Shown here piece by piece: positions 1 to 37,764 of a stretch of DNA of 37,764 nt. Numbering within the stretch: position 1 is the first letter of the stretch; every line of letters begins with the position of its first letter. A program made the translations under genes and the position numbers. The notes under the pieces are model-generated. The model was not told the origin of the DNA. It saw only the letters and a program-made list of their open reading frames with translations, and ran no database searches. The DNA is from Bacteroidetes bacterium GWA2_40_15 (GTDB lineage Bacteria; Bacteroidota; Bacteroidia; Bacteroidales; VadinHA17). Location of the stretch: contig MENI01000087.1 of NCBI GenBank assembly GCA_001768195.1, positions 759-38,522 of the forward strand, read 5' to 3'.

Positions 1-1046
1 ATAAACTCCTTTTATTAATAAAACGGGCAATGGACCATCAACGGCTAACAGTTGAAATATCGGACCTTAAACGAAAGCTGACAGAACAGAAATCGTTCGA
101 ATCGATTATTGGTACGAATGAAAAAATGAAAAAGGTAATTGAACAAGCCAAATGTGTAGCCGATACAGATACTACTGTACTTATTCAAGGGGAAAGCGGC
201 GTGGGGAAAGAAATAATTGCAAACGCCATACATCAGACAAGCCGGCGAAAAGACGGTCCATTTATTACTGTTAACTGTGGAGCGATTCCATTTAGTCTTA
301 TTGAGAGCGAATTGTTCGGACATGAAAAGGGGGCTTTCACGGATGCTAAAGAAACAAAGCCTGGAAAATTTGAACAGGCAGATGGAGGTACTTTGTTTCT
401 CGACGAACTGGGAGAATTGCCTCTCGATGCACAGGTAAAATTATTACGGGTTCTGGAGGATAAAAAAATTACAAAAGTAGGAGGAATAAAACCAATTCCG
501 GTAAATGTTAGGATTCTGTCGGCAACAAATAATAACCTGGAGGAGAGGGTTCAAAAGGGTAGTTTTCGTCTGGATCTTTATTATCGCTTAAATATCTTTC
601 CGATTCAAATACCTCCTTTGCGCGATAGAAAGGATGATATACCTCTTTTTATTGAGTATTTCATAAATGTGTTCAACTGTGAATTAGGTCTTCATATTAA
701 AAACATGAGCAAAGAGGCTGTTGACCGGTTGCTGAACTACAATTGGCCCGGAAATATAAGGGATTTACAGAATGCTATACAAAGCGCAATGATCCTTTGC
801 AGGGAGGGAACAATTACTCGTGAACATTTACCGATGAGAATTAAAGGTTATCCTGTTATAGACGGTACCAAACAAGTATTTAATTCCGGCTTGGATGAAA
901 GCCTGAAGTCGATTAATTCGAAACTGGAAAAGGAACTTATTATCGAAGCTCTGAATAAGTGTAATTATAATCGCACAGAGACTGCTAATTTATTGAAAAT
1001 AAGCAGAAAAACTTTATTTAATAAAATGAAACAGTATAATTTATGA
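1..1046 (+). CDS. NtrC-family sigma-54-dependent response regulator, 5' end outside window
   Basis: This is an activator of sigma-54 RNA polymerase. Numbering from the first ATG at 30, the AAA+ domain spans about residues 25-265. It has Walker A GESGVGKE (54-61), the sigma-54 contact loop GAFTDA (101-106, instead of the usual GAFTGA), Walker [12 protein letters not shown] (119-129) and the WPGNIRDLQ region (239-247). A Fis-type helix-turn-helix closes the protein at about 298-338. The ATG at 30 is probably not the true start: codons 3-29 are open and read KLLLIIKRA, which looks like the end of a receiver domain and its linker (compare the common LLxxIKRAL pattern). The gene is therefore probably a two-component response regulator whose phospho-acceptor domain, and perhaps a sensor kinase gene, lie to the left. 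The family is certain; the receiver domain is inferred from a few residues. Confidence 0.92.
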
Positions 1047-1443
1047 CAGCTTTCATGTAAGCCGGTTATTAAACTCACCCTTCCCTGGCTTCCTGCACGG
1101 ACCTCAGTTTCGAATTTGAATATGCTGGAAATCAGGTTTTGAAAAGGGGATAAATATAAATCATTCTAAAATATTCCGATCAAAAAAGTAGCAGTTAAGG
1201 TTCAGTTCAGCTTAATATCATTTTTTGTTTTAATTTATTGATATTCTGTGCAATAAATGGCATGAAAATTGATTACCTAAAATCGATTGTTAATAAAATA
1301 CCAATTGTGTTAATATTTATGGTAGTCGAATGATACAATGTATTTATAGTTTATTTATTTTCGTTCCAATTATATATAAAAGAGTTATTAATTTAAAAAC
1401 AATTAAAATTAAAAGACAAAGGTGAAATTGCTCATCTGCAATC
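1047..1443. other. 397-bp A+T-rich intergenic region
   Basis: No gene is recognised on either strand. The stretch contains an imperfect sigma-54-like site at 1258-1273 and a purine-rich AAAGGTG at about 1420-1426, roughly 18 bases before the kamA ATG. I found no exact TTTG-N19-21-TAnnTTTG promoter on the plus strand. Length and composition suggest a regulatory spacer in front of the kamA gene run. Confidence 0.6.
1258..1273 (+). promoter_or_regulatory. Possible sigma-54 (-24/-12) promoter
   Basis: The sequence TGGCATG-AAAA-TTGAT compares with the consensus TGGCAYG-N4-TTGCW. The -24 element and the spacing fit, but the nearly invariant GC of the -12 element reads GA, so this is an imperfect match. 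It lies about 170 bases before the kamA ATG and about 210 bases after a gene for a sigma-54 activator. That position makes control of the kamA run by the neighbouring regulator plausible but not shown. Confidence 0.3.
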
Positions 1444-2685
1444 ATGAACGCTAACAATAATGAGGCTACGACCCTCCGTGGAGAGAGTCGCCTCGTGGGT
1501 TGCTCTTCTGATGAAGAGCCTGGCGCGAAGACCACGATTTTTTCGCAAAACGAAATCCCAAACAAGTTAGTTAGCAACCGAAGTTCGGACTTCTTTCACC
1601 GCTACTTCCCCCTAACAACTATCGATTCCTGGAATGATTGGAAATGGCAGCTCAGAAATGCTTTCACCAGCATTGATGATCTAAAGAAAATTATGAAACT
1701 ATCCGACAAGGAAGTTATGGCCATTAATAATCTTAAAGGCCGTTTACCGCTACGGATAACTCCTTATTTCGCATCTCTGATCTACAATTCTAAATTTTCA
1801 GATCCATTGCGGCGTAATGTCATTCCTGTTGTTGAAGAGTTATTGCAACATTCAACAGAGCAATCCGATCCGCTTCATGAGAAATCATTTTCACCCGTAA
1901 AAGGAATTGTACATCGTTATCCCGACAGAGTATTGTTTACAGTAACTCAGGTCTGCTCTAATTACTGCAGGTATTGTACACGATCTCACTCAGTAGGTAA
2001 GCTCGATAAACTGGGAAAACAGGATTTCGAAAAAGCGTTCAGTTATATTGCATCACATAAGGAGGTGCGGGATGTGCTTATCAGCGGAGGTGATCCGCTG
2101 ACAGTAAGCGATGAACTGCTCGACTACATCCTTTCAAATATCCGAAAGATTGAGCATGTTGAAATTATCAGGATCGGAACAAGGATCCCTGTGGTTCTTC
2201 CCCAAAGGATCACCGATAATCTGATATCAATCCTGAGAAAATATCATCCTCTCTTCATTAGTCTTCACTTCTCACATCCGGGTGAAATTACAGATGAATG
2301 TGCAAAAGCATGTATCAAGCTCGCCGATGGCGGTTTTCCTCTCGGAAGCCAGACAGTTCTGCTTAAAGGCATCAATGATAATGTACCTGTCATGAAGGAA
2401 CTTATGCACAGATTACTGAAGATAAGAGTAAGACCTTATTACCTGTATCAGTGTGACCTGATTCCGGGATCAGGACATTTCAGAACAACTGTCAGGAAAG
2501 GTCTTGAAATAATAAAAGGACTGAGAGGCTTTACAAGTGGTTATGCCATTCCAACATTTGTCGTTGACGCTCCTGGAGGCGGAGGTAAAATTCCTTTGCT
2601 TCCGAATTATGTTGTAGAACATAATGACGAAAAAATTGTGATGCGTAATTACAAGGGGGTGTTGTGCGAGTATCCTGAAAAATAA
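1444..2685 (+). CDS. kamA: Lysine 2,3-aminomutase (KamA-type radical SAM/PLP enzyme)
   Basis: The enzyme should convert L-lysine to L-beta-lysine using SAM, a [4Fe-4S] cluster and PLP. Visible features are the cluster motif CSNYCRYC (C171, C175, C178), R180 directly after it, D338 in YYLYQCDL, D375 in VVDAPGGGGK and the PLP lysine K382. These align with C125/C129/C132, R134, D293, D330 and K337 of the Clostridium subterminale enzyme at a constant offset of 45-46. Glutamate 2,3-aminomutases change the two aspartates, so lysine is the better prediction. The protein stops at 413 residues and lacks the C-terminal CxCxxC zinc region of the clostridial enzyme. Residues 1-50 match nothing I know and coincide with the structured G+C-rich DNA. 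ATG 1444 or GTG 1495 are the possible starts, since no other ATG, GTG or TTG precedes the conserved WNDWKWQLRN. Confidence 0.88.
   Translation: MNANNNEATTLRGESRLVGCSSDEEPGAKTTIFSQNEIPNKLVSNRSSDFFHRYFPLTTIDSWNDWKWQLRNAFTSIDDLKKIMKLSDKEVMAINNLKGRLPLRITPYFASLIYNSKFSDPLRRNVIPVVEELLQHSTEQSDPLHEKSFSPVKGIVHRYPDRVLFTVTQVCSNYCRYCTRSHSVGKLDKLGKQDFEKAFSYIASHKEVRDVLISGGDPLTVSDELLDYILSNIRKIEHVEIIRIGTRIPVVLPQRITDNLISILRKYHPLFISLHFSHPGEITDECAKACIKLADGGFPLGSQTVLLKGINDNVPVMKELMHRLLKIRVRPYYLYQCDLIPGSGHFRTTVRKGLEIIKGLRGFTSGYAIPTFVVDAPGGGGKIPLLPNYVVEHNDEKIVMRNYKGVLCEYPEK
1462..1543 (+). other. G+C-rich, self-complementary segment at the kamA 5' end
   Basis: By my count about 62% of bases 1462-1537 are G or C, against a very A+T-rich upstream spacer. 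Three stems can be drawn. Stem one pairs GAGGC (1462-1466) with GCCTC (1490-1494), with inner pairs around loop CGTG. Stem two pairs GCTCTTC (1502-1508) with GAAGAGC (1513-1519), loop TGAT. An enclosing stem pairs TCGTGG (1493-1498) with CCACGA (1532-1537), sharing bases 1493-1494 with stem one, and is followed at once by TTTTTT (1538-1543) as in an intrinsic terminator. The segment is open in the kamA frame. It could be a coding palindromic insertion or a structured mRNA leader. Confidence 0.4.
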
Positions 2686-2695
2686 TACCTGAGGA

Positions 2696-3667
2696 ATGAA
2701 AATCGGGTTGACCTATGATTTACGGTCATGGTATCTTGACCGGGGGTATTCTATGGATGAAACTGTCGAATTTGATAAGCAGGAAACTGTTGATGCGCTT
2801 TCGGATTCTCTGAAATTTATGGGACATGAGACTGAATTGATAGGAAATGCATTTCAGCTTATAGAGGCGTTGGCAGAAGGCAGGAAGTGGGATATGGTTT
2901 TCAATATTGCAGAAGGATTATTTGGCGACGGGAGGGAATCTGTTGTCCCGGCAATCCTAGATCAGTACAGGATACCTTATGTATTCAGCGGTCCGGTCAT
3001 TATGGGACTTTCTCTGAATAAACATCTTGCCAAACTTGTTGTAGCAGCAGCAGGTGTTCCTGTCAGTCCCGGATTCCTGGTAACGGATAAAAGAGACTTA
3101 GAGAACCTTAAACTTGAATATCCCCTTTTTGTCAAACCGGTATCCGAAGGAACCGGTAAAGGAATTACTGACAAAAGCCTGGTTAATTCCTTTTCAGAAC
3201 TTAAACCAATGGTAGAATGGATACTCAGGGAATTTAACCAGCCTGCACTTGTAGAAGAGTATCTTCCGGGAAGAGAATTTACTATTGGTATTGTAGGACA
3301 TGGAGATCAGACAGTTGCAATTGGAGGTATGGAAGTAATTACTACAGATAATCTCCCCTATTCTGTCCATGTAAAAGAGAATTACCATGATTATTGCAGG
3401 TACATTCCTCTTTCGGAAGATATAGAAGAAGAATGTAAAGCTGTGGCAGTCAAAGCATGGAGAGCGCTGAATGCTGTTGATGGTGGCAGGGTCGATGTTA
3501 AGGCAGACAGAAACGGCAGAATATGTTTCATTGAAGCCAATCCGCTTGCCGGACTGAATCCCGTTCATTCCGACCTGCCAATTCTGGCCAGGATGTACAA
3601 TATTGATTATCAGAAATTACTGGAGATGATTATGTCTTCGGCAATAAAAAGAATAAAGGGGAATTAA
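2696..3667 (+). CDS. ATP-grasp ligase, D-Ala-D-Ala ligase-like (first of two)
   Basis: At 323 residues this has the length of a D-Ala-D-Ala ligase. ATP-grasp features are FNIAEGLFGDGRESVVPA (about 85-102), the nucleotide-binding strand PLFVKPVSEGTGKGI (about 143-157), VEEYLPGREFTIGI (about 180-193) and the metal site FIEANPLAGLNP (about 280-291). Such enzymes form amide bonds through acyl-phosphate intermediates. The gene starts 10 bases after the kamA stop, with GAGG just before the ATG, so the two are probably co-transcribed. No ddl, mur or fts genes are nearby, which argues against a peptidoglycan role. I infer that the substrate is beta-lysine or a derivative; the order of coupling and the partner cannot be read from the sequence. 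Confidence 0.82.
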   Translation: MKIGLTYDLRSWYLDRGYSMDETVEFDKQETVDALSDSLKFMGHETELIGNAFQLIEALAEGRKWDMVFNIAEGLFGDGRESVVPAILDQYRIPYVFSGPVIMGLSLNKHLAKLVVAAAGVPVSPGFLVTDKRDLENLKLEYPLFVKPVSEGTGKGITDKSLVNSFSELKPMVEWILREFNQPALVEEYLPGREFTIGIVGHGDQTVAIGGMEVITTDNLPYSVHVKENYHDYCRYIPLSEDIEEECKAVAVKAWRALNAVDGGRVDVKADRNGRICFIEANPLAGLNPVHSDLPILARMYNIDYQKLLEMIMSSAIKRIKGN

Positions 3668-3697
3668 ACCGGAGTATTTCAACCGATTTTAAATTTT

Positions 3698-4663
3698 ATG
3701 AGTAGATGTTGTATTATTTATAATGAACCTTTGCCCGGAGCTCTCGAAGATGAGCTTGATGTAATTGATCAGGTGGATCATGTCGAAAAAGGTTTACGGG
3801 AACTTGGCATTGATGCATACCGTAAGGGAATAACAGATAAGTTCATGGACGAAGTGAATGCCCTTGTTCTGGAAAAACCTGATTTCGTTTACAATCTTGT
3901 TGAGTCGATAAACAATAAGGGGGAACTGAACTATTTTGTGCCTGCCCTGCTGAATCTTAATTCGATTCCATATACGGGCAATTCGCATGAAGCAATATTT
4001 ATGACAACCAGTAAGGTTCTGTCAGGCAGGATGATGAAAATGGCAGGTATACCAAATCCGGAATGCTATCTTCCTTCGCAGATGAATCTTCTCAAACCTG
4101 GTAAGAAGTACATACTGAAACCAATATGGGAAGATGGATCACTCGGAATCACTGCCGATTCTGTTTTTGTTTGTAAACCAGGGTATGAAGAAAAGTTGAA
4201 AGGATTAAGTGACTCTCACTGGTTCATTGAGGAGTTTATTGATGGCCGCGAATTCAACATGAGTGTGTTTTCGGGCAGCAACGGACCGGAAGTATTGCCT
4301 GTGGCAGAGATTGTATTTGTCGGATATGATGAAACAAGACCTAAAATCATTGATTACAAGGCCAAGTGGGAAATGGATACTTTTGAATATGATAATACTG
4401 TACGGGACTTTCCGGGAGAAAAGCTTGACAGTGATATCATGAATAAGCTAAGAAAGGTTACACTTGATTGCTGGCATCTATTCGGACTCAAGGGTTATGC
4501 CCGGGTTGATGCCCGGGTTGACGGAAACAATAACGTTTTTGTCATTGAAATAAACGCCAATCCATGCATTCAGCCAAATGGCGGATTTATGGCTGCAACC
4601 CGCACCGGTGGTTATAATTTTCCGGAAGTGTTGCAGAGAATCATTGACGATTTAAACAAATAG
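3698..4663 (+). CDS. ATP-grasp ligase, D-Ala-D-Ala ligase-like (second of two)
   Basis: The 321 residues have the same overall plan as the preceding gene but are clearly diverged, so this is not a recent duplicate. Seen are DFVYNLVESINNKGELNY (about 62-79), KYILKPIWEDGSLGI (about 136-150), FIEEFIDGREFNMSVF (about 176-191) and the metal-binding FVIEINANPCIQPNGG (about 282-297). The C-terminal NPCIQPNGG differs from NPLAGLNP in the first enzyme, which suggests different acceptor or donor substrates. The gene lies 30 bases after the first ligase and 4 bases before the acetyltransferase gene. Two unlike ligases in a row suggest a product with two new amide bonds, or a ligase plus a modifying enzyme. 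The family is confident and the substrate unknown. Confidence 0.82.
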   Translation: MSRCCIIYNEPLPGALEDELDVIDQVDHVEKGLRELGIDAYRKGITDKFMDEVNALVLEKPDFVYNLVESINNKGELNYFVPALLNLNSIPYTGNSHEAIFMTTSKVLSGRMMKMAGIPNPECYLPSQMNLLKPGKKYILKPIWEDGSLGITADSVFVCKPGYEEKLKGLSDSHWFIEEFIDGREFNMSVFSGSNGPEVLPVAEIVFVGYDETRPKIIDYKAKWEMDTFEYDNTVRDFPGEKLDSDIMNKLRKVTLDCWHLFGLKGYARVDARVDGNNNVFVIEINANPCIQPNGGFMAATRTGGYNFPEVLQRIIDDLNK

Positions 4664-4667
4664 ATCA

Positions 4668-5147
4668 ATGCAGACAATATTAAAAGGTATCATTGCCGAA
4701 GACCGAAATGCGATTGAGGAGATACTCAGATCAACAGATTTTTTTTATGAATTTGAGATACAGACCGCCCTTGAACTTGCCGATGCTACAATTTCAATGG
4801 GAGAAGAAAAAAGCGGCTACCGGTGGATGAAGATTATCGACGATGATGGATTGATTGCTTTTGCCAATTATGGCAAGAATGACTTTTCAACTCACTCCTG
4901 GGAGCTATACTGGATAGCTGTTCATCAGAATTCACGCAATAAAAAACTTGGTTCTGTAATATTGAAGGTTATTGAAGAAGATATACGGAAAGCCGGAGGG
5001 AAAATACTTTGGATAGAAACATCAGGACGGCCTCATTATGCTTCAACAGAGGCTTTTTATAAAAGGAACGGATATGATCTTCATGCAAGCCTTAAGGATT
5101 TCTATGCAGACGGCGATCCTAAGCAGATATACTCAAAGGTTTTATAG
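4668..5147 (+). CDS. GNAT-family N-acetyltransferase of the kamA cluster
   Basis: The 159 residues form a single GNAT domain. The acetyl-CoA-binding region is at about 83-108 (WIAVHQNSRNKKLGSVIL followed by a helix), and the C-terminal part has ASTEAFYKRNGYDL (about 125-138), typical of GNAT beta-strand 5 and its helix. The start codon follows the stop of the second ligase by 4 bases, so coupling is likely. In archaea and some bacteria a KamA (AblA) is paired with an acetyltransferase (AblB) that makes N-epsilon-acetyl-beta-lysine, a compatible solute. This protein is shorter than AblB as I remember it, and here two ligases intervene, so it may instead cap a beta-lysine amide. The GNAT fold is confident; the substrate is inference. 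Confidence 0.82.
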   Translation: MQTILKGIIAEDRNAIEEILRSTDFFYEFEIQTALELADATISMGEEKSGYRWMKIIDDDGLIAFANYGKNDFSTHSWELYWIAVHQNSRNKKLGSVILKVIEEDIRKAGGKILWIETSGRPHYASTEAFYKRNGYDLHASLKDFYADGDPKQIYSKVL

Positions 5148-5155
5148 GATTTTGC

Positions 5156-5163
5156 TATATTTG
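5156..5163 (+). promoter_or_regulatory. -7 box (TATATTTG) before the DUF486 gene
   Basis: TATATTTG is an exact match to the Bacteroidetes -7 element TAnnTTTG. No TTTG lies 19-21 bases upstream, so the -33 element is missing or degenerate. It would start transcription near 5168, about 19 bases before the DUF486 ATG, giving that gene and ung a promoter in addition to read-through from the kamA run. Confidence 0.4.
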
Positions 5164-5186
5164 CCGGCCTTAAATCAGGAATATTT

Positions 5187-5555
5187 ATGAAAGGTCTGAA
5201 TACCATACTCCTGCTTATTATGTCAAATGCATTTATGACTATGGCCTGGTATGGGCATCTCAAGATGAAGTCGATGAGCAGGTTCGAGAATATGAGTCTG
5301 CTGGCCGTAATACTGTTTAGCTGGGGTATAGCATTTTTTGAATACCTGTTGCAGGTACCCGCAAACAGAATTGGCTACTCCGGAACCGGAGGTCCATATT
5401 CTCTTATTGAACTGAAAGTAATCCAGGAAGTTATATCAATAAGTGTGTTTACATTGTTCACTCTTGTGGTTTTCAAAAATGAACATTTTAGGATAAATCA
5501 TCTTATAGGTTTTGTATTTCTGGTACTTGCAGTCTATTTCATCTTTAAGAAATAA
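5187..5555 (+). CDS. DMT-superfamily small membrane protein, DUF486
   Basis: This 122-residue protein has four hydrophobic segments at about 3-20, 37-53, 84-101 and 103-120, and matches the DUF486 (COG3169) family in length. Recognisable family stretches are AWYGHLKM near residue 20, SWGIAFFEYLLQVPANRIGY (about 45-64) and LIELKVIQEVISI (about 73-85). The family belongs to the drug/metabolite transporter superfamily, but no substrate is established that I know of. It sits 39 bases after the GNAT gene and 11 bases before ung. Export of the product of the kamA cluster is conceivable on position alone, and I would not assert it. Confidence 0.8.
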   Translation: MKGLNTILLLIMSNAFMTMAWYGHLKMKSMSRFENMSLLAVILFSWGIAFFEYLLQVPANRIGYSGTGGPYSLIELKVIQEVISISVFTLFTLVVFKNEHFRINHLIGFVFLVLAVYFIFKK

Positions 5556-5566
5556 CTCACTCAAGG

Positions 5567-6232
5567 ATGAATGTAACTATTGAATCATCATGGAAGTCTG
5601 TACTTAAGGATGAATTCGAAAAAGAGTATTTCGTTAAGCTTACAGGTTTCATTAGGGAAGAATACAGGACAACTACTGTATATCCGCCTGCAGGGTTGAT
5701 ATTCAATGCCTTCAACCTGTGCCCGTTCTCCAGCGTAAAAACTGTTATTATCGGACAGGATCCTTATCATGGCCCGGGACAGGCTCACGGATTATGTTTT
5801 TCGGTAAGGGATGGCATCGATTTTCCTCCAAGCCTTATTAATATTTTCAAAGAGATTGAACAGGATATCGGAATTACCTCTCCTGCATCAGGTGATCTTG
5901 AAAGATGGGCGCGACAGGGTGTTTTGTTGCTGAATGCAACACTTACAGTAAGAGCACATCTGGCTGGCTCACATCAGAAAAAAGGATGGGAGCATTTTAC
6001 CGATGCAGTCATATCACGGATAAATAGCGAGAAAGAAAATATAGTATTTCTTCTGTGGGGTGCGTATGCACAGAAGAAAGGAGAAGCTATTGACAGGAAC
6101 AGGCATCTTGTACTGGAATCAGTCCATCCCTCACCTCTTTCGGCATACCGGGGATTCTTCGGTAACGGTCATTTCAGCAAATGCAACAAATACCTTACCG
6201 AAAAAGGTATCCAACCAATCGACTGGAAATGA
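5567..6232 (+). CDS. ung: Uracil-DNA glycosylase, family 1
   Basis: The enzyme removes uracil from DNA as the first step of base-excision repair. All family 1 motifs are present. The water-activating loop is GQDPYHGPGQAHGLCFSV (63-80), with catalytic D65. LLLNATLTV is at 120-128 and GSHQKKGW at 134-141. The minor-groove/leucine intercalation loop is VHPSPLSAYRGFFG (186-199), with H187. The length of 221 residues is normal. The start ATG follows an AAGG and lies 11 bases after the DUF486 stop, so ung probably shares its transcript. It converges on the PLP-enzyme gene with only 7 bases between the stop codons. Confidence 0.97.
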   Translation: MNVTIESSWKSVLKDEFEKEYFVKLTGFIREEYRTTTVYPPAGLIFNAFNLCPFSSVKTVIIGQDPYHGPGQAHGLCFSVRDGIDFPPSLINIFKEIEQDIGITSPASGDLERWARQGVLLLNATLTVRAHLAGSHQKKGWEHFTDAVISRINSEKENIVFLLWGAYAQKKGEAIDRNRHLVLESVHPSPLSAYRGFFGNGHFSKCNKYLTEKGIQPIDWK

Positions 6233-6239
6233 TTTTGTT

Positions 6240-7412
6240 TCAGAGCTGTTCAAGAGCTTCTGATATTGTTTTCTCAATAGCTGTATAATCTTCAAATCCG
6301 ACTGATAATCTTATCATTCCGGGTTCCGGGTACTTAGCGCCCCATACAGCCTCAACAGGCATAAGTATGGTATGCGGGTCTCCAAGTGTCGGAATAAGTC
6401 TGATTATCTCTGAAACATTTGCAATAAATTTATCACGCTTTTCTCTTTTCTCTGCATTATCAGATCCCTTCAGGTCAAATGTTATCATCGCTCCAAAGCC
6501 ACGGTTTCCAAATATTTTCTTAGCAACAGAATGAGTTGCATGTCCTGACAATCCGGGAAACCATACATTCTCTATTGCTGCAGAATCATTAAGAAATTTT
6601 GCCAGTATTGCCGCATTCTCACACTGCCGGCTGAATCTCAGATTGAAAGTCTGTATCTGAGTCTGAAGCCTGTAAGCATCATCAGGAGATATCATATGAC
6701 CGGTAAATTTCCTGTATTCAATAGCCGATCGCATAAGCAAATCGTCGTTGCCGCAAATCACGCCTGCCGTAATATTACCATGACCTGAAAGATATTTGGT
6801 TACGCTGTGGATTACCATGTCAATCCCATCCTCAAGTGGTTTATATAGCAATGGCGTAGCAAATGTATTGTCAATGATAACTCTGCAGCCGTGTTTTCCT
6901 GCTATCGCAGCAATGGCAGGAACATCTGCTACAATCAGCATAGGATTTGAGATTGATTCAATGTAAACAAACTCAGGTTTCAATGATGCAAGAACTCTTT
7001 CCAGTTCAGTAAGATCGTAAGTTCCCCCTGATGGTGTAAAATATTGGATCTCAATTCCTCTTCTCTTTTTCAGAACAGATTCAATGAATGATATGGATCC
7101 TCCGTAAATTTCAGAGAAAAAGAGCCAGGGTTTTGTTTTTTTACCCAGCTGGAAAACAGATACAGCTGTATCAATTGCTGACATTCCGGATTGAGTCAGC
7201 AATGCCCACCTGCATCCCTCGAGTTTCATAATTTCCTCTTCAGCAGAGACAACTGTAGGATTACGATACCGGGAATATATATAATTCTCCGGTTCCCTCT
7301 CATGTTCTGTTTCTTTCCTGAAAGTTTCTGCAGTCAGGTCTGCATTGTACAGCTCAAATCCTGAATCCCTGTAAACAGGAATTCTTGAACTGTTAATCAC
7401 TTTCTTTTTCAT
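6240..7412 (-). CDS. Cys/Met-metabolism PLP-dependent (trans-sulfuration) enzyme
   Basis: This is a 390-residue fold-type I PLP enzyme of the cystathionine gamma-synthase/lyase family. Seen are the YSRYRNPT phosphate-binding motif (46-53), the cofactor-stacking tyrosine in EIYGGSISF (Y103), DNTFATP (181-187) with the aspartate that contacts the pyridine nitrogen, and SVTKYLSGHG (203-212) with K206 as the Schiff-base lysine. The position of the cysteine typical of methionine gamma-lyases (YGC) is YGG here, so a cystathionine synthase/lyase or O-acyl-homoserine sulfhydrylase is more likely than a classical methionine gamma-lyase. The ATG overlaps the last 20 bases of the decayed dmsC remnant. 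Expression may therefore depend on the promoter of the former dms operon. Confidence 0.9.
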   Translation of the reverse strand: MKKKVINSSRIPVYRDSGFELYNADLTAETFRKETEHEREPENYIYSRYRNPTVVSAEEEIMKLEGCRWALLTQSGMSAIDTAVSVFQLGKKTKPWLFFSEIYGGSISFIESVLKKRRGIEIQYFTPSGGTYDLTELERVLASLKPEFVYIESISNPMLIVADVPAIAAIAGKHGCRVIIDNTFATPLLYKPLEDGIDMVIHSVTKYLSGHGNITAGVICGNDDLLMRSAIEYRKFTGHMISPDDAYRLQTQIQTFNLRFSRQCENAAILAKFLNDSAAIENVWFPGLSGHATHSVAKKIFGNRGFGAMITFDLKGSDNAEKREKRDKFIANVSEIIRLIPTLGDPHTILMPVEAVWGAKYPEPGMIRLSVGFEDYTAIEKTISEALEQL

Positions 7413-7635
7413 TCCTTATGGCGGATATATGATTATTCATTAAAAGAATTAACCCCGGTGGTTCAAAGTCAAAGTAAAACAAAATATGATCGATGAGTTC
7501 ACCGGCAATAAATATAGCCAATACTACAGGTTCGGGATATGATATTCCTGAAATAAAACTGGCTCCGGCGACTATTAAAAAAGCGATTCTCATGAATCTC
7601 AGAGATGAAATGTTTCTGGTTTTCAAATTACGCAC
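7393..7635 (-). pseudogene. C-terminal remnant of a DmsC/NrfD-type membrane anchor
   Basis: An 80-codon frame begins at a GTG that overlaps the stop of the ferredoxin remnant. It contains RFMRIAFLIVAGASF, then VVLAIFIAGELIDHILFYFD. The second part resembles the last transmembrane helix of DMSO-reductase anchor subunits, where a GEL..R.LFY pattern is usual. DmsC-type anchors are about 280 residues with eight or so helices, so roughly three quarters of the protein is missing. I interpret this as the tail of a third dms gene. The assignment rests on the helix pattern and the position after the DmsB-like remnant, and is weaker than for the other two pieces. Confidence 0.6.
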
Positions 7636-7910
7636 TAAACTATATGGGGGATATCCAATGACCTGCCTTTAAATTTCATAGCAGGATTCAGACCATTTTC
7701 CGGAAACCAGGCAGGTGTATCTGCATTATTATCATTACAATGGTTGCAGGCTATTGAGAGAGATATAATGGGAAGTGCTGCCGAGACATCTGAATTACAG
7801 GTAAATACTGACCTGGGTTTTATTTTAAAGCTGTATTCAAGAATACAGGCTGCACTGCATGATTTGCAGCCGACACAAAGGTTTTTGTCAAAAATAAAAC
7901 CGCTTCTCAT
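7635..7910 (-). pseudogene. Internally deleted DmsB-type ferredoxin subunit
   Basis: The 91-codon frame joins two ends of an iron-sulfur subunit that is normally about 200 residues long. Residues 1-60 are a good DmsB N-terminus, with FIFDKNLCVGCKSCSAAC supplying the first cluster cysteines (C12, C15, C18, C22) and SIACNHC (52-58) beginning the second motif. From about residue 64 the sequence jumps to TPAWFPENGLNPAMKFKG, which belongs to the C-terminus of the family. The missing part carries the other three ferredoxin-type motifs, so electron transfer along a four-cluster chain is impossible. The junction lies near 7719-7730 and keeps the frame. The ATG overlaps the stop of the dmsA remnant as ATGA, an intact trace of operon coupling. 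Confidence 0.85.
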
Positions 7911-8278
7911 ACTCTGTAATCATTTTCAACTTCAACTATATTATTATTAAAAGCAGCGCCATACCAATATCCGTCTCTCTGCCAGCGATAAGCAGATTGC
8001 CTCCTCCCCCTTCGCTGATCCAGATACCATTTGGAAGGAGCACTGAACCTGCAGGTACGCGATTAGATATCATTCCTCTGCAGATTGGCATAATTAAAAC
8101 CGGCACCAGGCTTTCCTAAATTTCCCGTAATTATGGCAAGGGAAAGGATCGAGCGTATTGTTTGACCACCGTTAGTGTGACGCTGTAATCCAGGATTCTT
8201 ACCCCATATTATTATAGTTTTTGCATTTGGTAAATCCCATGGGACATTGTGCCTGATACTGCCTAGTGTAAGTCTTAC
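7907..8278 (-). pseudogene. Remnant of a DmsA-type molybdopterin oxidoreductase
   Basis: Three pieces of a catalytic subunit of about 750-800 residues can be read. From 8251 the frame gives HNVPWDLPNAKTIIIWGKNP, the nucleotide-cofactor region. It continues directly with LQRHTNGGQTIRSILSL and AIITGNLGKPGAGFNYAN, which normally lies more than 100 residues downstream, and ends at a TAA at 8063-8065. A shifted frame then gives NRVPAGSVLLPNGIW, EGGGGNLLIAGRETDIGM, the C-terminal domain. A one-base deletion near 7960 moves the end (AAFNNNIVEVENDYRV, stop at 7907-7909) into another frame. The gene is dead by two large deletions and at least one frameshift. Its 5' end is lost, and the remnant abuts the stop codon of the neighbouring lipoprotein gene. 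Confidence 0.85.
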
Positions 8279-8694
8279 TGCTCCAGGATCAGAGCTTCAT
8301 CAGGTATAACATTACTTATCACGAACACGTTTTCATTAGGATTTGGGATATATATTTCATAGGTAATTCTCATCCGACCCATATACTGCATGAATGTGTA
8401 ATCCTCTTTTTTAGTTGAGAATGTGACCAGTGTACCATCTTTATTTATTTTGGCTGAAATTGTTGCCTTTGGATAAGCCTTAGGAAACCTGATATAATCT
8501 GATGTACTCTGAGAATTCAGATTACCATAATTAACCAGCGTATCAATATCGACAGTCAGATCAATTAAGGCATAGGTAGTAAGATTTCTTACACGGACAT
8601 CAGTTGGACCTTCTGGTTCATATTCAGTCTTTTTACATGCCACTACCGAAAATATAATGAGTGAGATAAATAGAAATTTTTTCATAACAGTCAT
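8275..8694 (-). CDS. Small lipoprotein of unknown function
   Basis: This is a 139-residue protein with a lipoprotein signal: a hydrophobic segment followed by the lipobox SVVAC, with the modified cysteine at residue 20. The second methionine (M4, ATG at 8683-8685) gives the more usual signal peptide MKKFLFISLIIFSVVAC and may be the real start. The mature part (KKTEYEPEGPTDVRVRNL...) appears rich in beta-strand, and I recognise no domain. The gene lies 54 bases downstream of batE on the same strand, so it may be at the end of the Bat transcript. Its stop codon touches the dmsA remnant. It looks intact. Confidence 0.75.
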   Translation of the reverse strand: MTVMKKFLFISLIIFSVVACKKTEYEPEGPTDVRVRNLTTYALIDLTVDIDTLVNYGNLNSQSTSDYIRFPKAYPKATISAKINKDGTLVTFSTKKEDYTFMQYMGRMRITYEIYIPNPNENVFVISNVIPDEALILEQ

Positions 8695-8748
8695 TTAAAT
8701 GAGCTCTTATTATCAGACTCTAAAGATAACAAATAAGTTGCAAATTGC

Positions 8749-9519
8749 TTATATTATTTTCAGACCATTTGAAGGGATCCATCCTTTGTTCCCGTCCGAT
8801 AGTCTTATCTCATACCACTCTCCGACTTCATCCTCAATAGATACTTTTGTTCCTTCATGCAAAACAAACAGGTCAGTTCCACTATCATCAGGAGAACTCT
8901 TTCCGCTAATAACAGGACTGAAGATAATTGCTTTATGACTATCAAAGACCTGAGATTTGTTTCTCTGACTCAATAAAACTGATGAACCACTGACGATCAG
9001 AAATAACAGTGCAAGCCAGAATCCGGTAACCTTATAAATGTATCTTGATGAAAAGATATATAAGGAGAGAAACAAAAGGCATAAAACAAATGCAGAAATG
9101 CCTGCAATAGCCCACACATTTGATGATAACAGAAGGGATACCAGGTTATACCACCTGACAAAGAAAAGTTCCGGTATTTCCTGGAACCTGTCTACAATGA
9201 GAGTTCTGGCTATCTGCAGGTTATAATTTATATCCTCATTTACAGGGTCGAGCATGTAAGCCCTTTCATAAAACAAAATTGCCTGAGGGATATCCTCCAG
9301 TTTGAAATATGCATTTGCAATATTGTAATTAAGGCTGGCTGACCGGTAACCAGTGTCATATATATTAGTCCATATCTGAGCAGCTTCTTTATAACTTCCT
9401 GAACTATAATACTTCACCCCCTGCTCAAACTTTTCAGGAGCAGTCTCCTGTGCCGTAGAGTAATTAGCAAATAACATCATGAAAATCAACAACGATATCT
9501 TTCTGAGTATGAAGTTCAT
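8749..9519 (-). CDS. batE: BatE: TPR and SH3-domain aerotolerance protein
   Basis: The 256 residues run as follows: signal peptide (about 1-23), two or three TPR units (about 26-110, including ASLNYNIANAYFKLEDIPQAILFYERA), two transmembrane segments (about 135-155 and 165-185), and a C-terminal bacterial SH3-like domain (about 205-256, ending GEWYEIRLSDGNKGWIPSN). This is the usual BatE plan. It is the last gene of the Bat operon, starting 3 bases after the batD stop. In Bacteroides fragilis the bat genes were linked to aerotolerance; the biochemical role, probably an envelope complex assembled by the MoxR ATPase, is not settled. Confidence 0.88.
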   Translation of the reverse strand: MNFILRKISLLIFMMLFANYSTAQETAPEKFEQGVKYYSSGSYKEAAQIWTNIYDTGYRSASLNYNIANAYFKLEDIPQAILFYERAYMLDPVNEDINYNLQIARTLIVDRFQEIPELFFVRWYNLVSLLLSSNVWAIAGISAFVLCLLFLSLYIFSSRYIYKVTGFWLALLFLIVSGSSVLLSQRNKSQVFDSHKAIIFSPVISGKSSPDDSGTDLFVLHEGTKVSIEDEVGEWYEIRLSDGNKGWIPSNGLKII

Positions 9520-9522
9520 TTT

Positions 9523-11331
9523 CTATACTATTGAGTTTTCAACTGATTTTATGAATTGTGAAGCTCCGTCGTAAATTGAAGCTGCTTCAGTCCCTGACGA
9601 AGTTGGAGCAAACCTCGCATATTCACATTTGTCAAGAATCTGGTTAAGTCCGGATATAGTTTCTTCATCAATGCTTCTTTCAGACAATGATTCACTTATC
9701 CTGCTCCTGGTCATATCGGCAACAGGAATACCGAGCTTATCGCTGAGATATCCCCAGATTGACTTAAGAATCTCCTCATAGAACATGTCAAGCTGGCTGT
9801 TCTTAAGGCACGCGGATGCATTACGTAACCTCTTTACAGCAATTTTCCCGGCTTTTCTGTTACGAACACGTGAAATATCAGCATTTCTCCTTACATGCTC
9901 TCTTCTGATGAACAATATTGCCAGAAAGGTCAAAATAGAAAATGCAAATACGCTGAAATAAGAACGTGTGGCAATTAGGAGAGATTCGGATCTATTTAAA
10001 TTACCAGGGTCTGACTTTATAAACCTGATATCCTTTCCCAGATACCTGACATCAGTTTTAGATACTCCTCCATATACTGTAATATCTGAGCTCTGTTCAT
10101 CTCCTTTTCGGGCATAGAATTTAAATTCAGGTGTTGACAATTGTTCGAATTTTCCTCTGGCTGTATTGAAGTAAGAATAGGATACTGAAGGTATTGTAAA
10201 ATTGCCATAGTGCCTTGGTATAAGAAGAAATTCAAAGGTCTTGGTGCCGGATGTACCGTTAATTCCGTTTTTGATATCATCAGTCGTCTTTGGATCATAT
10301 ACCTCAATGTCAGGAGAGAGCCGGAGAGAAGGAGCAGCTGCAACTTTAAGGTTTCCTGTTCCGGAGATTGCAATCTTTAAGTTCAGTGCGTCATTAACAT
10401 TTACAGTATCCTTATTAATTGAAGCTTTGAGATCTAGTTTTCCTACTATTCCTGAATAGTCAGGGGGTTGATTACCGGGAAGAGGATTTACCTTTATTTT
10501 CATCACCGGGCTGACAACCATTCTCGGTATTGTCTGATATGTTGAGAAGAAATCGCCAAAGAATGGATCTGACTGACCTGATCTCTGCTGTATCAGAACA
10601 GTCAACTGAACGGGGTCAATGCTTATTTCTCCGGTTACCTGCGGATACAGCAGAAATTGCTGTACCACTCCAGTCCCGTAAATTGTTCCGTTAATGTTTT
10701 CCTGGCTAAGTGATGTCAGCGGCGGAGTATTAAGATCAGATTTAAGAAACCCATTGAATGCCGGGTACTTGATCTCATTTATACCTGTAATATTTACTTT
10801 AGTATATAACTTGACAGTTGCTACGATGGGTTCACCAAGATAAATTTCCTTCCTGCTGAGGATAAGATTTACATAAATGTCCTTACCTGATTGCTGAGTT
10901 TCCTGAGGGTTTGTTCCGGCAGCTGCAGGTGCAGCGGAAGCCTGACTTGCAGAATTGCTTATAACTTCAATGAAGAGGGAATCAGAGACATAATTTTTGT
11001 TTTTAAGAGTAAATACGGCCGGGGGGATAATGAATTTACCCTCACTTATTGCCTGCAGGTAATATATATAGGTATAAGTTGTCGAAGTGGACATCCTGCC
11101 ATTAATGATCTGCGTACTTGAGCTATAGGATGTCTGAGGTCCCATCAGCTTATAGAAAGGGCTAAAGGGCGGAGCCGCAAATTCTCCGCCTCCGGAATTT
11201 ACTGTCCAGGTAACATTGAACTGCTGACCGGTTGTAACAACAGGAGGATACTGAACCTTTACAGAGACATCCTGGGCATAAAGTTGGAATGAGAAAATTA
11301 ATATTACCTGGTATATGATTAATCTCTTCAT
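9523..11331 (-). CDS. batD: BatD: aerotolerance membrane protein
   Basis: This is a 602-residue protein with signal peptide MKRLIIYQVILIFSFQLYAQ. A long periplasmic part of repeated beta-rich, Ig-like segments follows; the first begins DVSVKVQYPPVVTTGQQFNV, as in the BatD (oxygen tolerance) family. One transmembrane helix lies near 458-476 (SVFAFSILTFLAILFIRR). A helical cytoplasmic C-terminal domain of about 120 residues includes EEILKSIWGYLSDKLGIPV and ends with a segment rich in serine and glutamate. Size and layout are typical. The gene lies between batC (15 bases upstream) and batE (3 bases downstream). The large external region suggests a scaffold role in an envelope complex, which is inference. 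Confidence 0.9.
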   Translation of the reverse strand: MKRLIIYQVILIFSFQLYAQDVSVKVQYPPVVTTGQQFNVTWTVNSGGGEFAAPPFSPFYKLMGPQTSYSSSTQIINGRMSTSTTYTYIYYLQAISEGKFIIPPAVFTLKNKNYVSDSLFIEVISNSASQASAAPAAAGTNPQETQQSGKDIYVNLILSRKEIYLGEPIVATVKLYTKVNITGINEIKYPAFNGFLKSDLNTPPLTSLSQENINGTIYGTGVVQQFLLYPQVTGEISIDPVQLTVLIQQRSGQSDPFFGDFFSTYQTIPRMVVSPVMKIKVNPLPGNQPPDYSGIVGKLDLKASINKDTVNVNDALNLKIAISGTGNLKVAAAPSLRLSPDIEVYDPKTTDDIKNGINGTSGTKTFEFLLIPRHYGNFTIPSVSYSYFNTARGKFEQLSTPEFKFYARKGDEQSSDITVYGGVSKTDVRYLGKDIRFIKSDPGNLNRSESLLIATRSYFSVFAFSILTFLAILFIRREHVRRNADISRVRNRKAGKIAVKRLRNASACLKNSQLDMFYEEILKSIWGYLSDKLGIPVADMTRSRISESLSERSIDEETISGLNQILDKCEYARFAPTSSGTEAASIYDGASQFIKSVENSIV

Positions 11332-11346
11332 TTTAAGTTATTGTTT

Positions 11347-12084
11347 TTACCAGTTTTTTACAGTTAACTTCCTTTCGCGCGCAGCCTTGGCAAGCTTTAC
11401 TTTTTCCTGAACATTCTTTTCGTCATTTGCCAGCGAGTTCAGCAGACGTTGTGCATCTTCTTTTGAAATAGACTGCTCCTGCTGCTGTTGTTCCTGCTGC
11501 TGATCCTGTTTCTGATCCTGGTTTTTCTGATCTTCTTTTTGCTGACTCTTGTCATTATTCTGATCCTGTTTTTCCTGGTTCTCCTGATCCTTTTGTTGTT
11601 GCTGTTGCTGTTCCTGTTGCTGTTGCTTCAAAAGGTCCTGGGCATAGGCCAGGTTATATTTTGCTTCATAGTTATCAGGATTAAGCTTGAGGGAATTCTT
11701 ATATGCATCAATACTTTCTTTTATTTTTTTTGCCTGAAGAAGGGAGTTCCCAAGATTATAAAGACCTGCTGACTTTCTTTCAGGTTCATTGTTCATATTT
11801 ACATTCTCGGTAAAGTGATTAGCCGCTTCTGCAAATTTATTTTGTTTATAAAGGGCATCGCCTATATTAAAAACGGCATCAGCCGATCGTTTATTTCCGT
11901 CAATAGCCTTGCGATATGAAACTTCAGACTCCTGAAACTTATCTTTTCCGAATTCCCTGTTACCCTGGCGTATATATTTCTTTTCAGGCTGGGCACCACA
12001 CAGGAGTGGTATTATTATAAAAAGCATTGAGAAAATGTTTATTTTAAATAAGTTGTCTGAGATATTGTCAAAAGATCCTTTCAT
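11347..12084 (-). CDS. batC: BatC: TPR protein with a glutamine-rich tract
   Basis: The 245-residue protein has an N-terminal hydrophobic segment (about 12-31, ending LLCGAQ), then three TPR-like repeats (about 38-150; the last is ESIDAYKNSLKLNPDNYEAKYNLAYAQ). A strongly biased tract of Gln with Lys, Asp, Glu and Asn follows at about 155-206, then a short charged tail ending RERKLTVKNW. The tract is encoded by CAG/CAA-type codons and causes a leucine-rich shadow frame on the other strand. BatC proteins commonly have TPRs and a low-complexity tail. It starts 12 bases after the batB stop. The TPRs probably mediate contact with BatA/BatB/BatD, which is inference. Confidence 0.88.
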   Translation of the reverse strand: MKGSFDNISDNLFKINIFSMLFIIIPLLCGAQPEKKYIRQGNREFGKDKFQESEVSYRKAIDGNKRSADAVFNIGDALYKQNKFAEAANHFTENVNMNNEPERKSAGLYNLGNSLLQAKKIKESIDAYKNSLKLNPDNYEAKYNLAYAQDLLKQQQQEQQQQQQKDQENQEKQDQNNDKSQQKEDQKNQDQKQDQQQEQQQQEQSISKEDAQRLLNSLANDEKNVQEKVKLAKAARERKLTVKNW

Positions 12085-12096
12085 CCTTATAAAAGA

Positions 12097-13137
12097 TTAG
12101 ACTTTAAAATTAAACAATCTGATGTTAGCAAGTTTCCTGTTTTTCCTGTCCATTATAATAAATTCAAGTATAAGCAGGATTATTGCCAAAGCTGCAAAGA
12201 TCTGGAACTGGTCATTATATTCTGTGTAAATGGTACTTTCGAGTTCCTGCTTCTTCATTTTTCTGATCTCATTGTAAATCTCATCCAGGCCAATATTTGA
12301 ATTATTTGCCCTCACATAGTTACCATTAGTAGAGAGTGCAACTTTCTTGAGGATTTCTTCATCGAGTTTTGTAATTACCGTATTACCATCAATGTCCTTT
12401 AGGAAATCTTTACGTCCTCCAGAAATAACCGGAACCGGAACACCCTGTTCAGAACCAATACCAATTGTGTGAATTATAATTCCGACCTTTGATGCCTCTT
12501 CAGCTGCAGATACCGGATCATCTTCGTGATTCTCACCATCAGTGATGAGAATCAATGCTTTGCTTTTATCCTCCCCCGGACTGAAAGACCTCATTCCGAG
12601 TGAAATAGCGGCTCCAATTGCTGTACCCTGTTTAGGGACCATTGCCGGATTGATTGATGACAGAAACATTTTTGCAGAAACATAATCTGTTGTGACCGGG
12701 ATCTGTGTATATGCATCTCCTGCAAATACGATCAATCCTATCTTGTCATTGTCAAGGTTATCAACCAGACGTGATATTGCCTGTTTTGCCCTTGTAAGTC
12801 TGTTTGGCTGAATATCTTCGGCAAGCATTGAATTGCTCACGTCAAGTGCAATTATCACCTCTACCCCCTGTTTTTTTATGTCTTCAATTTTTGATCCGAA
12901 CTGTGGCCTGGCAAGAACAATAATACACAAGACAACCGCACCCATAAGGGTCACAAATTTTACAACCGGTCTGGCTGGTGAAAGTTCAGGTATAAGGTCA
13001 TTGACCAGTTTCAGATCCCCTAGTTTTCTTATAGTCCGCCTCTTTCTGATATCACTGATGATAAAGATAAATATCATTAAAGGCAGCAGAAGCAGCAGGT
13101 ATAAAAAATCGGGGTTTGCAAATCTGAACAATTGCAT
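12097..13137 (-). CDS. batB: BatB: von Willebrand A-domain membrane protein
   Basis: This is a 346-residue protein with the BatA/BatB plan. Two N-terminal transmembrane helices (about 8-28 and 60-77) precede the VWA domain (about 92-290), and one C-terminal helix follows (about 310-330). The MIDAS metal site is ALDVSNSM (D99, S101, S103), completed by the threonine in GTAIG (about 181) and the aspartate in LITDGENH (about 204). ARPQFG just before the domain is a family signature. The gene lies 12 bases before batC and 16 bases after batA. VWA domains bind partners through Mg2+; here they are thought to act with the MoxR ATPase in maturing or protecting envelope proteins. The family is clear; the partner is unknown. 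Confidence 0.92.
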   Translation of the reverse strand: MQLFRFANPDFLYLLLLLPLMIFIFIISDIRKRRTIRKLGDLKLVNDLIPELSPARPVVKFVTLMGAVVLCIIVLARPQFGSKIEDIKKQGVEVIIALDVSNSMLAEDIQPNRLTRAKQAISRLVDNLDNDKIGLIVFAGDAYTQIPVTTDYVSAKMFLSSINPAMVPKQGTAIGAAISLGMRSFSPGEDKSKALILITDGENHEDDPVSAAEEASKVGIIIHTIGIGSEQGVPVPVISGGRKDFLKDIDGNTVITKLDEEILKKVALSTNGNYVRANNSNIGLDEIYNEIRKMKKQELESTIYTEYNDQFQIFAALAIILLILEFIIMDRKNRKLANIRLFNFKV

Positions 13138-13153
13138 CTTACTTCCTGTGTAA

Positions 13154-14146
13154 TTAAGTTAAATTTCTGAATATTGTATGGCGGACAAGGATCTCCAGAC
13201 CCAGAAGGATGAAAGCTATAAGAGCAGGTATCAGGAATTTTTCATCTTTACGGCTGAATTGTCTTACATCTATTTTCGATTTTTCAAGTTTGTCAATCTC
13301 CCTGTAAACCTGAACAAGTTTGTCATTATCTGTGGCTCTGAAATACATTCCGCCGGTAAGCTGCGATATCTGCTTCAAAATATCCTCATCTATTTCTACA
13401 GGCATATTCTGATATTGTAATCCAAAAGGAGTTTGAACAGGATAAGGGGCCATCCCCATAGTACCTACCCCTACTGTATAGACCCTGATACCGAATGTTT
13501 TCGCTATATCTGCTGCGGTGGCAGGTGCAATATCACCTCTGTTGTTCACTCCATCGGTTAACAGAATTATCACTCTGCTTTTTGCATCCGAATCCTTTAT
13601 TCTGTTAACTGCAGTTGCAAGACCATTTCCAATAGCAGTTCCATCCTCAATCATTCCGCTTTCGATATCGCGAAGGAGATTTATCAGAACTGCATGATCA
13701 GTTGTAAGAGGGCACTGGGTAAAGCTTTCTCCGCTGAAAACAACCAGCCCTATCCTGTCATAAGGCCTGCCCGATATAAACTCTGTTGCCACATTTTTTG
13801 AAGCCTGGAGCCTGTCAGGTTTAAAATCGCGGGCAAGCATACTTCCTGATATATCGAGAGTGAGTACTATATCAATACCCTCGGTGGTTACGTCCTGGAA
13901 TTTATTTGTTGCCTGAGGTCTTGCCAGTACAATTATCAGAAGTGAGATCACTGCGACCCTGAATGCAAACAGAATATGTCTGAGGTAATGTCTGAAGGTC
14001 AATCCCGTTCCATCAAAAGGCGACAACCCAGGCATTCGTAATGAAGCATTTGCTTTATGTTGTTTCAATACGTAAAATGCTATAATAGCAGGAACAACTG
14101 CAAGCAGATAGAGATAATAAGGTTCGGCAAATCTTATCCCGTTCAT
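13154..14146 (-). CDS. batA: BatA: von Willebrand A-domain membrane protein
   Basis: The 330-residue protein has helices at about 9-27 and 58-75, the ARPQAT signature, and then a VWA domain (about 90-285). Its complete MIDAS is LDISGSM (D98, S100, S102), DGTAIGNG (about 172-179) and LLTDGVNNRGD (about 196-206). A final helix lies near 305-325. The ATG overlaps the upstream stop as ATGA, so translation is coupled to the preceding Bat-associated gene. It is homologous to BatB but clearly diverged. The pair in tandem, BatA first, is the normal order in Bacteroidetes. Confidence 0.92.
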   Translation of the reverse strand: MNGIRFAEPYYLYLLAVVPAIIAFYVLKQHKANASLRMPGLSPFDGTGLTFRHYLRHILFAFRVAVISLLIIVLARPQATNKFQDVTTEGIDIVLTLDISGSMLARDFKPDRLQASKNVATEFISGRPYDRIGLVVFSGESFTQCPLTTDHAVLINLLRDIESGMIEDGTAIGNGLATAVNRIKDSDAKSRVIILLTDGVNNRGDIAPATAADIAKTFGIRVYTVGVGTMGMAPYPVQTPFGLQYQNMPVEIDEDILKQISQLTGGMYFRATDNDKLVQVYREIDKLEKSKIDVRQFSRKDEKFLIPALIAFILLGLEILVRHTIFRNLT

Positions 14147-15123
14147 ACTGCACCCTCCCCTGTTTCTGTTTTTATTGCATCCTCTGCAGCTGACGCTTCA
14201 ATTTCTCTGGTTGCAGAAACAAAATCCCAGGCATCTTCATAATATAATTCATTTTCAGAAGGTTCCGGATTATATTTCGCAAACTTGACCATGTCGGCAC
14301 CTGACAGAACATTCTTAAGTACATTAAAAATTGAATCTTTTTTAAAGCCTGAGCTGACAAGAGCTTCAAGGGTTTCGGCAGTGGTTAGTTCAAGGGAGTA
14401 TACGCTGAACCGGTTTTCCAGATACTGACGTAAAATCTCAGTGAGTCTTGTATAATATTGTTTTATTTCCCCTTTCTGCCAAAGCTTTTCCTCCCTTAGA
14501 TTTTCCAGATCGCGGAAGGCAATAACATGTGCCGGATCAGGAATGACAACTACTTCATGACCAGACTCATGCTTACGCAGTTTCCTGATAAGCCTTACCA
14601 GGAAATATATAATAACGGCCGCCAGTACTGCAATGAGTATCCAGGGAAGCAGCTCACCGGGAGTTAAGGGAGCTCTGTAAGGAGCAATTATATCATAGAT
14701 CTTTGCAGTGGAATCTGCCGGTGCAGCCTCTATCCTTCGGACATCGATATAGGCGTAATCGGAATAGAAACGTTTAAGTCCGTCTTCACTCTTTTGTTCG
14801 GCATAAACAGGAGGGATTTGGTAACGCCCTGAATCAAATGACGTTACGAGATACTCCTTTTTTATGCGCAGTACACCTTTGATATTACGTATACTGTCAG
14901 TAACGGGTCCTGAAAGTATTTCAATCTTACTGATCAGAGTATCTTTAAATTCAGGAATCACGAGTTGCAAACCTGCAGGCTGGTCGACAATTACTGTATA
15001 TCTGATCTGGTCACCAATATAAATTCTTGATGTATCGAATGATGAACTGACTTTTACCTCCTGCCCGGAAGCGTTGGTTAACAGCAGTGAAAATATATAT
15101 ATAACAACAAAAACTCTTTTCAT
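14143..15123 (-). CDS. Bat-operon membrane protein with signal peptide (DUF4381-like position)
   Basis: The 326-residue protein has a signal peptide (1-20, ending NASG) and a beta-rich external region of about 130 residues. That region begins EVKVSSSFDTSRIYIGDQI, like a single BatD N-terminal domain. A transmembrane helix (159-177) and a helical cytoplasmic part follow, including YYTRLTEILRQYLENRFSV. Genes of this plan lie between DUF58 and batA in Bacteroidetes Bat operons, and their C-terminal half resembles that of BatD. I give no gene symbol because naming varies. It starts 5 bases after the DUF58 stop and shares an ATGA overlap with batA. A role in anchoring the BatA/B complex is inference. 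Confidence 0.82.
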   Translation of the reverse strand: MKRVFVVIYIFSLLLTNASGQEVKVSSSFDTSRIYIGDQIRYTVIVDQPAGLQLVIPEFKDTLISKIEILSGPVTDSIRNIKGVLRIKKEYLVTSFDSGRYQIPPVYAEQKSEDGLKRFYSDYAYIDVRRIEAAPADSTAKIYDIIAPYRAPLTPGELLPWILIAVLAAVIIYFLVRLIRKLRKHESGHEVVVIPDPAHVIAFRDLENLREEKLWQKGEIKQYYTRLTEILRQYLENRFSVYSLELTTAETLEALVSSGFKKDSIFNVLKNVLSGADMVKFAKYNPEPSENELYYEDAWDFVSATREIEASAAEDAIKTETGEGAV

Positions 15124-15128
15124 CTGAA

Positions 15129-15992
15129 CTATCTGTTCTTAAACAATTTTATGAGAGGCTTTACATAATCCATATCGGTCCGCAGCTCAGAATAGTCAAC
15201 ACCACATCGATTGAAAGTGTTCTTTATCACCGCGATATGTGAATTCCACCATTCATTATAAATTGAACGGATTACTCCGGAGGATGAATCTATCCATTTT
15301 TCTCTTCCTGTTTCAGCGTCCATAATTTTAACAAGTCCTATATCAGGAAGTGTTTGTTCTACCTTATCAAATACCTTAAGTGCAACAATATCGTGCTTAT
15401 TGGATGCAATTCTTAATGATTCCTCAAAATCAGGAGCTATGAAATCTGAAATTATGAAAGCCGTGCATCTCTTCTTGATAATATTAGTAAGAAACCTCAG
15501 CGGTTCATTAAGGTTTGTATTTTTGCTTTCGGAGCGGAAATCAAGCAGCTCTCTTATAATTCTAAGAATATGTTTTCTTCCTTTTTTAGGATGTATAGTT
15601 TTTTCCACTTTATCTGAAAAGAATATCACCCCTATCTTATCATTGTTAAATATTGCAGAATATGACAAAACTGCAGCTATTTCAGTCATCAGATCCCTTT
15701 TATATGTAACCACTGTTCCGAAATTGCCTGATCCGCTTACATCAACCAGCAGCATGACAGTCAGCTCTCTTTCCTCTTCAAATATCTTAACATAAGGGTG
15801 ATTGAACCTCGCAGTCACGTTCCAGTCAATACTCCGTATGTCGTCGCCATACTGGTATTCCCTTACTTCACTGAATGCTATTCCCCTCCCCTTGAAAGCA
15901 CTATGATACTCACCTGCAAAGATATGCCGGCTTAATCCTCTTGTTTTGATCTCTATCCGTCGGACTTTTTTTAATAATTCAGTTGCTTCCAC
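15129..15992 (-). CDS. DUF58 domain protein of the Bat operon
   Basis: This is a DUF58 (VWA-like) protein. It shows the family opening VEATELLKKVRRIEIKTRGL, the signature FKGRGIAFSEVREYQYGDD followed by IRSIDWNVTARFNHPYVKIF, and a MIDAS-like LLVDVSGSG with a later FIISDF. I chose the GTG at 15992 as the start. It lies 12 bases after the previous stop and begins exactly where the family does. The ATG at 16040 would add 16 unrelated residues and overlap the preceding gene by 37 bases. With GTG the protein is 287 residues. DUF58 proteins regularly sit beside MoxR ATPases and probably act as substrate adaptors or partners; the exact role is unknown. Confidence 0.9.
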   Translation of the reverse strand: MEATELLKKVRRIEIKTRGLSRHIFAGEYHSAFKGRGIAFSEVREYQYGDDIRSIDWNVTARFNHPYVKIFEEERELTVMLLVDVSGSGNFGTVVTYKRDLMTEIAAVLSYSAIFNNDKIGVIFFSDKVEKTIHPKKGRKHILRIIRELLDFRSESKNTNLNEPLRFLTNIIKKRCTAFIISDFIAPDFEESLRIASNKHDIVALKVFDKVEQTLPDIGLVKIMDAETGREKWIDSSSGVIRSIYNEWWNSHIAVIKNTFNRCGVDYSELRTDMDYVKPLIKLFKNR

Positions 15993-16003
15993 TTTACAAC
16001 AAA

Positions 16004-16408
16004 TTATTTTACAGGTTCTATTGTAATAGTAAACGACCACTCATCATCGTCAAGCCGGATATAGTAATTTTTTCCTGAACGGTTGTCGATCCACCTGTAT
16101 TTACCATTCTTTGAAAAGGAAGAATCCAATTCCCGTATTTTAGCTTCCCTTATGTTGTTGTTGCATACTATTCTTATATTCCGGCATACTGAATCAGCAT
16201 CCAGAAAAAAAAGCATAGTCTGTGAATCGTTTTTATCAGAATATTTAAGGTATCTGAATGATTTGTTGTTTACCTTTTCCTTATTCATATCACTTCTGTT
16301 GCCTTTCATATATTTCGTGATATCATCTGCTTTATAGTCAACCAGATTCTGACTATTACCGCTAACTGAAACCAGCAAAAAAACTGACATAAGCAAAAGT
16401 AACTTCAT
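16004..16408 (-). CDS. Small secreted protein inside the Bat operon
   Basis: With the ATG at 16408 the product is 134 residues and begins with a good signal peptide, MKLLLLMSVFLLVSVSGNSQ. An upstream in-frame ATG at 16438 would put ten charged residues before it and overlap the MoxR gene. The mature part is charged and contains DNRSGKNYYIRLDDDEW near the C-terminus. I recognise no domain. It lies 10 bases after the MoxR stop and 11 bases before the DUF58 start, so it is almost surely co-transcribed. A small exported protein between moxR and the DUF58 gene is not part of the core Bat set as I know it, and could be an accessory subunit or a client. Confidence 0.75.
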   Translation of the reverse strand: MKLLLLMSVFLLVSVSGNSQNLVDYKADDITKYMKGNRSDMNKEKVNNKSFRYLKYSDKNDSQTMLFFLDADSVCRNIRIVCNNNIREAKIRELDSSFSKNGKYRWIDNRSGKNYYIRLDDDEWSFTITIEPVK

Positions 16409-16418
16409 ATCTTTTCGA

Positions 16419-17414
16419 TTACGGTACCTCAACAACATTCAGAATTTCTGAAATTATGTGATCCTGGTTGATATCTTCAGCTTCGGCTTCATAAGTAAGC
16501 CCAATCCTGTGCCTCATCACATCAGGACAGACAACACGAACATCTTCAGGAATGACAAATCCTCTTCTCTTTATAAAAGCAAGGGCTTTTGCTGAAAGAG
16601 CAAGGTTTATTGATGCACGGGGTGATGCACCATAAGATATCATATTAGAAAAAGCAGGCAGGCCATAATTCCCCGGTGTACGGCTGGCAAATACTATATT
16701 AAGTATATAATTCTCTATTTTTTCATCCATATAAACTTCTCTGACAACATTTCTGGCCCGTAAAATGTCTTCAGTTCTTAATACAGTATTTGCTTTCGGA
16801 AATTCCTTTCCGAGATTCTCACGTACAATGAGTTTTTCTTCATCAATAGTCGGATAATCAATCAGTACTTTCATAAGAAACCGGTCGACCTGGGCTTCAG
16901 GAAGAGGGTATGTTCCCTCCTGTTCAATCGGATTCTGAGTTGCCAGAACAAGAAATGGTTCATCGAGTTTGAAGGTATATTCTCCGATTGTTACCTGCCT
17001 TTCCTGCATAGCTTCAAGCAGAGCGCTCTGCACTTTTGCAGGCGAACGGTTTATCTCATCGGCGAGAATAAAATTTGCAAAGACCGGACCCTTCTTAACG
17101 ATGAATTCTTCCTTCTTCTGACTGTAGATCATTGTTCCGATAAGGTCTGCAGGCAACAGATCGGGAGTAAACTGTATTCTGCTGAACTTTGCGTCGATTA
17201 TGGAGGCAAGAGATTTTATTGCAAGTGTTTTTGCGAGACCCGGAACACCTTCGAGCAGAATATGTCCGTTAGCAAGAAGTCCGATCATGAGACTGTCAGT
17301 GAGATGTTTCTGGCCAATAATAACCTTATTCATCTCCATTCTGATAATGTCTACGAAAGAGCTCTCTTTTTCAATTTTCTCATTTAAGATCCTGATGTCA
17401 GCAGTTTGCTCCAT
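16419..17414 (-). CDS. MoxR-family AAA+ ATPase, first gene of the Bat operon
   Basis: The 331-residue MoxR ATPase has Walker A GVPGLAKT (56-63), Walker B FILADEINR (115-123), sensor/arginine region ATQNPIEQEGTYPLPEAQVD, RF (about 158-179) and the C-terminal lid (about 230-331, with SYGASPRASINL). MoxR ATPases act as chaperone-like remodelers of complexes containing VWA-domain proteins. The DUF58, BatA and BatB genes downstream are their usual partners. A TATATTTG promoter box lies 20 bases before the ATG. The nine minus-strand genes from here to batE have spacers of 16 bases or less or overlap, and can be read as one operon. Confidence 0.95.
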   Translation of the reverse strand: MEQTADIRILNEKIEKESSFVDIIRMEMNKVIIGQKHLTDSLMIGLLANGHILLEGVPGLAKTLAIKSLASIIDAKFSRIQFTPDLLPADLIGTMIYSQKKEEFIVKKGPVFANFILADEINRSPAKVQSALLEAMQERQVTIGEYTFKLDEPFLVLATQNPIEQEGTYPLPEAQVDRFLMKVLIDYPTIDEEKLIVRENLGKEFPKANTVLRTEDILRARNVVREVYMDEKIENYILNIVFASRTPGNYGLPAFSNMISYGASPRASINLALSAKALAFIKRRGFVIPEDVRVVCPDVMRHRIGLTYEAEAEDINQDHIISEILNVVEVP

Positions 17415-17434
17415 GGTTTTAAATTTTTAATCTG

Positions 17435-17442
17435 CAAATATA
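17435..17442 (-). promoter_or_regulatory. -7 box (TATATTTG) of the Bat operon
   Basis: On the minus strand TATATTTG matches the Bacteroidetes -7 consensus TAnnTTTG exactly. Transcription would begin near 17430, about 16 bases before the MoxR ATG. I see no TTTG at the -33 distance. It is the only such box in the 197-base spacer before the operon that I noticed. Confidence 0.45.
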
Positions 17443-17611
17443 ATAAAACAAGCGGTTTCAACAGCTCAGTAATTAAGTACACAAAGGAAACAGGGATAAC
17501 AATAAAGTCTTGTTAAGGAGTGTTAAACTTTTGTTAAATGAAACGCATTATTACAGGCCGGAAAGATGATCTTTTTCCGGATCCGGAGGAAAAGATTAAT
17601 ATTTTGTTTAT

Positions 17612-18787
17612 TCACTTCAGGGAGAATGGATTCCATTTAAAAGCGGCTCTTGCAGAACTCCTTAAAACCATAATTAGTACCAAAGGCAGTACAGCTATGC
17701 TGAATTCCTGGGGTAGAAGCATATGTAATAAGAGGAATGCAGCGGAAATATAGAAAACAATCCTGAACCACTTAATTCCGGGTCGGCCAATTACTGAAAA
17801 AATAAAACATATCAGAACAAATGGATTAAGCCATAGTATATTAAGGTTCATTTTCATCTGCTGATGATCGGTAAAAAAGTTGAAGAATATCATTAATACC
17901 GCCAGAACAGAAAATATAAAGAAAATCACGGCATCAATTATTGTAACGGTTAATATGTTTCTGATAAGAGGAATTATGATAAGCAATAAAATCAGAATTA
18001 ATGCAAATATATTTTCAGGTGCATAAAGAAATCTTCGTTGCAGTTCAGGAAGCTCAAAATCGAGAATAATTTCGGGATTCTGAAGCAACGGGACCATTTT
18101 ACCATTTCTGTTCACAACCGTTTCAGAGAGGCAGTTCATAAGGTCAACAGGTAAAAACATCCTGTCACGGAATGTTGTCTTTTTATCACCCGGGGAACCC
18201 ATAATCAGGTCAATTCCAAATTTAAGCCAGGGGTACGGGACCTGGTATTTCCCGGTCATATCCCTGAAAGCAGGAACATCAGATGATCCTTCCGGAGGAT
18301 ATAACAGCTTATTACCTACCGACTTCTCTAACAGATCCCTTATCCTTGTAGAGCAGTCATCATAAAAGAAGTCATACCTGTATCTTACATTCTCAGGTTT
18401 AAGATTATCATTAATGAGAATAACTAATTGCCTTATTTCAAGAGGCGAAAGGTTAATTCTCTGAGAGAAGACAGCACGTTCTTCGTACAAATATGTCTGA
18501 AGAAAATTGCCCATTGATTCAACTGCCAGCATATATTCAAGCCGGCCCTTGGCAAATTTCCACGCGAAATTCGGAGTATTGAAATCGAATACACCCCAGT
18601 TGTAAACCAGATCACTGTTATTTATTCTGTTTACTATCCTCAGTGCGCTGTGTCCATATATTGAGTATATTTCAGTACCGGGGTTGCAGGTTATCAGATA
18701 CACAATTGTGTCGTTCCCTGTTTGCGAAAAACTATCATTGAGGCAGACAGACATTAAAAAAGCGATAATGACAGCTGTTTTTTTCAT
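17612..18787 (-). CDS. DUF4105 / Lnb-like periplasmic and membrane protein
   Basis: The 391-residue protein has a signal peptide (1-21), a periplasmic domain (about 25-235) and five hydrophobic helices in the C-terminal third (about 250-385). The periplasmic domain has YLITCNPGTEIYSIYGHSALRI (read in two overlapping parts near 31-52) and FFYDDCSTRIRDLLEK (about 140-155), the conserved GHS and DC.TR signatures of DUF4105. From memory, this family includes Lnb, a lipoprotein N-acyltransferase of Bacteroides, and the helix count fits. This copy may acylate lipoproteins, several of which are encoded nearby, but DUF4105 proteins also occur as paralogues of unknown role. It is followed by the Bat operon on the same strand, 197 bases later. 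Confidence 0.82.
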   Translation of the reverse strand: MKKTAVIIAFLMSVCLNDSFSQTGNDTIVYLITCNPGTEIYSIYGHSALRIVNRINNSDLVYNWGVFDFNTPNFAWKFAKGRLEYMLAVESMGNFLQTYLYEERAVFSQRINLSPLEIRQLVILINDNLKPENVRYRYDFFYDDCSTRIRDLLEKSVGNKLLYPPEGSSDVPAFRDMTGKYQVPYPWLKFGIDLIMGSPGDKKTTFRDRMFLPVDLMNCLSETVVNRNGKMVPLLQNPEIILDFELPELQRRFLYAPENIFALILILLLIIIPLIRNILTVTIIDAVIFFIFSVLAVLMIFFNFFTDHQQMKMNLNILWLNPFVLICFIFSVIGRPGIKWFRIVFYISAAFLLLHMLLPQEFSIAVLPLVLIMVLRSSARAAFKWNPFSLK

Positions 18788-18888
18788 TTTTTGACTTTTT
18801 GTAAACCTAAGAGATTTTTATCAGATATGAAAGAATTAAACTTATCGGATTCTGATTCGTATCCATTCTATTTTGCCTATTCAGTCAG

Positions 18889-18896
18889 TAATTTTG
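18889..18896 (+). promoter_or_regulatory. -7 box (TAATTTTG) before the glycosidase-like gene
   Basis: TAATTTTG matches TAnnTTTG exactly. The nearest upstream TTTG (18872-18875) is only 13 bases away, not 19-21, so the -33 element is poor. The predicted start near 18901 would leave a leader of about 60 bases before the ATG at 18961. Confidence 0.35.
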
Positions 18897-18960
18897 CTAT
18901 ATTGCAAACACAGCTTACATTTTTTGAATTGTTAATTATTTTAACCCAGGCAAAAATTAT

Positions 18961-20052
18961 ATGAAAAATCATCTTCTTCCCCTGGCCGTGATCATGTTCA
19001 CCATAGTTTTTCAGTCCTGTGCAACAAATTCACACAAAACGGAGGTGAAAATAGTTGGCGAACAGTTTTTCATAAATGGCAAACCAACCTATGAGAAAAG
19101 GAACTGGAAAGGTTATGAGATAGAAGGACTTCTGATGAACTCAAGGATGGTACAGGGCATTTTTGATGATCTCAATGATACTACAATTTATAAATGGGTT
19201 TATCCCGATACTAAAAAATGGGACGCTGACAGAAATACAGATGAGTTTGTCAGGAATATGGAACTATGGCATTCGTATGGTCTGCTTTCATTCACAATAA
19301 ATATGCAGGGAGGAAGCCCGCAGGGATATTCTTCATCGCAACCATGGTATAATTCTGCATATTATGAAGACGGAAGCCTGAGAAAAGAATTTATTGCCAG
19401 GCTCGAAAAAATCCTTGACAGGGCTGATGAACTTGGCATGATCCCTGTCCTTGGATTATTCTACTTTGGTCAGGATCAGAACCTGATAGACGAAAAAGCA
19501 GTAATCAGTGCAGTAAACAATATGATTGACTGGTTATTTGAAAATAAATATCGGAACATTCTTATCGAAATCAATAATGAATGTAATGTCCGATATGACC
19601 ATGAAATACTTCAGCCACACAGGGTTGATGAGCTGATTGAACTGGTTAAAAAGAAGGAAAAAAATGGATTCAGATTCCTGGCAGGAACAAGCTATGGTGG
19701 AGGATTTATTCCACTACCGAATGTTGTAAGGTCGTCTGATTTTATCCTTTTGCATGGTAATGGAGTTTCTGATCCTGATTATATAACAGTAATGGTTGAC
19801 AGCACAAGACGAGTTTCAGGCTACACACCAAAACCAATTCTGTTTAATGAAGACGACCATTTTGATTTCGAAAAGGAAAAGAATAATTTCACCTCTGCGG
19901 TAAAAAGCTATGCATCGTGGGGTTATTTTGACTACAGAATGAAGGATGAGTTGTTTGAAGATGGCTACCAGAGCGTGCCTGTAGACTGGGGAATCAATTC
20001 CGGAAGAAAGAGAGGATTCTTCAGGCTTCTGAAAAAAATCACAGGTTCATGA
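18961..20052 (+). CDS. GH-A-like TIM-barrel lipoprotein, putative glycoside hydrolase
   Basis: The 363-residue lipoprotein has the lipobox FQSC with the lipid-bearing C20, so it is probably anchored in the outer or inner membrane. The body fits a beta/alpha barrel of glycoside-hydrolase clan A. ILIEINNECN places E207 as acid/base after strand 4, and PILFNEDDHF places E297 as nucleophile after strand 7. SFTINMQGGSPQGYS and IPVLGLFYFG look like earlier barrel strands. The EINNE motif is close to the NE motif of GH5 and related families, but I cannot give a family number or substrate. It heads a plus-strand run with the inositol-phosphatase-like gene 26 bases downstream and an esterase remnant, which suggests a former polysaccharide-use locus. 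Confidence 0.72.
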   Translation: MKNHLLPLAVIMFTIVFQSCATNSHKTEVKIVGEQFFINGKPTYEKRNWKGYEIEGLLMNSRMVQGIFDDLNDTTIYKWVYPDTKKWDADRNTDEFVRNMELWHSYGLLSFTINMQGGSPQGYSSSQPWYNSAYYEDGSLRKEFIARLEKILDRADELGMIPVLGLFYFGQDQNLIDEKAVISAVNNMIDWLFENKYRNILIEINNECNVRYDHEILQPHRVDELIELVKKKEKNGFRFLAGTSYGGGFIPLPNVVRSSDFILLHGNGVSDPDYITVMVDSTRRVSGYTPKPILFNEDDHFDFEKEKNNFTSAVKSYASWGYFDYRMKDELFEDGYQSVPVDWGINSGRKRGFFRLLKKITGS

Positions 20053-20078
20053 AGCATAAACAATATTGATACATAAGT

Positions 20079-20876
20079 ATGAAAGAAACCCTGATCATAG
20101 CTCTGAAAACAGCTGGTGCAGAACTAATGAAGCACTTTGGAACACCTCAGGAGACGACACAGAAGGAATCTCAAAGCAGTGTTGTTACAAAAGCAGATCT
20201 GAGAAGCGATGCATTAATTGTTAAATTAATAACAGATAAGTTCCCACAGCATAACATAATATCGGAAGAAGGAGGCTTTATTAACAAACACTCAAAGTAC
20301 ACCTGGATAATCGATCCTCTCGACGGGACATCAAATTTTGCTTCGGCAATTCCATGGTTCGGAGTTCTAATAGCGCTTTTTGAAGACTCCTCTCCTCTTA
20401 TGGGCGGTGCCTATTTACCCGTCACCGATATTCTCTATTTTGCTGAAAAGGGAAAAGGAGCAGTGAAAAACGGGATTCCATTTTCAATTGATAAAAATAA
20501 GAGACTGAAAGACTCCCTTGTAGCATTTGCGGTTGATTTCACAGATGATGAAGCAGAACTCAATAAAAGTCTTATGATATATAAGAACCTGATCATATCT
20601 GCAAGGAATACACGCGCCACAAATTGCCTTATAGATTTTCTGAATGTCGCAGAGGGTAAATTCGGAGCATGTATTAATCTGTTTACCAGAGTATGGGACA
20701 TATCAGCCCTTGGATTGATTATTTCAGAGGCTGGTGGAGTAATGAAGGATGCAAATGACAGAGATGTTATGTATACTTTTGATGAAGGAATAACTGAAAG
20801 GAATTTTCCTGTTATGGCAGGCTCAGAATCAATAATAGATGAAATCAGTAAACAAGTTCTTCAATTAAAATCATGA
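20079..20876 (+). CDS. Inositol-monophosphatase-family phosphatase
   Basis: The 265-residue, Mg2+-dependent phosphatase has the three IMPase metal-site motifs: EE in ISEEGG (63-64), the signature WIIDPLDGTSNF (76-87) and WDISALGLIISEAGG near 206-220. The family covers inositol monophosphatase (SuhB), 3'-phosphoadenosine 5'-phosphate phosphatase (CysQ) and histidinol-phosphatase. The sequence does not decide between these, though the overall length fits SuhB/histidinol-phosphatase types. The stop overlaps the ATG of the esterase-like remnant as ATGA, so the two were once translated as a coupled pair. Confidence 0.9.
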   Translation: MKETLIIALKTAGAELMKHFGTPQETTQKESQSSVVTKADLRSDALIVKLITDKFPQHNIISEEGGFINKHSKYTWIIDPLDGTSNFASAIPWFGVLIALFEDSSPLMGGAYLPVTDILYFAEKGKGAVKNGIPFSIDKNKRLKDSLVAFAVDFTDDEAELNKSLMIYKNLIISARNTRATNCLIDFLNVAEGKFGACINLFTRVWDISALGLIISEAGGVMKDANDRDVMYTFDEGITERNFPVMAGSESIIDEISKQVLQLKS

Positions 20877-21652
20877 AAAAAACGATCATCCTTATCGTCT
20901 TGATAATGTGTGCTATAATTACTTTGCCAGCACAGCAATTCACGCCTAACTATGATGAATCAAAGGTACCTGAGTACAAGCTGCCTGATCTGCTTGTATT
21001 TAATAATGGAAGCAAGGTAACGGATATGAGTGACTGGGATAAACGCCGGCAGGAGATACTGAAAGTATTTGAGACTGAAGTGTATGGCATCTCCCCTGCA
21101 TGGAAAGGCAAACTCTTATCCCAGGAGATCTCTTCTGACAATAATGCGCTTGAAGGCAAAGCGATAAGAAAAGAGATTAAGATCACTCTTCAGAACCAGA
21201 ACCGGTCCCATGAAATGATACTTCTTCTTTATCTGCCAAAATCTTCAGGACCTGTACCTGTTTTTCTGGGCTTGAATTTTGGAGGCAACCATACGGTTAC
21301 TCCTGAACCGGGGATAAGTATAACTTCAACATGGGTAAGAAACGATGAAAAAGAGGATAAACTGCCAGTCGATCAGCATGAACTGTTAGCCCTCATTGCT
21401 CCCAGACCCGTTTATGTTGCGAGTGCCGAAGAAGACCAGTGGGCAGATCCAAGAGGAGAATTCCTATCCTGCTTTTTTGCATCACAGGTATATCAGCTGC
21501 TGGGCAAGCCGGGAATAAAGAACAGTGAAATGCCTGCTGTTAATCAGCCTGTTGTAAGTTCTGTTGGATACCATATCCGGTCAGGTGGTCATAATGTCAC
21601 CCTGTACGACTGGCAGCAATATATTAAATTTGCAGAACTCCATCTGAAATAA
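20873..21652 (+). pseudogene. Internally deleted CE15-like alpha/beta-hydrolase
   Basis: The 259-codon frame has a signal peptide (1-20) and two ends of a carbohydrate-esterase/glucuronoyl-esterase-like protein that usually has over 400 residues. The N-terminal part (YDESKVPEYKLPDLL to FLGLNFGGNHTV, TSTWVRN) is typical. At about residues 157-163 it jumps directly to LPVDQHELLALIAPRPVY and VASAEEDQWADPRGEFL, the C-terminal part with H240 in GGHNVTLYDW. The roughly 170 missing residues carry the nucleophile elbow (GxSRxGK-type serine), so the product should be inactive. The frame is intact and there is no stop, so a short protein may still be made. The two sides of the joint (about 21344-21362) are both rich in N, D, E and K codons, compatible with deletion between short repeats. 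Confidence 0.78.
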
Positions 21653-21672
21653 AAAATTTCTGAAATAGCTGA

Positions 21673-22317
21673 ATGGAAAACTTCGATTTAGTCAGGATAC
21701 TGAAATTCCTGCCAGGAATTATACTCGGATTAACAGTTCATGAGTTTTGCCATGCACTGGTTGCGCACAGATGCGGTGATTCTACCTCAAAAGTCCAGGG
21801 ACGCGTGACTCTCAATCCTCTGAAGCATATCGATCTGATGGGATTTATAATGCTTATTGTGGCCGGATTTGGCTGGGCAAAACCTGTTCAGTTCAATGAA
21901 GCCAATCTCAGGAATCCGAAGTATGATGTAATGAAGATCGCAGTTGCCGGACCGCTTTCGAATGCCATTACCGCCATGGTTCTGTCTGTCCTGTTTTCTA
22001 TTTATATGAAAGTATTGCCCGAATACCAGAATCCCACCCTTAAAATATTATCAGAGGTCTTTTTATACGCGATATACATTAACTGGGGGCTTTTCATTTT
22101 TAATCTTATCCCCCTTCCTCCGCTTGACGGATCGCATCTTCTGTTTAACACCTTCAGAAAATACCCGGATTTTTATGATGCCCTTTATAAATATGGATCA
22201 TATGTTTTCATTGGACTTATTTTAGCAACGATTTTTACCAAGATCAATTTTCTTCCGATCTGGCCTGCAATAAAGTTTCTGGGGGAAGGATTCCTGTCAC
22301 TTGTAGGATATAATTAA
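21673..22317 (+). CDS. Site-2 protease-type (M50) membrane metalloprotease
   Basis: The 214-residue protein is nearly all membrane. The zinc site is HEFCH (23-27) in the first helix, and the third ligand lies in NLIPLPPLDGSH (144-155). This is the short form of the family, without PDZ or CBS domains. Helices are near 12-30, 52-68, 92-112, 126-146 and 172-190. It probably cuts transmembrane segments of unknown proteins. Genes of this type are found across bacteria as single-copy housekeeping genes. It follows the esterase remnant by 20 bases on the same strand. Confidence 0.9.
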   Translation: MENFDLVRILKFLPGIILGLTVHEFCHALVAHRCGDSTSKVQGRVTLNPLKHIDLMGFIMLIVAGFGWAKPVQFNEANLRNPKYDVMKIAVAGPLSNAITAMVLSVLFSIYMKVLPEYQNPTLKILSEVFLYAIYINWGLFIFNLIPLPPLDGSHLLFNTFRKYPDFYDALYKYGSYVFIGLILATIFTKINFLPIWPAIKFLGEGFLSLVGYN

Positions 22318-22367
22318 TATTATGAAAATAGACTGAAATTTCTTACATTGCAATAAATAAAAGAGTT

Positions 22368-23075
22368 ATGAGAGCTTTAATAATCATAATAAGTTTGATT
22401 ATTATCGAGATGAATCTGACACAGGTGGACAAATATGCTTCAGTTAGAAACAAAATGGTTGATACCCAGATCAGGGACAGGGGCGTTACTGATCCTGATG
22501 TGCTGAGAGCCATGAGAAAAGTTCCCCGTCATCTTTTTGTTCCGGAGGAATATATTGATGACGCATATGGAGATTATCCATTACCTATATCACAGGGACA
22601 GACAATTTCCCAGCCATATATTGTTGCATTTATGACTGAAGCAGCCGGTCCTTCAAAGAATAAGAAAGCTCTCGAGATAGGTACAGGCTCAGGATACCAG
22701 GCTGCAATACTAGCAGAAACTACAGGTACGGTTTACTCTATAGAAATAATTCCCGAACTGGCTGCTGAGGCAACAAGCACACTAAAGAAACTTGGTTACG
22801 AAAATATTACGGTCAGGGCAGGTGACGGTTATAACGGCTGGCCTGAACACGCCCCTTTCGATATAATACTTGTAACAGCCGCAGCTGATAAAATTCCGGA
22901 ACCACTCATAGATCAGCTGGCTGAAGGAGGAAGGTTAGTAATACCTGTTGGCAGACAAGGAGCAACTCAGGAGTTAAAACTGCTTACCAAAAAGAGAGGC
23001 AAGGTTGAAACTGAAAGGTTGATATATGTAAGATTTGTGCCATTTAAAAGGTCAGGAGAAATTAATGATAAATAA
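22368..23075 (+). CDS. pcm: Protein-L-isoaspartate O-methyltransferase
   Basis: The 235-residue enzyme repairs isoaspartyl residues in aged proteins using SAM. It shows MVDTQIRDRGVTDPDVLRAM and the substrate loop PLPISQGQTISQPYIVAFM (about 77-95). The SAM-binding motif I is ALEIGTGSGYQAAILAE (about 106-122), and the later parts are VRAGDGYNGWP (about 150-160) and IPVGRQG (about 192-198). The first 15 residues (MRALIIIISLIIIEM) are hydrophobic. They could be an export signal or an upstream over-call; an internal start at M15 would give a cytoplasmic enzyme of normal length. The stop codon is followed immediately by the inverted-repeat element. Confidence 0.95.
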   Translation: MRALIIIISLIIIEMNLTQVDKYASVRNKMVDTQIRDRGVTDPDVLRAMRKVPRHLFVPEEYIDDAYGDYPLPISQGQTISQPYIVAFMTEAAGPSKNKKALEIGTGSGYQAAILAETTGTVYSIEIIPELAAEATSTLKKLGYENITVRAGDGYNGWPEHAPFDIILVTAAADKIPEPLIDQLAEGGRLVIPVGRQGATQELKLLTKKRGKVETERLIYVRFVPFKRSGEINDK

Positions 23076-23239
23076 AAGAGGCTGTCTCAAAAGTCTTTTT
23101 AACCGCAAAGTACACGAAGTAATAGCAAAGGGCGAAAAGCCAAAACACTGAAATACAAGTCTTTGTGACCTTGCGTATCCCGAGTACTCGGGATTGCGAC
23201 CTCTGCGGTTAATGGATTTAACTTTTGAGACAGCCTCTT
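23076..23239. mobile_element. 164-bp MITE-like element with 19-bp perfect terminal inverted repeats
   Basis: The left end AAGAGGCTGTCTCAAAAGT (23076-23094) is the exact reverse complement of the right end (23221-23239). Inside, TTAACCGCAAAG (23099-23110) pairs with CTCTGCGGTTAA (23201-23212) with one mismatch, and a perfect 18-bp palindrome lies near the right side. There is no reading frame and no clear target duplication. The ends resemble insertion-sequence termini I have seen in Bacteroidetes, so a non-autonomous (MITE) element is likely. It begins on the base after the pcm TAA, and its left arm is followed by CTTTTT, so it may also act as a terminator. The 240 bases that follow, to the LRR gene, hold a tRNA fragment and nothing else I can name. 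Confidence 0.7.
23177..23194. repeat. 18-bp perfect palindrome
   Basis: ATCCCGAGTACTCGGGAT reads the same on both strands. It lies inside the inverted-repeat element, between TTGCGT and TGCGAC. It can form an 8-bp stem with a minimal loop, or serve as a dyad for a dimeric protein. Confidence 0.75.
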
Positions 23240-23262
23240 GTAATCCCGGAGCGACTCGAACC
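23240..23262 (-). pseudogene. tRNA 3'-end fragment (T-arm and acceptor)
   Basis: Read on the minus strand the segment gives a TTCGAGT T-loop, the 3' half of a T-stem (CGCTC), an acceptor strand CGGGATT and discriminator A. It shares 16 identical bases (plus-strand CCGGAGCGACTCGAAC, 23246-23261) with the 3' end of the intact tRNA-Arg at 24679-24694, in the same orientation. No 5' half is present, so it cannot be a functional tRNA. It directly adjoins the right end of the MITE-like element. Confidence 0.7.
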
Positions 23263-23478
23263 TTTAATTTTCTATAGAGAAGCAGTGGAGGGTCATCCGT
23301 TCAATAGCATGAGACAGGACTCACGCCTCCTGTAATGCTGACAGTCTGTATGTTAGAAAGTAATTTATGGAATGCTGCCATACCAAATTTAAAAAATATT
23401 ATAATCTGATCCGAGTATATAATTTACTTTGGTCAGGCAAGATCTGGATTTGATTTGTGAGTATCTTACCAGCCATTT

Positions 23479-24483
23479 ATGAAAACAATAACCAAACCAT
23501 TGTTGATAATATTGATTCTGGTCTTGTTTAATCATTGTGAAAAAGACACAATAGTTACCATCACCGATGATAATTTTTTAAAAGCTTTGACAGAGCAGGG
23601 AATTGATACAAATGGAGATGGCGTTATCAGTACTGATGAAGCAACCATGGTAAAATATTTAAAGGTCGATAATTGTAATATTGCAAATTTGAAAGGTATT
23701 GAAGCCTTTATAAATCTTGATACTTTGCTTTGCAACTGGAATAAGTTGACCAGTCTGGATCTATCAAATAATTCTTCGTTAAACTTCCTGAGTTGCAGCG
23801 AAAATTTATTAACAAGCCTGGATGTATCCAAAAATAATGCACTCAATTATTTGCTGTGCATGTATAATTCCTTAACCAATTTGAATATCTCTGGCAATCC
23901 AGCCCTGAAGTATTTGTGGTGTGCAAAAAATACTTTAACCAGGCTGGATATATCCAAAAATCCTGCATTAATTAGTTTTTACTGTGATTTCAATTCATTG
24001 ACAAACCTGGATTTATCCAATAACCATGAGTTAAATTATTTGCGATGCAACAATAACTCATTGACCAGTCTTGATGTATCCAAAAACACCGCATTAATTC
24101 GTTTAACATGCTCAAACAATTCAATAAGCTCTCTGGATGTATCCAATAATCATAACTTGTTCTTTCTTTGGTGTGCTACCAATGTCATAACCAGCCTGGA
24201 TGTATCCAATAATAATTTACTCAACAGGTTAGATTGCTCGAACAATTCATTAACCAGTTTGAATGTTTCAAATAATCCTGCTCTGCTTTTTTTGGAGTGC
24301 GGAAATAATTCATTAACCACACTTGATATTACGATAAATACGTTAATAGAATATGCAAATTTTGCATCTATGCCTTCTTTATATAAAGTTTGTGTATGGA
24401 CAATACCCTTTCCTCCGGCTGGCATAACGGTAAATATTACCAACAGTCCAAATGTTTATTTTACAACTGATTGTAGAAAATAG
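23479..24483 (+). CDS. Leucine-rich-repeat lipoprotein with EF-hand-like loop
   Basis: The 334-residue protein has a lipoprotein signal (lipobox LFNHC, C20). A calcium-loop-like DTNGDGVISTDEA (43-55) resembles dockerin or EF-hand loops. Nine LRR units of exactly 21 residues follow (about 88-276), with the pattern NxLTSLDVSNNxxLxxLxC, a partial tenth unit and a capping segment (VCVWTIPFPPAGITV). Each unit ends with a cysteine in the same register. Proteins of this type are surface-exposed binding proteins in Bacteroidetes, and the ligand cannot be told. There is no C-terminal sorting domain of the type IX system that I can see. The gene stands alone between a tRNA fragment and tRNA-Arg, and is the only gene in the 1.4-kb interval. 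Confidence 0.85.
   Translation: MKTITKPLLIILILVLFNHCEKDTIVTITDDNFLKALTEQGIDTNGDGVISTDEATMVKYLKVDNCNIANLKGIEAFINLDTLLCNWNKLTSLDLSNNSSLNFLSCSENLLTSLDVSKNNALNYLLCMYNSLTNLNISGNPALKYLWCAKNTLTRLDISKNPALISFYCDFNSLTNLDLSNNHELNYLRCNNNSLTSLDVSKNTALIRLTCSNNSISSLDVSNNHNLFFLWCATNVITSLDVSNNNLLNRLDCSNNSLTSLNVSNNPALLFLECGNNSLTTLDITINTLIEYANFASMPSLYKVCVWTIPFPPAGITVNITNSPNVYFTTDCRK
23740..24306 (+). repeat. Nine tandem 63-bp units encoding the LRRs
   Basis: Each unit encodes a 21-residue LRR, and unit boundaries (N of NxLTSLD) fall every 63 bases from 23740. At DNA level the units share the core around CTGGATGTATCCAA but are diverged elsewhere, so the array is not freshly amplified. Units 2, 6, 7 and 8 are the most alike. 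Confidence 0.8.
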
Positions 24484-24673
24484 GTGTTCAAGCTGATCTC
24501 TTACTAATGTCCATATTCTTAAAAAGCCGCATTCCCTGATTGAATACTCCTCATACTAACTTGGGAAGTGTTTCTCGTTGGAGTTCAGGTAACACCTGAA
24601 GAGATAAAGGAAATGCTGCCAGAGTGAAATTAAAAAAAGGAATTAAATTGCTTTAACTCCCTGATTTACTTAG

Positions 24674-24747
24674 TGATTCCGGAGCGACTCGAACGCTCGA
24701 CCCGCAGCTTAGAAGGCTGCTGCTCTATCCAACTGAGCTACGGAACC
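24674..24747 (-). tRNA. trnR(ucu): tRNA-Arg, anticodon TCT
   Basis: The 74-base cloverleaf folds well. The acceptor strands are GGTTCCG and CGGAATC (one G-T pair) with discriminator A, and the D-arm includes TAGCTCAG. The anticodon stem GCAGC/GCTGC encloses loop CTTCTAA with anticodon TCT. The T-stem GAGCG/CGCTC encloses loop TTCGAGT. The 3' CCA is not encoded. Its 3' end faces the LRR gene. Confidence 0.95.
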
Positions 24748-24781
24748 AATATTAAAACTCAAAATGAACAAAATCTGTTGA

Positions 24782-24801
24782 CCAGCTGAGCTAATGAACC
24801 A
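24782..24801 (-). pseudogene. tRNA 5'-end fragment
   Basis: The minus strand reads TGGTTCATTAGCTCAGCTGG, identical at 17 of 20 positions to the 5' end of the adjacent tRNA-Arg (24729-24748), including the TAGCTCAG D-arm. It then departs from any tRNA. The copy lies 53 bases upstream of the intact gene in the same orientation, so it is a truncated tRNA or a short duplication. Confidence 0.6.
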
Positions 24802-24894
24802 TTTTACGGCTGCAAAAATACATTTTTTTTCAATAGTAGCAAGAAAAACATGCCTCTGTCTCCTACAAAAGGGGAAAGATATGTTCGGAACCAT

Positions 24895-26679
24895 TCACTG
24901 CGATTTCATAAAATTGACCAGTCCCTTATTATCAATTATCTGTTTAATCTTCTCCGGAAGCGGATTAAACGTAAATACTTTTGAACCAATGATAATCTTA
25001 CCGCTATCCAGTTCCAGACTTATCTCATCACCTTTACGGTATGCATTCACTGCCTCATTATGTACTATCAGCACCAAACCCTGATTAATTGATGACCTGA
25101 AGAATATCCTGTTAACCGATTTTGCAATTATTGCCCTCACACCGGCAAATGCCAGCCCTACCGATGGATGCTCCCTCGAACTTCCGCATCCGAAGTTTTC
25201 ACCGGCAATTATTATATCACCTCTTGAAACATTCTTGCTGAATTCAGGATCAAAATCTTCAAAAAGATGCGGCATGATTGCTTCGGCATCTGTACTTAAG
25301 ATGTTATACGTATGTTTCCCTGCAAACATTAGGTCCGTATTCAGGTTATCCACATCGGAATAGTTCCAGACTGAGCCCGCTTTCCTGTAATCGCCGGGAT
25401 TAATTCTGTAAACTTCACTCTGGGATATTTTAAAAGGAAATTTTTCATTTCCTCTGATTTTTCCTGGATCAGTGATCACTCCTGTCAAAGCCGAACATGC
25501 AACGGTTGCAGGTGAAGCCAGATAGATTTTAGCTTCCATATTTCCCATCCTTCCTGCAAAATTGCGGTTTGCCGTAGAGATAACGGTATGGCCGTTTGCA
25601 GGTATACCCTGCCCGGTACCAAGGCAAGGTCCGCATGAAGGAGTGAGAACATTTGCACCTGACTCAACAAAAGTTGAGATTAAGCCTTCCTCAATAGCCT
25701 GTAGGAATATCTTTCGTGATGCCGGAATAATGTTAAGCTGAAATCCGTTTTTTATTTTGTTCCCCTTTAGAATGGAGGCAGCTATCCTGAGATCCTCAAT
25801 TCTTCCATTAGTGCAGGTGCCTATAAGTCCTTCATGTACAACAATTCCTGCAGCATCTGCAACAGATACGATATTGTCAACATGATGAGGTGCGGCAACG
25901 ACAGGGAAAATATCATTGAGGTGGATGTCGATCTCCATTATGTATCTCGCTCCTTCATCCGCCCATACACCCGAGATTAATTCATTATAAAATCTTTTAA
26001 GATTCTCATCCGGAGGGAAGACCGCATTCTTGGCGCCCATTTCCGAAGCCATATTTGCCAGTACCATCCGGTCAGATATATTCAATGAATTTACACCTTC
26101 TCCATGATATTCTACCGACATATAATTGGCGCCATCTGAACCGATCATACCTATTATATATAGTGCCAGATCCTTTGATGATACATTTTCGGAAAGTTTT
26201 CCGGATAATGATATCTTAACTGATTCAGGCACTCTGAACCATGTCTCTCCCCTTTTCCAGATGCCGGCTGACTCTGTTCTGTCAATTCCGGCTGCAAATG
26301 CATTGAATGCCCCGGCAGTGGATGTATGACTATCGCTTCCTACAATCAGCATTCCGGGCTTTGCATGGTATGACATAAGCTGGTGGCATATTCCATCGCC
26401 TGAATCATGAAACTTGCTTATTCCCTGTCTTGCTACAATATCTCTTATCTCCTGATATTGAGTCGCCAGCTTTGCATCTGCAGGAGGTGCGTTATGGTCA
26501 AGAACTACCAGCAACTGATCGGGGTCAGATACTGTTTTTCCACCCATTTTCTGAAAGGTCTTATATATACTTGAAGTATTGTCATGTGTAAGAATAAGAT
26601 CAGGGCGGGCAAATACAATAGTACTTGCGGCAGCATTGAATATTTTTTCTGCAAAAGTCAGTGGTTTAATTCTGCTCAT
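24895..26679 (-). CDS. Fused LeuC-LeuD-type hydro-lyase (aconitase superfamily), second of pair
   Basis: The 594-residue protein joins large and small subunits in one chain. The [4Fe-4S] ligands are C289 (GTCTNGR), C349 and C352 (SCGPCLG). GSDSHTS (114-120) is a substrate-site motif. The swivel domain begins near 430 and has LNTDLMF (446-452) and NFGCGSSREH (495-504) with the substrate-binding arginine. The specificity loop reads FAGKHTYN, unlike the YLxx motif of isopropylmalate isomerase or homoaconitase small subunits, so the substrate is probably not 3-isopropylmalate. Other members act on homocitrate, methylated malates or related tricarboxylates. No leuA or leuB is nearby. The gene starts 50 bases after its upstream paralogue. 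Confidence 0.85.
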   Translation of the reverse strand: MSRIKPLTFAEKIFNAAASTIVFARPDLILTHDNTSSIYKTFQKMGGKTVSDPDQLLVVLDHNAPPADAKLATQYQEIRDIVARQGISKFHDSGDGICHQLMSYHAKPGMLIVGSDSHTSTAGAFNAFAAGIDRTESAGIWKRGETWFRVPESVKISLSGKLSENVSSKDLALYIIGMIGSDGANYMSVEYHGEGVNSLNISDRMVLANMASEMGAKNAVFPPDENLKRFYNELISGVWADEGARYIMEIDIHLNDIFPVVAAPHHVDNIVSVADAAGIVVHEGLIGTCTNGRIEDLRIAASILKGNKIKNGFQLNIIPASRKIFLQAIEEGLISTFVESGANVLTPSCGPCLGTGQGIPANGHTVISTANRNFAGRMGNMEAKIYLASPATVACSALTGVITDPGKIRGNEKFPFKISQSEVYRINPGDYRKAGSVWNYSDVDNLNTDLMFAGKHTYNILSTDAEAIMPHLFEDFDPEFSKNVSRGDIIIAGENFGCGSSREHPSVGLAFAGVRAIIAKSVNRIFFRSSINQGLVLIVHNEAVNAYRKGDEISLELDSGKIIIGSKVFTFNPLPEKIKQIIDNKGLVNFMKSQ

Positions 26680-26729
26680 ATTTAAATTCTCTGTTCGTTT
26701 TACAAATTCTCAAAGAAATGATCATCTCT

Positions 26730-28544
26730 TCAGCCAAGTAATCCGCCTTTCTGATATATTTCATACTGAACATCGGTAAAAGGATCTGCTGAATGCACGC
26801 TTCCCGTTCGAATATTGATCATCTCTCCTGTTTTCAGATTTATTCTGATTATATCGCCATCATTAAGATTCATTTCCTGAAGTGATTTGCAGACAATAAC
26901 AGGAAATGCTGCATTAATTGCGTTTCGCTCGTAGATGGCTCCAAACGATTCAGCTATAATAGCTTTGATGCCGAGCGAATAGAAGCAATCAACAGCCTGC
27001 TGGCGTGAACTGCCGCAACCAAAGTTCTTTCCTGTAATAACAATATCCCCCGGGGATGCATTCCGGGCAAAGGTTTCAAATCCTTTCAGGTTATCAAAAG
27101 TATATTGTCCCATTTCCTTAATATCCGTAACTGACAGATATCTGTTATGGAATATCATATCGGTATCGATATTGTCTCCGGGTACCAGCCAGATTTTACC
27201 TTCAATAATTGATTCCCTCTCTTCCTTATCACTGTTTGTAAGCTCTTTTTTTGTTGAAAATTCAGTTTTTTCCTGTTTCAAAAACAATGATGGTTCAGCC
27301 GGTATCTTATCGGGAGTTGTAATAAACCCGGCAACTGCTGAAGCAGCAACTATGTCGGGTGAAGCCAGATAAACGCTCCCTTTGCCCTGCTTGCCAGGGA
27401 AATTTCTGTTCCCGGTACTGACTGTAACTTCACCGGGGCCATTCTGTCCAACCTGTCCTGCTGCACATCCTGCACATCCTGCATTTGAAACCAGAGCGCC
27501 TGCTTTTTTGAAAATATCTATAATGCCTTTTTCAAGACATTCATTCCAGATAGCATCTGTTGCCGGAACAATTTTCAGTACCACACCCGGAGCAATTTTC
27601 CGGTTTTTAAGAATTATTGATGCTTTCTCAAGATCAGTCATTCTTCCATTGGTGCAGCTTCCAATGAAAGCTGAGTCAATTTTTACACCATAAACCTCTG
27701 AGACATCAACGGTATCATGTGGCTCCCCTGGCCGTGATACGAGAGGTCTGAATTCAGTCACATCGATATTGAAGATCTTTTCATAATGTGCATCAGGATC
27801 TGCAAACAGAGCAATAAAACCGGTTTTTGAATGCCCTGAACAATAAGAAATTATCCCATCCGATGGAGGGAACAGGATTATTATGGCACCCATTTCTGTT
27901 GCCATGGAGGAGATTGTTATCCTGTCATCAAGCGACATCCCTCCAATACAATCACCGTAGAGTTCTATTGAATATCCAAGGAGTGAATTTGCCCCGAATA
28001 ACCTGAGCAGATTCAGGACAAAATCCTTTGAAGTAACAATAGCCGGAACATTACCTTCGAAATAAATTTTAACCGAAGGTGGAACTTTAAACCATACTTT
28101 TCCTTTATGCCAGGCAGCTGCTATATCCATATCGCCCATTCCTTGTCCGAATGCACCAATTGCTCCAAGTATGTTTGCATGAGAATCGGTGGAAACTGCC
28201 GTGGCACCGGGGAATACATAACCCTCATCTATCAGTATGTGTGTTCCTATCCCGGCATCAATATCATATACCCTTATGCCATTTTGCCGTGCAAAAAGAC
28301 GGCAAATATGCTGGTTAACAGCATATTTCTGATCAGATCCGGTAGGATTGCAGTCGAATGTAAAAAGGGTTTTATTTATATCATTGATATTCAGTCCATT
28401 GTCGGTAAGATTCTTTACGACATTTGCTCCTCCGAAATCCCTTGCAACCCTGCAGTCTATTTCAACATCAATAATATCGCCCGGGGTGACCACAATTTTT
28501 TTTGAGTGTGCCGCAAGTATTTTTTCGATCAGGGTCATTGCCAT
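26730..28544 (-). CDS. Fused LeuC-LeuD-type hydro-lyase (aconitase superfamily), first of pair
   Basis: This 604-residue single-chain hydro-lyase has cluster cysteines C297 (GSCTNGR), C357 and C360 (AGCAGC), and STDSH (118-122). A low-conservation linker (about 415-448) joins the large domain to the swivel domain, which has NIDTDMIFHNRYLSV (458-472) and NFGCGSSRQQ (507-516). Unlike its neighbour it keeps a YL in the specificity loop, and it has RQQ instead of REH. The two proteins are paralogues that should differ in substrate. Successive dehydration and hydration of related acids, or two branches of one pathway, would explain the pair. The gene lies 54 bases downstream of an AraC-type regulator on the same strand. 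MA before the second ATG leaves the exact start open by two codons. Confidence 0.85.
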   Translation of the reverse strand: MAMTLIEKILAAHSKKIVVTPGDIIDVEIDCRVARDFGGANVVKNLTDNGLNINDINKTLFTFDCNPTGSDQKYAVNQHICRLFARQNGIRVYDIDAGIGTHILIDEGYVFPGATAVSTDSHANILGAIGAFGQGMGDMDIAAAWHKGKVWFKVPPSVKIYFEGNVPAIVTSKDFVLNLLRLFGANSLLGYSIELYGDCIGGMSLDDRITISSMATEMGAIIILFPPSDGIISYCSGHSKTGFIALFADPDAHYEKIFNIDVTEFRPLVSRPGEPHDTVDVSEVYGVKIDSAFIGSCTNGRMTDLEKASIILKNRKIAPGVVLKIVPATDAIWNECLEKGIIDIFKKAGALVSNAGCAGCAAGQVGQNGPGEVTVSTGNRNFPGKQGKGSVYLASPDIVAASAVAGFITTPDKIPAEPSLFLKQEKTEFSTKKELTNSDKEERESIIEGKIWLVPGDNIDTDMIFHNRYLSVTDIKEMGQYTFDNLKGFETFARNASPGDIVITGKNFGCGSSRQQAVDCFYSLGIKAIIAESFGAIYERNAINAAFPVIVCKSLQEMNLNDGDIIRINLKTGEMINIRTGSVHSADPFTDVQYEIYQKGGLLG

Positions 28545-28598
28545 GATTTATCAGAGTTTTTGAGTTTATGGATATACTGTCAGTCCGATGCGCCCGAA

Positions 28599-29447
28599 TC
28601 ATTTGAACTGGCCCCTGTAGTCACGTGGAGATAGCCCTTCAGTTTTACGGAACTGTTTATTAAAATTAGAAACGCTTCCAAAACCACATTCAAGTGCAAT
28701 ATCCTGAACCTGGTATTCTGTCTCCCTTAGAAGATAGCATGCTTTATTTGTTCTGACGCGGTTCAGATATTCCACAAAACAGGCGCCACAGTTTTTCTTG
28801 AAGTAGCGGCTGAATGAGAAAGGGCTCATCCTGGCAATTTTTGCAACTTTATCAAGTGAGATGGGCTTAAAGTAATTCTCCCTGATGTAAGTATACACAT
28901 CGGTCATCTTCTTATTTCCCTTCTCATCAAAAGCCAGCTTATAGTTTTCGGAGCAAAGAAGAGCTTTCTTTTCAGATTTACAGAGAATATTCAGGACATT
29001 AAAGAATCCCAGAACTTTATCGAGACCTTTATTATTGACCATCTGGATGAGATGTTTTTCAGCTTTCCTGGCATCATCGACAGAGAAAGCAATACCTCTT
29101 TCAGCATCACTCAACAGCTCCTTAACGCATGACATCTCATACTGTCCCAGGAATGCATCACCCAGCGATGATGCTTTGAAATGAACCATGATACCATGCT
29201 TTTCAGGAAGAATGTTATCATGCTTATAGTAATTCCAGCAATGGGGAATATTTCCAGCAATCAGAATCATATCATACTGGTCAAACAGTTCAACACTGTC
29301 GCCTATAATTCTGGTGCCATTTGTTTTCATATTAAGGACCAGCTCATACTCGGGGTGGAAATGCCAGATACCACCGGAATCACAAATATATGAAGCCTGA
29401 AATCCTCCACCATCATCATATGAAATACTTTCTAGTTCAGCCACCAT
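28599..29447 (-). CDS. AraC-family transcriptional regulator
   Basis: The 282-residue protein has an N-terminal cupin-like sensor (about 20-75, with WHFHPEYELVLN and FDQYDMILIAGNIPHCW), a middle linker, and a C-terminal double helix-turn-helix (about 185-282). The latter shows SLDKVAKIARMSPFSFSRYF and CGFGSVSNFNKQFRKTEGLS. This plan is common among Bacteroidetes regulators of sugar or acid use. It is transcribed in the same direction as the two hydro-lyase genes, 54 bases upstream of them with no obvious promoter between. It may be the first gene of their operon and regulate it in response to the substrate. The effector is unknown. Confidence 0.93.
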   Translation of the reverse strand: MVAELESISYDDGGGFQASYICDSGGIWHFHPEYELVLNMKTNGTRIIGDSVELFDQYDMILIAGNIPHCWNYYKHDNILPEKHGIMVHFKASSLGDAFLGQYEMSCVKELLSDAERGIAFSVDDARKAEKHLIQMVNNKGLDKVLGFFNVLNILCKSEKKALLCSENYKLAFDEKGNKKMTDVYTYIRENYFKPISLDKVAKIARMSPFSFSRYFKKNCGACFVEYLNRVRTNKACYLLRETEYQVQDIALECGFGSVSNFNKQFRKTEGLSPRDYRGQFK

Positions 29448-29479
29448 GTAAGGTTGGAGTTATAAATCTAGTATTTTAT

Positions 29480-29487
29480 CAAATTTA
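29480..29487 (-). promoter_or_regulatory. -7 box (TAAATTTG) before the AraC gene
   Basis: On the minus strand TAAATTTG fits TAnnTTTG. The nearest TTTG upstream is 13 bases away, not 19-21. Transcription would start near 29475, about 28 bases before the AraC ATG. Confidence 0.3.
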
Positions 29488-29833
29488 AGCAATTTATTTT
29501 CAAAAATCAGCATAAATTTCTTGAATAAACCAGAGTAAAATTTTGTATTGTCAATTTTTTTTATTAAATTTGTTACCATGCTCATGTTATTGGAATTAAG
29601 AGGAGATGAGCAAGGGTAGTTAGTGAAAATCAACAGGATTGTATTGCAGACATTGACTTTCACATCAGGAGCCTGAGGTAAAGCGCCAGCTTACTATGGT
29701 TCCATCCTTTTATCAGACAGTAGACACGGGGATTATCTCACTAATAAAACCCGTTACCAGATTATCACTGCTACCCTTTCTCCTCTTTTTTTACCTGAAC
29801 CTATATTTTCCTTACTCATCATAAGACAGAGGT

Positions 29834-29864
29834 TATGGCTTCATTAAAAAATAGGTTATCTTTG
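29834..29864 (+). promoter_or_regulatory. Bacteroidetes-type promoter of the BioG-like gene
   Basis: TATCTTTG (29857-29864) is an exact -7 match. Upstream by 19 bases is TATG (29834-29837), one mismatch from the -33 TTTG. The predicted start near 29869 gives a leader of about 45 bases. Confidence 0.45.
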
Positions 29865-29913
29865 GTATTAACGTAACCAGGGGACGGTTGCTGCCATATA
29901 CTTTATAAGTATT

Positions 29914-30645
29914 ATGAGAACCTACATAAGAAGAAGAGAGAAGAACAATCAGCTGGTGGTTTTTTTTGGAGGATGGGGGAGTGATGAAAATATGTTCATT
30001 CCACTTTGTACTGATGAATTTGATTTCATAATGTTTTATAATTATTCGGCTGATGAAGCACTGGTTCTTCCTGAGACAAAAACATATGAAAGAATAACTT
30101 TGATAGGATGGTCGTTAGGTGTATGGGCTGCTGAATACCTGACTTCCAAAACAGGCATTAAGCCTGATATATCAATTGCAATCAACGGGACTCCTTTACC
30201 CGCTCATGATCAGTACGGTATACCTCTGAATATTTTTGAAGGCACACTGAATAATCTCACTGAAGAGAATATAGAGAAATTCTATCTGAGGGTTTTTGGC
30301 GACAAAAAAACCTATCTGATTAATGCAGACAGGGTGCCGAAGAGAACAATAAAATCGCTTCATGATGAGTTGCGATGGCTTTACAACAGGATAATGGAAC
30401 AAAAAGAACCGGGTTTCAATTGGACTTATGCAGTTTCAAGTGAAAAAGATCGCGTATTTCCTGCAAAGAACCTTAAAAGTTACTGGGAAAGAGAAGAGGA
30501 TACAAAACACATCATTTTGCCTCTTCCCCATTATTTCTTTCATAACTGGTCGTCGTTCACCAGTTTTATTTCTTTTGTTGAAAATTACATCCCTGATAAT
30601 AAGAAAAGATCCGTGAAGCCTGTGAAAAAATCTAAAGGTCTTTGA
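29914..30645 (+). CDS. BioG/DUF452-family alpha/beta hydrolase
   Basis: The 243-residue protein has the family opening VVFFGGWGSDENMF (15-28), the nucleophile elbow GWSLG (65-69, S67), a plausible acid in SSEKDRVFP and a late histidine in LPLPHYFFHNW. BioG proteins cut the methyl ester of pimeloyl-ACP to end pimelate assembly in biotin synthesis. In other Bacteroidetes the gene often lies with bioC or bioF, but no other biotin gene is in this window, so function as the pimeloyl-ACP methyl-ester carboxylesterase is likely but not certain. The lysine-rich tail (KKRSVKPVKKSKGL) is unusual. The 3' end overlaps the YihY-like gene on the other strand by 14 bases. Confidence 0.78.
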   Translation: MRTYIRRREKNNQLVVFFGGWGSDENMFIPLCTDEFDFIMFYNYSADEALVLPETKTYERITLIGWSLGVWAAEYLTSKTGIKPDISIAINGTPLPAHDQYGIPLNIFEGTLNNLTEENIEKFYLRVFGDKKTYLINADRVPKRTIKSLHDELRWLYNRIMEQKEPGFNWTYAVSSEKDRVFPAKNLKSYWEREEDTKHIILPLPHYFFHNWSSFTSFISFVENYIPDNKKRSVKPVKKSKGL

Positions 30646-31969
30646 TCAGGATATTTGAACCGGATTTGGCGATAAGTCTGTCAAACTTTTCGAGCATTGA
30701 TATCACCCTCTCATAATCCTTGTTCCGGATAACCATAGTTTGTTCGGTACCTTTTTTGTCAAGACGTGAAAATACAAAACTGACGGTTAACCTGTTTATA
30801 TCCAGAGCAGGCTGGTATAGACTTTCCTTCTGCTGATTTTCAAGGATAATTGAAACAAGGTTAACACTGCTCAGATCCTGTAGTATATCCCGTGCAAGCC
30901 GGACCGGAATTTTGAGAGTCGTACCAATATACTCAGCACTTACAGGTTTTTCACCAACCTCGAAATTTTTGATTATCATGTGCATTATCATAAGCACAAG
31001 TGCGCGTTTTTGAAAGTTGCTTACATTCAGGGCTTCTGACTCAAACTCATAGCGTGAAATATTCTGGTTGGCAAATGAAAGTTCAGCTCCAAGCAGTACA
31101 ACAATCCAGCTACTTTGTATCCAAAGTATAAACAATGGGATTAAAGCAAAGCTGCCGTAAATTGCGCTCAGCTTCATTATACCAAACTGGAGATCGAGAT
31201 ATAACCATTGTAAACCCTGCAAAATTGTTCCCGTTATTATACCGGCAATCAGGGCAGGTACAAATTTTACCTTTGTATTTGGCATAATAATGAACAAAAT
31301 TGTCATAGTTATCCAGGTCAGGAAAAAGGGTGCTAATTTTATCAGGAAACTGATTATTGGTTTAAAAACCCCCAGGATAGGTGCCCTGCTCATGAAGTTA
31401 ACGAGTTCAGTTCCAACAAATATTGTGATACTGCTTGAAAGGATAATAAATACCGGGGCAATAAGCATCATGGTCAGATAATCCGTGAATTTTCTGTACC
31501 AGGGTCTGGAAATCCTTATCTGCCAGATGTGATTGAAAGAGCTCTCAATATGTTCAAGCAATGACATTACTGACCAGAAAAGAATGATCATACCAACACC
31601 GGCCATATAACCTCCCCTGGTTTCTTCAATGGCATTTTGTGCCTTCTCCAACAATGGATTAAGCACACTCTGGTAGGCCTGAAATTCATCGGAAATCAGT
31701 GTTTTCAGATCCTGATCGAGACCAAATCCTTTGGCTATGGCAAACGCAATCGCGATTACAGGGATAATGGATAAAAGTGTATAAAAGGTTAAGGCAGAGG
31801 CTCTAAGGTTTACTTTATCTTTAGCAAACCCTCTTGCTGCAATTATTAATATCCTCAGTTGCTTGATGACAAAGCCTCTTACTTTTGATATTTCTGATAA
31901 GGGAGTATGCCATATTGTGTCATTAATCCGTTTTACCTGGGTCAATGTCCATGAAATCATATTTGCCAT
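30632..31969 (-). CDS. YihY/BrkB-family inner-membrane protein
   Basis: The 445-residue protein has the YihY core of six helices (about 57-83, 120-140, 165-190, 210-235, 240-262 and 275-300). Family residues include NLRASALTFYTLLSIIPVIA (54-73) and YGSFALIPLFILWIQSSWIV (about 273-292). About 140 further residues follow the core, with a winged-helix-like segment (EKPVSAEYIGTTLKIPV, then a helix). That domain is common in Bacteroidetes members and its role is unknown. The family was once misannotated as ribonuclease BN; it is a membrane protein of uncertain function. A -7-like box lies 49 bases before the start. Confidence 0.88.
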   Translation of the reverse strand: MANMISWTLTQVKRINDTIWHTPLSEISKVRGFVIKQLRILIIAARGFAKDKVNLRASALTFYTLLSIIPVIAIAFAIAKGFGLDQDLKTLISDEFQAYQSVLNPLLEKAQNAIEETRGGYMAGVGMIILFWSVMSLLEHIESSFNHIWQIRISRPWYRKFTDYLTMMLIAPVFIILSSSITIFVGTELVNFMSRAPILGVFKPIISFLIKLAPFFLTWITMTILFIIMPNTKVKFVPALIAGIITGTILQGLQWLYLDLQFGIMKLSAIYGSFALIPLFILWIQSSWIVVLLGAELSFANQNISRYEFESEALNVSNFQKRALVLMIMHMIIKNFEVGEKPVSAEYIGTTLKIPVRLARDILQDLSSVNLVSIILENQQKESLYQPALDINRLTVSFVFSRLDKKGTEQTMVIRNKDYERVISMLEKFDRLIAKSGSNILIKDL

Positions 31970-32017
31970 TTTATTAGCATGTTAAATTAGCCGTTGGGTC
32001 ATATCGTCACTTAAATT

Positions 32018-32025
32018 CAAATATA
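32018..32025 (-). promoter_or_regulatory. -7 box (TATATTTG) before the YihY-like gene
   Basis: TATATTTG on the minus strand is an exact -7 match. A TTTG on the same strand (32051-32054) is 25 bases away, outside the usual 19-21. The predicted leader is about 44 bases. Confidence 0.35.
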
Positions 32026-32065
32026 CATTATAAAATGCTAATTTCACCTCCAAAATCCCGGGAGG

Positions 32066-32758
32066 ATGAAGATAGAAATAGTTGAATTTGCCGAAGGGGC
32101 AAAAAAGGCAGAAGGTGTTGCAGTTATTATTGATGTGTTCAGAGCCTTCTCAGTTGAGTGTTATGCTTTTGATGCAGGCGTATCCCAGATAATTGCAACA
32201 TCGGAAGTTCAGTCAGCCCTTGAAATGAAGAAGCTGTACAGAAACTCTGTACTTGCCGGGGAAAGAAATGAAATAAAGATTGAAGGGTTTGACTATGGGA
32301 ACAGCCCAACCGAAATACTCAAGGCAGACCTTACAGGGAAGATACTAATTCATACAACAACTGCCGGAACTCATGGCCTTGTCAGTGCAGTAAATGCAGA
32401 AACAGTTCTGACAGGGAGTTTCGTCAATTGCGGGGCAATAGTCAGATACATCAGATTTCTTAATCCTGATACTGTATATCTTGTTGCAATGGGCTACAGG
32501 GCAAAGGAGTCAGCTGATGAAGATCTGCTATGTGCAAAACTGATTAAAGAAAGGCTCAATGGGGGAAACGAAATAACCAAAAAGGATATTGATGCTCTTC
32601 AGCACTCATCCGGAAAACGTTTTTTCAATAAGGCTAATATTAATTTCTCCCCTCCCACTGACTTTTTCCTATGTACAATGACCGACAGATTCAACTTTGT
32701 ACTAAAAGCAGTTAAAAGACCTGATGGCAATGTTTCAATAATACGAACAGATATCTGA
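32066..32758 (+). CDS. comB: 2-phosphosulfolactate phosphatase-like protein
   Basis: The 230-residue ComB-family enzyme hydrolyses 2-phosphosulfolactate to sulfolactate and phosphate with Mg2+. Family landmarks are VAVIIDVFRAFSV (18-30), LAGERNEIKIEGFDYGNSP (about 67-85), ILIHTTTAGT (about 95-104) and VYLVAMGYRAKESADEDLLC (about 140-159). In methanogens it serves coenzyme M synthesis, but no comA or comC is in the window. In a Bacteroidetes it could serve sulfolactate or sulfonolipid precursor metabolism, or act on another phospho-acid. GGGAGG abuts the ATG with no spacer, too close for a normal Shine-Dalgarno site. The length is normal. Confidence 0.88.
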   Translation: MKIEIVEFAEGAKKAEGVAVIIDVFRAFSVECYAFDAGVSQIIATSEVQSALEMKKLYRNSVLAGERNEIKIEGFDYGNSPTEILKADLTGKILIHTTTAGTHGLVSAVNAETVLTGSFVNCGAIVRYIRFLNPDTVYLVAMGYRAKESADEDLLCAKLIKERLNGGNEITKKDIDALQHSSGKRFFNKANINFSPPTDFFLCTMTDRFNFVLKAVKRPDGNVSIIRTDI

Positions 32759-32829
32759 ACTTAGTACTTAGATTCACGTACGAATGGCATTATTTTGGCT
32801 GCATAATAGGATTATTCGCAAAACCGGTA

Positions 32830-33798
32830 TTAAATAAAAGGGAGCATAAGATTGACATTATGCTTTTTTCTTCTGTGAATTTCACGATAGGTGCAGAACA
32901 TGCACATCCGGTAAAAGACAAAGAGAGAAAGTGATATTTTGGTTGAGTCAAGCCTTATCTCCATCCTCTCCCGGTAACGGATAAAAATGCCTGCTAAAAT
33001 CAGGGTCACTCTCATAAAGCTAAACTTCCTGTAATACCGGAGCATTGAAACAGTTTCTGTAAATGCCCGTTTATCAGTGACTTTATCATACAACTTACTG
33101 AGATTCTCAACCCCAAGTTTTGTTTTATCAAGGAAATCCTTGTTTGATTCCAGTCCCTCATGGATCAGGCCGTTGTCGATGTGAAGGATATTGATTCCGG
33201 CTTTTTTCAGCTGATAGCTCAGCAGAGTATCTTCATGCCCATATTGTTTCAGCTCTTCATTGAACCTTATCCTTGAAAATACCGACTTTTCAATAAGAAC
33301 ATTGAAAGTTGAGAAACCAGCATGTGGGTGTTTATTTCTCTCAGAGGCTTTTTTCTGTTCCTTCCATTTTCCGTATTTCCACCGCAGAAGTTTATCAGGA
33401 TCTCCGGGTGGACTTTCAGGATAAATGATCCCTCCGCAGACTACTTTAGCTACGGCCATTGATGGAATATATTTTGAGATATAGGCTTCGGCGGTACCTG
33501 GTACCATAGTATCTGCATCTATGAACAGAAGATAGTTCCCGGCAGCCTCAACAGCCAACCTGTTACGTATTGCAGCCCGGCCAATATTCTTTCCAGATGA
33601 GATAACCCTGACTCCCTCTCCTTCAAGAGCCCTGTATTTTTCAAGGTATTCCGGTGATGATCCATCATCGCCTATAAGTATTTCGCAGAATTCAGGAACT
33701 TTTCCCAATGCATTTCGCATGCTGTGTACAAGTGCAACGATGTCGTAGTCAAAGACCGGAATGAGCAAAGAGATCTTTATTAGCTGTCCATTGTTCAT
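32830..33798 (-). CDS. Family 2 glycosyltransferase
   Basis: The 322-residue GT-A enzyme shows KISLLIPVFDYDIVALV (about 8-24), ILIGDDGSS (about 40-48, UDP-sugar site), GRAAIRNRLAVEAAGNYLLF and the DxD motif FIDAD (about 92-96). A later acidic EDT in YGHEDTLLSYQL (about 185-196) is a typical catalytic-base region. No long transmembrane helix is present except a weak one near 265-283. I chose ATG 33798; the further-upstream TTG at 33813 would add five residues and lies inside the promoter box. The acceptor is unknown and there is no polysaccharide locus nearby. It probably adds one sugar to a glycolipid or glycoprotein. Confidence 0.85.
   Translation of the reverse strand: MNNGQLIKISLLIPVFDYDIVALVHSMRNALGKVPEFCEILIGDDGSSPEYLEKYRALEGEGVRVISSGKNIGRAAIRNRLAVEAAGNYLLFIDADTMVPGTAEAYISKYIPSMAVAKVVCGGIIYPESPPGDPDKLLRWKYGKWKEQKKASERNKHPHAGFSTFNVLIEKSVFSRIRFNEELKQYGHEDTLLSYQLKKAGINILHIDNGLIHEGLESNKDFLDKTKLGVENLSKLYDKVTDKRAFTETVSMLRYYRKFSFMRVTLILAGIFIRYRERMEIRLDSTKISLSLFVFYRMCMFCTYREIHRRKKHNVNLMLPFI
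32844..32869 (+). terminator. Possible intrinsic terminator for comB
   Basis: GCATAA (32844-32849) pairs with TTATGC (32858-32863) around an 8-base loop and is followed by six T. It lies 85 bases past the comB stop, inside the last codons of the converging glycosyltransferase gene. The stem is short and A+T-rich, so strength is doubtful. Confidence 0.4.
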
Positions 33799-33802
33799 AC
33801 TC

Positions 33803-33833
33803 CAAAAGTACAATATATTTTCTAAATATTAAA
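33803..33833 (-). promoter_or_regulatory. Promoter of the glycosyltransferase gene, possibly leaderless
   Basis: On the minus strand TACTTTTG (33803-33810) is an exact -7 match, and 19 bases upstream is TTTA (33830-33833), one mismatch from TTTG. Only four bases separate the -7 box from the ATG at 33798, so transcription would begin at or next to the start codon. Confidence 0.5.
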
Positions 33834-33842
33834 TGGACAATC

Positions 33843-33873
33843 TTTGGCAGAGAAATTGCAATAACTAATTTTG
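33843..33873 (+). promoter_or_regulatory. Consensus Bacteroidetes promoter of the TlpA-like gene
   Basis: TTTG (33843-33846), a 19-base spacer and TAATTTTG (33866-33873) match the -33/-7 consensus without mismatch. Transcription should start near 33878, 17-20 bases before the two candidate ATGs. It is the best promoter match that I found in the window. Confidence 0.7.
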
Positions 33874-33894
33874 CAGATACAGTTAATACTCCTT

Positions 33895-35316
33895 ATGATG
33901 AGAAATTTGCTTCTGTTAATATTCATCTTACTATATCCGAATTTGATTTTCAGCCAGTTAAAGCCGGGATATGAGATTAACCTGACAATAAATGGCTTAA
34001 GGGATTCTTCTGTTTATCTTGCCTATCACCTTGGTGATAAGCAGTATATTCAGGATACCATTATTCTCGACGGAAATGGGAAGACTGTGATTAAAGGAGA
34101 TGCTGCATTACCTCAGGGTATTTACATGGTAGTCCTTCCCGGAAGGACTTATTTTGAAATTCTGATGTCATCCGATCAGTTCTTTAGTGTAAGCTGTTCA
34201 TTTAAAGATTATTTCAATACACTGAAATTTGAAGGTTCTGATGAGAATACAGCATTTGTCGCGTATCAGAAAAAGTGGGGTTTACTTCAGGAACAAATGT
34301 CATCACTGACAAAGAGAGTTCAGGCCAGCAAGGAGAACCAGGATTCGGTTAAGATTATTACTTCAGCCCGGCTGGCACAGGAAAAAGCAATGAAAGAGTA
34401 CCTCAACAATGTAGTCGCTTCAAATAAAGGAAACATGCTGGCAGTACTTGTCAAAGCTATTTTGCCACCTGAAATTCCAGAATTTAGTATACCGGCAGGA
34501 GTTAAGAATCCTGATTCTTTAAAATGGGTGTTGAATTATAACTACAATAAGGATCATTTCTTTGATAATATTGATTTTAATGATGAACGACTTATCAGAA
34601 CTCCTATCCTGCATTCAAAACTGAATACTTTCTTTGCAAATGTTGTCATTCAGGCACCGGATTCAATAAATAAGGAGATTGACATAATTATAGATAAATG
34701 CAAAAAAAACTATAAAATCTTTCAATTTGTATCAGTCTATCTGTTTAATCACTTCAGGACAAGCGAGATTATGGGGCATGATGCTGTGATGGTAAAACTT
34801 GCTGATGATATTTATCTTTCCGGAAAAGCCGATTGGGTGTCGAAGGAGTTTAAGGATGACCTGAGAAAACAGATTGAACTAATCAGACCAAATCTTATAG
34901 GGAAGAAAGCACAGAATCTCGTCATGGATTCTTATAAGGGGATATTTGTCTCACTATACGATATTGAAAAGGAGTTCACAATTCTTTATTTCTGGGAACC
35001 TGATTGCGGGCATTGCAAAGAATCCACTCCAAAACTTAAGGAGTTCTACGAAAAGGCAAAGATTGACAACATTGAGATTTTTGCGGTATGTACAACTGCA
35101 GATAAAGAAAAATGGGCGAAGTATATTGATGAGAATAAGCTGACCTGGATTAACGGATGGGATCCAAAGAGAGGTTCGCATTTCGATTATTATTTCAATG
35201 TTCAGTCAACACCGATGGTTTACATTCTTGATAAAGACAAAAAGATCATAGCCAAAAAACTTTCAGTGGAGAATATCGGCTCATTCATTGATAATTACAG
35301 AAAATATTTCAGGTAA
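33895..35316 (+). CDS. TlpA-like thioredoxin-fold lipoprotein/periplasmic protein with DUF4369-type N-terminus
   Basis: From the ATG at 33895 the product has 473 residues; a second ATG follows at 33898. A signal peptide ends near LIFSQ (about residue 21). A beta-rich domain of about 90 residues (YEINLTINGLRDSSVYLAYH onward) resembles DUF4369, and a helical middle part follows. The C-terminal thioredoxin-like domain (about 335-473) has the redox motif WEPDCGHC (C371 and C374) and cis-proline TPMVY. Such proteins are common in Bacteroidetes as periplasmic thiol:disulfide oxidoreductases, often for cytochrome or stress functions. The upstream TTG at 33871 is not a credible start, because it overlaps the -7 box. 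It converges with the ABC ATPase gene with 4 bases between. Confidence 0.88.
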   Translation: MMRNLLLLIFILLYPNLIFSQLKPGYEINLTINGLRDSSVYLAYHLGDKQYIQDTIILDGNGKTVIKGDAALPQGIYMVVLPGRTYFEILMSSDQFFSVSCSFKDYFNTLKFEGSDENTAFVAYQKKWGLLQEQMSSLTKRVQASKENQDSVKIITSARLAQEKAMKEYLNNVVASNKGNMLAVLVKAILPPEIPEFSIPAGVKNPDSLKWVLNYNYNKDHFFDNIDFNDERLIRTPILHSKLNTFFANVVIQAPDSINKEIDIIIDKCKKNYKIFQFVSVYLFNHFRTSEIMGHDAVMVKLADDIYLSGKADWVSKEFKDDLRKQIELIRPNLIGKKAQNLVMDSYKGIFVSLYDIEKEFTILYFWEPDCGHCKESTPKLKEFYEKAKIDNIEIFAVCTTADKEKWAKYIDENKLTWINGWDPKRGSHFDYYFNVQSTPMVYILDKDKKIIAKKLSVENIGSFIDNYRKYFR

Positions 35317-35320
35317 CAGA

Positions 35321-36331
35321 TTATTCCTCAATAGTCAATTTTCCAACCAGTTCATAGATTGATCTGCATTCCACAATTGATCCTTGTGACACCAGCATCC
35401 AGTTTATGCTATCCCCTGAAGGAATAATTATAAATGTATCTGTTTTTTCCTCTGACACGACAAATCCGGCTCTCATAACAGCCTTTTCTGTCCAGTGCCG
35501 AAGTATCCCCTCCCCTTTTATGTATATACTTCCTTTCTCATCACTCCTGAAAGTGAAGGTCCCCTGATCTGAATTATACCGGAGATTGGATGAATCAAAA
35601 ATATGATCAAAATCACCCCTGATCATAAGATCTTCGGGTGCTCCTTCCATCAGTTCCATTCCGGTGATCAGCCAAATTTTGTCTGCCTGGCTGATAGCCA
35701 TTTGAAGGTCGTGTGTTGAAAAAATAATTGTTTTGCCCGCTGTTTTAGCAAGATTATTCATAAGATGCAGTATTTCATATTTACTGCCAATATCCAGGAA
35801 TGCGGTAGGTTCGTCCATTACCATCAAACCGGTGTCCTGTGCAAGTATTCTTGCAATCATTGCCCTCTGGCGTTCTCCATCAGAAAGTTCAGCGATATAT
35901 CTCGAGCAGAATGGCATCATACCGGTTTTCATGATTGCATCCATAATGAAAGAGTTATTTTCATTGTTGATTCTTCCTGTCCAGTCTGTATACGGAAACC
36001 TTCCGAGTGCAACAAGATCATAAACACTCATATTGCTTGCTCTGACAGTTTCAGTTGAGATATAACCTACTTTCCTTGCCAGTTCCAGCCTGGAGTGGTT
36101 GAGTATATTTTTACCTTCATAACATATTTCACCGCCGAGTGATGCCTGAAGTCCTGTAATTGTACGCAGGAGAGTGCTCTTTCCGGCGCCATTCTTCCCA
36201 ATAATGGCTATAAGCTCTCCCTTGCGTGCAGTTGCATTAAGGTCCTGTAATACCACCTTCTCACCATTGCCAGCTTTATACCCAATTTTCAAAGCACTAA
36301 TAGTCAGTATTATTTCATCTCTTAACTTCAT
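35321..36331 (-). CDS. ABC importer ATP-binding protein, FecE/BtuD type
   Basis: The 336-residue ATPase has Walker A GKNGAGKST (about 40-48), the Q-loop near ISTET, signature LSDGERQRAM (about 143-152), Walker B GLMVMDEPTAFLD (about 160-172) and the switch histidine in STHD (about 197-200). About 90 residues follow the usual end of the domain (NLRYNSDQGTFTF through ELVGKLTIEE). A C-terminal extension of this sort is seen in other Bacteroidetes FecE-like proteins as I recall, and may be regulatory. The ATG overlaps the permease stop as TGATG; the GTG one codon earlier is less likely. It should drive uptake of iron-siderophore, haem or cobalamin. Confidence 0.92.
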   Translation of the reverse strand: MKLRDEIILTISALKIGYKAGNGEKVVLQDLNATARKGELIAIIGKNGAGKSTLLRTITGLQASLGGEICYEGKNILNHSRLELARKVGYISTETVRASNMSVYDLVALGRFPYTDWTGRINNENNSFIMDAIMKTGMMPFCSRYIAELSDGERQRAMIARILAQDTGLMVMDEPTAFLDIGSKYEILHLMNNLAKTAGKTIIFSTHDLQMAISQADKIWLITGMELMEGAPEDLMIRGDFDHIFDSSNLRYNSDQGTFTFRSDEKGSIYIKGEGILRHWTEKAVMRAGFVVSEEKTDTFIIIPSGDSINWMLVSQGSIVECRSIYELVGKLTIEE

Positions 36332-37440
36332 CACCAGACTCCTGAGTATTTACGGTTTCGCAGTATGACCCAGATCACAACCGGAATTCCAATAAGCGCT
36401 GTTACAGCATTCAGCGGCAGAACTTTTTCAGATCCCGGGAGCTGTGAGATAATGTCGCTTACAAGCATTACAGAGCCTCCTAAGAGGATTGTACCCGGTA
36501 TAAGAATTTTGTGATCGGAAGTTTTGAACAGAATCCTTGCCATATGAGGTACCGCGATCCCGATAAAACCTATCGGACCGCAGAATGCAGTCACACTTCC
36601 GGCAAGTATGCTGGTACAGGTAAAGATTATTATTCTTGCAAATTTCACATTCAAGCCAATACTTCCGGCATAATTCTCTCCAAGCAACAGTGCATTCAGA
36701 ATCTTGGACGATGCGAGGCTCAGTATGATCCCTGTAAGTACAGAAATTACCAGAACATTCAACTGGTCTGATGTCAGATTTCCCAGGCTGCCCATAGTCC
36801 AGATGACATATGCTTTCAACAACGATTCACTGCTGAAATACTGCATAATGACAACAATGGCTGAGATCCCGCTTGACAGCATAATTCCAAGAATTAAGAT
36901 GGTCATAATATCTTTGATACGGATCGCGATAAAAACGATTATCATCATTATAACACCGGCACCGGCCCAGGATGAAGCAACAAGAATCCAGTTGCCGAAA
37001 CCTTTGATTGTATCAGCCGACATATTCACTGAAAATCCAAGTATTACAAAAGCAACCCCCAGGCTTGCACCAGAGGTAATGCCGAGTACATCGGGTCCGG
37101 CCATCGGATTCCGGAAGATGGTCTGCATCTGCAAACCACTCAGTGAAAGCCCTATTCCAACAGTAAGTGCAGTGATTGCCTTGGGTAACCTGAATTTGTA
37201 AACGATTGTTTCGAGATGCCCCTGTTTGTCAGAAAAGAATGCTCTTATGACATCTGCCGCGCTTAAGCTTACTGAACCGAGGAATAGATCAAGGATAAAG
37301 AAGAGCGCAACCAGGAATATAAGTATCACAAAAATAGTTTTTTGCTGCTTTAGTGATGACAGTAAGGTCTCCTTCTTTATATTAATTATCTGTTCCAAGA
37401 GTGAAGTTTCAGTTAATTTTCCTGTAGAAGAAAAGTTCAT
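36331..37440 (-). CDS. ABC importer permease, FecCD/BtuC family
   Basis: The 369-residue FecCD permease has nine to ten helices. Family motifs are RLPKAITALTVGIGLSLSG (about 80-98), MQTIFRNPMAGPDVLGITSG (about 101-120) and FCGPIGFIGIAVPHMAR (about 287-303). I chose the ATG at 37440 because it gives a normal cytoplasmic N-terminus and only a 32-base overlap with the binding-protein gene; an ATG at 37476 would add 12 residues. With the ATPase and binding protein it forms a type II importer. Substrate classes for this family are siderophores, haem and cobalamin, and the sequence does not choose among them. Confidence 0.93.
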   Translation of the reverse strand: MNFSSTGKLTETSLLEQIINIKKETLLSSLKQQKTIFVILIFLVALFFILDLFLGSVSLSAADVIRAFFSDKQGHLETIVYKFRLPKAITALTVGIGLSLSGLQMQTIFRNPMAGPDVLGITSGASLGVAFVILGFSVNMSADTIKGFGNWILVASSWAGAGVIMMIIVFIAIRIKDIMTILILGIMLSSGISAIVVIMQYFSSESLLKAYVIWTMGSLGNLTSDQLNVLVISVLTGIILSLASSKILNALLLGENYAGSIGLNVKFARIIIFTCTSILAGSVTAFCGPIGFIGIAVPHMARILFKTSDHKILIPGTILLGGSVMLVSDIISQLPGSEKVLPLNAVTALIGIPVVIWVILRNRKYSGVW

Positions 37441-37764
37441 GTTCCGGGAAAAGATCAGGATGCAGAATTGATGCAATATCCTTCAGAATTATATGTGGGC
37501 TGAGAGTTCCGCTTTCCCAGTAGTCGTTGCCTCCTCCGCGTGTTATCCTTTTATTGTTATTATAAAGGTTGTTGTTCTTAAAGCTCTTAAGATCTGCAAG
37601 GCGTTTATCAACCAGCGATATCTCATCTGATCTGGTAACGGTTCCGATATTCAACCAATAGTCTGCATCGAGCGCAGCAATATAGACATTTTCCAATCCA
37701 TATGGCATTGATAAAGAAGATGTTGTATTTCTCCAGAGGTAATTGCCCCCCGCATCCTGAATCA
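37409..37764 (-). CDS. ABC importer substrate-binding protein, partial (C-terminal)
   Basis: The frame is open through the right edge, so the N-terminal part (signal, lipobox, first lobe) is outside the window. An ATG at 37708 is internal; upstream codons continue as GGNYLWRNTTSSLSMPYG. The visible 118 residues are the end of a FecB/BtuF-type protein. They include ENVYIAALDADYWLNIG, RLADLKSFKNNNLYNNN, GGGNDYWESGTLSPHIILKD and the final LFPEHELFFYRKIN. The GGNDYWESG stretch is characteristic of a Bacteroidetes subgroup in my recollection. It is the first gene of the importer operon and overlaps the permease gene by 32 bases. Confidence 0.88.
   Translation of the reverse strand, partial: IQDAGGNYLWRNTTSSLSMPYGLENVYIAALDADYWLNIGTVTRSDEISLVDKRLADLKSFKNNNLYNNNKRITRGGGNDYWESGTLSPHIILKDIASILHPDLFPEHELFFYRKIN

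Follow-up and report, generated by a model that had tools for sequence, protein, structure and literature searches.

A KamA-type enzyme, two distinct ATP-grasp ligases of the D-Ala-D-Ala ligase (Ddl) fold, here called AG1 and AG2, and a GNAT N-acetyltransferase are encoded side by side in the window (the whole 37,764-nucleotide stretch of DNA analysed here), and this four-gene set is a real, widespread unit. We propose, with a probability of roughly 0.6, that the four genes constitute one biosynthetic unit, predicted to make an amide or small peptide that contains beta-lysine and is often acetylated. The genes are plus-strand neighbours at 1444-5147 with spacers of 10, 30 and 4 bases, exactly as claimed in a preliminary description of this DNA (Table 1). 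A literature search, with most subscription papers and bioRxiv outside its scope, found no paper on the four-gene set or its product.

Table 1. Coordinates of the genes and RNA elements in the window.
Feature	Position	Strand	Description
sigma-54 activator gene	30-1046		5' of kamA
possible small hairpin GGUGA/UCAUC	1421-1436	+	just 5' of the kamA start codon; weak
structured RNA overlapping the kamA start	1440-1578	+	conserved fold
RNA closing stem	1450-1455/1570-1575		begins three bases past the kamA AUG
RNA hairpin	1460-1466/1490-1496 with 1471-1476/1483-1488		
RNA stem, uncertain	1497-1501/1554-1558		missing from the RNAalifold fold of 13 sequences
RNA hairpin	1502-1508/1513-1519		
RNA hairpin	1525-1531/1540-1546		
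kamA	1444-2685	+	413 aa, ATG start; KamA-type radical SAM/PLP, lysine 2,3-aminomutase type
AG1	2696-3667	+	323 aa, ATG start; Ddl-fold ATP-grasp ligase, Dala_Dala_lig_C
AG2	3698-4663	+	321 aa, ATG start; second, distinct Ddl-fold ATP-grasp ligase, Dala_Dala_lig_C
GNAT N-acetyltransferase	4668-5147	+	159 aa, ATG start; nearest solved structure 2r7h

Distribution of the four-gene set

Loci from 80 named genomes were fetched by AG1 alone, and represent the best AG1 scores of at least 569 relatives detected by tblastn at E values up to 1e-3, a set that may include other Ddl-like genes. Conservation of the set across many genomes, a question raised by the preliminary description, was looked for and found: among these best 80 of at least 569, KamA is present in 70 loci, AG2 in 73, GNAT in 55 (some loci are cut short) and all four genes in 50. 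Given that the loci are the best 80 by AG1 score and that many end early, the sample leans to close relatives. KamA was not in the available stretch of 10 of the 80 loci, five of which (L114, L128, L136, L153 and L175) have less than 2.1 kb before AG1. The titles of the same best 80 name 11 phyla in a patchy spread, with labels that derive nearly all from titles of metagenome-assembled genomes, so that binning errors may be among them. Prolixibacter denitrificans DSM 27267 (L152), the sole named isolate of the 80, has all four genes. The genes run in a different order, AG1-AG2-GNAT-KamA, in a second lineage from another class of the host's phylum, and also in L258. The AG1 and AG2 frames overlap in 30 of 53 measured loci (gene starts in the fetched loci were chosen by script), and gene-tree correlations are 0.79-0.86 across 66 loci. 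Host titles mention fen, lake, digester and marine habitats, which do not point to salt alone.

The association of KamA with AG1 is far beyond chance, with Fisher values that are overstated as the genomes are not independent. An AG1 match is carried by 84 of 247 sampled Desulfobacterota genomes, and KamA is found in 83 of these 84 versus 51 of the 163 others; the AG1-positive cut-off (E 1e-70, retaining 84 of the 95 at 1e-50) was chosen after viewing the list, and the positive set includes two lone AG1-like loci, G472 and G510. In a sample from the host's order, after removal of two 717-aa fusions (G351 and G392) from 25 AG1 hits, KamA is present in 22 of 23 AG1-positive genomes versus 24 of 126 others. 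In 14 genomes examined that have the ligase pair but no adjacent KamA, KamA is in every case encoded elsewhere.

Enzymes and predicted pathway

KamA, which carries an N-terminal extension of about residues 1-60, was described previously as the lysine type, and our analyses support this. Its best model is the lysine 2,3-aminomutase model TIGR03820 (499.3 bits, below the curated cut-off of 525.4), and it passes the wider model TIGR00238 (362.6 versus 199.2). It falls below the cut-offs for glutamate and arginine 2,3-aminomutases (TIGR04368, 442.3 versus 650; TIGR04468, 396.2 versus 600) and for EpmB (TIGR03821, 252.3 versus 369.3), the KamA-family enzyme that likewise supplies beta-lysine, for the EpmB/EpmA modification of elongation factor EF-P. 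Alignment with the clostridial lysine 2,3-aminomutase structure 2a5h matches D338 and D375 to its D293 and D330, which we take to bind the lysine side chain, and confirms the earlier assignment of these aspartates. Both are invariant in 68 of 68 KamA sequences, as are C171/C175/C178, presumably the radical SAM motif (CxxxCxxC), and K382, presumably the PLP lysine.

AG1 and AG2 share the fold of Ddl/Van D-alanine-D-alanine ligases and retain the ATP and Mg residues, but differ from them in substrate residues and score far below the curated Ddl cut-off of 243 bits (132.4 for AG1 and 99.3 for AG2). The position of Ddl Y216 is occupied by E and others or by W, and that of Ddl L282 by D, C or G, so that both are replaced in the two ligases. 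A separate Ddl is encoded elsewhere in the host genome. The changed substrate residues, the sub-threshold scores and the separate Ddl together bear out the earlier view of two unlike ligases and argue against ordinary Ddl enzymes. The serine that contacts the second substrate's carboxylate in Ddl (S281) is kept in AG1 (66 of 66). Several AG1-like fusions, namely L095 (peptidase-M20 domain), the similar L096 and also L097 (methyltransferase domain), were set aside as other families. No AG2 relatives were detected in viral contigs by the patterns used. All plasmid matches to AG2 fall below 60% identity, with values of 25-30% for the ten matches listed, and because no KamA is listed in the two plasmid regions examined, of Rhizobium and Sinorhizobium, these were on that evidence rejected as the same system.

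In the pathway that we propose, KamA would convert L-lysine to beta-lysine, and AG1 and AG2 would form two amide bonds in ATP-dependent, Ddl-like reactions via acyl-phosphates, with amino acids or small amines as the partners of beta-lysine. GNAT, where present, may acetylate an amino group on the product or on a precursor of it. Of 14 close relatives with sufficient sequence, 5 (L101-L104 and L078) have no adjacent GNAT, so this step may be dispensable or may be carried out by an enzyme encoded elsewhere. If the proposal is correct, the pathway would be widespread yet still without a name. For AG1 and AG2 the sequence models favour D-Ala-D-Ala ligase, and the nearest solved relative of GNAT is named a putative D-alanine N-acetyltransferase; definition of the product would correct many annotations and provide a new use of Ddl chemistry.

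The known route that uses a lysine 2,3-aminomutase to feed a GNAT is the AblA/AblB pathway for the osmolyte N-epsilon-acetyl-beta-lysine, found in methanogens and some bacteria. In a variant of that route, KamA and GNAT would provide both of its activities and make N-acetyl-beta-lysine, with the ligases as unrelated members of the same operon. An ablA gene of Dehalobacter is controlled by tandem Na+ and c-di-AMP riboswitches (PMC9337991), and this favours an osmolyte variant. However, we consider such a variant very doubtful, as the window GNAT scores 20.6 bits against the AblB model TIGR03827 (cut-off 205.1) and AG2 is a steadier partner of KamA than GNAT is in the best 80 of at least 569 loci, some of them short. 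The present cluster differs from AblA/AblB by two conserved ATP-grasp ligases and a non-AblB GNAT.

Nature of the product

About a fifth of the sampled loci (18 of the best 80 of at least 569 AG1 relatives) contain a fifth gene, a fusion of GNAT and acetylpolyamine amidohydrolase; in 3 of the 18, where the contig ends, the first part alone is seen. Its nearest solved relatives are acetylpolyamine amidohydrolases. The fusion would supply a deacetylating step, and this suggests that a basic amine carrying an N-acetyl group is turned over. In the host-order sample all four fusion carriers are AG1-positive, and the fusion is absent from the window's own genome. PF00850 is present in 7 of 8 cluster genomes, yet also in 9 of 14 control genomes. 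In 6 of the 8 there are frames of 581-749 aa suggestive of the fusion, confirmed as such in L177 only.

A second variant was found in Desulfobacterota, where 12 fetched AG1-AG2 pairs adjoin a pyruvoyl arginine decarboxylase, with agmatinase in 10 and a deoxyhypusine-synthase-like gene in 5 (one more weakly); in L251 each gene runs into the next with an overlap. The pair lies beside the decarboxylase and KamA is encoded elsewhere in these genomes, so in these loci the enzymes may act on a polyamine. It is conceivable, if unlikely, that the product in general is a beta-lysyl or other aminoacyl polyamine conjugate, in which AG1 and AG2 would attach beta-lysine to putrescine, agmatine or homospermidine, and acetylated amines of the conjugate would be the substrates of the amidohydrolase and the GNATs. 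The unlinked KamA of the Desulfobacterota genomes and the type of the fifth gene are consistent with this. However, in the AG1 tree the polyamine loci all fall to the same side of one branch (support 82; L273 and L280, among the 14 rows labelled as polyamine loci, end before any decarboxylase could appear), and may reflect one local operon fusion. Arginine decarboxylase was not found at the locus in the window's relatives, and the serine retained by AG1 also argues against a polyamine as partner.

It appears improbable that the product is a beta-lysine-based peptide exported as an antimicrobial, signal or metallophore. Beta-lysine is a constituent of the antibiotics streptothricin and viomycin, the spread of the cluster is patchy across many phyla, and export is possible given the genes for DMT-type membrane proteins on either side of the cluster among close kin: DUF486 lies 39 bases 3' of the window's GNAT and is also found in five relatives, and an EamA transporter is located 5' of kamA in seven close kin. 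Against this, no transporter is common to distant clusters among annotated neighbour families found in at least five loci; EamA and DUF486 occur in close kin only, and members of an ABC ATPase family (15 loci) sit at no constant distance from the cluster, in the window 30 kb from it. We consider a small molecule that is basic or zwitterionic and stays inside the cell, either a protective solute or a polyamine-like compound, more likely than an antibiotic, and such a compound may be new.

A similar logic of ATP-dependent coupling, N-acetylation and a turnover hydrolase is found in the cluster for the osmolyte N-acetylglutaminylglutamine amide, whose genes encode an asparagine-synthase-like protein and a GNAT/ATP-grasp fusion. 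That cluster is not known to include an aminomutase, whereas Ddl-type ligases and an optional acetylpolyamine amidohydrolase are present here. AG2 and GNAT matched no model of such genes; for AG1 the comparison covered the best 25 of 40 models. The amide itself is named as a compound in PMC1224877.

Structured RNA and upstream region

In the window, the first gene of the unit contains a structured RNA of 139 nt, which spans about 45 codons at the kamA start, inside the reading frame. Seven of its pairs show compensatory changes on both sides, and the same-codon fraction is 0.87 across the RNA region versus 0.47 in the rest of kamA. The RNA is present in 13 of 13 close relatives with a complete kamA start; L079 is a weak match to the RNA model (27 bits). 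The possible hairpin just upstream fails to form in L078. Like the fifth gene and the polyamine-operon variant, the RNA is absent from the preliminary description.

As with the Na+ and c-di-AMP riboswitches known on one ablA, a structured RNA here heads a lysine aminomutase operon, but it differs from the cis-regulatory RNAs of Rfam 15 in its position inside the reading frame and in matching none of them. Rfam 15 covariance models gave no match up to E 5 on 1047-1700, a scan of the operon region of the window and of 20 loci detected no Na+ or c-di-AMP riboswitch or other Rfam element, and in the whole window one tRNA alone reaches its gathering score. No second copy of the RNA was found in the host genome, where the search returned just a 19-base match (E 0.49). 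Of 12 other KamA groups checked, synonymous constraint at the kamA start is raised in L083/L087/L129/L138/L145 (0.71 versus 0.52) and mild in the L093 group (0.57 versus 0.45); the same-codon fraction is 0.84 in the second lineage, but from 91 comparisons in few columns. Folding of these three groups gave no comparable structure.

In the window's clade the RNA probably tunes translation of the operon, and it offers an example, open to direct testing, of a structured element that also codes for protein. More tentatively, we speculate that about 11 phyla share an undescribed class of bacterial small molecules, amides of beta-lysine and possibly its polyamine conjugates, which an aminomutase and a repurposed Ddl pair would produce. 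In this view, the first gene of one Bacteroidales clade would contain an RNA that is both coding and riboswitch-like and that responds to the product, to lysine or to the stress that the product counters.

A sigma-54 promoter before kamA was considered and rejected, as the best site, at 1258, has 8 of 11 matches and no -12 GC. The sigma-54 activator gene was not found in the available sequence of 10 relatives, some with little upstream. RecG domains lie beside the cluster in the second lineage (L034), and the same family occurs in nine loci; recG was rejected as a member of the pathway and looks like a local neighbour.

Gene families and conservation of the cluster

The open reading frames of the four genes (see table) and the spacers of 10, 30 and 4 bases between them match the layout given in the preliminary description. 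The top NCBIfam model for the window's KamA is lysine 2,3-aminomutase, at 499 bits and thus below the curated cut-off of 525. Alignment with the clostridial lysine 2,3-aminomutase 2a5h spans 353 residues and shows D338 and D375 to be retained, as had been described. The ATP-grasp ligases AG1 and AG2 score far below the NCBIfam cut-offs for D-Ala-D-Ala ligase (Ddl). The solved structure closest to the N-acetyltransferase (GNAT), 2r7h, was deposited as a putative D-alanine N-acetyltransferase. Family-model tests also distinguish the GNAT from AblB, the ligases from Ddl, and KamA from EpmB, the aminomutase of EF-P beta-lysylation. Sequence comparison establishes a lysine-type aminomutase, two non-Ddl ligases and an acetyltransferase in constant association. 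A full-text literature search found no paper on this four-gene set.

Features of the cluster and of related loci (window positions unless a locus is named)
Feature	Location	Strand	Description
Structured RNA	1440-1578	+	139 nt, within first 45 codons of kamA; no Rfam match
kamA	1444-2685	+	ORF; KamA-family radical SAM aminomutase (Pfam, NCBIfam)
AG1	2696-3667	+	ORF; D-Ala-D-Ala-ligase-like ATP-grasp (Pfam, NCBIfam)
AG2	3698-4663	+	ORF; D-Ala-D-Ala-ligase-like ATP-grasp (Pfam, NCBIfam)
GNAT	4668-5147	+	ORF; small GNAT (Pfam, NCBIfam)
DUF486/DMT_6 membrane protein gene	5187-5555	+	39 bases past GNAT end
GNAT-amidohydrolase-type fusion (example)	L081:5351-7120		
Arginine-decarboxylase loci	L251, L257, L259, L269, L271, L272, L274-L278, L281		Desulfobacterota

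Neighbourhoods were examined after an AG2 search of 296 Bacteroidota genomes and an AG1 search of 149 Bacteroidales genomes. The four-gene neighbourhood, whose conservation had been raised as a check, was found in many genomes, either in the window's order (KamA-AG1-AG2-GNAT) or, in another class, as AG1-AG2-GNAT-KamA. An AG1-profile scan of named species genomes retained as loci the best 80 of at least 569 relatives; among these 80, KamA is present in 70, AG2 in 73, GNAT in 55 and all four in 50, with a median KamA-to-AG1 gap of 14 bases and overlapping AG1 and AG2 in 30 of the 53 loci measured. Their titles name 11 phyla (8 carry no label), and the AG1 tree requires 19 phylum-label changes against a minimum of 10, which suggests transfer, with the caveat that MAG labels are imperfect. 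Pairwise distances in the trees of the four genes show correlations of 0.79-0.86 (66 loci), and of 0.53-0.69 inside the window's arrangement alone (54 loci). On a KamA tree of 68 rows, the clade that holds the window's protein comprises 30 cluster KamAs, and 11 non-cluster KamAs of the Bacteroidales fall outside it. Two of the latter (L215, L218) belong to genomes G409 and G374, where the AG1 locus lacks KamA, so these genomes may use another KamA. One Bacillota MAG locus (L165) encodes KamA, AG1, two consecutive AG2-like ligases and GNAT, the extra ligase hinting at a longer product.

KamA occurs in 83/84 AG1-positive versus 51/163 AG1-negative genomes in a sample of 247 Desulfobacterota, with E limits of 1e-70 for AG1 and 1e-100 for KamA, and in 22/23 versus 24/126 of the 149 Bacteroidales genomes, with a KamA limit of 1e-60; the p-values of 1e-28 and 1e-12 are only indicative, since related genomes are not independent. 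KamA was present in all 18 Desulfobacterota genomes checked, away from the ligases in 14. The ligase pair is therefore rarely found without an aminomutase, even when the genes are unlinked. A small gene, putatively MerR-like by sequence reading, directly precedes all 12 unlinked Desulfobacterota KamA genes fetched (L286-L297).

Candidate products

We propose, with a probability of roughly 0.60, that the four genes form one biosynthetic unit for a beta-lysine-containing amide. KamA would form beta-lysine, the ligases would convert a carboxylate to an acyl-phosphate and couple it to an amine, twice, and acetylation would finish, protect or store the product, a step that an amidohydrolase could reverse where its gene exists. 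In mode of working, the set would combine features of the AblA/AblB route with those of an ATP-grasp dipeptide pathway. Of 14 close relatives with sufficient sequence, five (L101-L104 and L078) have no adjacent GNAT, which counts against an acetylated end product; L108 stops too early to be counted.

A fifth gene, joining an N-terminal GNAT-like part to a histone-deacetylase-type domain, lies within the cluster in 18 of the 80 loci (the best of at least 569 AG1 relatives), including three whose contig ends inside it (Pfam domains checked in L081, L134 and L177). Its closest solved relatives are acetylpolyamine amidohydrolases, and in L128, L134, L177 and L179 the cluster GNAT is in one frame with the fusion. 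Within the sample of 149 Bacteroidales genomes it was found in four, all AG1-positive, and not in the window's genome. In 12 Desulfobacterota loci, AG1-AG2, in some with GNAT, lie downstream of a pyruvoyl-dependent arginine decarboxylase; ten of these loci also carry agmatinase, and five a deoxyhypusine-synthase-like gene. Their AG1 sequences form one side of a branch inside the second lineage, the one with the order AG1-AG2-GNAT-KamA. The fusion and the decarboxylase and agmatinase neighbours tie the ligases to amine chemistry, and a polyamine conjugate is therefore a serious rival product. At L253, a sensor kinase and a sigma-54 response regulator separate AG1 from KamA.

A gene like the window's DUF486 gene lies near the cluster in five close relatives (L102, L104, L107, L109, L112), and an EamA gene lies upstream of kamA in seven. 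These flanking DMT-type genes leave room for export, which slightly weakens the beta-lysine amide reading and slightly strengthens that of an antimicrobial or signal, in our view still an improbable one. By analogy with N-epsilon-acetyl-beta-lysine, the product could plausibly serve as a solute; one ablA is described as controlled by Na+ and c-di-AMP riboswitches (PMC9337991). No known riboswitch was detected at the operon start in the window or 20 loci scanned at gathering scores, where matches comprised one tRNA in the window and, in the loci, one tRNA and two cobalamin riboswitches (L135) away from the operon start. Because of this, and because the habitats named for the loci are not all saline, a solute role is weakened.

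Other ATP-grasp arrangements include an AG1-like domain fused to a methyltransferase domain (L097; C26:155955-156875 of its own genome), a fusion with a peptidase-M20 domain (L095; L096 is of similar length), and a tandem gene pair near ectB (diaminobutyrate transaminase) on Sinorhizobium meliloti plasmid NZ_CP021815.1 (L099), possibly a parallel system acting on a different diamino acid. In the window, two short adjoining minus-strand ORFs (7393-7910) correspond to the first and last parts of a 442-aa iron-sulfur/membrane protein that is intact in L100 (Fer4_11); as about 0.9 kb separates the corresponding parts in L100, L102 and L103, the window holds a remnant of that gene.

A structured RNA at the start of kamA

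The gene set carries an unusual RNA. Across the window and 10 relatives, the same-codon fraction of comparable pairs is 0.87 in kamA codons 1-52 versus 0.47 in codons 53-413, with about 0.385 expected by chance. The RNA has a folding z of -2.9, and 1 of 200 shuffles was equally stable. A covariance model of the 11 sequences matches two more distant relatives, L112 and L113 (KamA identity 63 and 61%), from end to end with scores of 111 and 108 bits, and gives a weak match to L079. In the gap-free alignment of 13 sequences, 96.5% of cells pair, and seven pairs have both sides changed (18 cells versus 3.8 in shuffles). Four of five measures were reached by none of 500 shuffles, and the fifth, further pair types, by 451. 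Every measure drops when pairing partners are shifted by 1-3 columns, partly because the structure was derived from 11 of the 13 sequences. The last hairpin is especially instructive: two A-U pairs become G-C in L112 and L113, where the encoded residues change too.

The stretch is most likely also translated, as it has no indels across the 13 sequences, its third codon positions are slightly more variable (27/45 versus 36/90, p 0.02), and its E-E-P-G peptide motif has a counterpart, E-P-P-S, in KamA proteins whose genes lack the RNA. E-P-P-S lies in an otherwise poorly conserved N-terminal extension in Bacteroidota and Desulfobacterota (for example L093, L126, L129, L287). The closing stem starts three bases past the kamA AUG, and this proximity to the initiation site suggests that the RNA controls translation. 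The model had no match in 84 of 99 sources searched or, under stricter filters, in 146 of 149 Bacteroidales genomes. The RNA is present in all 13 clade members with a complete kamA start, and partially in L102, where the contig end cuts it. In L113 (5707-6993), an in-frame stop, real or an assembly error, divides the kamA frame in two.
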